Positions 1 to 64,000 of a stretch of DNA of 64,000 nucleotides are shown here, piece after piece. The translations under genes were made by a program, and so were the position numbers. The stretch comes from Polaromonas sp. Its GTDB lineage: Bacteria; Pseudomonadota; Gammaproteobacteria; Burkholderiales; Burkholderiaceae_C. Under the pieces are notes generated by a model. The model saw nothing but the letters and a program-made list of their open reading frames with translations, did not search any database and was not told the origin of the DNA. The first letter of the stretch is position 1. Every line of letters begins with the position of its first letter. The stretch covers positions 1 through 64,000 of the forward strand of contig PNML01000006.1 of assembly GCA_013823635.1 (NCBI GenBank). Reading direction: 5' to 3'.

Positions 1-115
1 ACGAACTCCTTCAAGGCGTGTATGGCAGGTAAGACCACGCGGTTTGAAGAAGCGCCAGCCTGCCGACGAACCCAACCGAGTGTTGGGAGCAATTGTTCGG
101 CGCACACCAAAAAAC

Positions 116-139
116 AAAGCCCCGAAGAACGGGGCTTTT
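116..139 (-). terminator. Rho-independent (possibly bidirectional) terminator downstream of fliD
   Basis: AAAGCCCCG-AAGAA-CGGGGCTTTT hairpin flanked by A/T tracts, just past the fliD stop at 168. Confidence 0.8.
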
Positions 140-167
140 GCGGCTCATATCCGGGGGGTATTCGCGG

Positions 168-1598
168 CTATTTGTTCCATTGCGCAATTTGTTGGGTAAT
201 GAAGCTGCTCATGGAACTGAGGGTGCCCATCTTGGTGTCCAGTGCGTTGTACTGTGCATAGAGCGCTGCCTGCCGCTGGGACAAGCGCGTGCTCAGGGCA
301 TCCTGGTTTTTGCTGTTGCGTGAGATGGCCGCTTGCAGGGCAGTGCTGCGTCCGCTCACGCTGCCATCCGCGCCATTGGCTTGCAGGATGAACGAGTTGA
401 GGCGGCGGGCGAGGCCGTCAGAGCCCGAACTGGCTGCAGACGCGGTGAAGAACGTGTTGAGGTCGGTGAGGTTGGTCAGTGCGGCGTCCAGCTTGCTGCT
501 GTTGACCGACAGCGTGCCATCGCGCTGCAACTCCAATCCCACGTCGCTCAACCGCCCGTAGGAGGTTCCTGTTGGGCCGACCGCGCCCAGCATGCTGCGG
601 AGCACACTTTGCAGGCCCACAGCGGTGGAGTCGCCTTGCAGTGCGCCGGCTTTTTTGGACGCAGGGTCGTACTTCGTCAAATCCGCCAGGGTGGTCGCCA
701 CCTTGTTGTACGCGGTCTGAAACGCTTCCAGTTTGGATTTGATGGCCGCCGTATCGTCACCGATGGTGACCGTGACCGGGGATGTGGTCTTGGTCAACAG
801 ATTCAAGGTGACGCCGGGGACCGCATTGGTGACGGTGTTGGAGGCAGATGTGACCACAATGCCGTCGATTTCGATGCTGGCATCCTGCGCCGCCTGCGTG
901 GAGCTCATTCCGTAAAAAGCCGAATTGGTGCTGGAGTAGGCATAGGCCAGCTTGCCCACGCCGGTGGTTCCATCGGTGATGGCGGCGCCAGACCCGTCAA
1001 AGGTGGTCACTTCGAAGCCGAACTCCTTGCCCGTGCTGTTGCCGCGCAGCAGCAACTGGTCGTTGGTGCCTGTCTTGACCACCACGGCCGTGACGCCCGC
1101 TCCTGCGCTGTTGATTTTGGTGGCGATGTCGGTGAGTGTGTCGGTGGCCGTCACCGCGACACTCACTGAGCCGCTGGCACCTGCGGCAAAGTTGTTGCCA
1201 CTCCACTCGCCCAGTTGAATGTCGAGCCGACCGTCGGCGCCAATGCCCGTGCCCGTGGGCACAGGGCCCGAGCGGGTCGATTGAACCTGAGCGAGGTCGT
1301 TGACCACCAGTCCGAAGGAGGTGGCCAGCGCGCCTGTGGTGGCCGATCCGGTGACTGCCGCGGTGTTGGCGGATGTGAACGTCTTGCCCCTCCACGCGGA
1401 CGTGTCCAGCAGTTTGGCGGCCGCGTCCTGCAAAGCAGACAGCGCGGACTTCACCGTGCCATAAGACGACAGCTTGGTTTGAAGTCCGGATGCGGTGGTC
1501 TGCAACTGGGTCAGCGGCTGCCGCTCAATGTTCATCAGTTGCGTGACGATGGAGCTGACGTCCAAGCCGCTGCCAATGCCTGCCGATGAAATTGCCAT
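168..1598 (-). CDS. fliD: Flagellar filament capping protein FliD
   Basis: ORF protein from MAISSAGIGSGLDVSSIVTQLMNIERQPL..., classic FliD N-terminus; ORF-track upstream extension to 1736 unlikely. Confidence 0.95.
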   Translation of the reverse strand: MAISSAGIGSGLDVSSIVTQLMNIERQPLTQLQTTASGLQTKLSSYGTVKSALSALQDAAAKLLDTSAWRGKTFTSANTAAVTGSATTGALATSFGLVVNDLAQVQSTRSGPVPTGTGIGADGRLDIQLGEWSGNNFAAGASGSVSVAVTATDTLTDIATKINSAGAGVTAVVVKTGTNDQLLLRGNSTGKEFGFEVTTFDGSGAAITDGTTGVGKLAYAYSSTNSAFYGMSSTQAAQDASIEIDGIVVTSASNTVTNAVPGVTLNLLTKTTSPVTVTIGDDTAAIKSKLEAFQTAYNKVATTLADLTKYDPASKKAGALQGDSTAVGLQSVLRSMLGAVGPTGTSYGRLSDVGLELQRDGTLSVNSSKLDAALTNLTDLNTFFTASAASSGSDGLARRLNSFILQANGADGSVSGRSTALQAAISRNSKNQDALSTRLSQRQAALYAQYNALDTKMGTLSSMSSFITQQIAQWNK

Positions 1599-1720
1599 GG
1601 TGTTCTCCTGGTTGGTCCTGTGCCTGCGTGTGCCGGACTCAGTGCAGCGTATCAGTGTTCTGTGTCGTTGATGGACCGTGAAGCGGGTGAAACATTCCGG
1701 AATTTGTGTCTTTGCCAGCA

Positions 1721-1753
1721 AAAAAGGGGCTGACACCCTGCGTCAGCCCCCTT
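1721..1753 (-). terminator. Rho-independent terminator downstream of fliC
   Basis: GGGGCTGAC-ACCCTGC-GTCAGCCCC perfect stem, T-run on minus strand. Confidence 0.85.
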
Positions 1754-1770
1754 TGGTTTCGCGTTGGTGG

Positions 1771-2631
1771 TCAACGCAGCAGCGCCAGCACACCTTGTGG
1801 CAACTGGTTGGCTTGCGCAACCATGGCGGTGCCAGCCTGTTGCAGGATCTGGGTGCGGCTGAGGTTGGCCGTCTCTGCTGCAAAGTCGGCATCCATGATC
1901 CGTCCTTTTGCTGCCGACTGGTTTTCCACCGCGCTGCGCAGGAAGTTCACCGTGTTCTCGAAGCGGCTCTGGACCGCACCGAGTTTGGCTCGTGAGGTAT
2001 TGACGGCCGAGATGGCGGCGTCAATGGCCGCAATGTTGGCGCTGTTGCCGGCGTTCGAGCCGGTTGACAGGGCAGACGCAGCACCGGCACCGAACACGCC
2101 CGACACAGCGCCACCGGCCAAATTCAGGCTGCCCGACGCGACCGTGATCTGCTGGGTCGAGCCTGTGTTGGCGCCCACCTGGAAGGTGAAATCGCCCGCC
2201 ACGCCCGACAGCAGGCTTTGGCCGTTGAACTGCACCGCAGCCAGGCTGCGCTGAATTTCAGAGCCCAACTGGGTGTATTCATCGTTGAGTTTGTCGATAT
2301 CACCACCGGCACCGGTGGTGTTGGTGCTGTTGGAGGCTTGCACCGACAACTCGCGCATGCGCTGCAGCATTTCCGTGACCGTGTTCATGCCGGCCTCGGC
2401 CGTTTGGGCCAGGGAGATGCCGTCGTTGGCGTTGCGGATGGCGACGTTCATGCCGCGCACCTGGGTGTCCATGCGGGTGGCAATGGCCAAGCCAGCCGCA
2501 TCGTCTTTGGCGCTGTTGATGCGCAGGCCGGAAGACAGCCGCTGAAGGGTGGTCGTCATGGATGATGCGTTCAGCTGGGTGTTGCGCTGTGCATTCATCG
2601 ACATCACGTTGGTATTGATGGACATGCTCAT
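1771..2631 (-). CDS. fliC: Flagellin
   Basis: INTNVMSMNAQRNTQLNASSM...LSSGLRINSAKDDAAGLAIATRM N-domain and ...ILQQAGTAMVAQANQLPQGVLALLR C-domain. Confidence 0.96.
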   Translation of the reverse strand: MSMSINTNVMSMNAQRNTQLNASSMTTTLQRLSSGLRINSAKDDAAGLAIATRMDTQVRGMNVAIRNANDGISLAQTAEAGMNTVTEMLQRMRELSVQASNSTNTTGAGGDIDKLNDEYTQLGSEIQRSLAAVQFNGQSLLSGVAGDFTFQVGANTGSTQQITVASGSLNLAGGAVSGVFGAGAASALSTGSNAGNSANIAAIDAAISAVNTSRAKLGAVQSRFENTVNFLRSAVENQSAAKGRIMDADFAAETANLSRTQILQQAGTAMVAQANQLPQGVLALLR

Positions 2632-3115
2632 GATGAGGCTCCTTATAACTGTTGACCAAAAAGCAATCAGGCATCACTGCCGATCCAACCGTCCTGCGAA
2701 TGCAGGGCCACTTGGCCGGCTGCAGTCACCCAGAAGGTTCTCTGCTTGCCGGTCAACGAACCCAATTTGTAGCTCGTTGTATGTGTTTTCGGGCATTGCG
2801 CCAGAAACTTGAGTGTGCGGCCTGCGTTATTTTTTGGTCAGTCCCGGTGGGGTGGTGGCGCAAGGTCTGTTGGGCAACTCTCTGTGGTCGGTTGGATTTT
2901 CCCCGAGGCTGTGGCTGCGGCGACAAGGCGCCCGTTTGGCCGACCACCTTGTCAGGTTTTCGCTGACAAGGTGGGTGGATGAGGCTGACGGCACAAACAG
3001 AAGAAGGCTGATTCAAGTTTGATTGGCCTGTTTTCACAATTCACTTCAACGCATCGGCCCCGTTTTGGCGTGTTAGCCAAGGGGCGCTGAACCACACACC
3101 GAAGGAGTGAACACC

Positions 3116-3442
3116 ATGGAAAACGAACAACTGCTGGCCGAGATCCGTGAAGCCAACCTCACCTACCTGATGCTGGCGCAGTCACTCATCCGTGCCGACA
3201 AGCCCGCTGCGCTGTTTCGCCTGGGGCTGACCGAGGAGGCCGCCGACCTGCTGGCGGCGCTGTCGCCCGCGCAGGTCATGAAGCTGGCCTCGGGCAACAT
3301 GCTGTTGTGCCGCTTCCGGGTGGACGATGACCTGGTCTGGAACCTGCTGACCAACCACCAGCCCGGCAAGGTCAACAACGACGTCACCTCCCGCCTGCAC
3401 GGCAGCATCCTGATGGCCGGGCGCATTTCCGAAGCGCTGTGA
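3116..3442 (+). CDS. flhD: Flagellar transcriptional regulator FlhD
   Basis: LLAEIREANLTYLMLAQSLIRADKPAALFRLGL resembles FlhD; RBS AAGGAG at 3102-3107 upstream of ATG 3116. Confidence 0.9.
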   Translation: MENEQLLAEIREANLTYLMLAQSLIRADKPAALFRLGLTEEAADLLAALSPAQVMKLASGNMLLCRFRVDDDLVWNLLTNHQPGKVNNDVTSRLHGSILMAGRISEAL

Positions 3443-3518
3443 GCCCGTCGGGCGCGCAGACCAGAGCCGCCTGGGTGCTGGGCAGCACACTCGGGCAGCG
3501 TGGCAAAAGAGGGGGGTT

Positions 3519-3612
3519 GACGAGCCTTGACCCCGGCACTGGCTCCACAGTTAGGGCTGCTTGGTTCCCCACCTGACCCGGTTGGCCGCTTCACCATGCG
3601 GGAAGGCCCGTC
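3519..3612 (-). ncRNA. ffs: Signal recognition particle RNA (4.5S/SRP small bacterial type)
   Basis: Minus strand GACGGGCCTT...CCGGGTCAGGTGGGGAACCAAGCAGCCCTAA...AAGGCTCGTC: conserved SRP core (GGTCAGG..GGAA..AAGCAGCC) with pairing 5'/3' ends, followed by CTCTTTT. Confidence 0.85.
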
Positions 3613-3646
3613 AGTGTTGATTGTAGCTGCCCCTAGAATCCGGTCC

Positions 3647-5506
3647 ATGTCCTATGTTGTCCTGGCCCGCAAATATCGCCCCAAAAATTTCGCCGAAATG
3701 GTGGGTCAGTCGCACGTGGTCACGGCCCTGGGCAACGCGCTGACCACCCAACGCCTGCACCACGCCTACCTGTTCACGGGCACACGGGGGGTGGGCAAAA
3801 CCACGGTGTCGCGCATCCTGGCCAAGTCGCTCAACTGCGTGGGGCCTGACGGGCAAGGCGGCATCACCGCCACGCCGTGTGGCGTGTGCCCGGCGTGTAC
3901 CGACATCGACTCTGGCCGTTTTGTCGATTACACCGAGCTGGATGCGGCCTCCAACCGCGGCGTGGACGAGGTGCAGGCCCTGCTGGAGCAGGCGGTGTAC
4001 AAGCCGGTGCAGGGGCGCTTCAAGGTCTTCATGATCGACGAGGTGCACATGCTCACCAACACCGCGTTCAACGCGATGTTGAAAACCCTGGAAGAGCCGC
4101 CCGAGTATTTGAAATTTGTGTTGGCCACCACCGATCCGCAGAAGGTGCCGGTGACCGTGCTCAGCCGCTGCCTGCAGTTCAACCTGCGGCCCATGCCACC
4201 TGAGACGGTATTTGAGCACCTGGGGCAGGTGCTGGCCTCTGAAGGTGTGGCGGCCGAGCCCCAGGCCCTGCGCCTGTTGGCCAGGGCGGCACGGGGCTCC
4301 ATGCGCGATGCGCTCAGCCTCACCGACCAGGCCATCGCATTTGGCGACGGCCAGCTGCAAGAGGATTCCGTGCGCCAGATGCTGGGCGCCGTGGGCCGCA
4401 GCCATGTGTTTGCCCTGATCGAGGCGCTGGCCCTGTCGGATGGTGCCACCGTGGTGCAGACCATTGACGGGTTGCGCCAGCAAGGGCTGAGCGCCGCCTC
4501 CACGCTGGAGGAAATGACCCATGTGCTGCAGCGCATGGCGGTCGCCCAGCTCGCGTCCCTCGCCCCCGACCCGTCGGACCCCGAGGCCGCCGATGTGACC
4601 CGCTTGGCCCAGCTGCTGCCCGCCGACCAGACGCAACTGCTCTACAGCCTGTGCCTGCACGGCCGCACCGAGCTGGGTTTGGCGCCCGATGAATACGCCG
4701 CCCTGGTCATGGTGCTGTTGCGCTTGCTGGCGTTCCAGCCGCCCGCAGCGCGGGCGCTTGACGCGGAAAAAAAAAGCCCTGAGTTAGGTGCGGTGCCACC
4801 CGCAGTGGCCAGCCCCGCTCCCCCGGCCCCCGCACGCCCCTTGGCCACCATGACCGTGCGGGCACCGCACGCCCCGGTGGCGGCCTTGCCCGTGGTGGAC
4901 ATGGACCAGGCGATGCGGGTTGAAAAAAATGAAGAAAAATCGCCTCCAGCGCTTTATCCAAAAGGAAAGTCAGCTATTTATTTGGATGACTTGCCCGTGC
5001 GCAGCATGCCCGAGACCACGGCCCCTGCGCTGCGGGAAGTGACCCCGGCGCCAGACCCTTCCGACGGGGTGCGCCCCCAGGCCAGCGCCGCCCAGCCGTC
5101 ACCCTCGTTGCAAGGGGACTTCTGGCACGCGTTGGTGGTGGACATGGTCAAGGCCGAAACCGTGGGTGCGCTGGTGCGCGAACTGGCGTTGCAGGCCCAG
5201 CTGCTGGCGCGGGACGACAGTGCGGCGCCTGCGCATTGGCTGCTGCGCATCGAGAACGCCTCCCTCACCCAGGGCACTACCCGTGACCGCCTGCAGGCCG
5301 CCCTGGCCCAGCATGGCCACACGGTCAAGCTCGGCATCGAGGTGGGGGCCGTGGTTGATTCACCGGCCCGCCGCCTGGCGGCTGCAGCCACCCAGCGGTT
5401 GCGCGAGGCCGAGGACACCCTGCGCCAGGACCCGTTTGTGCAGAGCATGCAGCGGGAATTTGGCGGCAAAATGGTGCCCGGTAGCATCCGGCCCCTGCCG
5501 GTTTGA
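3647..5506 (+). CDS. dnaX: DNA polymerase III subunit gamma/tau
   Basis: [28 protein letters not shown]...[15 protein letters not shown]; clamp-loader ATPase. Confidence 0.96.
4767..4775 (+). promoter_or_regulatory. Putative dnaX slippage/frameshift site (A9)
   Basis: GAA AAA AAA AGC; -1 frame meets TGA at 4780-4782, +1 frame meets TAG at 4785-4787. Confidence 0.65.
4921..4984 (+). repeat. Dispersed repeat family member a (in frame inside dnaX)
   Basis: gaaaaatCGCCTCCAGCGCTTTATCCAAAAGGAAAGTCAGCTATTTATTTGG. Confidence 0.6.
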
Positions 5507-5606
5507 CGGTGATGCCCAACTTTTTCACGACCCGCTGCGCGCCGCGCCTCCCGGGTTGATTCCCTTTCCATTCCCATTTTTTCAATCCATCCCACAAGGA
5601 ACCCCC

Positions 5607-5939
5607 ATGTTCAACAAAGGACAACTCGCCGGACTCATGAAGCAGGCCCAGGCCATGCAGGACAACCTCAAAAAGGCCCAGGACGAATTGGCTAACGTGG
5701 AGGTCACGGGCGAGTCGGGTGCTGGCTTGGTCAAGGTGGTCATGACCTGCAAGCACGACGTCAAGCGCATCACCATCGACCCCTCGCTGCTGGCCGACGA
5801 CAAAGACATGCTGGAAGACCTGGTGGCTGCCGCCTTCAACGCCGCCGTGCGCAAGGCCGAAGACACCAGCCAGGAAAAAATGGGCAAGCTCACCGCAGGC
5901 ATGCCTGGGCTGCCCGGCGGCATGAAGTTTCCGTTCTGA
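5607..5939 (+). CDS. ybaB: YbaB/EbfC family nucleoid-associated protein
   Basis: [44 protein letters not shown]; dnaX-ybaB-recR order. Confidence 0.94.
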
Positions 5940-5969
5940 CACCCGCCATGACCGTGCAGGCCAGGCCCG

Positions 5970-6623
5970 GTGGGCGATGCCCCGTTGCCCATGGCTGACG
6001 CACATTCACTGGACGCGCTGACCGAGGCGCTGCGCCGCCTGCCCGGTGTGGGCCTGAAGTCGGCCGCGCGCATGGCCTTTCACCTGCTGCAGCACGACCG
6101 GGCCGGTGCCCTGCAACTGTCCACCACGCTGGCACAGGCGGTGGAGCAGGTGCGCTACTGCGGGCTGTGCCACACCTTCACCGAAAGCGAGGTGTGCAGC
6201 ACCTGCCTGGACACGCGGCGTGACCGCACCCAGCTGTGTGTGGTCGAGACACCTGCCGACCAGGCGGCATTGGAGCGCACAGGCGCCTACAAGGGCCTGT
6301 ACTTTGTGCTCATGGGCAAACTCAGCCCCCTGGACGGCATTGGCCCGCACGACATCGGCTTGCAAAAGCTGTTCGACCGCCTGGGCGGTGCCGAGCTGTC
6401 GCTGCAGGGTGAGGTGTTTCCGGCGGTGAAAGAAGTCATTCTGGCCACCAACTTCACCGCCGAAGGCGAAGCCACCGCCCATGTCATTGCCCAGGCCTTG
6501 CGGGCCACCGACATCCGGGTCACCCGCCTGTCGCGTGGTGTGCCGGTGGGCAGTGAGCTGGAGTACGTGGACCTGGGCACCATTGCGCACGCCCTGGTGG
6601 ACCGGCGTTCCGCTGCCGGCTGA
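5970..6623 (+). CDS. recR: Recombination mediator RecR
   Basis: [20 protein letters not shown], CxxC zinc finger [17 protein letters not shown], Toprim. Confidence 0.95.
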
Positions 6624-6691
6624 CCTTAGGTACAAACCCGCTAGGGATTCGTCCCGATGACGGGGCGGCCGTCCGCCGATAGCCTTGCGGC

Positions 6692-7765
6692 ATGAACGAT
6701 GCGGGCCATTCACCACAGGGGCGACGGCGGTTCTTGCACCAGGCTGGCGTGGCCCTGGCGGGTGCAGGGCTGACCGGTGCAGACCTGCGGGCATTGGCCC
6801 AGCGACCCAACCCGCTCGCGGACCACCAGCACCTGACGGTGGCGCTCTGTGCCCGTGCCTCCATGGCACACCTGCCGCTGACTCTGGCGCAAGCCCTGGG
6901 CTATTTTGAAGCCGAAGGTGTGTCCATACGCTGGCTGGACGTGGCCACCGATGACGCCGCGTTGCAGGCGGTCCACCGTGGAGCGGCACATGTGGCAGCC
7001 TGCGCCTATCCGTTGACCATCGCCCAGCACGCCCGTGGGGCGGCCTGGCGCTCACTGGTGTTGCAGACGCGCACGCCGCAGGTGGTGTTGGGCGTGTCAT
7101 CACGCAATGGGCCAGGCTTCAACAGGCCCACCGACTGGCGCGGCAAGCGGGTGGGTTTGCTCTACCCGGGCGTCACCGACATGGTGTTGGACACCGTGCT
7201 GCAGCGGGCCCGTTTGCTCCCGGGGCAATTGACCTGGGTGCACAGCGACGATGCCGTGACGCTGGTGAGCCGCTTTCAGTCGGGCCACCTCGATGCCTTG
7301 TGTGCCGGGGACGTCCGGGTGTGGGCGTTGGAGCAGCAGGGGCAACTGCGCGTGCTGGCCGACACCCGCTCGCAGCGCGGCACCAGCGCGGTGTTTGGGG
7401 GCGTTTTGCCTGGCTCGGCCGTGTGTGCGCCCGAGGCCTGGGCCGTCACCCACCCCGGTCTGGCCCAGAAACTGGCCGACGCGGTGGTACACGCCCTGAA
7501 ATGGCTGCACACCGCAGGTCCGGCCGATTTGCTGCGTGCGGTGCCATCCGAGCACCTGGACGTGGGCCGCGTGCAGTACCTGTCGGCCGTTGAACAGGCC
7601 CGCGATGGGTTTTCACCCGATGGGTTGTTGACGGCAGAAGCGGCCAGCACCGCCTTGAAGGTGCTGGGTCGCATGGACCCTCAGGTGCGCACCGCCTGGA
7701 TCGACCTGGAGCGCACCTACACCAACGAATTCACCCTGCGCGCCAAAACCCGCTTCCGGGTGTGA
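6692..7765 (+). CDS. ABC transporter substrate-binding protein (NMT1/THI5/SsuA-like), Tat-type signal
   Basis: [18 protein letters not shown] signal; periplasmic binding fold-like sequence. Confidence 0.75.
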   Translation: MNDAGHSPQGRRRFLHQAGVALAGAGLTGADLRALAQRPNPLADHQHLTVALCARASMAHLPLTLAQALGYFEAEGVSIRWLDVATDDAALQAVHRGAAHVAACAYPLTIAQHARGAAWRSLVLQTRTPQVVLGVSSRNGPGFNRPTDWRGKRVGLLYPGVTDMVLDTVLQRARLLPGQLTWVHSDDAVTLVSRFQSGHLDALCAGDVRVWALEQQGQLRVLADTRSQRGTSAVFGGVLPGSAVCAPEAWAVTHPGLAQKLADAVVHALKWLHTAGPADLLRAVPSEHLDVGRVQYLSAVEQARDGFSPDGLLTAEAASTALKVLGRMDPQVRTAWIDLERTYTNEFTLRAKTRFRV

Positions 7766-7787
7766 GTGGCTGTCAGGGCCGAGGGCG

Positions 7788-9431
7788 TCATTTCTTTTTG
7801 CGGCTGTTTTTTTGGGCCGAGCCCTTGGACGACCTGCTGGGGGTCGCCGCGCCTTTTTGGCGACTGCTTTTGGCCGACGCGCGGGTGCGCTTGGACTCGT
7901 TGGGGCTGGCGCGGTGACCGCGTCCGGCATCGGCCACGCGGACCACGCTGTCGCGGAACACCACCAGTGCCTGCCCTGTTTTCAGGCGGTGGCCCACCTG
8001 CAGCTTGTTCCACTGCGCGACATCGTGGGCATCCAGTCGCAGGCGGGCGGCCAAGGTGGCAACGGTCTCACCCTTGCGGGCCTTGACGGTGGATTTGCGA
8101 CGCACCACCTCAGGCTGTAGCTGCACATGGCCGTTGTCGGCCAGCTGCTCGGGCACCTCGGCCTTGTGGCTGCTGTCGCGGGGCACCAGCAGCGTGGAGC
8201 CCGCACGCACCAGCATGCTGGGGGGGATGTGGTTGAGGCTGCGCAGGTCGCTTTCGGGCATGCCCACACGCCGGGCAATGTCGGCGGTGCGCATGTGCGT
8301 GGGCACGGCCCAGGCAGTCCAGCTGGCCAGGGGGCCGATGTGGTACTGCAGGTTGCGCTTGAACACCCCTGCGTTGGTCCATGGCAGCAGGATTTGGGGC
8401 GAGCCGGCGGCCAGAATGACCGGCCGGTGCATGGACGGGTTGAGTGCGCGGAAATCCGCCTCGTCCACCTGGGCCAGCTTGGCGGCCAGGCTCACGTCGA
8501 TGTCGCGGTCGATGGTGACGGTGTCAAAAAACGGGTGGTTTTCAATCAGGGGCAGGCGGGTGCGGAACTCGTCAGGTCGGGCCACGATGTTTTTCACCGC
8601 CTGCAGCTTGGGCACGTACAGGCGGGTTTCGGCGGGCATGCTCAGGTCTTCGTAGGCCGTGGGCAGGCCCTTGCGCTGGTTGCGCTCCATCGATCGCTTC
8701 ACACTGCCCTGCCCCCAGTTGTAGGCCGCCAGTGCGAGGTGCCAGTCGTTGAACATACCGTGCAGCATTTGCAGGTAGTCCAGCGCCGCCCGGGTGGAGG
8801 CCAGCACGTCGCGCCTATCGTCGCGGAACACGTTTTGCTTGAGGTCAAAGTCCTTGCCGGTGGCGGGCATGAACTGCCACATCCCAGCGGCCTTGGCGCT
8901 GGAGACGGCCTGCGGGTTGAAGGCACTTTCAATGAAGGGCAGCAGCGCGAGTTCGGTGGGCATGTCGCGGCGCTCCAGCTCCTCCACGATGTGGAACAGG
9001 TACTTGCGTGACCGCTCCGTCATGCGCTGGATGTAGTCGGGCCGGGTGGCGTACCACTGCTCCCGGTCGGTGACCAGCTCACCTTCCAGGTCGGGCATGC
9101 GAAACCCGCGGCGAATGCGCTCCCACAGGTCTGCGGGCGCCTCCAGTGGAACCACGGACACGGAGGCCGCATGGCTGGCCTGGATGGGCTGTAGCGACCC
9201 GCCTGGCACCAGCGGTGGGCTGCGGCGCGTCAGCACGGGGCTGGTCGTGGGGCTGGGGGTGTCGGCCTGCCCACGGGTGGCTGGCGCGGTCCCGCCCATG
9301 GGGGCGGTGGCACAGCCGGTCAACACCACACACGCCAGGGCCAGGCCGGGGCGCAGGGTCAGGTCACGCACGGCCTGGTACAGGCGCTGCAGCGGGGCAC
9401 CCAGGCGCAGGGGCAAAGGGAGAAGGTTCAT
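7788..9431 (-). CDS. mltD: Membrane-bound lytic murein transglycosylase D with LysM domain(s)
   Basis: LLPFIESAFNPQAVSSAKAAGMWQFMPATGKDF SLT motif; LysM-like C-terminus; lipoprotein signal VLTGCA. Confidence 0.9.
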   Translation of the reverse strand: MNLLPLPLRLGAPLQRLYQAVRDLTLRPGLALACVVLTGCATAPMGGTAPATRGQADTPSPTTSPVLTRRSPPLVPGGSLQPIQASHAASVSVVPLEAPADLWERIRRGFRMPDLEGELVTDREQWYATRPDYIQRMTERSRKYLFHIVEELERRDMPTELALLPFIESAFNPQAVSSAKAAGMWQFMPATGKDFDLKQNVFRDDRRDVLASTRAALDYLQMLHGMFNDWHLALAAYNWGQGSVKRSMERNQRKGLPTAYEDLSMPAETRLYVPKLQAVKNIVARPDEFRTRLPLIENHPFFDTVTIDRDIDVSLAAKLAQVDEADFRALNPSMHRPVILAAGSPQILLPWTNAGVFKRNLQYHIGPLASWTAWAVPTHMRTADIARRVGMPESDLRSLNHIPPSMLVRAGSTLLVPRDSSHKAEVPEQLADNGHVQLQPEVVRRKSTVKARKGETVATLAARLRLDAHDVAQWNKLQVGHRLKTGQALVVFRDSVVRVADAGRGHRASPNESKRTRASAKSSRQKGAATPSRSSKGSAQKNSRKKK

Positions 9432-10222
9432 TTGAATTGGTTTTTCCATTCGCGCAGGGTGGCAAAAGTGGCCACATCGCCTGCCGCGTGGGGGGCATGT
9501 TGTTGGGTGGCGGCACGCACCGTGGGTTCGCGCACACGCAAGAAGGGGTTGATCAGCCGCTCGCGACCGAGTGTGCAGGGCAGGGTGGGGCACTGGCGCT
9601 CACGCAAGCCCTGACAGACGGTTTGCCAGTGCTGAAGTTCCGTGTTGTGTGGTTCGACAGCCAGGGCAAAGCGCAGGTTCGCCAGGGTGTACTCGTGGGT
9701 GCAGCACACCTGGGTGTGGTCGGGCAGGGCGGCCAGGGTGTCGAGTGAGGCCAGCATTTGTGCCGGCGTGCCTTCAAACAGGCGCCCGCATCCGCCGGAA
9801 AACAGGGTGTCGCCGCAAAACAGCACCGGGTGTGGGCCCGCGTCATCCAGCGGCACACTGGCGCACACGTAGGCCACGTGGCCTGCGGTGTGGCCCGGCA
9901 CGTCCATGACCGCCCAGTCCAGACCCAGCAGCGACAGGTGCTGCCCACCCTGCACGCGGTGCTCGTGCTGGTCAGCCAGCCCCGCCCACTCGGCGGCGGG
10001 CGCATACACCGGGGCACCGGTCGCATCGTGCAACGCCTGCACACCGCCCACATGGTCGGCGTGGTGGTGCGTCACTAGAATGCCCCGCAGGTGCAGCGCC
10101 CGCTCGACCAGACAGGCCAGCACCGCATCGGACTCACCGGGGTCCACCACCAGTGCCTCTTGGCCGTTCTGGAGCAGCCAGATGTAGTTGTCGGAAAACG
10201 CGGGAATGGGGTGTAGGAACAT
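9428..10222 (-). CDS. gloB: Hydroxyacylglutathione hydrolase (glyoxalase II)
   Basis: MFLHPIPAFSDNYIWLLQNGQEALVVDPG, THHHADHVGG. Confidence 0.93.
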   Translation of the reverse strand: MFLHPIPAFSDNYIWLLQNGQEALVVDPGESDAVLACLVERALHLRGILVTHHHADHVGGVQALHDATGAPVYAPAAEWAGLADQHEHRVQGGQHLSLLGLDWAVMDVPGHTAGHVAYVCASVPLDDAGPHPVLFCGDTLFSGGCGRLFEGTPAQMLASLDTLAALPDHTQVCCTHEYTLANLRFALAVEPHNTELQHWQTVCQGLRERQCPTLPCTLGRERLINPFLRVREPTVRAATQQHAPHAAGDVATFATLREWKNQFK

Positions 10223-10306
10223 GTCGGCAGGCCCATGGTGTGGCCGGTGGTTGCTGGAACCTGCGGGCGAACTCAGGCATCTACCCTGCCTGGACACAAG
10301 GATCCC

Positions 10307-11149
10307 ATGGCTGAAGAAATTATAGGTTTGGACGATTGGCTGCAAACGCCCCCGGGCAGGCGGCTGTTGTACTGGGAGCAGGCCCATTTGGCCCAGGCCG
10401 TGACCGACCTGTTTGGCTACAACGCCCTGCAATTGGGCATCCCCGAGCTCGATGCGCTGGAGGCCAACCGCATGCCCCACCGCTGGCTGGCGCTGACGCA
10501 CGCCCTCACCCCCACGGACGACCCGGTGCGCTTTCCGTTCCAGGGCCGTTCCACCGGCCTGGTGTGCGACCCGGCGGCCATGCCATTTCCGGCCGACAGC
10601 CTGGACCTGCTGGTGTTGCCCCACGCCCTGGAGTTGAGTGCGGACCCCCACGCCGCGCTGCGCGAGGCCGAGCGCGTGTTGCGCCCCGAGGGGCGGGTGG
10701 TCATCACTGGCCTGAACCCCCTGAGCCTGTGGGCGCTGCGCCAGCGCCAGGCCCGGGTGTGCGAGCGCCTGGGCCTGCAGCGGCTGGCGGCGTCTGCCCT
10801 GTACCTGCCCCAGGCGGGTGAGTTCATTGGCTACTGGCGCCTGCGCGACTGGTTGCGCTTGCTGGCTTTCGAGCAGGAGTCCGTGCAATTTGGCGTCTAC
10901 CAGCCTGCCGTGCGTACCGAGCGCTGGCTGCAGCGGTTTGACTGGATGGACGGCGTGGGCTCACGCTGGTGGCCCATCCTGGGCGCGGTGTACATGGTGG
11001 TGGCGGTCAAGCGGGTCAAAGGCATGCGTTGGCTCGGGCCGGCCTGGAAGCCGTTTCGCGCCGCCAACCACAGGGCCCCCGCGTCGGCGGTGGGGCGGCA
11101 GATGCGGGCACAGGCACAATCGCCAGCCCCACCACCACCCCACAGCTGA
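10307..11149 (+). CDS. Class I SAM-dependent methyltransferase
   Basis: LVLPHALELSADPHAALREAERVLRPEGRVVITGLNPLSLWALR; between gloB and rnhA. Confidence 0.85.
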   Translation: MAEEIIGLDDWLQTPPGRRLLYWEQAHLAQAVTDLFGYNALQLGIPELDALEANRMPHRWLALTHALTPTDDPVRFPFQGRSTGLVCDPAAMPFPADSLDLLVLPHALELSADPHAALREAERVLRPEGRVVITGLNPLSLWALRQRQARVCERLGLQRLAASALYLPQAGEFIGYWRLRDWLRLLAFEQESVQFGVYQPAVRTERWLQRFDWMDGVGSRWWPILGAVYMVVAVKRVKGMRWLGPAWKPFRAANHRAPASAVGRQMRAQAQSPAPPPPHS

Positions 11150-11161
11150 GGTCTTCACGTT

Positions 11162-11614
11162 TTGAACAAAGTGGTCATTTACACCGACGGCGCCTGCAAG
11201 GGCAACCCCGGCCCTGGCGGCTGGGGGGTGTTCCTGAAGTCCGGCGCGCACGAAAAAGAGCTGTGGGGCGGTGAAGCCGTGACCACCAACAACCGCATGG
11301 AGCTGATGGCCGTGATCGAGGCCCTTACAGCCCTCAAGCGCCCCTGCGACGTGGTGCTGTTTCTGGACAGCGAATACGTGCGCAAGGGCATCACCGAGTG
11401 GATACACGGCTGGAAGGCCAAGGGCTGGAAGACCGCCGCCAAGCAGCCGGTGAAAAACGCCGATCTGTGGCAGCGCCTGGATGCGCTGGTGGCCAACACC
11501 GGGCACCGCATTGAGTGGCGTTGGGTCAAAGGCCATGCCGGCGATCCTGGCAACGAGCGCGCCGATGCTCTGGCCAACCGGGGTGTACCCGGGGCCGCCA
11601 GCGGGAATCGATAA
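11162..11614 (+). CDS. rnhA: Ribonuclease HI (TTG start)
   Basis: [35 protein letters not shown]. Confidence 0.95.
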
Positions 11615-11679
11615 ACCGGCACAATTTGCCGATGTCTGGCCGTCGCTGGCCAACCTTTCACGCGTTCAGTGGGCGTTCA

Positions 11680-13011
11680 ATGGCAAAAAAACACACGGTC
11701 TGGGCAGTGGCTGCCCTGGGTTTGGTGCTGGCATCGGGAGGGGCTTGGTGGGTGCAGCGCCATGGGCTGCCCGGCTTGGGTTCGGGGGCGGTGCCTGCTG
11801 CGGTTGGCCCTGGAGGCCCTGGCGCACCCGGTGCCCAGCCCGGTGCACGTCCGGGCGGCCCGGGCGGCACGCCAGGTGTGGAAGTGGCCAAGGTGGCCGT
11901 GGCCAGTTTGCAGGACGACGCCCAGGCCGTGGGCACGCTGCGCTCACGCCAGAGCGTGATGCTGCGCCCCGAGGTGGCCGGGCGGGTGTCGCGCATTGCC
12001 TTTGCCGACGGTGCCAGGGTCCACAAAGGTCAGTTGCTGGTGCAGCTCGACGATGTGCTGCAGCAGGCCGAACTGAGCCAGGCCCAGGCTCAGGTGTCGA
12101 TTGCCCGCGCCAACCTCACCCGCAACCGCGAACTGGTGGCCGAAAAATTTGTGGCCCCGCGTGTGGTGGAAGAAAGCCAGGCCGCTTTGCAAGTGGCCGA
12201 GGCCCAGCTGGCGCTGGCGCAGGCCCGGGTGGCGCGCATGCGCATCGTGGCCCCGTTTGATGGCACGGTGGGCATCCGCGTCGTCAACCTGGGTGACTAC
12301 GTGAAAGACGGGGCCGATCTGGTCAACCTGGAAGACGCCAGCAGCCTGTACGTGGACTTTCGCCTGCCCGAGCGTTACCAGGGCAAGCTGGCCGCCGGCC
12401 AGCCCGTGAAGGTGGAGCTGGATGCGTTGCCGGGCCGCAGCTTCCAGGCCAAGGTGGTGGCCCTGGACCCGCTGGTGGACGCCAATGGCCGCTCGTTGGC
12501 GGTGAGGGCTTTGTTGCCCGCGCAGCCCGGTTCGCCCTTGCGCCCCGGCATGTTTGCCCGCACCACCACGGTGTTTGCGGTGAATGAGCGTGCGCTGACG
12601 GTGCCTGAAGAGGCCATTGTTCCCCAGGGTGGCAAGCAGTTTGTGTTTGTGCTGACCCCCGAGGGTGAGGGCGAGGCGCGCAAACTGCTGTCGAAAAAAG
12701 TGGAGGTGACGCTGGGCGTGCGCCGCGCCTCCACCGTGCAGGTGGTTCAGGGGCTGAACGAGGGCGACACCGTGGTGGTGGCCGGCCAGCAGCGCCTGCA
12801 AAAAGACGGCACCGCCGTGAGGGTGGTGGACATGTCAGCCCAACGCGGTCCGCGCAAGGGCGGCGGTGGCCCAGGCCCGGGCGGGAAACCAGGAGATGCT
12901 CCTGAAGGAGTAGCTGAAAAGTCAATGAATAAAAGCGCTGAAGGCGGAAATGATGTGAAAAATCAGGCCGCAACAGCCCCTGCACCCCCAGCAGCACCCG
13001 CCAAACCCTGA
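11680..13011 (+). CDS. RND efflux periplasmic adaptor (membrane fusion protein)
   Basis: LRSRQSVMLRPEVAGRVSRIAFADGARVHKGQLLVQLDD...; followed by RND permease. Confidence 0.92.
   Translation: MAKKHTVWAVAALGLVLASGGAWWVQRHGLPGLGSGAVPAAVGPGGPGAPGAQPGARPGGPGGTPGVEVAKVAVASLQDDAQAVGTLRSRQSVMLRPEVAGRVSRIAFADGARVHKGQLLVQLDDVLQQAELSQAQAQVSIARANLTRNRELVAEKFVAPRVVEESQAALQVAEAQLALAQARVARMRIVAPFDGTVGIRVVNLGDYVKDGADLVNLEDASSLYVDFRLPERYQGKLAAGQPVKVELDALPGRSFQAKVVALDPLVDANGRSLAVRALLPAQPGSPLRPGMFARTTTVFAVNERALTVPEEAIVPQGGKQFVFVLTPEGEGEARKLLSKKVEVTLGVRRASTVQVVQGLNEGDTVVVAGQQRLQKDGTAVRVVDMSAQRGPRKGGGGPGPGGKPGDAPEGVAEKSMNKSAEGGNDVKNQAATAPAPPAAPAKP
12910..12965 (-). repeat. Dispersed repeat family member b (in frame inside RND adaptor)
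   Basis: Minus strand: CGCCTTCAGCGCTTTTATTCATTGACTTTTCAGCTACT. Confidence 0.6.
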
Positions 13012-13022
13012 CGGAGCCGGCC

Positions 13023-16000
13023 ATGCAATTGCCTGAAATTTCCATCCGCCGCCCGGTGTTTGCCACCGTGCTGTCGCTGTTGGTGTTGCTGGTGGGCTGG
13101 GTGTCGTTCAACGGTCTGCCGGTGCGCGAGTACCCCAAGATCGACGAGCCCGTGGTCACGGTCACCACCCGGCTGGCGGGGGCGTCCAGCGAGGTGATCG
13201 AGTCGCAGCTGACCAAGGTCATCGAGGACTCGGTGGCGGGCATCGAGGGGGTGGACGTCATCACCTCGGTCAGCCGCCAGGAGCAGAGCCAGATCACCGT
13301 CAAGTTCAAGCTGGAGCGCAACCCCGACGCCGCCGCCGCCGATGTGCGCGACAAGGTCAGCCGCGTGCGCCAGAAGCTGCCGCAGGACATCGACGAGCCG
13401 GTCATTGCCAAGGTCGAGGCCGATGCCTTCCCCGTCATCTGGCTGGCGCTGAGCTCGGACACGCACGACGCGCTGCAGTTGTCCGACTTCGCCAATCGCC
13501 TGGCCAAACCCGTGCTGCAAACCGCCCCTGGTGCGGCCGACGTGCGGGTGTACGGCGAGCGCCGCTACAGCATGCGCGTGTGGCTGGACCCCGACCGCCT
13601 GGCCGCTTACCGGCTGACCGTGCAGGACGTGGAAGACGCCCTTCGCCGCAACAACCTGGAAGTGCCCGCGGGGCGCATCGAGAGCGGCCAGCGCGAGTTC
13701 AACGTCACGGCGGCCACCGACTTGCAGCGCGCGGGCGAGTTTTCGCAAATGACCATCAAAACCGTCAACGGCCTGCCCATCCGCTTGCTGGACGTGGCGC
13801 GGGTCAAGGAAGGGCCACAGGACGAGCGCACCTCCGTGCGCCTGAACGGGCGCGACGCCATTTCGCTGGGCGTGATCCGCCAGGCCACGGCCAACCCGCT
13901 GGTGTTGTCGGCGGGCGTGCGCGAGCGCCTGGACAAGGTGCGCGCCGATTTGCCGCCCGGTATCAGCGTGGACGTGGCCAACGACAACTCGGTGTTCATC
14001 GACCGCTCCATCAAGGCCGTGTACCAGACCATCCTTGAGGCCGTGGTGCTGGTGGCGCTGGTCATTTTTGTGTTTTTGCGCACGCTGCGCGCGTCCATCA
14101 TCCCGCTGGTGACCATCCCGGTGAGCCTGATCGGCACCTTCGCGCTGATGGCGCTGTTTGGTTTTTCCATCAACACCCTCACGCTGCTGGCGCTGGTGCT
14201 GGCCATTGGCCTGGTGGTGGACGACGCCATTGTGGTGCTGGAGAACATCTACCGCTACATCGAAGAGGGCCTGGCCCCGGTGGAGGCTGCCATCAAGGGG
14301 GCCAGGGAAATTGGCTTTGCCGTGGTGGCCATGACGCTGACGCTGGCGGCGGTGTATGCGCCGCTGGCCTTCACGCCGGGGCGCACCGGCCGCCTGTTTG
14401 CCGAGTTTGCGCTGGCGCTGGCCGGGGCGGTGGTGGTCTCGGGCTTCGTGGCGCTGACGCTCTCGCCCATGATGTGCAGCAAGCTGCTCAAGCACAACCC
14501 CCAACCCGGCCGCTTTGACCGGGGCATGGAGGCGGTGCTCAACGCCATCACCCGTGGCTACGCGCGCCTGTTGGGCTGGGCACTGGGCGCGCGCTGGCTG
14601 GTGCTGCTGGTCATGCTGGGCAGCGCCGGGGGCACCTGGTGGCTGTTGAAGGACATCAAGCAGGAGCTGGCCCCCATTGAAGACCGGGGCGTCATCCTGA
14701 CCGTCATCAACGGGCCCGATGGCGCCACCATGAACTACACCCGCAAGTACGCCGAGGCCATTGAAAAAATGGGGCAGGAGTACACCGAGTTTGACCGCGT
14801 GTTCAGCATCGTGGGCAACCCCACCGTGGCCCAGGCCAACGTGTTTTTGCGCGCCCGACCTTGGGAAGACCGCGAGAAAAACACCCAGACCCTGGCGCGT
14901 GAACTCACGCCGCGCATTGCCGGGCTGCCCGGGGTGAGCGCATTTCCCATCACGCCACCGTCCCTGGGGCAGGGCTTTCGGGAGCGGCCCATCAACTACG
15001 TCATCGTCACATCGGACAGTTACGAAAACCTGTCCCGTGTGGTGCGCAAGTTCCAGGACGAGCTGGCCAAAAACCCCGGCTTTGTGCAGGTGGACACCGA
15101 CCTGCGCCTGAACAAGCCCGAAATCCGCATGGACGTGGACCGCGAGCGCGCCGCTGACATGGGCGTGAGCGTGGACGTCATTGCCCGAACGGTGCAAACC
15201 ATGCTGGGCGGGCGCATCGTCACGCGCTACAAAAAGGACGGTGAGCAGTACGACGTGGTGGTGCAGACCGAGAGCAGCCAGCGCAACGCGCCCGATGACA
15301 TCGACAAACTCTTTGTGCGGGGCCGCAACGACACCATGATTCCGCTGGCCGCGCTCGTCAAAACCCGCGAGGTGGTGGTGCCCCGCGACCTGAACCACTT
15401 TGGCCAGCGCCGCAGTGCCAGCATCACCGCCAACCTGGCGCCCGACCTGGCCCTGGGCGAAGCACTGACGCAGATGGACGCCATTGCCAAGCAGGTGCTG
15501 CCCGCTGGCTACACCACCGACCTGAACGGCCAGAGCCGCGAGTTCCGCGACTCGTCGGGCTCGCTGGCCATTGTGTTTGTGCTGGCGCTGCTGTTCATTT
15601 ACCTGGTGCTGGCCGCGCAATTCGAGAGCTTTGTGGACCCCTTCATCATCATGCTCAGCGTGCCGCTGTCCATGCTGGGGGCGCTGCTGGCGCTCAAACT
15701 CACGGGCGGCACGCTCAATGTGTTCAGCCAGATCGGCCTCATCACGCTGGTGGGGCTGATCACCAAGCACGGCATTTTGATTGTGGAGTTTGCCAACCAG
15801 CTGCAGGAGCAGGGGCAGAGCAAGCTGGCCGCCGTCAGGGCGTCCGCCGCGCAGCGCCTGCGCCCCATTTTGATGACCACGGGCGCCATGGTGCTGGGCT
15901 CGGTGCCGCTGGCGCTGGCCACGGGCGCCGGGGCCGAAAGCCGCCAGCAAATCGGCTGGGTCATTGTGGGCGGCATGAGCCTGGGCACCCTGCTGACCAT

Positions 16001-16118
16001 TTTTGTGGTGCCCACCATGTACTCGTTGCTGGCGCGCACCCATTCGCACGGTGGGGTGGCCGCTGAGCCAGGGGCGCACACCGTGCCCGCCACGCCGGCA
16101 GTGGGGCAGAAAGCTTGA
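13023..16118 (+). CDS. RND (HAE1-type) multidrug efflux permease
   Basis: MQLPEISIRRPVFATVLSLLVLLVGWVSFNGLPVREYPKIDEPVV; 1031 aa. Confidence 0.94.
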   Translation: MQLPEISIRRPVFATVLSLLVLLVGWVSFNGLPVREYPKIDEPVVTVTTRLAGASSEVIESQLTKVIEDSVAGIEGVDVITSVSRQEQSQITVKFKLERNPDAAAADVRDKVSRVRQKLPQDIDEPVIAKVEADAFPVIWLALSSDTHDALQLSDFANRLAKPVLQTAPGAADVRVYGERRYSMRVWLDPDRLAAYRLTVQDVEDALRRNNLEVPAGRIESGQREFNVTAATDLQRAGEFSQMTIKTVNGLPIRLLDVARVKEGPQDERTSVRLNGRDAISLGVIRQATANPLVLSAGVRERLDKVRADLPPGISVDVANDNSVFIDRSIKAVYQTILEAVVLVALVIFVFLRTLRASIIPLVTIPVSLIGTFALMALFGFSINTLTLLALVLAIGLVVDDAIVVLENIYRYIEEGLAPVEAAIKGAREIGFAVVAMTLTLAAVYAPLAFTPGRTGRLFAEFALALAGAVVVSGFVALTLSPMMCSKLLKHNPQPGRFDRGMEAVLNAITRGYARLLGWALGARWLVLLVMLGSAGGTWWLLKDIKQELAPIEDRGVILTVINGPDGATMNYTRKYAEAIEKMGQEYTEFDRVFSIVGNPTVAQANVFLRARPWEDREKNTQTLARELTPRIAGLPGVSAFPITPPSLGQGFRERPINYVIVTSDSYENLSRVVRKFQDELAKNPGFVQVDTDLRLNKPEIRMDVDRERAADMGVSVDVIARTVQTMLGGRIVTRYKKDGEQYDVVVQTESSQRNAPDDIDKLFVRGRNDTMIPLAALVKTREVVVPRDLNHFGQRRSASITANLAPDLALGEALTQMDAIAKQVLPAGYTTDLNGQSREFRDSSGSLAIVFVLALLFIYLVLAAQFESFVDPFIIMLSVPLSMLGALLALKLTGGTLNVFSQIGLITLVGLITKHGILIVEFANQLQEQGQSKLAAVRASAAQRLRPILMTTGAMVLGSVPLALATGAGAESRQQIGWVIVGGMSLGTLLTIFVVPTMYSLLARTHSHGGVAAEPGAHTVPATPAVGQKA

Positions 16119-16212
16119 TGCGGCGCAAAGCGCCTCGGCCGACCGCTCCGTAACATGGGCTTTGGCCCGCCCCTGCGCTGTGGGGTTGCGGGTCCTTTGC
16201 TGGAGCGCGCCC

Positions 16213-17619
16213 ATGGACACTGTGTTTGATTCCCTGTTGCTGGCGCAGGCCATGGCCGATGTGGGTGCCGCCACGCACGCCAGCCAAGCCGCTTTGAGCG
16301 CCTGGCAGCACCAGCGCCTGGGTGCCGTGCTGGCCCACGCGCGCCGGGCCTCCGCCCTGTACCGCGAACGCCTGCAGGGCGTTGATGCGGCCACCGGTGC
16401 CCCATGCCCGCACTTTGACCTGCTCGCCCGCATGGCCCCTGTCACACGGGGTGAACTCATGGCCCGCTTTGACGAGTGGGTGACAGACCCCGGGCTGACG
16501 CTGGAGGGGCTCACGGCCTTCCTGGCCGACACGGCGCACATTGGGGCGGTCTACCAGAACAAATACCTGGTGTGGGAAAGCTCGGGCACCGGCGGTTCAC
16601 CGGGTGTGTTTGTGCAGGACGCCCGCTGCATGGCGGTGTACGACGCGCTGGAAACCCTGCGCCAGCCACTGGGAACCCCCTGGCAGCGCCTGGTGGATCC
16701 CATGGGCCTGACCCAGCGGCTGGCCCTGGTGGGCGCCACACAGGGGCACTTTGCCAGCCTGGTGTCGTTTGAGCGGCTGCGTGCCGTGCAGCCCTGGCGG
16801 GCGGGCGGTGTGGCCAGTTGCTCCATCCTGCAGCCCACGGCCGCCCTGGTGGCGGAGTTGCACGCGTTTGCGCCCAACGTGCTGGCCACCTACCCGACGG
16901 CGGCCGTCATGCTGGCCGAAGAGGCCCGTCAGGGGCGCTTTCGCCCGCAGCTGCGGGAGGTGTTGACCGGCGGTGAAACCCTCACCCCCGCCATGCGCCT
17001 GCACATCGAAACCCATTTGCACGCCCCGGTGCGGCACAGCTACGGGAGTTCGGAGTTTTTGCCCATGGGCTGGGAGTGCCCACATGGCCACATGCACCTG
17101 AACACCGACTGGCTGCTGCTGGAGCCGGTGGATGAGCACCACCGCCCGGTGCCGCCCGGCCAGGCGTCTGCCTCGGTGCTGCTGACCAGCCTGGTCAACA
17201 CCGTGCAGCCGCTCATCCGCTACGAAATGGGCGACCACGTCACCTTCTCGACCGAAGGCTGCGCCTGCGGCTCACCGTTTCCGGTGGTGAGCGTGCTGGG
17301 CCGTCGCGACGATGTGCTGCGGCTCAGGGGGGGCGACGGCACGGTTCCCCTGCTGCCGCTGGCCGTGTCCACAGTGCTGGAGGAGCAGGCGGGGCTGTTC
17401 GACTTCCAGGTGCGCCAGCGCAACGACCACACCCTGGTGCTGTGTTTGCCCGGGCGGGGTGAGGCCGCCGCGCAGGCCCTGGCCCGCGGTTGCGCCGCAC
17501 TGGCCGCCTTTGCCACGGCGCAGGGTGCCCGGGACACGCAGGTCAAAGGTGAGCTGGGCCACACCACGCCGCGTGGGCACAGCGGCAAGTGCTGCCGCAT
17601 CATGCCCTTGGCGCACTGA
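16213..17619 (+). CDS. F390 synthetase/phenylacetate-CoA ligase-like adenylate-forming protein
   Basis: YLVWESSGTGGSPGVFVQD, YGSSEFLPMGWEC; ANL-like motifs. Confidence 0.7.
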   Translation: MDTVFDSLLLAQAMADVGAATHASQAALSAWQHQRLGAVLAHARRASALYRERLQGVDAATGAPCPHFDLLARMAPVTRGELMARFDEWVTDPGLTLEGLTAFLADTAHIGAVYQNKYLVWESSGTGGSPGVFVQDARCMAVYDALETLRQPLGTPWQRLVDPMGLTQRLALVGATQGHFASLVSFERLRAVQPWRAGGVASCSILQPTAALVAELHAFAPNVLATYPTAAVMLAEEARQGRFRPQLREVLTGGETLTPAMRLHIETHLHAPVRHSYGSSEFLPMGWECPHGHMHLNTDWLLLEPVDEHHRPVPPGQASASVLLTSLVNTVQPLIRYEMGDHVTFSTEGCACGSPFPVVSVLGRRDDVLRLRGGDGTVPLLPLAVSTVLEEQAGLFDFQVRQRNDHTLVLCLPGRGEAAAQALARGCAALAAFATAQGARDTQVKGELGHTTPRGHSGKCCRIMPLAH

Positions 17620-17750
17620 CGGTGCGTGGGGGAGTGAATCCCCATCAAATTTCCGAAAAACCAGAATGTTGGTGACATAAATGCTGGTTTATCCGGTGTG
17701 TCATCTGTCACAAGATGCCCCCTCATTGATTGACCGAGAAGGAATATCCC

Positions 17751-18170
17751 ATGTGGCACGCCCTGGTGTGGCTGGTGGTGGTGGCGTTGTTGTTGGCATG
17801 GACCCTGGCGGCCTGGCTGGCCCATGCGGTGGTCGGGTGGGCGGCTGGTGTGTCCCCGGAGCAACTGGCCGAAGCGGGCCAGAACGCCGGGGCCGTGGCG
17901 CAGCAGCTGGGCCAGTTGCCCCTGGTTCAGTGGATGCTGGCGTGGTGGCCGGCAGGTGCCGCAGAGGCCTGGGCCGCCGCGGTGGCACTGGTGTTGCCAT
18001 GGATGCAGGCCCTGGTCACGCACCTGCCGTCTGTGATGGGCTGGTTGTCGCCCGTGGTGTGGGTGCTGTGGGCGCTGGGGGTGCTGGTCTTGCTGCTGTC
18101 GGGCGCAGGGGGCAGCGCGGTCGTGCACCTGCTGCGCCAGCGTGTCCCGCCACGTGCTGTTGGAAATTGA
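17751..18170 (+). CDS. Hypothetical membrane protein
   Basis: Two to three hydrophobic segments; no recognised family. Confidence 0.6.
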   Translation: MWHALVWLVVVALLLAWTLAAWLAHAVVGWAAGVSPEQLAEAGQNAGAVAQQLGQLPLVQWMLAWWPAGAAEAWAAAVALVLPWMQALVTHLPSVMGWLSPVVWVLWALGVLVLLLSGAGGSAVVHLLRQRVPPRAVGN

Positions 18171-18189
18171 AGCAAACAAAGGACTGAAC

Positions 18190-18987
18190 ATGAGCGCACA
18201 AACCATGCTGGAGCAACTGCTCCGAAGCGGCATCAGCCTGTTCGAGGGCAAACCGGCGCCCTCCACGGGTGTGGCGCGTCCACCCGGCACCGGCGTGCCC
18301 CTGCAGTGGGGTCAACTGGCCGCCGGTGGCGCGGTGGGTGGTGCCTTGGGTTTGCTCATCGGGAGCAAACGCGGGCGCAAGATGGGCGGCAAAGCCCTCC
18401 AGTACGGCGGCCTGGCGGCACTGGGCTTTGCCGCCTACAAGACCTACCAGCACTGGCAAGCCCAGCAGGCCCAGTCCGGTAGCCACCCCTCCCCAGCGGG
18501 TGCGGGGGGGGCGGGGGCTGCCGCCGCCACCGGGTCGTCGGCCATGTGGCGAGGGTCTGGGGCCGCTGCAGGGTCGGCGGCTCCGGCCGACAACCCCTGG
18601 TCGGGCGGGATGCAGCCGGCATTGCCCGCGCCCGAGGTGGAGCTGCACAGTCGTCTCATGCTCAAGGCCATGGTGGCGGCCGCCAAGGCCGATGGCCATG
18701 TGGACGAACAGGAGACCCGCCTGATCGAGGCGGAACTGCAGCGCCAGGCGGCCGACGGCGACGACCGCGACTGGCTGCTGCAGGAGCTGAAGCGCCCGCT
18801 GGACCCTGCGGAGGTGGCCCAGGCGGCAGCAGGGCCTGTGCAGGCCGCCGAGATGTACCTGGCCAGTTTGCTGGTGGCGGACGACACCAGCTTCATGGAG
18901 CGCGCCTACCTCGACGAGCTGGCTCGTCAGCTGGGCTTGCCCGAGGCGCTCAAGCGCGACCTGGAGGCGCAGGCGCACAACGCCTGA
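18190..18987 (+). CDS. DUF533/TerB-like (YebE-type) membrane protein
   Basis: LMLKAMVAAAKADGHVDEQETRLIEAELQ; GGLAALGFAAYKTYQHW. Confidence 0.8.
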   Translation: MSAQTMLEQLLRSGISLFEGKPAPSTGVARPPGTGVPLQWGQLAAGGAVGGALGLLIGSKRGRKMGGKALQYGGLAALGFAAYKTYQHWQAQQAQSGSHPSPAGAGGAGAAAATGSSAMWRGSGAAAGSAAPADNPWSGGMQPALPAPEVELHSRLMLKAMVAAAKADGHVDEQETRLIEAELQRQAADGDDRDWLLQELKRPLDPAEVAQAAAGPVQAAEMYLASLLVADDTSFMERAYLDELARQLGLPEALKRDLEAQAHNA

Positions 18988-19015
18988 GCCTGTGCGCGGC
19001 TGCCGGGGTGTGGCC

Positions 19016-19468
19016 TCAGCGGCCTTTCAGGAACTGCTCGGCCAGACCCGCCAGGCTGCCCAGGTTACCCAGGCCACCCGCTCCGTTGTCGGCGGGCACT
19101 TGGCCTTGCGGGGTGAGCTGGTCGATGAGCATGGGCAGAAATTGCGCCACCAGCTGCGCGATCTGGGGCGAGTTGCCCCCAAATTTGGCCGCCAGCAGTT
19201 GCAAGGTATCGGGTCCAAAGGCCTGGGTGACCTGGTTGGCCGACAGGGGCATGTTGGCCCCGGTGCCCACCCATGACTGGGCTGCTTCACCCATGCCCTG
19301 GCCCTGAAATTTTTCCAATATGCCCGACAAGCCACCCGACTGCTGCAGCAGCTCACCCACCATGCCCATGGCGTCCATGCCCTGGCCGCCTGCCATCCCG
19401 CTGGTGTTCTGCATGCCACCCGATGCCGCCTGTGCCGCTGCGCCCAACAATGAATCCATCAATCCCAT
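19016..19468 (-). CDS. YidB/DUF937 family protein
   Basis: MGLMDSLLGAAAQAASGG...GLSGILEKFQGQGMGEAAQSWVGTGANMPLS. Confidence 0.82.
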   Translation of the reverse strand: MGLMDSLLGAAAQAASGGMQNTSGMAGGQGMDAMGMVGELLQQSGGLSGILEKFQGQGMGEAAQSWVGTGANMPLSANQVTQAFGPDTLQLLAAKFGGNSPQIAQLVAQFLPMLIDQLTPQGQVPADNGAGGLGNLGSLAGLAEQFLKGR

Positions 19469-19623
19469 GCTTTTTCTCCTGGCTGGTTACGAAAAAGGAC
19501 CACCTGTTGAATGTTCGACAGGGGTGCTGGTTGCATTTTGACGGCAGAAGGTGGTCATTTTTCTGAAAATGGCCTGAAAAAACAGCAGAAGCAGGCAAAA
19601 GCCACGTTTTTGGGTGATGGGAG

Positions 19624-20955
19624 TCAGATGACGCCGTCAAACACCATCACGTCCACTTCATCACCCACGGCCACGTTGCCCTGGCCGTGGTGCAGCACGA
19701 TGAGGCCGTTGGCCGCCACCATGGAGCTGAGCACGCCAGACCCCTGGTTGCCGGTGGTGCGCACCTGCAGGCTGCCGTCGGGCGCGGTGCTGACGGTGCC
19801 GCGCTGGTACTCGGTGCGGCCCGGTTTTTTGCGCAGGGCCTCGGTGCTGCGGGCCTTGAGCAGCACGGGTGCACAGCCCTGGCAGCCCATCATGCGCAGC
19901 AGGGCCGGGCGCACAAAGGCCAAAAACGTCACCATGACCGCCACGGGGTTGCCCGGCAGGCCAAACAGCACGGTGTGACCGCTGGCCCCCGGCCTGGGGA
20001 TGCGGCCCACGGCCATGGGCCTGCCCGGGCGCATGGCAATGCGCCAGAACACCACGCCGCTGTGGCCGCTGGGGTCGTCGGCGGCGAGTTGCTTCATCAT
20101 GGCCTTGGTGTGGTCGGCCTCGCCCACGCTCACGCCACCGCTGGTGATGACGGCATCGGCCTGCGCGGCGGCATGGCGAAACGCCGCTTCCAGCAGGGTG
20201 GGGTCGTCCTTGACCACACCCATGTCGATCACCTCGCAGCCCAGGCGCTGCAGCAGGCCGAACACGGTGTAACGGTTGCTGTCGTACACGGCACCTTCGC
20301 GCGGGGCATCGCCCAGGCTGAGGATTTCGTCCCCGGTGGAGAAGTACGCCACCTTCAGGCGCCGGTACACCGTCACGGTGGGCAGGCCCAGGCTGGCGGC
20401 CAGGCCCAGTGCGGCGGGCGTGAGGCGCTGGCCGGCGCGCAGCGCGGGTTGGCCTTGCATCAGGTCTTCGCCCATCAGGCGGCGGTTGTCGCCGCGTTGC
20501 AGCACCCCGGCGGGGAGGGTGATGCTGCCGTCTGCGTTGGCCTGGGTGAGTTCTTGCGGCACCACGGTGTCCAGTCCGGTGGGCATGATGGCGCCGGTCA
20601 TGATCTTCACGCACTGACCGGGCACCACACTGCCCTGCCAGGCCTTGCCCGCAAAGGCGGTGGCGCCCACGGGCTGCAGCGTCAGCGCCTGACCGGGCTG
20701 CAGCTGTGCGCCGTCGAACGCATAGCCGTCCATGGCGGAGTTGTCGTGCGGCGGCACGCTGACGGGCGAGACGATGTCGGCCGCCAGCACGCGGTGGTGG
20801 GCTTGCAGCAGGGGCAGGGCTTCGGTGTCGCCCGGTGCATGGCCCAGGGGTTGCACCAGTTGGGCCAGGAAGTCGTTCACCGCGTCGGCGCGCAGGGCCT
20901 GCGGGTCGTAACCTTGCAGCTCGGCAATGATTTTTTCGACGTTTTTCATGCCCAT
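19624..20955 (-). CDS. moeA: Molybdopterin molybdotransferase
   Basis: PPHDNSAMDGYAFDGAQL; ITSGGVSVGEADHTK; GLPGNPVAVMVTF. Confidence 0.93.
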   Translation of the reverse strand: MGMKNVEKIIAELQGYDPQALRADAVNDFLAQLVQPLGHAPGDTEALPLLQAHHRVLAADIVSPVSVPPHDNSAMDGYAFDGAQLQPGQALTLQPVGATAFAGKAWQGSVVPGQCVKIMTGAIMPTGLDTVVPQELTQANADGSITLPAGVLQRGDNRRLMGEDLMQGQPALRAGQRLTPAALGLAASLGLPTVTVYRRLKVAYFSTGDEILSLGDAPREGAVYDSNRYTVFGLLQRLGCEVIDMGVVKDDPTLLEAAFRHAAAQADAVITSGGVSVGEADHTKAMMKQLAADDPSGHSGVVFWRIAMRPGRPMAVGRIPRPGASGHTVLFGLPGNPVAVMVTFLAFVRPALLRMMGCQGCAPVLLKARSTEALRKKPGRTEYQRGTVSTAPDGSLQVRTTGNQGSGVLSSMVAANGLIVLHHGQGNVAVGDEVDVMVFDGVI

Positions 20956-20992
20956 CGCTTGATGTGATTGGAGTTTCAGCTATTGAATGTGT
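20955..20992 (+). repeat. Partial member g of dispersed repeat family
   Basis: tCGCTTGATGTGATTGGAGTTTCAGCTATTGAAT. Confidence 0.35.
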
Positions 20993-21013
20993 AAGGGTGC
21001 GCCGCCCAGGTGC

Positions 21014-21673
21014 TCAAGGTGCTTCCAGCGCTTGCAGGTCGGCCAGGGTGTTGGCGTTGAAGAAGGCGCGGGGGTCGTCGCCGGGTTGGTCAAACGGCAC
21101 CAGCACGGTGCGGTGCTGGGCGGTCCAGCGGTCAATCTTGCGGCCACCGGCCTGGGTGAAGGCCACCAGGCTGGCCAGCAGGTCGGTGCTGAGCAGGCAG
21201 AACACCGGCTGGCTGCGCACGTTGCCGTCTTCTTCGGGTGCGGCGGCCATGGCAATTTCGGCGCCTTCGCGCACCAGTGCCTGGGCCATGCGTTCGGCCA
21301 GGTCCAGCGGGAAGCGGGGGGTGTCGCAGGGCACGGTCAGCAGCCAGGGGGTTTCGCAGTGCTCCAGCCCGGTCATGAAGCCGGCCAGTGGGCCGGCGTA
21401 GTCGGCCAGGGTGTCGGGCCACACGGGCGCACCAAAGGCTTCATAGGCGGCCAGGTGTCGGTTGGCGTTGACCAGCGTGGCACCCACCCAGCCGCCTTGC
21501 TGCAATTGCAGGCGCAGCAGGGTGTGCAGGGCCATGGGGGTGCCGTGGAAGTTTTGCAGGCCTTTGTCGGTGCCGCCCATGCGGGTGCCCCGACCACCGG
21601 CCAGCACCAGGCCGGTGATGTCGCCAGGGGCAATGGTGGGCGTGTGCGGGTGGGCGGGTGTGGGTGTGTGCAT
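21014..21673 (-). CDS. mobA: Molybdenum cofactor guanylyltransferase
   Basis: [27 protein letters not shown]. Confidence 0.92.
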
Positions 21674-21719
21674 GCGGTGGGGTGGTGGTGTGGGGGCGGG
21701 CGGGGGGCCGGGGTTGGCC

Positions 21720-22913
21720 TCAGCCGCCGATGTAACTCATTTCAATGCGCTTGCCCGTGCCCACGGTGGCGTCGGGCGGCAGGCTGGCGCGCAGTTGCGA
21801 ATAGCGGTCGGTGCGGCCTTGCCAGATGCGCCCGATGGCGCTGGCCAGTTCGGCCTCGGTGGCGGGGGCATGCAGGCTGCCGTCCGGCGCTGGTGTGCCG
21901 CGGATGAGGCTGCGCAGGTCGTGGCCTTCGGTGGCAAACAGGCACATGAACAGCTTGCCCTCGGTGGACAGGCGGGCGCGGTTGCAGTCGCCACAAAACG
22001 CCTGCGTCACGCTGCTGATGACGCCGATTTCGCCCAGCGCAGGGTCGTGCTGGCCATTGGCGCCCACGTAGCCCCAGCGCTCGGCGGTCTCGCCGGGGGC
22101 AGAGGGTTCGAGTTGCACCAGGGGCATCTCGGCGTGGATGTGGCGCACCACCTCGGCGCTGGGCATGACCTCGTCCATGCGCCAGCCGTTGGTGGCGCCC
22201 ACGTCCATGTATTCGATGAAGCGCAGCACCATGCCGCTGCCGCGGAAGTGCCGGGCCATGGGCAAAATTTCGTGGTCGTTGGTGCCGCGCTTGACCACCA
22301 TGTTGATCTTCAGCCCGCTGGGGCCGCCGTTGACCGGGGCGCCCAGGCCCACGTCGCGGGCCGCCTGCAGGCCGTCCAGCACCTCGGCCACCGGAAAGTC
22401 CACGTCGTTCATGCGGCGAAACACGGCGTCGTCCAGCCCGTCCAGGCTCACCGTCACGCGGTGCAGGCCGGCGTCTTTCAGGGCGCGGGCCTTTTTGCGC
22501 AGCAGGCTGCCGTTGGTGGTCAGCGTCAGGTCCAGCGGCAAGCCATCGGGGGTGCGCAGCTCGGCCAGTTGGGCAATCAGCACCTCGATGTGTTTGCGCA
22601 GCAGCGGTTCGCCCCCGGTGAGGCGGATTTTTTGCACCCCGTGCGCCACAAAGCTGCGCGCCACGCGGGTGATTTCCTCGAACGACAGCAGGGCGCTGTG
22701 GGGCAGGTAGGGGTGGTCCTTGTCGAACACCTCTTTGGGCATGCAGTAGCTGCAGCGGAAGTTGCAGCGGTCGGTCACGCTGATGCGCAGGTCACGCAGT
22801 GGCCGCCCCAGACCATCGGCCAACAAGCCATTGGCCTGGATGGGCTGGGTTGGCAGGGCGGCCACCAGGGTGCGCATGCGCTGGTCGATGAGGGGAATGA
22901 CGCGTTCGGACAT
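21720..22913 (-). CDS. moaA: GTP 3',8-cyclase
   Basis: [41 protein letters not shown]-terminal GG. Confidence 0.95.
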
Positions 22914-22997
22914 GCGCCGGATTATCGGCCAGCCCCCAGCGTCGGCTTCGACTCAGCCCCACCCCCGGCAAGGTCAGCGGCGCGGCCAGGCGGGAGA

Positions 22998-23375
22998 TCA
23001 GCGCACCCAGATGCCGCCGCGCAGGCTCCAGCGGTTGTCCCGCTGTTCCCAGTGGTGAGGTACGTAGCGGTGGCCGGGCACGGGCTGGACGTAGCGGCCC
23101 GGCACCCAGCGGTGCCTGCCGCCTTCCCAACCCCAGTGGCCCCCAATCCAAACGGCGCCTGCGAATGGCACTGGTGGCGCCACCTCGACCCGCAGGGGCG
23201 GCGGTGCTGCGCCGTAGATGATGGTTTCAGTCTGGGGTTGACCGTAGACCGGGTAGCCAGGGTAGGGGGCTGGCGCGGTTGGGTAGCCCGCCGGGGCCAC
23301 GACGCAGGCCGACAGGCTGGCGGTCAGCAGGCTGGCCAACGTGGTGGTTCGCAGGTGGGCGGCGAAGGTGTTCAT
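22998..23375 (-). CDS. YXWGXW repeat-containing periplasmic/lipoprotein
   Basis: AVWIGGHWGWEGGRHRWVPGRYVQPVPGHRYVPHHW. Confidence 0.75.
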   Translation of the reverse strand: MNTFAAHLRTTTLASLLTASLSACVVAPAGYPTAPAPYPGYPVYGQPQTETIIYGAAPPPLRVEVAPPVPFAGAVWIGGHWGWEGGRHRWVPGRYVQPVPGHRYVPHHWEQRDNRWSLRGGIWVR

Positions 23376-23521
23376 GGTGTGGTCCTGAAGTAATCGGGGG
23401 TGTTGCCAACGCAGCCGTGCACTGTACGAAAGATGTGGCCCGGCGGGTGCCTGTTGGCGCCGGGTGTTACGAGTTCTTACGTTCGCGCCATGTACTGGGT
23501 GGTCGTGGCTGTGATGTGCTT

Positions 23522-23550
23522 TAATTCAATGATTGTTGAAACATTGAAAT
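23522..23550 (+). promoter_or_regulatory. Putative ArsR operator
   Basis: TTCAA-N6-TTGAA (23525-23540) plus further TTGAA at 23544-23548, just upstream of the ars genes. Confidence 0.5.
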
Positions 23551-23567
23551 GATCAGGAGCACACCCC

Positions 23568-24185
23568 ATGAAACGCTTTCACGTTCACCTGCATGTGGCC
23601 GATCTGGCCGCCAGCCTGGCCTTTTACAACCGCCTGTTTGCCGCCGAGCCCGCCCGGGTGGAGGCTGACTACGCCAAGTGGATGCTGACCGACCCGCCGC
23701 TGAACTTTGCCATTTCCACCCGGGGCAGCCAGCCGGGGCTGGACCATTTCGGGTTTCAGGTGGACCAGGCCGAGGAGCTGGCCGCCCTCAAGGCCCAGGC
23801 ACAGGCCGCCGACATGGCCCTGCTGGACGAGGGCGAAACCACCTGCTGCTACGCCCGCAGCGACAAATACTGGGTGACCGACCCGCAGGGCGTGGCCTGG
23901 GAGCAGTTCCACACGCTGGACACCATCCCCACCTTCAGCGAAGCAACTTCAACGCCACACATGCCGCCAGCCCAGAGCTGCTGCGCGCCCACTGCACCTG
24001 ATGTGGCAGCCCAGTCAGCGGGCTGCGGCACTGCTGAGCAGCCAGCGGCCTCTGCGGGTGGCTGCTGTCCCCCAGCCAAAACCGCCGCCACGGGAGGCGG
24101 TTGCTGCGCTCCCGTCAAGCCAGCGGCGCCTACTGGTGGCTGCTGCGGCCCCAGCGCATCCAGCACCAAAGCGGGCTGCTGCTGA
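23568..24185 (+). CDS. arsI: ArsI/CadI-family VOC metalloprotein with Cys-rich C-terminal tail
   Basis: FHVHLHVADLAASLAFYNRLFAAEPARVEADYAKWMLTDPPLNFAIS; vicinal cysteines in ETTCCYARSDKYWVTDP. Confidence 0.88.
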   Translation: MKRFHVHLHVADLAASLAFYNRLFAAEPARVEADYAKWMLTDPPLNFAISTRGSQPGLDHFGFQVDQAEELAALKAQAQAADMALLDEGETTCCYARSDKYWVTDPQGVAWEQFHTLDTIPTFSEATSTPHMPPAQSCCAPTAPDVAAQSAGCGTAEQPAASAGGCCPPAKTAATGGGCCAPVKPAAPTGGCCGPSASSTKAGCC

Positions 24186-24547
24186 TGGCCGACACCCCCC
24201 TCGCCACCCCTGACAGCATCGCCCACCTGGACGCCGTGCGGGCACTGGCCGCGCTGGCGCACGACGCGCGGCTGGCCGTGTTCAAGCTGCTGGTGCAGGC
24301 CGGGCCTGAGGGCCTGCCCGCCGGTGCGCTGGCCGAGCAGTTGGCCGTGGCCCCGTCGGCCCTGTCGTTTCACCTGAAAGAGCTGACGCATGCGGGGCTG
24401 CTGGCGCAGCGCCCCGATGGCCGCAAAGTCATGTACAGCGCCAACTTCGCCACCATGAACCAGCTCATCGCCCACCTCACCGACAACTGCTGCCAGGGTG
24501 CGCCCTGCGCGGTGGCCGTGCCCGCCACCGTGTGCTGCACCGACTGA
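24185..24547 (+). CDS. arsR: ArsR family arsenic-responsive repressor
   Basis: wHTH VAPSALSFHLKELTHAGLLAQRPDGRKVMYSANF; C-terminal DNCCQGAPC; TGATG overlap with upstream gene. Confidence 0.9.
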   Translation: MADTPLATPDSIAHLDAVRALAALAHDARLAVFKLLVQAGPEGLPAGALAEQLAVAPSALSFHLKELTHAGLLAQRPDGRKVMYSANFATMNQLIAHLTDNCCQGAPCAVAVPATVCCTD

Positions 24548-24589
24548 CCCGTCTTTTCATTTGTTTCCTCCGCTCACCAAGGATTTTTC

Positions 24590-25087
24590 ATGGGCCACCA
24601 GACTTACAACATCCTGTTTCTGTGTACCGGCAACTCCGCCCGCAGCGTGCTGGCCGAGTCGCTGATGAACGCGCTGGGCAACGGCCGGTTCCGGGCGTTT
24701 TCGGCCGGCAGCCACCCGGCGGGGGCCGTCAACCCGTTTGCACTGGCGTTTTTGCAGGCCAACGGCTTGCCCACCGAGGGGCTGAGGAGCAAGTCGTGGG
24801 ACGAATTTGCCGCCCCCGGTGCGCCGGTGATGGACTTCATCATCACCGTGTGCGACCAGGCTGCCGGTGAGGTGTGCCCTTTGTGGCCCGGCCAGCCCGT
24901 GTCTGCCCACTGGGGCGCACCCGACCCGGCTGCCGTGGTGGGCAGCGACGCGGACAAGCACCGGGCCTTCAAGGACACGGCCACCCTCATGCGGCGGCGC
25001 ATCGAGCTGTTTCTGTCGCTGCCGCTGGCCTCGCTGGATGGCCTGGCGTTGACATCCGCGATGAAGTCCATCGGAGCGTCGGCATGA
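24590..25087 (+). CDS. arsC: Arsenate reductase, LMW phosphatase family
   Basis: NILFLCTGNSARSVLAESLMNALG; VCDQAAGEVCPLWPG. Confidence 0.92.
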   Translation: MGHQTYNILFLCTGNSARSVLAESLMNALGNGRFRAFSAGSHPAGAVNPFALAFLQANGLPTEGLRSKSWDEFAAPGAPVMDFIITVCDQAAGEVCPLWPGQPVSAHWGAPDPAAVVGSDADKHRAFKDTATLMRRRIELFLSLPLASLDGLALTSAMKSIGASA

Positions 25088-26172
25088 GCGTCCAGTGTGA
25101 AGTGACGGCCAAGCGCGCTGCGGGTTCTGTGGCGGCTGCGCCCATGAGCGTGTTCGAGCGCTACCTGACGGTGTGGGTGTTTCTGTGCATCGTGGCAGGC
25201 ATTGCACTGGGCCAGCTGGCGCCCGGCGTGTTTCAGGCCGTGGGCCGCATGGAGGTGGCACAGGTCAACCTGCCCGTGGGCCTGCTGATCTGGGTCATGG
25301 TCATTCCCATGCTGGTGAAGGTGGACTTTGGCGCCTTGGGCCAGGTGCGCCAGCACCTGCGGGGCATTGGCGTGACGCTGTTCGTCAACTGGCTGGTCAA
25401 GCCGTTTTCCATGGCGTTTCTGGGCTGGCTGTTCATTCGGCACCTGTTTGCCGACTGGCTGCCCGCCGACCAGCTCGACAGCTATGTGGCCGGCCTCATC
25501 CTGCTGGCCGCTGCACCCTGCACGGCCATGGTGTTTGTGTGGAGCCGCCTGACCGGGGGCGACCCGCTGTTCACCCTGAGCCAGGTGGCGCTGAACGACG
25601 CCATCATGGTGGTGGCCTTTGCACCGCTGGTGGGCTTGCTGCTGGGGCTGTCGGCCATTGTGGTGCCATGGGCCACGCTGGTGACGTCGGTGGTGCTGTA
25701 CATCGTCATCCCCGTGGTGCTGGCGCAGTGGCTGCGCAAGGCGCTGCTGCAAAAAGGGCAGGCCGCCTTTGACGCAGCCATGGCCCGGCTGGGTCCCTGG
25801 AGCATGGCGGCGCTGCTGGTGACGCTGGTGCTGCTGTTCGCCTTCCAGGGTGAAGCCATCCTGGCGCAGCCGCTGGTGATTGCGCTGCTGGCCGTGCCCA
25901 TCCTCATCCAGGTGCTGTTCAATTCGGGCTTGGCCTACTGGCTCAACCGCGCCGTGGGCGAAAAGCACAGCGTGGCCTGCCCCTCCGCGCTGATTGGGGC
26001 CAGCAACTTCTTTGAACTGGCCGTGGCCGCCGCCATCAGCCTGTTCGGCTTCAACTCCGGCGCGGCACTGGCCACCGTGGTGGGTGTGCTGATTGAGGTG
26101 CCGGTGATGCTGCTGGTGGTGCGCGTGGTCAACCAGAGCAAGGGCTGGTACGAGCGCGGTGCCCAGGCGTGA
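25084..26172 (+). CDS. acr3: ACR3 family arsenite efflux transporter
   Basis: FERYLTVWVFLCIVAGIALGQLAPGVF; APCTAMVFVWSRLTGGD; ATGA overlap with arsC. Confidence 0.93.
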   Translation: MSVQCEVTAKRAAGSVAAAPMSVFERYLTVWVFLCIVAGIALGQLAPGVFQAVGRMEVAQVNLPVGLLIWVMVIPMLVKVDFGALGQVRQHLRGIGVTLFVNWLVKPFSMAFLGWLFIRHLFADWLPADQLDSYVAGLILLAAAPCTAMVFVWSRLTGGDPLFTLSQVALNDAIMVVAFAPLVGLLLGLSAIVVPWATLVTSVVLYIVIPVVLAQWLRKALLQKGQAAFDAAMARLGPWSMAALLVTLVLLFAFQGEAILAQPLVIALLAVPILIQVLFNSGLAYWLNRAVGEKHSVACPSALIGASNFFELAVAAAISLFGFNSGAALATVVGVLIEVPVMLLVVRVVNQSKGWYERGAQA

Positions 26173-26190
26173 AGTTTTGAAAACTTGAAG

Positions 26191-26256
26191 GATAAATTCA
26201 AAGTTTTTTGGCTGCTAAGCGCTTTATTGTAATAAACAGTGTGCTATGAAAATAGC
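26191..26256 (+). repeat. Dispersed repeat family member c
   Basis: GGCTGCTAAGCGCTTTATTGTAATAAACAGTGTGCTATGAAAATAGC. Confidence 0.55.
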
Positions 26257-26275
26257 GCGTTTTTGCTATCAAAAT

Positions 26276-26701
26276 ATGACTAAGATCACCATCTACCACA
26301 ACCCCAAATGCGGCACCTCGCGCAACGTGCTGGCCCTCATCCGCAACACCGGCGTCGAGCCCGAGGTGGTGGAATACCTCAAAACCCCGCCCGGCAAACA
26401 GCGCCTGACCGAGCTGGTGGCCGCCACCGGCCAGGGTGCCCGCGCACTGCTGCGCGAGAAGGGCACGCCCTATGCCGAGCTGGGGCTGGACCAGCCCCAC
26501 TGGAGCGACGAGCAGCTGATCGACTTCATGGTCGCACACCCCATCCTCATGAACCGCCCGCTGGTGGTGACCGAGCTGGGCACCCGCCTGTGCCGCCCCT
26601 CAGAAGCCGTGCTCGACATCCTGCCCCTGCCGCAGCTGGGCGCACTGGCCAAGGAAGATGGCGAGCAGGTGGTGGGTGCGGATGGGCAGCGGGTGAGGTG
26701 A
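26276..26701 (+). CDS. arsC: Arsenate reductase, glutaredoxin-dependent (ArsC/Spx fold)
   Basis: MTKITIYHNPKCGTSRNVLALIRNTG; NRPLVVTELGTRLCRPSE. Confidence 0.93.
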   Translation: MTKITIYHNPKCGTSRNVLALIRNTGVEPEVVEYLKTPPGKQRLTELVAATGQGARALLREKGTPYAELGLDQPHWSDEQLIDFMVAHPILMNRPLVVTELGTRLCRPSEAVLDILPLPQLGALAKEDGEQVVGADGQRVR

Positions 26702-26798
26702 ACACGCCAACGGCGGATCTGCTGGCCGGTTGTTTTGGATGGGCTGAGCGGCGGCTGGGCTGGGCGCTGACGGCTTCGGCGTTGCGCGCCCGTTTTTT

Positions 26799-27227
26799 TC
26801 AGCGGGTACCGGGTGCCAGCGGGGCTTTGTGCACGCGGGCCCAGTCTTTCAGCGTCTGTTGCAGCCGGTTTCCGGCGTTGGTGTGGGCCTGGCGGAAGGT
26901 GTGGGTCAGTTGTTTTTGCTGTGCCTCGGTGGGTGGCGGCGCGGCGTGGGCTTTGAGTTGGTCGATGACCCGCATCACCGTTTGAAAATCTTTTGAGCGC
27001 AGCGCCAGGGCCAGCATGTCCTGGCCGTCGGCGGTGTGGTCGAGCACGTCGGCCCCGTGCGCCAGCATGTGCTTGACCACACCGGCCTTGCCGGCCAGAC
27101 AGACCCAGTGAAAAGGTACCAGCCCGCCCTCCAGACGGGCATTGAAGTCGGCACCGGGTGCCAGGTCGTCGGGCGACAGCGGCCAGCCCGAAGCCTTGGT
27201 CATTTGTTGGATTTTCCAGTCGGCCAT
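26799..27227 (-). CDS. Small ankyrin-repeat protein (copy 1)
   Basis: GLVPFHWVCLAGKAGVVKHMLAHGADVLDHTADGQDMLALAL; paralog at 50938-51348. Confidence 0.8.
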   Translation of the reverse strand: MADWKIQQMTKASGWPLSPDDLAPGADFNARLEGGLVPFHWVCLAGKAGVVKHMLAHGADVLDHTADGQDMLALALRSKDFQTVMRVIDQLKAHAAPPPTEAQQKQLTHTFRQAHTNAGNRLQQTLKDWARVHKAPLAPGTR

Positions 27228-27340
27228 GGCGGGATGGTCGCACACCCGGCGGCTGAAGGGCATTGGGGCGTGCAACTTTGGCCGTGTTGGCGTACCGTAG
27301 GGGGTATCGATGAATTTTCAACCGTATCGGAGACAAACCC

Positions 27341-28285
27341 ATGCACCGCCGCCACCTGTTCCATGCCCTGGCCCGCACCGCTGCCCTGGTGGGCACGCTG
27401 GCTCTGGCCACCGCCGCCCATGCCCTGAACATTTCCTTCCAACCCGTGGCCCCCAACGTATATGCGTACGTGGGCGACACCGAAGGCCGCACTTATGAGA
27501 ACGAAGCGCTCAACGCCAACATTGGCCTGGTGGTCACCCCCGCCGGGGCGGTGCTGATAGACCCCGGTGCCACCTACCGAACCGGCGCGACCATCGCCGC
27601 CGCTGCCCAACAAGTGAGCAACCAGCCCATCAAATGGGTCATCAACACCGGGGGCCAAGACCACCGCTGGCTGGGCAATGGCTACTTCAAGGCGCAGGGC
27701 GCTGACATCATTGCCCACGCCAACGCCCAGGCCGACATGCAAGCCCGCGGCCCCGAGCACCTGCGCGCCAACGCCCCGGTGCTGAAAGACAAACAAGACG
27801 GCACCGTGCCCGTGTACGCCACCCGCTGGCTGCAAGGCCCTGACAACACGCTGGAGCTGGGCGGCGTGAAGCTGCAATTTATCCACCGCAATGGCGGGCA
27901 CACGCCTGGCGACATGCTGGTGTATTTGCCCGCGACGGGCGTGGTGTTCACGGGGGATGTGGTCTACACCGACCGCATTTTGGGCTTGCACCCGGTGAGC
28001 AAAACCAAAACCTGGGTGGCCAGCTTTGAGGCGCTGGAGGCGCTCCAACCCAAGGTGGTGGTGCCCGGCCATGGCCGCGTGACCACCTTGGCCCAAGCCC
28101 AGCGCGACACCGGCAACCTGCTGCGGGCCTTGCGCGCCCACATGGGCAAGGCCGTGGAGGCGGGCACCGACATCGGCACCGCCGTCAAAACCTTTGACGC
28201 CACACCCTTCAAACACCTGCAGCACGTGGACGTGTGGCTGCCCCAACTGGCCAACCTCACCTACCTGGAGATGGAGCAGGAGTGA
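27341..28285 (+). CDS. MBL-fold metallo-hydrolase, exported
   Basis: Signal peptide; MBL motifs GGHTPGD, FTGDVVYTDR, VVPGHG; degenerate first motif NTGGQDHRWLGN. Confidence 0.85.
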   Translation: MHRRHLFHALARTAALVGTLALATAAHALNISFQPVAPNVYAYVGDTEGRTYENEALNANIGLVVTPAGAVLIDPGATYRTGATIAAAAQQVSNQPIKWVINTGGQDHRWLGNGYFKAQGADIIAHANAQADMQARGPEHLRANAPVLKDKQDGTVPVYATRWLQGPDNTLELGGVKLQFIHRNGGHTPGDMLVYLPATGVVFTGDVVYTDRILGLHPVSKTKTWVASFEALEALQPKVVVPGHGRVTTLAQAQRDTGNLLRALRAHMGKAVEAGTDIGTAVKTFDATPFKHLQHVDVWLPQLANLTYLEMEQE

Positions 28286-28289
28286 GACA

Positions 28290-28357
28290 TTAATTTCAAG
28301 CAAAAAGTGCTTCTGGCACTTGATTGGTAAGTGCTAACAGCTATCGATTTATTTGAC
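28290..28357 (+). repeat. Dispersed repeat family member d
   Basis: AAGTGCTTCTGGCACTTGATTGGTAAGTGCTAACAGCTATCGATTTATTTG. Confidence 0.6.
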
Positions 28358-28371
28358 CAAAGGAACGTGCC

Positions 28372-28551
28372 ATGGACATCAAAGTACTGATTTCTGGCTG
28401 CACCAACTGCAAAAACACCGTCGCCCTCAGAGACCAGGTGGCCAAGGCCCAAGGCGTGGACATCGCCCTGGAGAAGGTGGACGACATGCGCGCCATCATG
28501 GCCCAAGGCGTGATGGGCCGGGACAAGGTTGAGCAGTGGCTTGCCGTTTGA
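28372..28551 (+). CDS. Thioredoxin-fold protein (redox-active disulfide protein 2-like), apparently internally shortened
   Basis: MDIKVLISGCTNCKNTVALRDQVAKAQGVDIALEKVDDMRAIMAQGVMGRDKVEQWLAV*; below ORF-track size cut-off. Confidence 0.7.
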   Translation: MDIKVLISGCTNCKNTVALRDQVAKAQGVDIALEKVDDMRAIMAQGVMGRDKVEQWLAV

Positions 28552-28767
28552 AGCACCACGAGGAGGGCCGGGGGCGGTTGGCGAGGGGTGAACCGTGGGG
28601 TGTCGTCCATCGGCCGGGTCGGTAACGGCCTGACCCTGCTTCTGCGGCCTGGCGTGAACCGCGTGCACAAGCCGCCCATCTGGGCCGCAGGCGCCGTCCA
28701 CACCACGGTCACCGCACTCTGCATCAGGCCCAACCCGGCTCCCCCCGCCTGTCTATCATTGCGCGCC

Positions 28768-31700
28768 ATGGGAGCCACACAAAAAGCCACCACCACCGCC
28801 GCCCACGCCGCTGGCGTGCCTAACCACCCAACTGCGGGCCACACGGCCCCCCACGCGCCCGGTGACGACGCCATTGCCGCCTTCATTGGCAAGTGGCAGG
28901 GCGTGCAAGCCAGCGAGTTGTCCACCGCGCAAAGCTTCGTCAACGACCTGTGCGACCTGCTGGGTCAACCCCACCCGCACCCCACGCCCGAGCAGGCCTA
29001 CATGTTTGAGCGGCCCATCACCTTCTTGCATGGCGACGGCAGCAGCAGCGCCGGGCGAGTGGACTGCTACAAGCGCGGCCACTTTGTGCTCGAGGCCAAA
29101 AAACTCAAGGCCGCCAGCCATACCAAAGGCTTTGACGACGGTTTGCTGCGCGCCCGCAGCCAGGCGGAGGCCTACGCCCGGGCACTGCCCGCCGCCGAAG
29201 GCCGCCCACCCTTTGTGCTGGTGGTCGATGTGGGCACCGTCATCGAGGTGTATGCCGAGTTCAGCCGCAGCGGCGGCACATACACCCCTTTCCCTGATGC
29301 CCGCAGCCACCGCCTGACTCTGGCCGACCTGCACCGTCCCGAGGTGCGAGAGCGGCTGCACGCCATCTGGGCCGCGCCAGACAGCCTGGACCCCGCCCGC
29401 CGCAGCGCCCAGGTCACCCGCGACGTGGCCGCGCTGCTGGCCAAGCTGGCCAACAGCCTGGAGCGGCGCCACCCGCCCGAGCAGGTGGCTGCCTTTCTCA
29501 CCCGCTGCCTGTTTTCCATGTTTGCCGAAGATGTGGGTCTGCTGCCCGCCATGGGTGATGGCATCGGCCCCTTTGTGGGTTTGCTCAAAAACCACTGCCA
29601 GCGCCCGGAAATACTGCAGAAAATGCTCTCCATTTTGTGGGCCGACATGGACCGTGGCGGCTTTTGCGCGGCGCTGACCGAAGACGTGCTGCGCTTCAAC
29701 GGCAAGCTCTTCAAGGGCCACGGCACCGACGGCTACAGCCTGCGCCTGGAGCCCGCCGAGACCGACTTGCTCATCCAGGCGGCCAAAGCCAACTGGCGCG
29801 AAGTGGAGCCCGCCATTTTTGGCACCCTGCTGGAGCGGGCCCTGCACCCTGCCGAGCGCCACGCCTTGGGCGCGCACTACACCCCCCGGGCCTATGTGGA
29901 GCGGCTGGTGTTGCCGACCGTCATACAGCCGCTGCGCGCCGAGTGGGCCAATGCCCAGGCCGCTGCCTTGGTGCTGGCGCAACAGGCCGCAGAGCTGGAG
30001 GCCCAAGTTCCGGCCATGCCCACGCTGCCCGCCAACGCCGCCAACCTGGGTCAGGCCGAAACGGCGGCGCTCACGGCGGCTAACCGGCGCGCCATGCAGG
30101 CCCGTACCAAGCACCTGGCTGAGGCCGAAGCCCTGCGCAAGCAGGCGCTGGGTCACATCAAGGCTTTTCACCACCGCTTGTGCACGCTGCGCGTGCTGGA
30201 CCCAGCCTGCGGCAGTGCCAATTTTCTGTACGTCACGCTGGAACACCTCAAGCGCCTGGAGGGCGAGGTGCTCACCCAGGCCGAAGACTTGGGCGGTGCC
30301 CAGGGCAAGCTGGCGCTGGAGGCCGAGTCCGTCACTGTCAAGCAGTTGCTGGGCATTGAGTTGAACCCCCGCGCCGCAGCCCTGGCCGAGCTGGTGCTTT
30401 GGATAGGCTGGCTGCAGTGGCACATCCGCACCCGTGGCAACGCTGCCGTGGCCGAGCCCGTGGTGCACGACTACGGCAACATCCAGTGCCGCGACGCCGT
30501 GCTAGCGTGGGAGCGCCAGGAGCTGGCCCTCGATGCACACGGCAAAGCCCTCAGCCGCTGGGACGGCACCACCTTCAAACCCCACCCGGTGACCGGCGAG
30601 CCCGTGCCCGACGAAGCCGCCCAAGTGCCCCAGTGGCGCTATGTGGGGGCCCAAGCCGCCGAGTGGCCGCAGGCCGAATTCATCGTGGGCAACCCGCCGT
30701 TCATTGGTGCCTCAGCCATGCGTGCCGCCTTGGGAGATGGCTATGTGCAAGCCCTGCGCGCGGCCTGGCCCAGCGTGCCCGAGAGTGCCGACTTGGTGAT
30801 GTTCTGGTGGTCAAAAGCCGCTGCCTTGGTCGGGGCGGGGCAGTGCGAGCGCATGGGGCTCATCACCACCAACAGCCTGCGCCAAACGTTCAACCGGCGG
30901 GTGGTGCAGGCGGCGCTTGATGGGTCATTGGCGGGCACCGGGGGCGGCGCCAGCGCGGGCGGCTCGGGCCTCATACCCGCTGCGCGGCCCAAATCGGCCC
31001 AACCCGCCCCCGCTGTCGCCACCCCCGGTTCTGGCGCGGAGGGTGGGCATGCGGTGGGGTCCGAGATCAATTCGCCTGTTTCGCCTGTTTCGCCCGCCGT
31101 GGCTGGCTTGCGCCCGGTGCATTTGGCCTTTGCCGTGCCTGACCACCCGTGGGTGGACGGTGCCAACGGTGCCGCCGTGCGCATTGCCATGACCGTGATG
31201 GCACCCGGTGCCAGCGAAGGGCGGATGTTGAGCGTCACCGCCGAACAGCCCGGTGAACACGGTGAAGTGGCCGTGGCGTTGTCCGAGCGCTCTGGCCTGG
31301 TGCATGCCGACCTGAGCGTGGGGGCCAATGTGGCCGCCGCCCACACCCTGCAAGCCATGGGCGGCGTGTCGTCGCCCGGCGTCAAGCTGCACGGCGCGGG
31401 CTTCATCGTCACGCCCGAGGAAGCTGCCGCGCTGGCCGCCCCCACGCTCATCAAGCCCTACCGCAACGGGCGCGACCTGACCGACAAACCCCGAGGTGTG
31501 AGCGTGATCGATGCGTTTGGTTTGACTGCCGATGAGTTGCGCACCCAGCACCCCGCCGTGTACCAGTGGTTGCTGGAGCGGGTGAAGCCCGAGCGCGACC
31601 AGAACAACCGAGCCACCTACCGCGACAACTGGTGGATATTTGGCGAGCCGCGCCGGGAATTGCGGCCAGCCTTGGCAGGCCTGCCCCGCTACATCGCCAC

Positions 31701-32679
31701 CGTCGAAACCGCCAAGCACCGCACCTTCCAGTTCCTGCACGCCAGCATCCTGCCCGACAACATGCTGATTGCCATTGGCCTGCCAGAGGCCTTTCACCTG
31801 GGCGTGCTCTCCAGCGAACTGCATGGGCAATGGGCGCTGGCAACCGGTGGCACGCTGGAGGATCGGCCGCGTTACAACAAAACCCGCTGCTTCGAAACCT
31901 TCCCCTTCCCCGACGAATTCACGGGCCTCACCCCCACGCTGCGCGAGCGCATCGCCAACCTGGCCCAGCAGATCGACGACCACCGCAAACGCGTGCTGGC
32001 CACACCCGGCGCGCCGCGCGACCTCACGCTCACCAACCTCTACAACGTACGCGAAGCCCTGCGCGCTGCTCGGCCACTGACCGACAAAGAAAAAGCCATC
32101 CACACCACCGGCCTGGTGGGCGTGCTGCACCAACTCCACACCGAGCTGGACGCCGCCGTGCTGGCCGCCTACGGCTGGGCCGACCTCGCCCCCGGCTTGG
32201 CCGCCACCCCCGGCACGCCAGCCCACACCGCCGCCACCGCCGAACTGCTGCAACGCCTGGTGGCCCTGAACGCCCGCCGCGCTGCCGAAGAAGCCCAGGG
32301 CACGGTGCGCTGGCTGCGCCCAGATTTTCAGAATCCGACCCAGAATGCATCAAAAATCGGCCAAAAACAAGAGCAAACAACGACTGAAATTCATGCGGAA
32401 GATGCCCATGAAGCTGATGAAATATCAGCTCAAAACCATAGCGCCACACCCCTGCCCGTGGCGACCCAACCCTGGCCAGCCACCTTGCCCGAACAGGTGC
32501 ACGCCGTGGCCCAGGCGCTGGCGGCCAGCCCCGTGCCGCTGACGCTGGAGGCGTTGGCCGCCCGCTTCAAAGGCAAAGGCCCCTGGAAAAAGGCCTTGCC
32601 CACGCTGCTGCAAACCCTGCACGTGCTGGGGCGTGCCCAGCCGGTGCAAGGGGGGGAGGGTGAGTTGTGGCGGACATAG
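28768..32679 (+). CDS. Type IIG/MmeI-like fused restriction endonuclease-DNA methyltransferase
   Basis: PD-ExK-like GRVDCYKRGHFVLEAKK; MTase motifs LDPACGSANFLYVTLEHL and IVGNPPFIG. Confidence 0.88.
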   Translation: MGATQKATTTAAHAAGVPNHPTAGHTAPHAPGDDAIAAFIGKWQGVQASELSTAQSFVNDLCDLLGQPHPHPTPEQAYMFERPITFLHGDGSSSAGRVDCYKRGHFVLEAKKLKAASHTKGFDDGLLRARSQAEAYARALPAAEGRPPFVLVVDVGTVIEVYAEFSRSGGTYTPFPDARSHRLTLADLHRPEVRERLHAIWAAPDSLDPARRSAQVTRDVAALLAKLANSLERRHPPEQVAAFLTRCLFSMFAEDVGLLPAMGDGIGPFVGLLKNHCQRPEILQKMLSILWADMDRGGFCAALTEDVLRFNGKLFKGHGTDGYSLRLEPAETDLLIQAAKANWREVEPAIFGTLLERALHPAERHALGAHYTPRAYVERLVLPTVIQPLRAEWANAQAAALVLAQQAAELEAQVPAMPTLPANAANLGQAETAALTAANRRAMQARTKHLAEAEALRKQALGHIKAFHHRLCTLRVLDPACGSANFLYVTLEHLKRLEGEVLTQAEDLGGAQGKLALEAESVTVKQLLGIELNPRAAALAELVLWIGWLQWHIRTRGNAAVAEPVVHDYGNIQCRDAVLAWERQELALDAHGKALSRWDGTTFKPHPVTGEPVPDEAAQVPQWRYVGAQAAEWPQAEFIVGNPPFIGASAMRAALGDGYVQALRAAWPSVPESADLVMFWWSKAAALVGAGQCERMGLITTNSLRQTFNRRVVQAALDGSLAGTGGGASAGGSGLIPAARPKSAQPAPAVATPGSGAEGGHAVGSEINSPVSPVSPAVAGLRPVHLAFAVPDHPWVDGANGAAVRIAMTVMAPGASEGRMLSVTAEQPGEHGEVAVALSERSGLVHADLSVGANVAAAHTLQAMGGVSSPGVKLHGAGFIVTPEEAAALAAPTLIKPYRNGRDLTDKPRGVSVIDAFGLTADELRTQHPAVYQWLLERVKPERDQNNRATYRDNWWIFGEPRRELRPALAGLPRYIATVETAKHRTFQFLHASILPDNMLIAIGLPEAFHLGVLSSELHGQWALATGGTLEDRPRYNKTRCFETFPFPDEFTGLTPTLRERIANLAQQIDDHRKRVLATPGAPRDLTLTNLYNVREALRAARPLTDKEKAIHTTGLVGVLHQLHTELDAAVLAAYGWADLAPGLAATPGTPAHTAATAELLQRLVALNARRAAEEAQGTVRWLRPDFQNPTQNASKIGQKQEQTTTEIHAEDAHEADEISAQNHSATPLPVATQPWPATLPEQVHAVAQALAASPVPLTLEALAARFKGKGPWKKALPTLLQTLHVLGRAQPVQGGEGELWRT

Positions 32680-32855
32680 CGCGCACTCCGGTCAAGGAAT
32701 CTGCCACTCACCGACAGCGTGACCACCGCGCATCAATGACCATCACCGGTGCCATGGGCCCACCTGCCCGCACGCACTGTGTGCTGGGGGCGGTGGTTTT
32801 GTGGGGCTGGTGGTTCACAATGGGCCAAAGCGCTGCGTTTGAAAGGATGTGTGTC

Positions 32856-33092
32856 ATGTTGCAAAGCTATTCGGCCCGGTTGGTGGGCAATCAGTTGGTC
32901 TGGTTGGGCGCTGCGCCCGTGCTGGGTTCGGAGCCGCGCCAAGTCATGGTCGTGTTGGATGCAGCGCCCACGCCGCTGCCCCTGACCGACGTTCAGGCCA
33001 AAATGAACAAGGCTTGTGGCAGCCTGGGCAGCCAATCCAGAGAGGGCATCTTGGCCGAGCTGGAGCGCAGTCGCCAAGATTGGGAGCGTTGA
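32856..33092 (+). CDS. VapB-like antitoxin
   Basis: MLQSYSARLVGNQLVWLGAAPVLGSEPRQVMVVLD...REGILAELERSRQDWER; directly precedes a PIN toxin. Confidence 0.65.
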   Translation: MLQSYSARLVGNQLVWLGAAPVLGSEPRQVMVVLDAAPTPLPLTDVQAKMNKACGSLGSQSREGILAELERSRQDWER

Positions 33093-33096
33093 CCCC

Positions 33097-33492
33097 ATGC
33101 CTTCGGCCCAAGCCTCGGCGTGTGCTTTTGACAGCAGCGCACTCATCCTGTTTTTGAACAATGCCTTGCCTGCACCGCATGTGCAGGCGATGCAATCGGC
33201 TTTGAATGCCAGGGCCGCCCACATGTCTGCCATTGTTCGGGCCGAGGTGTTGGCCTGGGGTGGGCATACCCCGGACACATTGGCGGTGGCCACGGATTTC
33301 CTGGATTTGTTTCAGTTGGTGCCTGTGGACCAGGCCGTGGCCAACGAGGCAGCCCGCATTCGCCGGGAACATGGCCTCAAGCTGCCCGATGCCCTGATTG
33401 CTGCCTCCGCGCTGCTGGGGCATACCACCCTGATGACAGCCAACGGCAGGGACTTCAAGCGGGTTCCTTTGCTGGCGTTGACCGAGGTTTGA
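33097..33492 (+). CDS. PIN domain toxin (VapC-like)
   Basis: ACAFDSSALILFLNN; LPDALIAASALLGHTTLMTANGRDFKRV. Confidence 0.85.
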   Translation: MPSAQASACAFDSSALILFLNNALPAPHVQAMQSALNARAAHMSAIVRAEVLAWGGHTPDTLAVATDFLDLFQLVPVDQAVANEAARIRREHGLKLPDALIAASALLGHTTLMTANGRDFKRVPLLALTEV

Positions 33493-33625
33493 CGCCAACG
33501 CTGCAGGCCCCACAGATGGGCGACACGCGGCAATGCCCCCTGCCTGCGGCTGTTCCTCTGCAAGGCTACGATCGGCCGCTTTTCTGCGTTGAGGTCAGCG
33601 CGGTCAATTCCAAAGGACAGATGCC

Positions 33626-34045
33626 ATGCTCATCCAACTCACCTACGCCAGCCGCGCCTCGTCCATGCTGGGCCCCATGGACGTGAAAGACATTTTGCGC
33701 AGCTCGCAGCGCAACAACTCGGCGCTGGGCGTGACCGGGGCGCTGTGCCTGTCCAACGGCATATTTCTGCAGCAGCTGGAAGGCGATCGCATGGTGGTCA
33801 ATGAGCTGTACCACCGCATCCTCCAAGACCCCCGCCACACCGACCCCGCCGTGCTCGACTTTGCCGAGATCACCTCCCGCCGCTTCGTGTCGTGGTCCAT
33901 GGGGCTGATTGCCGCCACCGAAGAGAACCGCAACATGTTTCTGAAGTATTCCAGCCGCAACAGCTTCGACCCCTACGCCATGTCGCCCTCGACCCTGCGG
34001 GCCTTTTTTGCCGAAGTGTTTGACAACGTGCGCTGGCTCAGCTGA
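33626..34045 (+). CDS. Stand-alone BLUF domain blue-light sensor
   Basis: MLIQLTYASRASSMLGPMDVKDILRSSQRNNSALGVTGALCLSNGIFLQQLEG. Confidence 0.93.
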   Translation: MLIQLTYASRASSMLGPMDVKDILRSSQRNNSALGVTGALCLSNGIFLQQLEGDRMVVNELYHRILQDPRHTDPAVLDFAEITSRRFVSWSMGLIAATEENRNMFLKYSSRNSFDPYAMSPSTLRAFFAEVFDNVRWLS

Positions 34046-34120
34046 CGCGCGCCGGTCTGGCACTGAGCTGCACTGTCACTGCAGCAGCAACAGCACAGGC
34101 AGCACCGGCCGGTGGGGCCA

Positions 34121-34576
34121 TCAGTGCCCCAACTCTGCCGTGACGAAGGTGGTGGGCAGCATGGTCCGCGACGCCATATCGGGTGTAGCCAACAGGCGCT
34201 TGTCGCCCGTGACCAGCACCAAGTCGGCCCGGGTGGCCAACAAGTCCCATAAAAACTGGTCGCCAGGGTCGGGGGCCAATGGCGGGGCCGATGGGGCGGC
34301 TCGTTGTTGGGTGGGGTCTGGTGTGGTCAGCACAATGGCGTGCTGCGCCAGCTCTTGCAGCACGGTGTCCACCTCGGCCTCGCTCAAACCATGCAGCTTG
34401 CTCAGGTGAGGCCTCAGCAGCACTGTGCGGTATTCGGCCAGCAGTGGCTCTGACAGCACAAACGAAAACGTCGCCGCCAGCATGCCGTCCAGAATGCGGG
34501 CCACGGGTGAATCGGGGCGGGACGCCAGCAAGCCCGCCACCACCACGTTGGTATCGATGACGAAATACCGACTCAC
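34121..34576 (-). CDS. PIN family toxin
   Basis: MSRYFVIDTNVVVAGLLASRPDSPVARILDGML...LVLVTGDKRLLA. Confidence 0.88.
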   Translation of the reverse strand: MSRYFVIDTNVVVAGLLASRPDSPVARILDGMLAATFSFVLSEPLLAEYRTVLLRPHLSKLHGLSEAEVDTVLQELAQHAIVLTTPDPTQQRAAPSAPPLAPDPGDQFLWDLLATRADLVLVTGDKRLLATPDMASRTMLPTTFVTAELGH

Positions 34577-34812
34577 GGCGCTTGGCGGCTGGCGTGTTGT
34601 TCGGACAGCGCGATGGCCATGGCATCGTCATCGCTCAGGCTGCTGCCTTGGCGGGCGCGGCGCACCAAGTCGGCCGCTTGCTCCCTGGATTTGATGCCAT
34701 AAAAATCCAGGCTTTCGTCAATCAGTTGCCCGATGGTTTTGTTGCGCTGGGCGGCAGCTTCTTTCAGCGCCCGGTAGCGGGTGTCACTGAGGGTGATGGT
34801 CAGGCGGCTCAT
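34573..34812 (-). CDS. RHH-like antitoxin
   Basis: MSRLTITLSDTRYRALKEAAAQRNKTIGQLIDESLDFYGIKS; 4-nt overlap with toxin. Confidence 0.85.
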   Translation of the reverse strand: MSRLTITLSDTRYRALKEAAAQRNKTIGQLIDESLDFYGIKSREQAADLVRRARQGSSLSDDDAMAIALSEQHASRQAP

Positions 34813-34967
34813 GTGGTTTCTCACATTGGTGTTTCAGCACCAATATGCTAACTCACGGCGCGCATGCGGTGTGACGTCTGCCTTCACATTCACCTCAGCA
34901 ACCACACCGGCACACCCGTTTGGCTCAGCCGTGCGGTGGTGTGGCTGCGCCTGAACAGGCCGAGGCA

Positions 34968-35741
34968 TCAACCCCGGTAGCTGGGGTCGATGCGGTCCAC
35001 AATGCGTTGCAGGGCGTCAAAGGCGTCTTGCCCACCGCCAAACTTGGGGTTGAAGTTGAGCGAGTCGCGCACACAGCCTTCCAGCACGGGCACGGCAATG
35101 GCGCGGGTTTTGCCCATGCTTTGCGAGGCCAGTTGCACCTCGCAGGCGCGGTTGACCAGCCACATCAGGGCCAGCGCGTTGGCCAGGTTGAAGCCCATGA
35201 CCACAGGCCCGTGGTTGCGCAGCAGCAGCACGGGTTTGCCTTCTGCGCTGGCCAAAATGCGCTGGCCTTCATCCAGGTGGACGGTGATGCCCTCGAAGTC
35301 GTGGTACGCAATCTTTCCGTACAGCTGCGCGGCGTAGAAGTTGGAAAACTCCAGCCCATCTTCCAGGCAGCACACGGCCTGGGTGGCGGTGGTGTGCACA
35401 TGCATCACGCAGTGGGCCTCGGGCACCTGCTCGTGAATGGCCCCGTGGAAGGTGAAGCCTGCGGGGTTGATGGGCCAGTCGGAGTGGCCAATGATGTTGC
35501 CGCGCACATCGACCTTGACCAGGTTGGATGCGCACACCTCGGTGTAGTGCAGGCCAAAGGGGTTGATCAGAAAGTGCTGCTCAGGCCCCGGCACGCGCAG
35601 CGAAATGTGGTTGTAGATCAGCTCCGTCCAGCCCAGGTGGTCGGCAATGCGGTAGGCGGCGGCCAGTTGCACGCGGGCGGCCCATTCTTCGGGGCCGATG
35701 TGTTCAGGGCGGGGGTAGGCGGCGGTGAAGTCGGGGGGCAT
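34968..35741 (-). CDS. Class II aldolase/adducin family protein
   Basis: LAAAYRIADHLGWTELIYNHISLRVPG; HVHTTATQA. Confidence 0.88.
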   Translation of the reverse strand: MPPDFTAAYPRPEHIGPEEWAARVQLAAAYRIADHLGWTELIYNHISLRVPGPEQHFLINPFGLHYTEVCASNLVKVDVRGNIIGHSDWPINPAGFTFHGAIHEQVPEAHCVMHVHTTATQAVCCLEDGLEFSNFYAAQLYGKIAYHDFEGITVHLDEGQRILASAEGKPVLLLRNHGPVVMGFNLANALALMWLVNRACEVQLASQSMGKTRAIAVPVLEGCVRDSLNFNPKFGGGQDAFDALQRIVDRIDPSYRG

Positions 35742-35771
35742 GTTGTCTCCTTTTTTGTGGGGGCGTGCGGG

Positions 35772-36602
35772 TCAGTACGGGGAGCTGACGGCGGCAGGCG
35801 CAGCGTTCGCTGGTGTGCCGCCGGGCCTCGGGGCCTTGAAGTGCGCGGCCAGGTCGGAGGCGGCCTTGACCAGCAGTGTGGTGTCCACACCCACGGCCAC
35901 AAACTGCGCACCCGCGTCCAGGTACATCTGGGCCATGGCCTTGTCGGCCATCAGGATGCCAGCGGCTTTGCCTGCTGCACGCACGGTGGCGATGCCGTTG
36001 AGAATGGCTTTTTGCACCTCGGGGTGGTTGGCCTGGCCCCGGTAGCCCATGGAGGCCGACAGGTCGGCGGGGCCAAAAAACACGCCATCCACACCGTCCA
36101 CCGCCGCGATGGAGCCCAGGTTTTGCAGGGCCAGCGTGGTTTCGGCCTGAACCAGCAGGCACATCTGCTCGTTGGCGTGGTGCACGTAGTCGGGCACCTG
36201 GTTCCAGCGCGAGGCCCGTGCCAGCGCCGCGCCCATGCCACGGATGCCGTCGGGCGCGTACCGGGTGGCGCTGACCATGAGCGAGGCGTGCTCGGGCGTA
36301 TCGACCATGGGAATGAGCAGCGTCTGCGCGCCCACATCTAGGTACTGCTTGACCAGGGCCACGTCGCCCACCACGGGGCGAACCACGGCCTGCACGGGGT
36401 AGGGGGCCACGGCCCGCAGTTGGTCGAGCACGGTGCGGTGGTCGTTGGGCGCGTGTTCGCCGTCCAGCAGCAGCCAGTCGAAGCCGCAAGCGGCCAGTGC
36501 TTCGGCCACGTTGGCATCGGCAAAGCCGACCCAGCAGCCTATGGGTTGCTGGCCCGCTTGCAGGGCCTGTTTGAAGGTGTTGACCGGGTGGGGGATGGGC
36601 AT
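35772..36602 (-). CDS. hpaI: HpcH/HpaI aldolase (4-hydroxy-2-oxoheptanedioate aldolase)
   Basis: [33 protein letters not shown]. Confidence 0.9.
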
Positions 36603-36730
36603 GGGGGTTCCTTGGCAGAAAGCAAAATAGGGTCGGGGCCAGCGGGGTTCGGTGTGTGGCGTGAGGTGTGGGTGGCTTGCAAAATGGCCGCAGCTTGGTC
36701 TCAACTTGCCTGCAACGTGATCGCAGTTGA

Positions 36731-37762
36731 TCAGGCCGGCGGGTACAGCCCACGGGTGCGGGCCATCAGGCGGGTCAGGCCCAGCAGCGCGTCCATGTGG
36801 GGGGTGGGCAGGCTCAGGTGCTGGCCAATTTCGCGCACCACGCCCAGGATGGCATCCAGCTCAATGGGGCGGCCCGCTTCCACGTCTTGCAGCATGGAGG
36901 TCTTGAACGAGCCCAGGCTGCGGGTGATGGCGTGGCGGTCTTCGGGTTGCTGGTCAATGCCGCAGCCGATGCGTTGGCCAATGGCCTGGGCTTCCCGCAT
37001 CACGGCGCTGCAATGGGCGCGCACCAGCGGGTCGTCCAGAATCTGGTCGCACGGCGCGCCAGTGAGGGCAGACACCGGGTTCATGGTCATGTTGCCCCAC
37101 AGCTTGAACCAGATGTCGTGCTGGATGCGCTCGGCCTGCTTAACCCCAAAACCGGCCTGCTCCAGCAGGGTGGCGATGGCCTGCACTCTGGGGGTGATAC
37201 TCCCTGACGGCTCGCCAATGATGAGCTGGTTGTTTTTGATGCGCACCACCTGCCCCGGCTGAGGCGACACCGCGCTGACGTGCACCACGCAGCCCAGCAC
37301 ATGGGCCGTGGGCAGGGCAGCGGCGGTGAGGCCACCGGGGTCCACCGCCTGCAGTTGCAAGCCTGCGCATTCACCGCCCAGGCCGTCAAAAAACCACCAG
37401 GGCACGCCGTTCATGGCCACCAGCACCACCGTGTGGGCGGCCAGCAGGGGCTTGATCTGCTGCGCCACGCTGGGCATGGCGGGGCCTTTGACCGAAACGA
37501 TCACCAGGTCTTGCGGGCCCAGTGCGGCGGCATTGTCGCTGGCGCGCAGTGGCACTGCGTGGGTGGTGCCTTCGCCGTCGGTCCATTGCAGACCGTTGCG
37601 TTGCAGGGTCGCCAGGGTCTGGCCCCGGGCCAGTGCGCTGAGGGTGATGAGCCCTGCGGGCAAGCGCGAGCCCAGCCAGGCCGCAAACACGCCCCCAATG
37701 GCCCCCACGCCGACGATGGCGACTCGGCGAATGGGTGGGAAATGGGGGGCGACTGGGGTCAT
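36731..37762 (-). CDS. Ketopantoate reductase-family (2-dehydropantoate 2-reductase) protein
   Basis: [23 protein letters not shown] Rossmann; [19 protein letters not shown]. Confidence 0.85.
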
Positions 37763-37831
37763 GCGGGTGCTCCTGTTGGGTCAAGGCCGGGGGTGGCGTG
37801 GGGTCGCTTGGGGGGCGTGGGAGATGAACCC

Positions 37832-38659
37832 TCAGACGAAGCGAAACGCCAGTGTGCCCAATGGGCCAGCCGGGCTGGCGTATTCGGCCTCGAACAGGTC
37901 GCCCGCCTTGGCCGCCACGGGCCGGGTGAACGAACCCGCCAGCACCACATGGCCGGGTTGCAGGGTCTCGCCCCAGGGGGCCAGCTTGTTGGCCAGCCAG
38001 GCAATGCCCACGGCGGGGTCGCCCTGCACACCAGCCGCCAGGCCAGTTTCTTCCACCACGCCGTTCTGGCGCAGGATGGCACCGCACCAGGCGCGGTCCA
38101 TGTCGCGGGGCTTGACGCGCTGTCCGCCCAGCACGATGCCTGCGTTGGCCGCGTTGTCGCTGATGGTGTCGAACACCTTGCGGGGGGCCTTGGTGTGGCG
38201 GTCGAACTGCTCGATGCGCGCGTCGATGATTTCGATGGCCGGGGTGATGTAGTCGGTGGCGTCCAGCACCTGCTCCACCGTCACGTTCGGGCCGGTCAGC
38301 GGCGCCTTGAGGATGAAGGCCAGCTCCACCTCCACGCGCGGGGCAATGAACTGACCCATGGGAATGTCCAGCACCTGGCCGGGCGTGCAGTCAAAGCGCA
38401 TGAAGTCGAGCAGGGTGCCGTAGTCGGGCTCGTCGATCTGGCTGCTGATTTGCATGGCGCGGCTGGTCAGGCCAATTTTGTGGCCTATCACCTGGGCACC
38501 CGTCTCCATCTGCTGGGCCACCCAGGCGCGGCTGACGCGGTAGCCGTCCTGGAGTGTCATGCCGGGAAAGCGCTTGGAGAAGTGCTCCACCGGCACGCGG
38601 GTGGTTTGCGACCGCTGCAGTTCAGCGGCCAGCTGGGCAATGTGGGTGTCGTCAAGCAT
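37832..38659 (-). CDS. hpaH: 2-oxo-hept-4-ene-1,7-dioate hydratase
   Basis: [29 protein letters not shown]. Confidence 0.9.
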
Positions 38660-38678
38660 GGGTGTGTGTTGGAAGGTG

Positions 38679-39125
38679 TCAGGGTTTTTTGAACAGGGGG
38701 TGCAGCGAGCTGGTTTTGGCGTCGAACACTTCGGGGCCTTCGTCAATTTGCAGCGTCACGCCAATGTGTTGGTGGGCCAGTTGGGGCTCGAAATGGGATC
38801 TGGCGCATGCCAGCAAAGCGTTTCCAGCTACAGAATGTGTGCTGGGTGAGCGACCCCGGCCCATGCGCAGGTTGAGGTACACAAAGCCGTAGTCGCCACT
38901 GCCCCCCGCCGCCCGACCGGCCGCGCCACCATCGGCCACGGCAAAGTGCGGGGCAGGGTAGGCCAGCACGCGCACGCCCCCAGGGGGGAACACGGGCTGG
39001 CCTGCCTCGTCGCGCACAGCCAGCATGGTGTCAGCCAGGCTGCGACACAGGGCGGTCATGTCGGTGCCGCCCTCGGCCACCGGTCGGTCAAGGTTGGCCG
39101 TGTACAGAATGACGAGGTGGGGCAT
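38679..39125 (-). CDS. hpaF: 5-carboxymethyl-2-hydroxymuconate delta-isomerase
   Basis: [12 protein letters not shown]...[15 protein letters not shown]; operon context. Confidence 0.85.
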
Positions 39126-39144
39126 GGTGTGGCGCCTCGCGCAC

Positions 39145-40071
39145 TCAGAGCCGGGTGGCCACCGATGTGTAGCCGTCGGCGGCCGAAGCCACGGCCTGGG
39201 GGATGTCGCGGCCCGTGACCGGTGTGACCGGGAAGATGGCGTTGATTTGCCCCGTGCCCGATGCCCCAAAGTACGGCGTCACCACCTCGGCCCGGCCGTC
39301 GTATTCGCTCCAGCCCAGGGCACCCACCATCATGGCGGTGTCGTGCATGAAGCCTTCGCCGTGGCCTTTGCTGGCGTACTCGGGCAGCATGCCGCAGAAG
39401 TCTTTCCACTGGCCGGTTTTCCACATCTCGACCACGCGGCCATCCAACTGCTCCAGGAACGGACTCCAGATTTTGAAGGCGTATTCGGGGGCCAAACCGT
39501 TTTGGGCAAACCGGTGGCTCAAACTGCCGCTGGCCAGAAAGGCCACGGTGCCGTCGTAATGCTGTTCAATGGCCTGGCGCATGGCCCAACCCAATCGGAC
39601 GCTATCGTTCAAATAGTGCACGGTGCACATGGCAGACACGGAAATGACCTTGAAGTGCTGGTCGGCGTTCATGTAGCGCAGCGGCACCAGGGTGCCGTAC
39701 TCGGGGTCCAGGCTGGTGGCGTGGTGGGCCAGGGTTTCCACACCATGCTCCACACACACCTTGGCCAGCAGTTGGCCCAGCTCGGGGTTGCCCGGGCACT
39801 CAAACGGCATGTTCGCAATGAAGTGGGGCAGCTCGTTGCTGGTGTAGTTGCCCTTGAAGTGCGGCGCGCAGTTGATGTGGTAGTTGGCGTTCACCAGCCA
39901 GTGGGTGTCGAACACCACCAGGGTGTCCACGCCCAATTCGCGGCAGCGGCGGCTGATTTCGTGGTGACCGTCAATCGCGTCCTGGCGCGTGCCCTTGCGC
40001 GGGCCGTCCAGCTCGCTGAGGTACATGCTGGGCACGTGGGTGATTTTGGCAACGAGGGCGAGTTTTCCCAT
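39145..40071 (-). CDS. hpaD: 3,4-dihydroxyphenylacetate 2,3-dioxygenase
   Basis: MGKLALVAKITHVPSMYLSELDGPRKGTRQDAIDGHHEI; extradiol dioxygenase class III. Confidence 0.92.
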   Translation of the reverse strand: MGKLALVAKITHVPSMYLSELDGPRKGTRQDAIDGHHEISRRCRELGVDTLVVFDTHWLVNANYHINCAPHFKGNYTSNELPHFIANMPFECPGNPELGQLLAKVCVEHGVETLAHHATSLDPEYGTLVPLRYMNADQHFKVISVSAMCTVHYLNDSVRLGWAMRQAIEQHYDGTVAFLASGSLSHRFAQNGLAPEYAFKIWSPFLEQLDGRVVEMWKTGQWKDFCGMLPEYASKGHGEGFMHDTAMMVGALGWSEYDGRAEVVTPYFGASGTGQINAIFPVTPVTGRDIPQAVASAADGYTSVATRL

Positions 40072-40082
40072 GGGGTGTCTCC

Positions 40083-40817
40083 TTATTTTGGGTGTGCTTT
40101 TTTCAACAGATCGGACACTTGTTGAGGTGTGCGGAGTTGGCCGTGTGCATGTATGACGGAGTGGCAGTTTGGGCAAACCGGGACAAGGTCTTTTATGGGG
40201 TCTACCGTGTGCGGACCATCTGTCTGAGATAGGGGATTCAGGTGGTGAACGTGGACGCAGTTACTGAACTCTGGCCCGTAGATTTGTCCCATGTCCAAGC
40301 CGCATGCCACACATGCTTTTCCATGGGCACTCAGACACTCTGCGCGTGCCAAGGCGTTGCGATCGCGAACGATGTTCAACGCGTGCGATGTGGAGCCCTC
40401 CGAAAGAGGAGGCATGTCGCATGGTTCGTCGGACGTGAGGAAGTTGTTTTCAAGCAGGCTCGGTTTTTGAAGAAATTCGACGACTTCCGGGCGCAGTTCC
40501 CATGGGAAGCCTTTCACGAGTCCGCTAGAACCCTGCCGCGCCAATACTTGCCAAGGTTTTGCGAAATCTGTGGTGACTGGGTGAGGCGATGCGCGGACGA
40601 TTGCTTTCAGAACACGTTCGCCAACATTGGCGAAAAGTGCGTTGACTGTCAGGTGATGAATTCCCATCTGCTTTGCAATTGCACCTGCGTTGATCGTGTG
40701 GTTCGGTGCGTGTACGAGAACTTGCAAAATTTCAAGCTGCTGGATTGAAAGTTCTGGCAGCACTGTCGCCAGCGCAGCGTGGAATTGCTCGATGGTCAAT
40801 TGTTGTGGCGTGTTCAT
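40083..40817 (-). CDS. HNH endonuclease (McrA-like HNH C-terminus, wHTH-like N-terminus)
   Basis: CVACGLDMGQIYGPEFSNCVHVHHLNPLSQ...VDPIKDLVPVCPNCHSVIHAHG. Confidence 0.88.
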   Translation of the reverse strand: MNTPQQLTIEQFHAALATVLPELSIQQLEILQVLVHAPNHTINAGAIAKQMGIHHLTVNALFANVGERVLKAIVRASPHPVTTDFAKPWQVLARQGSSGLVKGFPWELRPEVVEFLQKPSLLENNFLTSDEPCDMPPLSEGSTSHALNIVRDRNALARAECLSAHGKACVACGLDMGQIYGPEFSNCVHVHHLNPLSQTDGPHTVDPIKDLVPVCPNCHSVIHAHGQLRTPQQVSDLLKKAHPK

Positions 40818-40834
40818 GGGTCTGTCCCCGTCGT

Positions 40835-41233
40835 TCAAGGGCAAATCAGTTGGATGCCGGGGAAATACGCGCGGTAGCGCGCAGCGTCTCGTGTCAGGAG
40901 CGGCCAGCCCTCGACTTGGGCCTGGGCACCGATGAAAAAATCGGGCAGCACGCCGGTGCGGGTGCCGCCGCGTTGGCGGTAGGTGCGAAATGCCAGACCC
41001 GCCAGGTGTGCACCTGCACGTGAAATGTCTTGCGTGCGAATGCCCAGTGCATCCAAAAAACCATCCAGGTTGCTGGGTTCACCGGGGTGTCCGGCCAGCT
41101 CGGCATAGACCACCATGTTGGTCATCAGGCCAGTGCTTTTCTTCCCCGCGTGCAGTTGCCGAAGCGACCAGGGCATCCACTGCGCATCGGCCTTGTAGAT
41201 GTCCAGCAAGACATTGGTATCGACCAAGATCAT
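40835..41233 (-). CDS. PIN domain toxin (VapC-like)
   Basis: MILVDTNVLLDIYKADAQW...GVLPDFFIGAQAQVEGWPLLTRDAARYRAYFPGIQLICP. Confidence 0.9.
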   Translation of the reverse strand: MILVDTNVLLDIYKADAQWMPWSLRQLHAGKKSTGLMTNMVVYAELAGHPGEPSNLDGFLDALGIRTQDISRAGAHLAGLAFRTYRQRGGTRTGVLPDFFIGAQAQVEGWPLLTRDAARYRAYFPGIQLICP

Positions 41234-41508
41234 GGCTTGTTCCAATCGTCGCCACGGGTGATGGCCATCCACTCGTCGGTACTGGGCCCACCCTTGGCAA
41301 TGCCAATGAACGCCCGAATCGGGTCGTCGGGCGCGAGAAAGGACAGGTCGGGTTCTGCGGGCGGCGGCGCTGGCGCGGCCTGGGCCTCGGCGGCGACCAG
41401 GTATTCAGCCAATGCTTCTTGAACCACTGCCGATTTGCTCAGCTGGTGGGCGTTGCAGTAGCGGATCAGGTCGCGCTCAATCTGGGCGGGCAATCGAACA
41501 GACAGCAT
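41230..41508 (-). CDS. RHH-like antitoxin
   Basis: MLSVRLPAQIERDLIRYCNAHQLSKSAVVQEALAEYL; ATGA overlap with toxin. Confidence 0.85.
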   Translation of the reverse strand: MLSVRLPAQIERDLIRYCNAHQLSKSAVVQEALAEYLVAAEAQAAPAPPPAEPDLSFLAPDDPIRAFIGIAKGGPSTDEWMAITRGDDWNKP

Positions 41509-41519
41509 GGGGTTCTCCT

Positions 41520-41570
41520 TGTCATACAAATGGAATTTCAGTGTATGACAAACTTTGTTTTTGTCATACA
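41520..41570 (-). promoter_or_regulatory. Putative antitoxin operator: three TGTCATACA sites
   Basis: TGTCATACA at 41520-41528, TGTATGACA (inverted) at 41542-41550, TGTCATACA at 41562-41570. Confidence 0.6.
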
Positions 41571-41586
41571 AGAAACCCGACTTGTG

Positions 41587-43056
41587 TCACACACCCCAAT
41601 GGGGAATGTGGTGGTGGCCCAGGCTCACGGCCACGTTTTTGGGTTCGCAAAACACCTCGTAGCTCCAGGTGCCGCCTTCGCGCCCGGTGCCGCTGGCCTT
41701 GGTGCCGCCAAAGGGCTGGCGCAGGTCGCGCACGTTCTGGCTGTTGACAAAGCACATACCCGCCTCGACGGCGGCGGCCACGCGGTGGGCTTTGCCGAGG
41801 TTCTCGGTCCACACGTAGCTGGACAGGCCGTAGGCAATGTCGTTGGCCAGTTCAATGGCGTGGGCTTCGTCCTTGAATGGAATCAGGCAGGCCACGGGGC
41901 CAAAAATTTCTTCCTGGGCAATGCGCATGCGGTTGTCCACGTCGGCAAACACGGTGGGCCAGACAAAGTTGCCTTTTTGCAGGTCGCCTGCCAGTTCGGG
42001 GGCGTAGCTGGGCCGGTCAATGCCGCCGCACAGCAGCGTGGCGCCTTCTTTCGGGCCCAGCGCTATGTAGCTGCGCACCTTGGCCAGGTGGGCCTGGCTG
42101 ATCATGGGGCCGACGATAGTTTGTTCAGCCAGCGGGTCGCCCACGGTGATGCGTTTGGCGCGTTCGGCAAATTTGGCCGCGAAGTCGGCGTAAATGCTTT
42201 GCTGCACCAGGATGCGGCTGCCGGCGGTGCAACGCTCGCCGTTGTTGGAAAAGATCATGAAGATGGCCGCGTCCAGCGCGCGGTCGAGTTCGGCGTCTTC
42301 AAAAATGACGAAGGGGCTTTTGCCGCCCAGCTCCATGCTGAATTTTTTGAGACCCGCCGCCTTCACGATGCGGTTGCCCGTGGCGGTGGAGCCGGTGAAG
42401 CTGATGGCCCGCACATCGGGGTGGGCGCACAGCGGTTCGCCCGCTGGTTGGCCAAAGCCGTGCACCACGTTCAACACGCCTGCGGGCACACCGGCTTCCA
42501 GGGCCAGGCTTCCTAAGCGCGCGGCGGTCATGGGCGACAGCTCGCTCATTTTCAGGACCGCCGTGTTGCCAAAGGCCAGGCAGGGTGCCACTTTCCAAGT
42601 GGCCGTCATGAAGGGCACGTTCCACGGGCTGATGAGCGCGCACACGCCCACGGGGTGGAACAAGGTGTAGTTCAGGTGCGTGGGTGTGGGGTAGGTGTGG
42701 CCGTCCACGCGGGTGCACATTTCGGCAAAGTAGCTGAAGTTGTCAGCCGCACGGGGAATGAGCTGCTTGCCCGTTTGGCTGATGCTTTGGCCGGTGTCTT
42801 TGGTTTCGGTTTGGGCAATCTCGGGCACGTGCTGGGCAATCAGCTCGCCCAGCTTGCGCATGATCTTGGCGCGCTCGGTGGCGGGGCGGCCTGCCCAGGC
42901 CGGAAAGGCGTCTTTGGCGGCCTGCACGGCGGCGTTCACTTCCGCCTCGGTGCCGCTGGCCACTTCGGCCAGCACGTCTTGCGTGGCGGGGTTGACGGTT
43001 TCGAAACAGTCGTTGGACGCAACGTGTTGGCCGTTGATCAGGTGGTTGATGCGCAT
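41587..43056 (-). CDS. hpaE: 5-carboxymethyl-2-hydroxymuconate semialdehyde dehydrogenase
   Basis: ALDH motifs FTGSTATGNRIVKAA, ELGGKSPFVIFEDAELDRA; between hpaG and hpaD. Confidence 0.92.
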   Translation of the reverse strand: MRINHLINGQHVASNDCFETVNPATQDVLAEVASGTEAEVNAAVQAAKDAFPAWAGRPATERAKIMRKLGELIAQHVPEIAQTETKDTGQSISQTGKQLIPRAADNFSYFAEMCTRVDGHTYPTPTHLNYTLFHPVGVCALISPWNVPFMTATWKVAPCLAFGNTAVLKMSELSPMTAARLGSLALEAGVPAGVLNVVHGFGQPAGEPLCAHPDVRAISFTGSTATGNRIVKAAGLKKFSMELGGKSPFVIFEDAELDRALDAAIFMIFSNNGERCTAGSRILVQQSIYADFAAKFAERAKRITVGDPLAEQTIVGPMISQAHLAKVRSYIALGPKEGATLLCGGIDRPSYAPELAGDLQKGNFVWPTVFADVDNRMRIAQEEIFGPVACLIPFKDEAHAIELANDIAYGLSSYVWTENLGKAHRVAAAVEAGMCFVNSQNVRDLRQPFGGTKASGTGREGGTWSYEVFCEPKNVAVSLGHHHIPHWGV

Positions 43057-43058
43057 GG

Positions 43059-43122
43059 TTTTATCAATTCAATAGCTGGAAAATGTTGATGGACAAGCGC
43101 TGTAGCACTTAAACACTAAAAA
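43059..43122 (-). repeat. Dispersed repeat family member e
   Basis: Minus strand: AAGTGCTACAGCGCTTGTCCATCAACATTTTCCAGCTATTGAATTGAT. Confidence 0.6.
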
Positions 43123-44581
43123 TTGAGTCGCTGACGAGGGTATTGACCAGTCGGCCAATGCCGTCGATCTCGGTCACCACTTCGTCGCCCGCGTTCACGT
43201 TCACCACGCCGTCGGGCGTGCCGGTCAGGATCACGTCGCCGGGTTGCAGCGTCATGAAGCCGCTGAGGTAGGCGATGAGGGCGGGGATGTCCGAAATCAG
43301 GTCAGCCGTGTTGCCTTGCTGGGTCACCACACCGTTGACCTGGGTGCGCAGCGCTAGGTGGTGCGGGTTGGGCACGGCCGAGGCAGGCACAAACCAGGGG
43401 CCGAGCACGGTGCAGCCGTCGCGGTTTTTGACGCGCAGGTTGGGGCGGTAGTAGTTTTCCAGGTAGTCGCGGATGGCGTAGTCGTTGGCCACGGTGTAGC
43501 CCGCCACGTACTGCATGGCCTCTTCGGGCCGCACGCTTTTGGCGGTGCGCCCAATGACCACGGCCAGCTCGCACTCGTAGTGCATGAAGGCCACGCCGTC
43601 GGGGCGGCGGGTCTGGCCCCGGTGGCCGATGACGGCGCTGGCGCTTTTCAAAAAAGCCAGGGGCTCGTCTTGCGTGGTGACGGTCAGTTCTTTGGACAAC
43701 TCTTTGACATGGTCGGCGTAGTTCAGGCCCAGCGCAATGACGGTGCCCACCTCGAACGGGGGCAGCCACACCACCTCCGCCTCGGCCAGCACACGGCCAT
43801 CGGCCAGTTGCACGCCGTGGGGGTGTTCGGTGGCGGTGTGGATGGCACCGCCGTAGGCCACCCGGGCTGTCTTGGCCACGCTGGCCGCATGGATGGGTTG
43901 GGCGCGGTTGCTTTCAGCGGCGGGCGCAGCTTCGGCCACCAGCGTGTGTTCCAACTGGCCTATGCCTTCAATGGTGATGCGCACCCGCTGCCCGGCGCGG
44001 GCACGCGGCGCACCGGCGGCCACGCCCACAGCCAGCACATCGCCGGGGTGCAGGGTCATGAACTCGGTCACGTCCGCCAGCAGTTGCGCCACGGGGCGGA
44101 TGAGCCCTGCCGTGCTGCTGCGGTGGACCACCTCACCATCCAACGCCACGGTGATGGCCAGGTTGTCCGGGTCAATGGTGTCATTCGCCACCACCTCGCC
44201 CATCGGACAAAACCCGTCGCGGCACTTGAAGCGCATGGATGGCCGGTACACGGCGGTGTGCGGCACGCTGATGTCGTTCATCACCACATAGCCCGCCACA
44301 AAGCTCAGGGCATTGGCCGCGCTGACGCGGCAGGCGGTGCGGCCAATGACCAGGCCCAGCGTGGCCCCCATTTCCAGCTCGGGCGCATCGGCTGGCACCA
44401 CCACGGCGTCCCCAGTTTGGGCCCAGGTGTTGCGGGGCTTGATGTACAGGATGGGCGCTTTGGGCGGGGCCTTGTAGGGCGCGGCGTGCACCTGTTCGCC
44501 CAAGGCGGCCAGGGCGTCGCGGTGGTTGAGCAGGGTGCCGTACACCGTGCCACGTGGCGGAGTGTGGGGGAGGGTATGCAT
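43109..44581 (-). CDS. hpaG: Bifunctional (two-domain) OPET decarboxylase/HHDD isomerase, FAH family
   Basis: Two tandem fumarylacetoacetate-hydrolase-like domains in 490 aa. Confidence 0.9.
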   Translation of the reverse strand: MHTLPHTPPRGTVYGTLLNHRDALAALGEQVHAAPYKAPPKAPILYIKPRNTWAQTGDAVVVPADAPELEMGATLGLVIGRTACRVSAANALSFVAGYVVMNDISVPHTAVYRPSMRFKCRDGFCPMGEVVANDTIDPDNLAITVALDGEVVHRSSTAGLIRPVAQLLADVTEFMTLHPGDVLAVGVAAGAPRARAGQRVRITIEGIGQLEHTLVAEAAPAAESNRAQPIHAASVAKTARVAYGGAIHTATEHPHGVQLADGRVLAEAEVVWLPPFEVGTVIALGLNYADHVKELSKELTVTTQDEPLAFLKSASAVIGHRGQTRRPDGVAFMHYECELAVVIGRTAKSVRPEEAMQYVAGYTVANDYAIRDYLENYYRPNLRVKNRDGCTVLGPWFVPASAVPNPHHLALRTQVNGVVTQQGNTADLISDIPALIAYLSGFMTLQPGDVILTGTPDGVVNVNAGDEVVTEIDGIGRLVNTLVSDSIFSV

Positions 44582-44623
44582 GCCGGGTGGGGGGATAATT
44601 GCTAATATGTGTGTAATTTAATC

Positions 44624-44637
44624 ACTCACATGTGAGT
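44624..44637. promoter_or_regulatory. Putative HpaR operator
   Basis: Perfect 14-bp palindrome ACTCACATGTGAGT in the hpaG-hpaR divergent region. Confidence 0.5.
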
Positions 44638-44703
44638 ATGTCAACGCATTGCGCATCAGGGTATTCCCGCTACAGTCCGTTCGAACTTTTACCGCCACAC
44701 GCC

Positions 44704-45207
44704 ATGACCAGCCCACTTCGGCACCGCAACCTGCCCCAGCTCATGCTCCAGTCGCGCGAGGCGCTGATGCAGCGTTTCCGCCCCATGCTCAACGACCACG
44801 GGGTGACCGAGCAGCAGTGGCGCATCCTGCGGGCGTTGTTGCAGGAAGACGGCCTGGAGCCGCGCCAGTTGTGCGAGCGCTGCCTGATCTCCAGCCCCAG
44901 CATTGCCGGTGTGCTGGCGCGCATGGAGGAGGCCGGCTTCATCCGGCGCGAGCGCATGGCGCATGACCAGCGCCGCGTCAGGGTCACGCTCACGCCCCAG
45001 GCACAGGCCATGGGCGACGCCATGGCGCCGCTGGTGGAGCAGCAATACGCCGAATTGGAAGCCCTGGTGGGCGTGGCCGCTTTGCAGCAGGTGTACGACG
45101 CGCTGGACACCTTGCTGCACAAGCTGGATGCGTCCGGCGGCACGGCGGCCGATGCCCTGCGGGAGGTTGACGACGCAGTGCTTGCCCCAACCCCATCCAG
45201 GCGTTGA
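44704..45207 (+). CDS. hpaR: MarR-family homoprotocatechuate degradation regulator
   Basis: HRNLPQLMLQSREALMQRFRPMLNDHGVTEQQWRILRAL; divergent from hpa genes. Confidence 0.9.
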   Translation: MTSPLRHRNLPQLMLQSREALMQRFRPMLNDHGVTEQQWRILRALLQEDGLEPRQLCERCLISSPSIAGVLARMEEAGFIRRERMAHDQRRVRVTLTPQAQAMGDAMAPLVEQQYAELEALVGVAALQQVYDALDTLLHKLDASGGTAADALREVDDAVLAPTPSRR

Positions 45208-45363
45208 ACCGACCTCACCCCATGAAGCGGTGGGTTCCTGGGCAAGTCGTGCCAGCGGCCATCGCTGGCTTGGCCCAGCGTTGACATCGGTGTAGCTGGC
45301 GTTGTCAGTCCACTGGGCACAACTGCGCCTGTATTTGTCTGACAATAAATAATATTTCAATTA

Positions 45364-45378
45364 ACTTGTAAACCAAGT
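45364..45378. promoter_or_regulatory. Putative GntR-family operator copy 1
   Basis: ACTTGTAAACCAAGT (ACTTG-N5-CAAGT). Confidence 0.5.
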
Positions 45379-45479
45379 ACACTTTGTTTCGAACACTTGA
45401 TGGGTTGTAAGAGATGTGCTCACCGCACAAACAACTGCACGAGCATGTTCGACAGCAGCACACACAACGGAGACATTTC

Positions 45480-46445
45480 ATGCAACGCAGACACCTCATT
45501 GCCGCCTGCTTGGCGGTGGCCGTACCGCTGGGCGCATCCGCCCAAGCGGCCTTTCCCAGCAAGCCCATCAGCATCGTGGTGCCCGCCACGCCGGGTGGGG
45601 CCATCGACCTGACCGCGCGGCTGATTGGGGCCAAGGTGGGTGCCGCGTTCAACCAGGCGGTGTCCGTCGAAAACCTGGGCGGTGCCGGTGGCACCCTGGG
45701 CACCGACAAGGTGGCCAAGGCCGCGCCCGATGGTCACGCCATGGTGTTGGTGGCCAGCAGCCACGCCATCAACCCCAGTCTGTACAAAAAGCTGCCGTTT
45801 GACACGATCAAGAGCTTTGAGCCCGTGATGCACACGCACACCGTGCCACTCGTTTTGGTGGTCAGCAACGGCGTGCCCGCACGCACCCTGCCAGAGTTGA
45901 TTGCCTACCTCAAAGCCAACCCAGGCAAGCACAGCTTTGCTTCCAGTGGCAAGGGCGGCGCACCGCACATGTCGGGCGAACTGTTCAAGGCCATGGCTGG
46001 TGTGGACCTGATCCATGTGCCCTACAAGGGCAGCACCGCCGCGCACACCGACCTGATTGCAGGCCGCGTTGACTTGATGTTTGACACCGTGGCTGCCATT
46101 TCAGGGCAAGTCAAAGGTGGCAATGTGCGCGCTTTGGCCGTGACCACGGCAACGCGCTCAGGCGTTTTTCCCGATTTGCCCACCATGGCAGAGGCGGGCT
46201 TGAAAGGTTACGAAACCAGCACCTGGGGTGGCTTGTTGGCCCCAGCGGGCACGCCGAAAGAAGTGGTGGCCAAGCTCAACGCCGAAGCCAACAAGGCGCT
46301 GGCCGCCGCAGACACGCGCGAAAAATTGGCCGCAGCAGGCATAGAGCCCGCTGGTGGCACGCCCGCGCAATTTGCCGCTTTTATCCAGAGCGAAATGGCA
46401 CGCTGGGCCAAGGTCGCCAAAGCCGCGGGTCTTGAGCCCGAGTAA
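45480..46445 (+). CDS. Tripartite tricarboxylate transporter (Bug) substrate-binding protein
   Basis: FPSKPISIVVPATPGGAIDLTARLIGAKVG...ENLGGAGGTLGTDKVAKAAPDGH. Confidence 0.92.
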   Translation: MQRRHLIAACLAVAVPLGASAQAAFPSKPISIVVPATPGGAIDLTARLIGAKVGAAFNQAVSVENLGGAGGTLGTDKVAKAAPDGHAMVLVASSHAINPSLYKKLPFDTIKSFEPVMHTHTVPLVLVVSNGVPARTLPELIAYLKANPGKHSFASSGKGGAPHMSGELFKAMAGVDLIHVPYKGSTAAHTDLIAGRVDLMFDTVAAISGQVKGGNVRALAVTTATRSGVFPDLPTMAEAGLKGYETSTWGGLLAPAGTPKEVVAKLNAEANKALAAADTREKLAAAGIEPAGGTPAQFAAFIQSEMARWAKVAKAAGLEPE

Positions 46446-46477
46446 GCCCCCCACCCTTAGGCTCCTTTTTTGTAACC

Positions 46478-46492
46478 ACTTGTCAGCCAAGT
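46478..46492. promoter_or_regulatory. Putative GntR-family operator copy 2
   Basis: ACTTGTCAGCCAAGT (ACTTG-N5-CAAGT). Confidence 0.5.
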
Positions 46493-46559
46493 AAACCTTT
46501 GCAGTCTGTTCCAACGCGCGAAAGCCGTTGGGCGGCTGCCCACCACCCAAGGCCCCACG

Positions 46560-47495
46560 ATGAAAACCACCCCCGTCACGCCCGCAGACTTGGCCCGTTC
46601 GGTCATCGCCGTGCCCCCACTGGCGCGCCACGCCGATTACTCGCTCAACACCGATGCCAACCAAGCCCTGATTGCCAGCATGGAGGCGGGTGGCATTCGC
46701 AGCCTGATGTACGGCGGCAACGCCAACTTTTACCACCTGCCATTGGCCGACTACGCCTCGACGGTGGACTTTTTGGCCGATGCCGCAGGCGCCGACACCT
46801 GGCTGCTGCCTTCCGTCGGCCCCGACTACGGAAAAATGATGGACCAGGCCGCCGTTCTGAAAACCCGAGCCTTCCCCACGGCCATGCTGTTGCCCATGGC
46901 CTTTCCCTACACCGACGAGGGCCTGGGCATAGGCGTGCGCCGCTTCACCGATGCCCTGGGCAAGCCCGCGGTGCTTTACCTCAAGACCAACAACTACATC
47001 GCCCCCGCCACCTTGGCTTCGCTGATTGAGGAGGGTCGCATTGCCGCTGTGAAGTACGCCGTGGTGTTGGATGACCCCTTGAACGACCCCTACCTGCGTG
47101 CGTTGCTGGCAGCAGTGGACAGCCAGTACATCGTCAGCGGCATTGGCGAGCGCCCGGCCATCATCCACATGCGCGACTTTGGGCTGCGCAGTTTCACCAC
47201 CGGCTCTGGTGTGGTGGGGCCACGCGGTTCCATGGCGCTGCTGGCCCTGCTTAAAGCAGGCGACTACGCAGCCGCCGCCGAGATGCGCGAGCGCTACATC
47301 CCCTTGGAAGACCAGCGCGATGGCATCAGCCCCATCCGCGTGCTGCACGAGGCTGTGACCCTGTCTGGCATTGCCGACATGGGGCCGTTGCTGCCGCTGT
47401 TGACCGGGTTGACCGAGTCGCAACGGCAAACGCTGGCGCCCATCGCCCAGCACCTGCTGGCGCTGGATCAGGCACTGGCCACCGCCCAGGCCTGA
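46560..47495 (+). CDS. Dihydrodipicolinate synthase/KDG aldolase (DapA) family protein
   Basis: GGIRSLMYGGNANFYHLPLADY; VLYLKTNNYIAPATLASLIEEGRIAAVKYAVV. Confidence 0.85.
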   Translation: MKTTPVTPADLARSVIAVPPLARHADYSLNTDANQALIASMEAGGIRSLMYGGNANFYHLPLADYASTVDFLADAAGADTWLLPSVGPDYGKMMDQAAVLKTRAFPTAMLLPMAFPYTDEGLGIGVRRFTDALGKPAVLYLKTNNYIAPATLASLIEEGRIAAVKYAVVLDDPLNDPYLRALLAAVDSQYIVSGIGERPAIIHMRDFGLRSFTTGSGVVGPRGSMALLALLKAGDYAAAAEMRERYIPLEDQRDGISPIRVLHEAVTLSGIADMGPLLPLLTGLTESQRQTLAPIAQHLLALDQALATAQA

Positions 47496-47544
47496 AGCCA
47501 CGCTTGCCCTTCACCACCCACAACAAACAGAGACAAACACCACC

Positions 47545-48522
47545 ATGACACTGCCGAACCTTTTTTTGCGCGCCCTGGGCGTGACCGCATTGACCTTGGC
47601 CGCGTGCAGCGCACTGGCCCAAACTTACCCCACCCGCACGGTCACCGTTGTGGTGCCGTTTTCGCCCGGCGGCGGCAGCGACACCGGTGCGCGCATGTTG
47701 GCGCAGAAGTTGTCTGAGAAGTGGGGGCAGTCCGTCATTGTGGAAAACAAGGCGGGTGCCGCTGGCATGGTGGGGGCCGACCACGTGTCCAAGGCCAAGC
47801 CAGATGGCTACACGCTGCTGGTGGGCAACATTGGCACCCAGGCCATCAACGGTTCGCTGTACAAAAAAATGGCTTACGACCCAGTGAATGGCTTTGCCCC
47901 CATCAGCCTGATTGCCGAGCTGCCGCTGGTCATGCTGGTGCACCCTTCTGTGCCCGCCAAAAACCCGCAGGAGCTGATTGCCCACGTCAAGGCCAACCCC
48001 GGCAAGGTGTCTTACAGCAGCTCGGGCGCGGGCAGCTCGCTGCACCTGGCGGCCGAGCTGTTTCAGGCGCAAAGCGGCACCCAGTTGCTGCACGTGCCCT
48101 ACAAGGGCAGTGGCGCGGCCATGGCCGATTTGTTGGCCGGGCACGTGAACATGTCGGTGACCACCGTGCTGGAGAGCTCTGCCCAGGTCAAATCGGGCAA
48201 GGTGCGGGCCATTGCACTCACGGGCGCCAGCCGCTCCAATGCTTTGCCCGATGTGCCTACGCTGGCCGAGTCTGGCTTGCCGGGCTTCAACTCCATCTCC
48301 TGGATAGGCCTGCTGGCTCCAGCGGGCACGCCCGATGCCCTGGTCGAAAAAATATCGGCCGACGTGCGCGAGGTCATGGCCAGCGACGAACTCAAGCGTC
48401 GCTTCGTCGAACAAGGCGCGGTGCCCGCTCCCAACACCCCCGCGCAATTCCGTGCGCTGATTGACAGCGACCGCAAACGCTACGCCCAAATCATTCACGA
48501 CAAGGGCATCACCAGCGAGTGA
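47545..48522 (+). CDS. Tripartite tricarboxylate transporter (Bug) substrate-binding protein
   Basis: YPTRTVTVVVPFSPGGGSDTGARMLAQKLSEKWGQSVIVENKAGAAGMVGAD. Confidence 0.93.
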   Translation: MTLPNLFLRALGVTALTLAACSALAQTYPTRTVTVVVPFSPGGGSDTGARMLAQKLSEKWGQSVIVENKAGAAGMVGADHVSKAKPDGYTLLVGNIGTQAINGSLYKKMAYDPVNGFAPISLIAELPLVMLVHPSVPAKNPQELIAHVKANPGKVSYSSSGAGSSLHLAAELFQAQSGTQLLHVPYKGSGAAMADLLAGHVNMSVTTVLESSAQVKSGKVRAIALTGASRSNALPDVPTLAESGLPGFNSISWIGLLAPAGTPDALVEKISADVREVMASDELKRRFVEQGAVPAPNTPAQFRALIDSDRKRYAQIIHDKGITSE

Positions 48523-48587
48523 ACGGAGCGTGAGGTGCGAGGCAAGGGTGTCATAGTTGTGCCTTGCCCACTCTCCCCACCGAAGCC

Positions 48588-49391
48588 ATGGCCCGCCGCG
48601 CAATGACCCAAACCCCGCCTGCAAGCACCCCTGTTACCGAGGCCGCTGGCGCCCCCCTTCAACCCGTTGACGACGGCCTGGCGCTGGTGCTGGAGCCCAG
48701 TCAGCGAGGCCGCTTGTCGGACCAGCTGTATGGCCAGGTGTTTGACCAAATCACCTCCGGCAAGCTCAAAGTGGGGGCACAGCTGCCTTCTGAAATGGAG
48801 ATATCGGAACGCTTTGGCGTGTCGCGCCCCGTGGTGCGCGAAGCCCTGATGCGCTTGCGCGCCGATGGGCTGATCACCTCGCACCAAGGTCTGGGCACCT
48901 TTGTCAGCCACCAGCCGCCCACCCGCGTCAAAACCTTGGCCAAGGCGCAAGACATTGCGTCTTACCTGCGGTGCCAGGAGGTGCGCATTGCCTTGGAGGG
49001 CGATGCCGCCCGCCTGGCTGCCGAACGCCACACCGCCGACCAATTCGCCGCTGTGTTGGCCGCCCATGAGGCCTTTGCCGAAGGGGTGCACAGCGGCAAG
49101 TTGTCGCCCGAGGCCGACTTGGCCTTTCACGCCTGCATTGCCGAAGCCAGCGGCAACGACTTTCACGCCAGCTTGCTGCAAAGCATTCACGAAGCCATGA
49201 CTGGCCTGATGCGCCTGACCCTGGGCCTGACCGGCACGGCCTCGCGCAAGCGGGCCTTGGCGGTGTTGGAAGAACACGTGGCCATTGTGGAGGCCATCCG
49301 TGCGCGCGATACCGACGGCGCACGCACCGCCATGCAGTTTCATTTGAGCCAGGCGCGCCGCCGCCTGGTGGACGGACGCAGGCAACGTTAG
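48588..49391 (+). CDS. GntR/FadR (FCD) family regulator
   Basis: SGKLKVGAQLPSEMEISERFGVSRPVVREALMRLRADGLITSHQGLGTFV. Confidence 0.9.
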   Translation: MARRAMTQTPPASTPVTEAAGAPLQPVDDGLALVLEPSQRGRLSDQLYGQVFDQITSGKLKVGAQLPSEMEISERFGVSRPVVREALMRLRADGLITSHQGLGTFVSHQPPTRVKTLAKAQDIASYLRCQEVRIALEGDAARLAAERHTADQFAAVLAAHEAFAEGVHSGKLSPEADLAFHACIAEASGNDFHASLLQSIHEAMTGLMRLTLGLTGTASRKRALAVLEEHVAIVEAIRARDTDGARTAMQFHLSQARRRLVDGRRQR

Positions 49392-49420
49392 CCAACCCCC
49401 ATTTTTTGAGAACCACACCC

Positions 49421-50845
49421 ATGCACCCACACCACAGCACGCCCGACAACATTCGCACCGCCTGCGCCGCCGCCCAGGCCGCTGCAGCCGACTTTGCCGC
49501 GCAGCCGCTGGCCAGCCGTGCAGCCCTGCTGCGTGCCTTGGCCAACGCGCTGGAGGCCCACCGCCAGCCGCTGGTGGCCCTGGCCGACCGTGAAACCGCG
49601 TTGGGCCCCGTGCGCTTGAACGGCGAACTGGATCGCACCTGCTTTCAACTGCGCGGCTTTGCCGAGCAGGTGGAGGCGGGTGCGGCCCAGCCTGTGCAAG
49701 ACGACCCGGCTGTCGCAGGTGCGCCCCCTGCTGGCCGCCCCCACCTGACCCGCGTGCACATGGCCCTGGGGCCGGTGGCCATGTTCGCGGCCAGCAACTT
49801 CCCCTTTGCCTTCAGCGTGCTGGGTGGCGACACCGCCGCAGCGCTGGCCGCCGGTTGCCCGGTGGTGGTCAAGGCCCACCCTGGCCACCCCCAGTTATCG
49901 CGCGATGTGTTCGCGTTGGCCGCTGACTGCCTGAACACGCTGGGGTTGAACCCCGGCGTGCTGCAACTGGTGCAAGGCGCAGGCATTGAGGTGGGCGTGG
50001 CGCTGGTGCGCGACCCCACCATTGAGGCCGTGGCCTTCACCGGCAGCCAGCGCGGTGGTGTGGCGCTGTGGCAAGAGGCCAATGCCCGCCCGCGCCCCAT
50101 TCCGTTTTATGGCGAGTTGGGTTCCATCAACCCCGTGGTGGCCTTGCCGTCGGCGTTGGCCACGCAAAGCCAGGCGTTGGCCACGGCGCTGGCCGCCAGC
50201 ATCACACTGGGTTGCGGGCAGTTTTGCACCAGCCCAGGCGTGCTGGTGGTGCACCACGACGACGCTGGCCAAGCCTTTGTGCGCCAGTTGGCCGAAGCGC
50301 TGACCCTGAGCCGGCCCCACGCCATGCTGCACAGCGGCATTCGGGCTGGGTTTGACGCTGGCGTGGCGCGGCTGCAAAGCCGGGGTGGCGTGACCACGGT
50401 GCTGGCCGCCCCGGCCCGTGAGCCGTCACCCGGTGCCCATTTGTTTGCCACCGAAGCAGCCACCTTTGTGGCCGATGCCGTGCTGCAAGAGGAGGTGTTT
50501 GGCCCCGCCTGCTTGGTGGTTTGGGTGCGCGACCTGGACGAAACCTTGCAAGTGCTTCAAGCCGTGCGGGGCAGCCTGACGGCCACGCTGTGGGGTGCCG
50601 ATGCCGACACCGCCGACAACCGCCGTTTGGTGCGTGCGGCGCAGGCCATGGCTGGCCGGGTGCTGTTTGCAGGCTTGCCCACCGGCGTGGCCGTGACGGC
50701 GGCACAGCAACATGGCGGGCCGTGGCCCTCGTCCACCCACGCCTTCAGCACCAGCGTGGGCTACGCGGCACTGGCGCGCTTTCTGCGCCCCGTGGCATTG
50801 CAAGACGCACCCGAATGGTTGCTGCAAGCCAAGGGCCAAGCCTGA
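49421..50845 (+). CDS. Aldehyde dehydrogenase (alpha-ketoglutaric semialdehyde dehydrogenase-like)
   Basis: ALGPVAMFAASNFPFAFSVLGGDTAAALAAGCPVVVKAHPGHP; TLGCGQFCTSPG. Confidence 0.85.
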   Translation: MHPHHSTPDNIRTACAAAQAAAADFAAQPLASRAALLRALANALEAHRQPLVALADRETALGPVRLNGELDRTCFQLRGFAEQVEAGAAQPVQDDPAVAGAPPAGRPHLTRVHMALGPVAMFAASNFPFAFSVLGGDTAAALAAGCPVVVKAHPGHPQLSRDVFALAADCLNTLGLNPGVLQLVQGAGIEVGVALVRDPTIEAVAFTGSQRGGVALWQEANARPRPIPFYGELGSINPVVALPSALATQSQALATALAASITLGCGQFCTSPGVLVVHHDDAGQAFVRQLAEALTLSRPHAMLHSGIRAGFDAGVARLQSRGGVTTVLAAPAREPSPGAHLFATEAATFVADAVLQEEVFGPACLVVWVRDLDETLQVLQAVRGSLTATLWGADADTADNRRLVRAAQAMAGRVLFAGLPTGVAVTAAQQHGGPWPSSTHAFSTSVGYAALARFLRPVALQDAPEWLLQAKGQA

Positions 50846-50937
50846 GCCAGGGCCCGTGCCTGGTGCGTGATCCGGTGTCTGACGCAGGCGCGTTGAGCGC
50901 AGCCTGGGCACCACTGTGGGGCTGATCGGCCAGTGGT

Positions 50938-51348
50938 TCAGGTCTTCTTTTTCAGCTTGTCCCAGTCGCGCAGGGTTTGTTGCAAGCGGTTTTTGGCGTT
51001 GGTGTGGGCGGTGCTGAAAACTTGGGTCATCCGCACCCGCAAGTCGGCAGCGGGGGCAGGCGCCCCGGCGGCCTTCAGGTGGTCAATCACCAGCATCACG
51101 GTTTGGAAGCTCCCGGATTCGGCCGCGACCTTCAGCATGCCCTGGCCACCGGCGGTGGTGTCCAGCACGTTGGCGCCGTGGTCCAGCAGGTACTGAACCA
51201 GCCCCTGCTTGCCTTGCGCGCAGGCCCAGTGCAGCGGGACCAGTCCATCGGCCAGGCGGGCGTTGAAGTCGGCACCGGGGGCCAGGTCTTCGGGGGCCAG
51301 TGGCCAGCCCGAAGCCTTGATCATTTGCTGTGTTTTCCAGTCGGTCAT
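50938..51348 (-). CDS. Small ankyrin-repeat protein (copy 2)
   Basis: MTDWKTQQMIKASGWPLAPEDLAPGADFNARLADGLVPLHWACAQGKQGLVQYLLDHGANVLD; paralog of 26799-27227. Confidence 0.82.
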   Translation of the reverse strand: MTDWKTQQMIKASGWPLAPEDLAPGADFNARLADGLVPLHWACAQGKQGLVQYLLDHGANVLDTTAGGQGMLKVAAESGSFQTVMLVIDHLKAAGAPAPAADLRVRMTQVFSTAHTNAKNRLQQTLRDWDKLKKKT

Positions 51349-51421
51349 GGGCTGTGGTGTGTGGGGGAGGGCGCATGGTACCTGCCTGGCGTGCGCCCTC
51401 ATGGTGGGCCCGCCGGTGGGA

Positions 51422-52108
51422 TCAGCCCTGACCGACGGCCTTGGCCTCCAGCGGCAACCCGGCGGCTTGCCAGCCGTCGAGGCCACCGTGCAGGTAGCGC
51501 GCGTTCAGGCCTGCCGCGCGCAGGCGCGTCGCGGTGGCGCGGCTCACCTCGTGCCCATGGACGCAATACACCACGATGTCTCGGTCGGTGGGCAATTCGT
51601 TGGCCCACTGCGCCACCGTCGCCGGGTTGCGCCAGTGCGCGCCCACCAGCCGGTTGGGGGCGGCGTGGAACACGGCGTCCCGCCGCACATCGATCAGCAA
51701 GGCATCGCCACCGCTGGCCAACTCTGCGGGGGTGGCACCGAAGGCTTCGCTGCAGTCGTGCACGGCCTGCTGGTAGCGCTCGTACACCTCAGGCCAGCGG
51801 ATGCCGCCCAAAAATGCCTCCACATACCGGTCCGCTGCCACGTCAACGTCCTGATGGGGCGGATGGGGGTGCCAATCCAGCGCCAGCAGCGGCAGGCCAC
51901 CTGCCAGGGCTTGGTCAGCTGCCCACTGGTTGACCAGCGCGCCGGTGTGCGGCTGGAACACCAGCAGCAGCTGGCCTGAACCACCGGCCCGGGCTTTGCC
52001 CATGGCCACGAAGTCGTCGCGCCAGCGCTCGGCGCTGCCAAAGTTGGCCATCAGTGCCAGTGCCATGGCGGGGGGCATGGGCTGGCCGTTGCTGTTGCAG
52101 GGGTTCAT
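51422..52108 (-). CDS. SOD-C-terminal-domain-like/rhodanese fusion in chromate operon
   Basis: LPLLALDWHPHPPHQDVDVAADRYVEAFLGGIRWPEVYERY (Fe/Mn-SOD-like) + rhodanese ALLIDVRRDAVF...DIVVYCVHGHEVSRATATRLRAAGLNARYLHGGLDGW. Confidence 0.8.
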   Translation of the reverse strand: MNPCNSNGQPMPPAMALALMANFGSAERWRDDFVAMGKARAGGSGQLLLVFQPHTGALVNQWAADQALAGGLPLLALDWHPHPPHQDVDVAADRYVEAFLGGIRWPEVYERYQQAVHDCSEAFGATPAELASGGDALLIDVRRDAVFHAAPNRLVGAHWRNPATVAQWANELPTDRDIVVYCVHGHEVSRATATRLRAAGLNARYLHGGLDGWQAAGLPLEAKAVGQG

Positions 52109-52109
52109 G

Positions 52110-53521
<1,412 letters not shown>

Positions 53522-53525
<4 letters not shown>

Positions 53526-54466
53526 GGGTGGGCCTTCAGCGCGGCGTACAGCGCGTCGAACAAGGGGCAGCAGGCGACCAGCAGCGTGTCGTCGGTGGGG
53601 TGCTGGGTTTGCAGGCCACGCACCAGCGTTTCCACGCCGGGGGCCTCGTCGACCGGGGTGCCACCCACGTCGATGCAGTGCACCAGTGCGCCCAGGCGCT
53701 GCAGGCCAGGGTCGGTGTCCAGCCCGAAGCTGTGGGTCAGCACCTCAAACGTCACCCGGTTGCCCACGTGGCTGAAGCGGGCGTGGTCAAAGTCGTAGCC
53801 CAGTGCGGTGGGCGGGCACTGCGCGGGGTCGTCCAGCCAAACAAAAGTGGGTGACGCGTCGATGAAGCGCTGAATCAGCCAGGCACTGGCCAGCCGGTCC
53901 ACCCACGGCCTGCGCCGCGTGGCCCAGGTCTGGCCCTGAAAGTCGCCCAGGGGCAGGCGTTCAATGGACACGGTGCTGGCCTGTGGCTCGCCGGGGGACA
54001 GGTGGCGCAGCACCTTGTCTTGCAGGTCGCGCAGCGCATAGGCGGCCTGTTCGCCCGCCGCGCCGGGGAAAAAATCGGTGGCCTGGAGGGCGTGCAACTG
54101 GTGTTCCAGGCTGCGCAGGGTTTTTTTCAGCTCGGCTTCGCTGGCCGTGGGCAGGGCTTGGTGCGCCTCGGCCACGGACTGGCGCAGCTCGGCGTACAGG
54201 TCGGCCCGGTCGAACAGGGCCTGAAAGGCTTGTTCCTGCGCGGCGTCCCTGGCCTGCACCTCCAGCAGGTGGGCCTCGGCGCCGCTGGCCCGGATCAGGC
54301 CCTCCACCTCCCACAGCGCGGGCGCGGTGGGGGCGAACGCGGGCAGCAGGTGCACGCCCTCGCGCAAGGGGCCAGCGCCCGTGGCCTTGAGGGCACGCCA
54401 CACCCGCACGCGCAAGGCGCTGGGGTGGCTGGGCAGGGTGGCGGTGAGGAGGAGCCAAGGTGTCAT
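53522..54466 (-). CDS. chrB: Chromate resistance regulator/protein ChrB
   Basis: RVRVWRALKATGAGPLREGVHLLP; TWATRRRPWVDRLASAWLIQRFID; coupled to chrA. Confidence 0.9.
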
Positions 54467-54471
54467 GTAAC

Positions 54472-54494
54472 GATTATCACGCTGTGTGATGAAT
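54472..54494. promoter_or_regulatory. Putative ChrB operator
   Basis: Imperfect inverted repeat ATTATCAC-GCTGT-GTGATGAAT just upstream of chrB. Confidence 0.35.
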
Positions 54495-54571
54495 ACAACA
54501 GAATATGTTTTGCCGACCGACGGATCGTCCAACGGGTGCGCCAACCGGTGCACCGGCCACACCCAACACCG

Positions 54572-54620
54572 GTTGCCCTAACTGGTCAACTTCATTGACC
54601 TGGAGATGGAGCGCGAGTGA
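54572..54620 (+). pseudogene. Remnant of the 3' end of a second MBL-fold hydrolase
   Basis: TTGCCCTAACTGGTCAACTTCATTGACCTGGAGATGGAGCGCGAGTGA = LP*LVNFIDLEMERE* versus LPQLANLTYLEMEQE* ending the gene at 27341-28285; 39/48 nt identical by hand count. Confidence 0.55.
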
Positions 54621-54684
54621 AGCGTGCGACGTGCTTGTGCGTCATGATGTGCACACCCCTTGCCGAAGCTCGAAGGAAACACCC

Positions 54685-54933
54685 ATGGACACCCTGAACC
54701 ACCGCTTTCACGACCTGTTTGCCCAGCTGGGCCTGCCCTGCAGCGACGCGGACATTCAGCGCTTCATCGAAACCCATGCGCCATTGGCCGGTGAGGTGCG
54801 CCTGCACGAGGCCCCGTTCTGGTCGGTGGCCCAGGCCGCCTTTTTGCGCGACGCCGTGCAGCAAGATTCCGACTGGGCCGAGCTGGCCGACCAGTTGAGC
54901 CAGTCGCTGCGAGCGCCGGAGCCCCAGGCATGA
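54685..54933 (+). CDS. DUF2789-like small protein
   Basis: MDTLNHRFHDLFAQLGLPCSDADIQRFIETHAPLAGEVRLHEAPFWSVAQAAFLRDAV. Confidence 0.75.
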   Translation: MDTLNHRFHDLFAQLGLPCSDADIQRFIETHAPLAGEVRLHEAPFWSVAQAAFLRDAVQQDSDWAELADQLSQSLRAPEPQA

Positions 54934-55895
54934 GTGCTGCGCACGGCCATGACCATGGGCACGACCACGACCACGACCACGGCCACGATCATTCAGGCCA
55001 CCACCACCCCGCGCCCGCCAACTTCAACCGGGCGTTTGCCATTGGCATTGCGCTGAACCTGGGGTTTGTGGGCATTGAGGGGTTTTACGGTTGGCGCATC
55101 AATTCGCTGGCGCTGCTGGCCGATGCCGGGCACAACCTCAGCGACGTGGCTGGGCTGGTGCTGGCCTGGGGCGGCGCGCTGGCCGGTCGCTTGCGGCCCG
55201 ACCTGCGCCACACCTATGGCTGGAAGCGCGCCAGCATCCTGGCCGCGTTGGCCAACGCCCTGTTGTTGTTGGTGGCCATGGGCTCGCTGGCCTGGGAGGC
55301 GCTGGACCGCCTGGGTTCTCCCGAGGCCACCCAGGGCTGGACCATCATCGCTGTGGCCGGGGTGGGCATCGTGGTCAACACGGCCACGGCTCTGCTGTTC
55401 ATGGGCGGTGGCAAGGGCGACCTCAACATCCGCGGGGCGTTTTTGCACATGGCCGCCGACGCCCTGGTGTCGCTGGGTGTGGTGCTGGGCGGGGCGCTGT
55501 ACCTGTGGCAAGGCTGGGGCTGGATAGACCCGGTCATGAGCCTGCTCATTGCCGCCGTCATCGTGGTGGGCACCTGGGGGTTGTTCCGGCAGTCCTTGCA
55601 CCTGATGTTCGACGGCGTGCCCGAGCGCATTCCCTTGGCCACCGTGCAGCAGGCGCTGGTCAATGTGCCCGGTGTGACCGGTGTGCACGACCTGCACGTG
55701 TGGGCCATGGGCACCAGCGACGTGGCCCTGACCGCCCACCTGGAGCTGGCCGACACCCTGCCGGATGCCAGCGCGGTGCTGCGCGCCGCCGAGCACACCT
55801 TGCGCACCCGCTTTGACATCCGGCACACCACCTTGCAACTCGAAACCCCACCCCATGCCCAGGCCTGCCCACAGCGCGGCTGCGGTGTGGCCTGA
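54930..55895 (+). CDS. Cation diffusion facilitator (ZitB/CzcD-like) with His-rich N-terminus
   Basis: HGHDHGHDHDHDHGHDHSGHHH; LALLADAGHNLSDVAGLVLAWGG. Confidence 0.93.
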   Translation: MSAAHGHDHGHDHDHDHGHDHSGHHHPAPANFNRAFAIGIALNLGFVGIEGFYGWRINSLALLADAGHNLSDVAGLVLAWGGALAGRLRPDLRHTYGWKRASILAALANALLLLVAMGSLAWEALDRLGSPEATQGWTIIAVAGVGIVVNTATALLFMGGGKGDLNIRGAFLHMAADALVSLGVVLGGALYLWQGWGWIDPVMSLLIAAVIVVGTWGLFRQSLHLMFDGVPERIPLATVQQALVNVPGVTGVHDLHVWAMGTSDVALTAHLELADTLPDASAVLRAAEHTLRTRFDIRHTTLQLETPPHAQACPQRGCGVA

Positions 55896-55904
55896 AAGAA
55901 CACC

Positions 55905-56213
55905 ATGCCATTCAACCGCTGGACTTGGCTGGCGCTGTGCCTGGCGCTGGCCCCCGCCGCCCACGCCAGCAGCCAGTTGGCGCTGGACAAAGGCTGCATG
56001 GGCTGCCACGGCAACCCGCCGCAGAAAAAAGCCCCCACGTTTGCGCAACTGGCTGTCGACTACGCCCGCCACGCCAACGACCCGGGCGCCGATGTGCGCC
56101 TGGCCGAGCAGTTGCGGGCGCGGCATGTTTTTGGCAGCATCCGTGCCCACGAAACCCTGACGCCCGACAGTGCCCTGACCCTGGTGCGTTGGATCATCCA
56201 CGGCGCGCCGTGA
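55905..56213 (+). CDS. Small c-type cytochrome
   Basis: Signal peptide plus single CMGCH haem motif. Confidence 0.75.
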   Translation: MPFNRWTWLALCLALAPAAHASSQLALDKGCMGCHGNPPQKKAPTFAQLAVDYARHANDPGADVRLAEQLRARHVFGSIRAHETLTPDSALTLVRWIIHGAP

Positions 56214-56230
56214 ACACCCTGGAACCCCCC

Positions 56231-57415
56231 ATGTCTCCTGTATCCGTTGCCGGTGTCGGCATGACCGCGTTTGCCAAACCCGGCGCCCACGCGCCTTACC
56301 CCGACATGGCCGCCGCCGCCGTGAGGGCCGCCCTGGCCGATGCCGGGCTGACCTACTCCGACATGCAGCAGGCCTACGTGGGCTATGTGTATGGCGACTC
56401 CACCGCCGGCCAGCGCGCGCTATATGGCGTGGGCATGAGCGGCATCCCCGTGTTCAACGTCAACAACAACTGCGCCACCGGCTCCACCGCGCTGTTCCTG
56501 GCCCGCCAGGCGGTGGCCAGTGGCGCGGCCGACTGCGTGCTGGTGTTGGGCTTCGAGCACATGAACCCCGGTGCGCTGGACAATGTGTTCACTGACCGGC
56601 CCTCGCCATTTGACCCTTTTGATGCGGCCACCGCCGAGCTGGTGGGCCGCGACGACATCCCCCTGGCGCTGCGCTACTTTGGCGGGGCCGGGCTGGCCCA
56701 CATGCAGCAGTACGGCACGCGGCTGGAGACCTTTGCCGCCATCCGCGCCAAGGCCAGCCGCCATGCCGCACACAACCCCCTGGCGCTGCTGCGCAAAGAG
56801 CTGAACACCGACGATGTGATGGCCGCCCCCATGCTGTGGGCGGGTGTGATGACCCGCCTCATGGCCTGCCCGCCCACCTGTGGCGCGGCGGCGGCGGTGC
56901 TCTGCTCCGAACGCTTTGCCCGCCAGCACGGCCTGAACGCCACCGTGCGCATCCGCGCCCAGGCCATGACCACCGACACCGCCACCACCTTTGAAGCGCG
57001 CGACATGCGCGAGGTGGTGGGTTTTTCCATGGCCCGCCGCGCGGCCCAGCAGGTGTACGAGCAAGCCGGTGTGGGGCCGCAGGACCTGGACGTGGTGGAG
57101 CTGCACGACTGCTTTGCCCACAACGAACTGCTGAGCTACGAGGCCCTGGGCCTGTGTGGCCTGGGCGAGGCCGAGCGCTTTGTTTCTGATGGCGACAACA
57201 CCCACGGCGGTGCGGTGGTCACCAACCCTTCTGGCGGCCTGCTCAGCAAGGGGCACCCGCTGGGCGCCACGGGGCTGGCGCAGTGCACCGAGCTGGTGCA
57301 ACAATTGCGCGGCCAGGCCGGGGCCCGGCAAGTGCCCGGCGCCCGGCTGGCCCTGCAGCACAACCTGGGTCTGGGTGGTGCCTGCGTGGTCACCCTGTAC
57401 GAACAGGCCCCTTGA
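56231..57415 (+). CDS. Thiolase (lipid-transfer/SCPx-like acetyl-CoA acetyltransferase)
   Basis: NNNCATGSTALFLARQAVASGAADCVLVLGFEHM; GGLLSKGHPLGATGLAQ. Confidence 0.9.
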   Translation: MSPVSVAGVGMTAFAKPGAHAPYPDMAAAAVRAALADAGLTYSDMQQAYVGYVYGDSTAGQRALYGVGMSGIPVFNVNNNCATGSTALFLARQAVASGAADCVLVLGFEHMNPGALDNVFTDRPSPFDPFDAATAELVGRDDIPLALRYFGGAGLAHMQQYGTRLETFAAIRAKASRHAAHNPLALLRKELNTDDVMAAPMLWAGVMTRLMACPPTCGAAAAVLCSERFARQHGLNATVRIRAQAMTTDTATTFEARDMREVVGFSMARRAAQQVYEQAGVGPQDLDVVELHDCFAHNELLSYEALGLCGLGEAERFVSDGDNTHGGAVVTNPSGGLLSKGHPLGATGLAQCTELVQQLRGQAGARQVPGARLALQHNLGLGGACVVTLYEQAP

Positions 57416-57447
57416 CTGGTGATCGACACCCGGACACCCCCGCACCC

Positions 57448-57882
57448 ATGACCGCACCAACCGATTTCCCACCCCTGGCCGACGTGGCCACCCTCAACCG
57501 CCTGCTGGCCGACTGGTTTGCCCCCTGGGTGCAAGACCTGGGCTTGCACGCCGAGTTCTGTGGCCACGGCCACGCGACGCTGCGCCTGCCCGCCAACCCC
57601 AGGCTCAGCCGCATCGGTGGCATGGTGTGCGGCCAGGCCCTGATGTCGGCCGCCGACACCGCCATGGTCATGGCCATCGTCACCCAGCTGGGCGACCAGC
57701 GGCCCATGACCACGGTGCAGCTCAACACCAGCTTCCTCAAGCCCTTGTCCAATCAGGACGCGCTGGTCACCGCCCGGGTGCTGCGGGCGGGCAAGAGCCT
57801 GGTGTTTGGCGAAATTGACATCATCGGAGCGGACAGCGGCCAGAGCGTGTGCCGCGCCAGCACCACCTACGCCCTGTTGTGA
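57448..57882 (+). CDS. PaaI/hotdog thioesterase
   Basis: RIGGMVCGQALMSAADTAMVMAI...MTTVQLNTSFLKP. Confidence 0.88.
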   Translation: MTAPTDFPPLADVATLNRLLADWFAPWVQDLGLHAEFCGHGHATLRLPANPRLSRIGGMVCGQALMSAADTAMVMAIVTQLGDQRPMTTVQLNTSFLKPLSNQDALVTARVLRAGKSLVFGEIDIIGADSGQSVCRASTTYALL

Positions 57883-57898
57883 ACCCTGGAGTGAGTCC

Positions 57899-58438
57899 AT
57901 GCAACGCAGACGTTTTTTGCAGCACACCGGCGTCAGCGGCGCCGTCACCGCCCTGGCCTGGCCCCTGACTGGCTGGGCACAGAGCGGTCCGCCACCGTCC
58001 GAGGCCAAGGCACCCCCTTTGCCCGAGCTGGGCACGGTGTGGAAACTGCCGCCACTGACGCTGCTGGATGGCAGCCAGTTTTCTCCCGACCGGGTGCGCG
58101 GGCAGGTGGTGGTGTTGTACTGGTGGGCCAGCACCTGCCCGTTTTGTGCCCTGCAAAGCCCGGAGATGCAGAAGCTGTGGACCGAGCACCAGGCCAAGGG
58201 GTTGAACCTGCTGGCCCTGTCGGTGGACCGCAAAAAGGAGGACGCCTTGCCCTATCTGCACAAGCGGGGCTACACCTTTCCGGCGGCTTGGGTCACCCCC
58301 GAATTCCAGGCGGCACTGCCCAAGCCCAAGGGCCTGCCCATCACCGTGGTGCTGGGCCGCCAAGGCCAGGTGCTGCAGGCGGAGCGGGGGCAACTGTTCC
58401 CCGAAGACGTGGCGCAGCTGGCGCGGTGGTGGGGCTGA
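57899..58438 (+). CDS. TlpA-family thioredoxin-like protein
   Basis: Tat-like signal MQRRRFLQHTG; VVVLYWWASTCPFCALQSPEMQKLW. Confidence 0.88.
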   Translation: MQRRRFLQHTGVSGAVTALAWPLTGWAQSGPPPSEAKAPPLPELGTVWKLPPLTLLDGSQFSPDRVRGQVVVLYWWASTCPFCALQSPEMQKLWTEHQAKGLNLLALSVDRKKEDALPYLHKRGYTFPAAWVTPEFQAALPKPKGLPITVVLGRQGQVLQAERGQLFPEDVAQLARWWG

Positions 58439-58451
58439 GACCTGTCAGCGG

Positions 58452-58520
58452 TGAAATTTGATGAAAATAAGTGCCATGGCGCTTATATTCATTGAATAGT
58501 TCACTATTATTTTATGTTTT
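58452..58520 (+). repeat. Dispersed repeat family member f
   Basis: AATAAGTGCCATGGCGCTTATATTCATTGAATAGTTCACTATTATTTTATG. Confidence 0.5.
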
Positions 58521-59447
58521 TTGGCCGTGGGTGCCCGGGGGCAAAGCGACCTGCAGCGCGGCCAGCTCGTCGGGGGGCGCCACGGTGACCGACACCTTCA
58601 GCACCGGGTTGCCCCCGCCCTGTATGACGCCGCGCAGCGGTGACACGTCGCCAAAGTCGCGCCCCAGGGCCAGGGTCACGTATTCCTCGCTGGGGCGGTC
58701 CCGGCCGCAGTGGTTGTTGGTGGGGTCAAAGTCCACCCAACCCACGCCGGGGGCGTGCACCTGCACCCAGGCGTGCGAGGCATCGGCCCCGATCAGGCGG
58801 GGTTGCCCTTCGGGCGGGTGCGTCAGCAGGTAACCACTGACGTAGCGTGCGGGCAGACCCAGGCTGCGCAGGCAGCCGATCATGATGTGCGCAAAATCCT
58901 GGCACACCCCCTTGCGCTGGGCCAGCGCCTCCAGCGCGGGGGTGTTGACGGCGGTGCTGCCCCCTTCGTAGGTCAGGTCGGTGTGGATGCGGTTCATCAG
59001 CGCCTGGGCACAGGCCAGCACCGGTGCGTCGGGCGCGAACAGGTCGCGCGCAAAGTCGGCAAATCCGCTGTGGCGAGGCACAAAGGGCGAGGCAAAGGTG
59101 AACTCGGCGGCCGGGTCGTAGGTGGTGCCGGCGCGGTAGGTCAGGTTCTCGCGCACCTCTTCCCAACTGGGGGAGTCCGGCAGCGGACGGGGCGCTGCGG
59201 TGCTGACCAGGCTGTCGGCCGTGACGCTGAGTTCGGCGTGCGGGGCCTGCAGCATGAAAAAGCACCGCTGGTTGCCAAACGCATCCACGCTGAAGCTGGG
59301 TTCGGTGCCTTCTGGTGTGATGGTGATGGTGTGCGTCAGCACGTCCTGCCCCGGCAGGCTGGGCGGTGTGAGGTGGGCCAGGTGCTGTGCCATGACCACG
59401 GGCGGGTCATAGTGGTAGCGGGTTTGGTGAACGATGCGCAACTGCAT
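58512..59447 (-). CDS. Transglutaminase-like cysteine peptidase family protein
   Basis: RKGVCQDFAHIMIGCLRSLGLPARYVSGYLLTHPPEGQPRLIGADASHAWVQV (Cys-His-Asp). Confidence 0.92.
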   Translation of the reverse strand: MQLRIVHQTRYHYDPPVVMAQHLAHLTPPSLPGQDVLTHTITITPEGTEPSFSVDAFGNQRCFFMLQAPHAELSVTADSLVSTAAPRPLPDSPSWEEVRENLTYRAGTTYDPAAEFTFASPFVPRHSGFADFARDLFAPDAPVLACAQALMNRIHTDLTYEGGSTAVNTPALEALAQRKGVCQDFAHIMIGCLRSLGLPARYVSGYLLTHPPEGQPRLIGADASHAWVQVHAPGVGWVDFDPTNNHCGRDRPSEEYVTLALGRDFGDVSPLRGVIQGGGNPVLKVSVTVAPPDELAALQVALPPGTHGQKT

Positions 59448-59477
59448 GAGCGGGACCGTGGGCAGGGGAGGGGTGCG

Positions 59478-62051
59478 TCAGGCCAGCAGGCTGCGGTTGT
59501 CGCGGTCGGCGTGGCTGAAGTGGCGCTGGCTCAGTGCGTCCGACAGGGCCATGGCCGAGGTTTCGCACAGCGTGAGCAGTTCGCGCAGGGGGGTGTGCTG
59601 GCCGTCTGTACCCGCCTGGCTCAGGCTGGCCAGGTCCCAGCCGCTGGGGTCGGGCAGGCTGGCAAACAGGGTGGCGGCAAATTCGGGATCACCTTGCTCC
59701 AGTTTGCGCAGGCGCGAGCGCAGGGTGTCCAGCACCCAGGCCAGGGAGCGCGGGTTGTCGCGGTTGAGCAGCAGCAGGTCCAGCAGGGCCACCACGTCGC
59801 GGCGCTGCTGGTACTGCGCGTGGAAGGTGATGGTGCTGTCAAACAGCGCCAGCAAGGCCTCGAAACCGTTGGCATCGAGCACGCTGCCCGCCTCGAAGGC
59901 CTGACGCATGGCCGCCGACAGGGTGGTCAGCCGCTCAATGTGCCGCCCCAGGCTGAGCAGGCGCCAGCCGTTGTCGCGCACCATGCGGTCGGTTTGTGCG
60001 CCGGTGATGCCCGCCAGCGATTCGCTGGCGGCTTCCAGGGCGTTCAGCGCCTCCTGCGCGGCCGATTCGGTGTGCGCGCCCAGCGAGGCGCACTGCTCCA
60101 GAAACTCGTTTTCGGCCCGCTCGATCAGGTTGCGCTGCTCCTGCGACAGGCGTTCGCGCACGTTGGCCGAGGCCAGGCGCAGGGCGCGCAGGTTGAAGCC
60201 CACACTGAACGCCCCTTCGGCATCGCCCAGTGCGGCCACCAGCGCCCGCTCGAACACCCGTTGCGCCTGGGGGGTGGCGCCGCTGGGCACTTCGCCCAGC
60301 ACCAGGGAGTGGGCGTGGGCGAGGCGCACCATCCAGTCCTGCAGGGCGCGACCGGTTTGTTCTTCGCTGTGCAGGTTGCGCAACACGATCTGGGCCAGCC
60401 GGACGGTGTTTTCCGCGCGCTCGGTGTAGCGGCCCAGCCAGAACAGGTTTTCGGCGGCGCGGCTGGTCACGGGGCGCTTGTTCAGGGCCAGGCTGAGCGT
60501 GCTGGGGGCGCTGCGCAGCAAGCTGGTCGTGTCCACCTGGCCATGGGTCAGCACCCAGCAGTCGGCGCTGCTGCCGCCGGTTTGCATGGACGCCATCAGT
60601 TCACCCCGTGGGGCCAGGCGCACCAGGCCACCCGGCAGTACCCGCCACGACTGGGGGCCATCGGCCAGCACATAGACCCGCAGCATGGCCGAGCGGGGGG
60701 CGATGTGGTCCCCCGCCCAGGTGGGTGTTTGTGCCAGGGGCAGGTAGGCCTGCATGGTGTAGTCCTCGGGGCGCTGCACCACCCGGCCCATCAGGCGCTC
60801 CAGCGCCTCGGGCGACAGGCGTTGCCCCATTTGGGTGAACACCTCCGAGCCGGGGTAGGTGGGCTTGACCACGCTGTGCTTGAGCTGGGGCAACACCCGC
60901 TGCATGGCCGCCTGTTCGCCGCACCACCAGGTGGCCAGCGCGGGCAGCAGCAGTTCCTCGCCCAGCAGGTCGCGGGCAATGGCGGGCAAAAAGCCCAGCA
61001 GCGCACTGGACTCCAGCGGGGCCGAACCAGGGGCGTTGGCCAGCAGCACATTGCCCGCCCGCATGACCTGCAACAGCCCGGGAATGCCCAGGGCCGAGTC
61101 GCTGCGCAGTTCCAGGGGGTCCAGCCACTCATCGTCCAGGCGTTTGATGAGGGCGTCCACCGGCTCCAGTCCGGTCAGCGTTTTGAGGTACAGGCGCTGG
61201 TCGCGCACGGTCAGGTCGTTGCCTTCGACCAGCGTCAGGCCCAGGTAGCGGGCCAGGTAGGCGTGCTCAAAATAGGTTTCGTTGTACGGACCGGGGGTGA
61301 GCAGGGCGATGCGGGCCTCGGGTCCGTTGGGTGCCATGCTGCGGATGCCGTTGACCAGGGCCATGTAGCTGGCCGCCAGCCGCTGCACCTTCAGCCCGGC
61401 AAACGCCTTGGGAAACTGACGGGCGATGGCGATGCGGTTTTCCAGCAGGTAGCCCAGTCCGGAGGGCGCCTGGGTGCGTTGTGACACCACGCGCCAGGTG
61501 CCATCCGGGCCCCGGGCCAGGTCAAATGCGGCGATGTTGAGCCAGGTGTTGCCCAGTGGCTGCACACCGTGCATGGCGCGCAGGTAGCCGGGGTGACCCT
61601 GCACCAGGGCCGCGGGCAGCAGGGCGCGCTTGAGCAGGTCGCGCGGGCCATAGATGTCGGCCAGGATGAGGTTGAGCAGGCGGGTGCGTTGCAGCACCCC
61701 GGCCTCGATCTCGGCCCAGCACTCGGGGGTGACGATGGTGGGCAACAGGTCCAGCGACCAGGGGCGCTGGGTGCCGTGGGCGGCATCGGCGTAGACGTTG
61801 TAGGTGACGCCGTTGTCGCGGATCTGGCGCGCCAGGCTCTGGGCGCGGCGGTTGAGTTCGCCCATGCCGTCCAGGCCGACGTGCTGGAAGAACTGTGCCC
61901 ACTGTGGGCGCAGCGTGTCGCCGCCGGGCTCGCGCAGCTCGTCGAGGTGGCCGGGCGTGGCCGCTTGTGCCCACTCGCGGGCCAGCGCCACCGGGTCGGG
62001 TGGGCTGGCCGGGGGGTCTCTGGGGGAGGAGGGCAAGGAAAGTTCGCTCAC
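59478..62051 (-). CDS. Circularly permuted ATP-grasp + alpha-E domain fusion
   Basis: GVTYNVYADAAHGTQRPWSLDLLPTIVTPECWAEIEAGVLQRTRLLNLILADIYGP; C-terminal alpha-E LFWLGRYTERAENTVRLAQIVL. Confidence 0.92.
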   Translation of the reverse strand: MSELSLPSSPRDPPASPPDPVALAREWAQAATPGHLDELREPGGDTLRPQWAQFFQHVGLDGMGELNRRAQSLARQIRDNGVTYNVYADAAHGTQRPWSLDLLPTIVTPECWAEIEAGVLQRTRLLNLILADIYGPRDLLKRALLPAALVQGHPGYLRAMHGVQPLGNTWLNIAAFDLARGPDGTWRVVSQRTQAPSGLGYLLENRIAIARQFPKAFAGLKVQRLAASYMALVNGIRSMAPNGPEARIALLTPGPYNETYFEHAYLARYLGLTLVEGNDLTVRDQRLYLKTLTGLEPVDALIKRLDDEWLDPLELRSDSALGIPGLLQVMRAGNVLLANAPGSAPLESSALLGFLPAIARDLLGEELLLPALATWWCGEQAAMQRVLPQLKHSVVKPTYPGSEVFTQMGQRLSPEALERLMGRVVQRPEDYTMQAYLPLAQTPTWAGDHIAPRSAMLRVYVLADGPQSWRVLPGGLVRLAPRGELMASMQTGGSSADCWVLTHGQVDTTSLLRSAPSTLSLALNKRPVTSRAAENLFWLGRYTERAENTVRLAQIVLRNLHSEEQTGRALQDWMVRLAHAHSLVLGEVPSGATPQAQRVFERALVAALGDAEGAFSVGFNLRALRLASANVRERLSQEQRNLIERAENEFLEQCASLGAHTESAAQEALNALEAASESLAGITGAQTDRMVRDNGWRLLSLGRHIERLTTLSAAMRQAFEAGSVLDANGFEALLALFDSTITFHAQYQQRRDVVALLDLLLLNRDNPRSLAWVLDTLRSRLRKLEQGDPEFAATLFASLPDPSGWDLASLSQAGTDGQHTPLRELLTLCETSAMALSDALSQRHFSHADRDNRSLLA

Positions 62052-62108
62052 GCTTTTGAGTATGCAGGCAAGTGGCGGGCTCAGGGATAACCCGGGGTCC
62101 GCCTGGTC

Positions 62109-63995
62109 TCAGCGCCGCAAATCCAGCGTGAAGGGGAATTCCGGGTTGACCACCGCGGCGCCCACCGTCATGTGCCCGGGGGTGTGGCCCATCTGGAAGA
62201 AGCGCGACAGGCGGCGGCTCTCGGCCTCGTAGGAGTTGACGGGGAAGGTGTCGTAGTTGCGCCCGCCGGGATGGACCACGTGGTACTGACAGCCTCCCAA
62301 CGACCGGTTGGACCAGGTGTCCACCACGTCAAACGTGAGGGGGCCGTGTGTGCCAATGCTGGGGTGCAGGGCGGAAGGCGGGTTCCACGCCTTGTAGCGC
62401 ACACCGGCCACGTACTGGCCTGCCACACCGGTGGGCTGCAGGGGCAGGGCCAGGCCGTTGCAGGTGATGACGTAGCGGCTGTGGTTGTAGCCGCTGACGT
62501 GCACCTCCATGCGCTCCAGCGACGAGTCGACGTACCGCACCGTGGCCCCGCTGGCCCCTTCCTCGCCCATGACGTGCCAGGGCTCCAGGGCATTGCGCAA
62601 GGTCAGCTCGATGCCGCGTGCGGCCACCTGGCCGACCATGGGGAAGCGGAACTCGAAGTGCGGCTCGAACCAGGCCATGTCGAAGGCAAAGCCGGCCGCG
62701 CGCAAATCGGCCAGCACGTCCTCGAAGTCCATGCGGATGAAGGTGGGCAGCAGGAAGCGGTCGTGCAGTTCGGTGCCCCAGCGGCTGAGCTTGCCGCGCC
62801 AGGGGTTTTCCCAAAACTTGGCCACCAGCGCACGCAGCAGCAGCTGCTGCGCAATGCTCATGCGGGCGTGCGGCGGCATCTCGAAGGCGCGCAGTTCCAG
62901 CAAGCCCAAACGGCCGGTGCTGCTGTCGGGCGAATACAGCTTGTCGATGCAGAACTCGCTGCGGTGGGTATTGCCCGTCACGTCCACCAGGATGTTGCGC
63001 AGCGTGCGGTCCACCAGCCAAGGGGGCATTTCGGCGCCGAAGGTGGCGCGGTTGCGGTCGATCTGGTTGAGGGCAATTTCCAGCTCATACAGCTGGTCGT
63101 TGCGCGCCTCGTCCACGCGGGGCGCCTGGCTGGTGGGACCGATGAAGAGGCCGCTGAACAGGTAGCTGAGTGCCGGGTGGTTGTGCCAGTAGGCCACCAG
63201 GCTGCCCAGCAGCTCGGGGCGGCGCAGGAAGGGGCTGTCGGTGGGCGTGGCGCCGCCCATCACAAAGTGGTTGCCCCCGCCGGTGCCGGTGTGGCGGCCA
63301 TCGGTCATGAACTTCTCGGCACACAGGCGGGTCTGGTGCGCGGCTTCGTACAAAAACTCGGTGTGTGCCACCAGCTCGCCCCAGTTGTGCGCGGGGTGGA
63401 TGTTGACTTCGATGACGCCGGGGTCGGGCGTGACCTGCAGCATTTTCAGGCGTGGGTCGCGCGGTGGGGGGTAGCCCTCCAGCACCACTTTGACGCCCAG
63501 TTTTTCGGCGGTGGCCTCGATGGCGGCCAGCAGGTCCAGGTAGTCCTCCAGGTGCGCCAGTGGCGGCATGAACACGTAAAGGTGGCTGTGTTGGCCGCCG
63601 TGCTCGGTCTCGGCCTTGGGGCCGTTGGCCCGGTGCGGATCGCGCGCTTCCACGCACAGGGCCGTGCGGCTGAGCCACGCGGCCGATTCGCCCCGCTGCG
63701 GGTAGCGGCCGTTGGCCGGTTGCGGTGGCGGTGCCACATTGCCCTGCCCGTTGGGTCCGTAGGCGCTGGCCGGGGGGGCCTGCGTGGGGTCTGCGGGCAC
63801 ATAGGCGCTGCCTTGCAGGGAAACGGTGCCACCCTCGGCAAAGCCCCCACCCACCTGGTGCGGTGCGTACTGGTGTTTCAGCGCCGTGCCCTCGGGCAGG
63901 GCATCGCGCGGGGTGCTGGGGTCTTGCTCGATGTGGTAGGGGTAGTCGGACGTGGACACCCAGGGCAGCGAGTCCAGCGGCAGCCGGTAGCCCAT
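62109..63995 (-). CDS. Transglutaminase/DUF2126 protein, C-terminal part (5' end beyond window)
   Basis: GNHFVMGGATPTDSPFLRRPELLGSLVAYWHNHPALSYLFSGLFIGPTSQAPRVDEAR; ORF start at the edge is probably internal. Confidence 0.88.
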   Translation of the reverse strand: MGYRLPLDSLPWVSTSDYPYHIEQDPSTPRDALPEGTALKHQYAPHQVGGGFAEGGTVSLQGSAYVPADPTQAPPASAYGPNGQGNVAPPPQPANGRYPQRGESAAWLSRTALCVEARDPHRANGPKAETEHGGQHSHLYVFMPPLAHLEDYLDLLAAIEATAEKLGVKVVLEGYPPPRDPRLKMLQVTPDPGVIEVNIHPAHNWGELVAHTEFLYEAAHQTRLCAEKFMTDGRHTGTGGGNHFVMGGATPTDSPFLRRPELLGSLVAYWHNHPALSYLFSGLFIGPTSQAPRVDEARNDQLYELEIALNQIDRNRATFGAEMPPWLVDRTLRNILVDVTGNTHRSEFCIDKLYSPDSSTGRLGLLELRAFEMPPHARMSIAQQLLLRALVAKFWENPWRGKLSRWGTELHDRFLLPTFIRMDFEDVLADLRAAGFAFDMAWFEPHFEFRFPMVGQVAARGIELTLRNALEPWHVMGEEGASGATVRYVDSSLERMEVHVSGYNHSRYVITCNGLALPLQPTGVAGQYVAGVRYKAWNPPSALHPSIGTHGPLTFDVVDTWSNRSLGGCQYHVVHPGGRNYDTFPVNSYEAESRRLSRFFQMGHTPGHMTVGAAVVNPEFPFTLDLRR

Positions 63996-64000
63996 GGGCG

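Follow-up and report, generated by a model that had tools for sequence, protein, structure and literature searches.

A VapBC-type toxin-antitoxin module and a McrA-like HNH nuclease in the hpaE-hpaD junction of a Polaromonas hpa operon

The window analyzed here is a stretch of 64,000 nucleotides from Polaromonas sp. (GenBank assembly GCA_013823635.1, contig PNML01000006.1, positions 1 to 64,000), which belongs to contig 6 of a 3.4-Mb draft genome (G000) of 231 contigs and 87% completeness. The minus strand carries, in this order, hpaG, hpaE, an RHH antitoxin, a PIN toxin, an HNH gene, hpaD, an hpaF-like gene, hpaH, an ApbA/PanE-like gene and hpaI. The hpaH and hpaI genes match NCBIfam models TIGR02312 and TIGR02311, both above cut-off. 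The features at and around the hpaE-hpaD junction are as follows.

43109-44581, minus strand: hpaG (NCBIfam TIGR02303/02305, above cut-off)
41587-43056, minus strand: hpaE, 5-carboxymethyl-2-hydroxymuconate semialdehyde dehydrogenase, the upstream flank (NCBIfam TIGR02299, E 2.1e-235, above cut-off)
41585-41593, minus strand: degenerate operator half-site TGTGTGACA across the hpaE stop codon (sequence, upstream-region alignment)
41542-41570, minus strand: inverted repeat TGTATGACAAA-N7-TTTGTCATACA, candidate autoregulatory operator (sequence; half-sites recur upstream of homologues)
41520-41528, minus strand: further candidate half-site TGTATGACA, running into the vapB ribosome-binding site AAGGAG (sequence; conserved in hpa-located homologues)
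41230-41508, minus strand: vapB-like RHH antitoxin, 92 aa, P0001 (translation, weak RHH/CopG matches, homologues)
40835-41233, minus strand: vapC-like PIN toxin, 132 aa, P0002 (translation, PF01850, homologue sequences)
40083-40817, minus strand: winged-helix (wH)-HNH nuclease, 244 aa, P0003 (translation, PF01844, 6ghc, alignment of 15 homologues, AlphaFold/Foldseek, GC3)
39145-40071, minus strand: hpaD, 3,4-dihydroxyphenylacetate 2,3-dioxygenase, the downstream flank (NCBIfam TIGR02298, E 3.2e-137, above cut-off)

The three genes between hpaE and hpaD are all apparently intact. The vapB and vapC genes overlap by 4 bp, vapC is separated from the HNH gene by 17 bp, and the HNH gene from hpaD by 11 bp; hpaD has its own ribosome-binding site (AGGAGA). 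Gene positions, strand and tight packing are in agreement with the initial annotation, except that the antitoxin start, placed there at about 41570, is corrected to the ATG at 41508, just 3' of AAGGAG. A longer antitoxin with a TTG start would enclose the inverted repeat at 41542-41570 within the gene; 41509-41593 is the promoter/operator region of the antitoxin. The HNH gene most likely starts at ATG 40817. No tRNA integration site lies within the window, no RNA element was matched by Rfam at the insertion site, and terminator-like sites were not above the level of shuffled sequence. Further along the operon, hpaH and hpaI flank a ketopantoate-reductase-like gene (36731-37762, minus strand); elsewhere in the window, a tripartite-tricarboxylate-type receptor-like gene (45414-46445, plus strand) lies beyond the MarR-type gene adjoining hpaG.

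The first two genes had been described as an RHH antitoxin and PIN toxin pair, and this identification stands. The toxin matches Pfam PF01850 above cut-off (E 2.6e-6), and its translation contains the acidic residues D5, E45, D98 and D116, which are kept in the homologues save that of G449 (D98A). The antitoxin matches RHH/CopG families weakly (best E 0.0023-0.015). Its N-terminal RHH pattern is kept among homologues, and the full-length ones are followed by a PIN toxin in every case checked. As in VapBC modules, a small antitoxin with a DNA-binding domain (92 aa; the RHH match is weak) is positioned directly upstream of the toxin, with a 4-bp overlap. The PIN domain is VapC-like by fold. We name the toxin VapC-like because it scores 20.4 bits against the NCBIfam VapC equivalog NF047959, below the cut-off of 80, although public records call homologues of ~54% identity VapC.

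That these genes interrupt the hpa operon, as initially proposed, is confirmed by relatives with adjacent hpaE and hpaD, which had been suggested as a check and were found among the congeners, and by the recurrence of the toxin-antitoxin (TA) module at this junction in other genera. In congeners G005 and G006, the hpaE-hpaD gap measures 34-38 bp, and in G007 it is a palindromic filler of ~210 bp; all three are devoid of both TA and HNH genes. Given these empty sites, the islet is an insertion. The filler of G007 (L011) is repeat-like and palindromic, AAAACGCACC...GGTGCGTT, and fillers of similar size occur in other genera.

Among the hpaE-bearing genomes of 401 family genomes plus G006, 98 junctions were readable. 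The gap is below 200 bp in 56 of them, 200-600 bp in 17 and at least 600 bp in 25. The large inserts, whose translations were read by eye, comprise a tripartite-tricarboxylate-type receptor gene (18), nitrilase-like genes (2), fillers (2) and TA modules (3). Junctions with the receptor gene (18/98 readable junctions, identified by eye) include L211, L226, L228, L232 and L236. The hpaE-hpaD junction is a generally permissive place. A stabilizing effect on the operon, as initially suggested, would be conjectural for the TA module, since many relatives retain hpa genes without it.

The TA module shows a striking preference for this place. Across 401 genomes of the family and 40 of genus g113 (the genus of G414), the window included, 13 of 15 full-length antitoxin homologues are situated at the hpaE-hpaD junction, in four genera. 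The search of the 401 family genomes returned full-length homologues in G095, G410, G414, G067 and G020; antitoxins at the same junction are 70-76% identical to that of the window, and the PIN homologues of G095, G414 and G067, all from other genera, likewise lie between hpaE and hpaD. The two exceptions are G410, in which hpaE found no match, and G020, where a receptor gene occupies the hpa junction. The module is commonest in g113, where the antitoxin is present in ten of 40 genomes, always between hpaE and hpaD, and absent in 30. There, hpaE is present in 35/40 genomes; among the empty junctions sampled, 14 measure just 2 bp, and occupied junctions span 662-774 bp. Matches in 230 genomes of the order were partial and more distant only, and a plasmid search gave no antitoxin match. 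In a fifth genus (G115), a remnant of the antitoxin C-terminus directly follows the hpaE stop (L319:1-350); after this remnant, L319 has an apparent LigA-like start in place of hpaD. A literature search, incomplete in its coverage, returned no report of a TA module within an hpa operon.

How the module came to occupy the junction was addressed with trees of the flanks and the toxin. In the hpaD tree, each of four occupied operons has empty ones as its neighbours on all sides, and the well supported branches require at least four changes of state. In the PIN tree, the toxin of the window groups with G410, G095 and G414, and that of G067 with G020. Judged by this tree, two VapC lineages occupy the hpaE-hpaD site, a pattern compatible both with an attractive site and with exchange. 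Near the junction, the similarity of the hpaE/hpaD flanks of the window to TA-bearing operons is not above that to TA-free ones, and no recombination tract could be marked out in these flanks. For g113, the hpaE tree groups the occupied operons, together with empty ones, in a single unresolved clade, and one gain plus several losses may be compatible with this tree. The data hardly allow a full separation of independent gain from exchange between operons or from gain followed by losses. In G449 (L341), the VapC at the hpa junction carries D98A at the catalytic position (LPAFF instead of LPDFF), which suggests a decayed toxin next to an intact antitoxin.

Alleles were compared among VapBC loci of the G414 genus (L336, L196, L339, L343, L340 and L342; vapB from position 1, vapC from ~271). 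Two types are found in g113. In type 1, the antitoxin tail PSTDEWMAITRGEDWNKP, or one near it, is paired with the toxin start MILVDTNVLLD(I/V)YKADP; in type 2, the tail MST(D/E)ELMRMTRGDDWNQP is paired with MILVDTNVFVDVIH. Between G453 (type 1) and G414 (type 2), identity is ~90% in both hpa flanks (hpaE and hpaD) and at the two outer ends of the module (early vapB and late vapC), and it drops to 48-78% over approximately positions 200-540, from late vapB to mid vapC. In the early block, G414 is closer to G095 from another genus (81-83%) than to its congener (62-77%). This relation is reversed in early vapB, with 56-70% to G095 and 89-95% to the congener. The vapB-vapC alleles are mosaics. The divergent block is contiguous and takes in the antitoxin tail plus a large part of the toxin, as would be expected for an exchange of matched specificity in a single step.

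These data also bear on the possibility that the TA module is ancestral at hpaE-hpaD and was lost many times, in which case neither site preference nor horizontal exchange would be needed. The single unresolved clade of occupied g113 operons is in line with such a history, as is the D98A toxin of G449, and the G115 remnant shows that decay happens. However, the four separate changes forced on the hpaD tree, with occupied operons nested among empty ones, argue against it, as do the mosaic block that is closer across genera than within a genus and the two toxin lineages at the site. We consider an ancestral module unlikely.

The region upstream of the antitoxin has a recurrent organization. The hpa-located antitoxins are preceded by half-sites of the TGTATGACA type, three or four in number and facing either way. 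At the position of the degenerate half-site of the window, nearly all other occupied sites have TGTATGACA or CGTATGACA. This first half-site includes the hpaE stop codon in nearly all occupied sites (GTA TGA CA; GTG TGA CA in the window), and G067 differs. Homology to the module of G410, which is not located in hpa, begins at this stop-codon half-site, so the module apparently brought the stop codon of hpaE along. A promoter-like sequence, ATGACA-16-TACACT (41567-41540), overlaps the inverted repeat (the promoter scan found 2 where 1.1 were expected, which alone is not significant). From established TA biology, the module would be autoregulated via the half-sites.

The half-site across the hpaE stop, the shared orientation of module and operon, and the internal promoter-like sequence could also be taken to mean that the module was recruited as a regulator of hpa, with VapB bound near the hpaE stop controlling hpaD and the genes beyond it, either as a roadblock or as the switch of an internal promoter. 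However, most hpa operons do without the TA module, its presence is variable within one genus, and the same site takes unrelated cargo, which makes a regulatory recruitment improbable.

The third gene had been called a McrA-like HNH nuclease, and the description holds. It matches Pfam PF01844 above cut-off (E 3.1e-5), and the closest solved protein is EcoKMcrA (6ghc), by the HNH part only (E 0.0066 with the single sequence, 2.4e-6 with a profile). The C-terminal residues of a McrA-type HNH are C169, C172, H191, H192, C215, N217, C218, H219 and H223, and the CxxC, HH, CPNCH and H columns are invariant across 15 aligned homologues, which share the N-terminal domain and the HNH. The N-terminal winged helix covers approximately residues 9-116. 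In the AlphaFold model (mean pLDDT 82), the N-terminal domain is helical and winged-helix-like, and Foldseek returned ArsR/MarR winged helices at E 0.18 and above (none below 0.001; prob up to 0.97). A winged-helix fold is thus predicted with moderate confidence. No similarity was found to the modified-cytosine-reading N-terminal domain of EcoKMcrA, the match being limited to profile positions 138-229 (HNH), and the profile search of the PDB gave no match to DpnI. The PADLOC type IV models match the HNH part weakly. The HNH gene is compositionally foreign: its GC3 is 0.555, whereas the hpa genes have 0.834 and the TA genes 0.70-0.73.

At hpaE-hpaD, the HNH gene is present in the window genome only; the other 12 occupied sites lack it. 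Its full-length relatives are few and patchy, the best (L082) being 49% identical, and they are found in other contexts, without a TA of the window type and not at hpa loci. L082 adjoins a MmeI-like type IIG enzyme and L151 an Mrr-like gene. In L094 (5893-8516), a wH-HNH gene immediately precedes that of a type II methyltransferase (PADLOC E 1.6e-267); on this account, part of the family could consist of conventional type II partners, not type IV enzymes. L145 (2581-6285) encodes a 1234-aa protein in which a sacsin/TmtA-like ATPase is joined to a wH-like stretch plus an HNH of the window family, possibly a defence fusion. These settings point to a role in restriction. An EVE/PUA domain suggested by eye and length in the relative L121 found no Pfam match and no PDB match outside the HNH.

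Phage and plasmid origins of the gene were considered and rejected: phage records hold no close HNH (three distant matches), and only HNH parts less than 60% identical occur on plasmids. IMG/VR holds 31 HNH-domain relatives (29-48% identity), most of which match the HNH part alone. The neighbours of the HNH gene are vapC and hpaD, and no methyltransferase is next door, as is the case for stand-alone wH-HNH enzymes. In its own genome, 87% complete, PF02384 (N6_Mtase) gave no match in a search with working controls. A cognate methyltransferase was also not found there, one search having been run without a control, and one could be missing from the draft. A modification-dependent, self-sparing nuclease is our best guess, because of the restriction context, the fit to the published wH-HNH class and the lack of an N6_Mtase match. 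In all likelihood, the HNH gene encodes a stand-alone type IV-like enzyme and is a passenger in the permissive junction.

The initial annotation had viewed the three genes as a candidate minimal defence/addiction cassette. In such a cassette, toxin, antitoxin and modification-dependent nuclease would cooperate and would have been acquired as a unit. The common strand, the tight spacing and a plausible co-transcription are compatible with this view, and behind L082, the nearest relative of the HNH at 49%, there is likewise a TA-like pair, recognized by eye and of another type. The cassette was not upheld, however: all 12 other occupied sites (12/13) have the TA module without HNH, the HNH kin lack a TA of the window type, and the composition of the genes differs. 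Co-occurrence of the three genes elsewhere, whose absence had been named beforehand as a refuting result, was not found. A single cassette is very improbable; the junction holds two layers, a TA module and an unrelated nuclease, which are neighbours and not one system. The free-standing HNH adjoining the insertion point might also recall a homing-type nuclease that drives the insertion of the islet, but its relatives lie away from hpa loci and the TA module reaches the site without it, so that we give homing hardly any credence.

Taken together, two unrelated accessory units in a permissive hpa junction, with the TA module arriving through homologous recombination and the HNH gene as a later type IV-like insertion, are the probable explanation of this locus. 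The VapBC-type module, with its own operator-promoter, would sit in line with the hpa operon and leave it unbroken. The RHH antitoxin would bind the TGTATGACA half-sites, repress the module and neutralize the PIN ribonuclease. The module would spread among the hpa operons of the family and repeatedly reach hpaE-hpaD, most likely by homologous recombination via the conserved hpaE/hpaD flanks rather than by a transposase, none of which was seen. Recombination within the locus would also swap matched blocks of antitoxin tail and toxin body, in keeping with the mosaic alleles. The HNH gene, found in the window genome only, would be a later insertion; its winged helix is predicted to read a DNA modification and its HNH domain to cut incoming modified DNA in a type IV-like manner. 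Both units are assumed to be transcribed by read-through, starting at the TA or the hpa promoter.

A more specific scenario can be put forward tentatively, with somewhat more doubt than belief: a VapBC lineage at home in hpaE-hpaD might invade the empty junctions of other genera via flanking homology, supply the hpaE stop codon through its operator and renew its pairing by swapping blocks across genera. If true, block swapping would be a route for chromosomal TA modules both to spread and to change specificity. What remains is a TA module strikingly preferring one operon junction and a passenger nuclease in one genome. Since occupied, empty, decayed and mosaic alleles of a single junction are available across several genera, one can trace directly in the sequence where insertions end, which tracts have recombined and how specificity switches, and the junction could serve as a model for TA mobility. 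The main contribution of the nuclease is a new location for a known class of modification-dependent enzymes.

This class comprises wH-HNH endonucleases of 224-283 aa (PMC11037411). More than 1,000 wH fusion proteins were inspected in that work, 87% of them without a methyltransferase nearby; several wH-fusion enzymes were toxic in Dam+ E. coli, and a DpnI-like 6mA/GATC pocket motif was present in ~10% of wH fusions (PMC11037411). The HNH protein of the window is likened to this class by architecture and size, being likewise a winged helix followed by HNH, 244 aa long and encoded by a stand-alone gene. The same study describes a class of 375-496 aa with one more domain at the N-terminus, an arrangement shared by the 394-aa relative L121. 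With the type IV enzyme EcoKMcrA (6ghc), the protein has the CxxC...HH...CPNCH of the HNH domain in common, and the match covers this domain only.

The TA module shares gene order, the 4-bp overlap, the PIN acidic residues and inverted repeats at the promoter with VapBC type II modules. Homologous PIN toxins of the family are often paired with AbrB/SpoVT-type antitoxins, whereas the subfamily of the window has an RHH antitoxin and resides nearly exclusively at a single chromosomal junction. Insertions of TA modules between the genes of an operon have been described before, namely mazEF in relA-mazG, yafNO in dinB-yafP and ccd in folA-apaH, and how chromosomal TA modules move between hosts and choose integration sites has been described as unsolved (PMC7167474). 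As in those three cases, the module lies between operon genes that are undisturbed in other strains, the site accepts other elements and the location is conserved. In comparison, the host operon here is catabolic and the operator overlaps the upstream stop codon, and the occupied/empty polymorphism together with the mosaic alleles is visible across genera at hpaE-hpaD.
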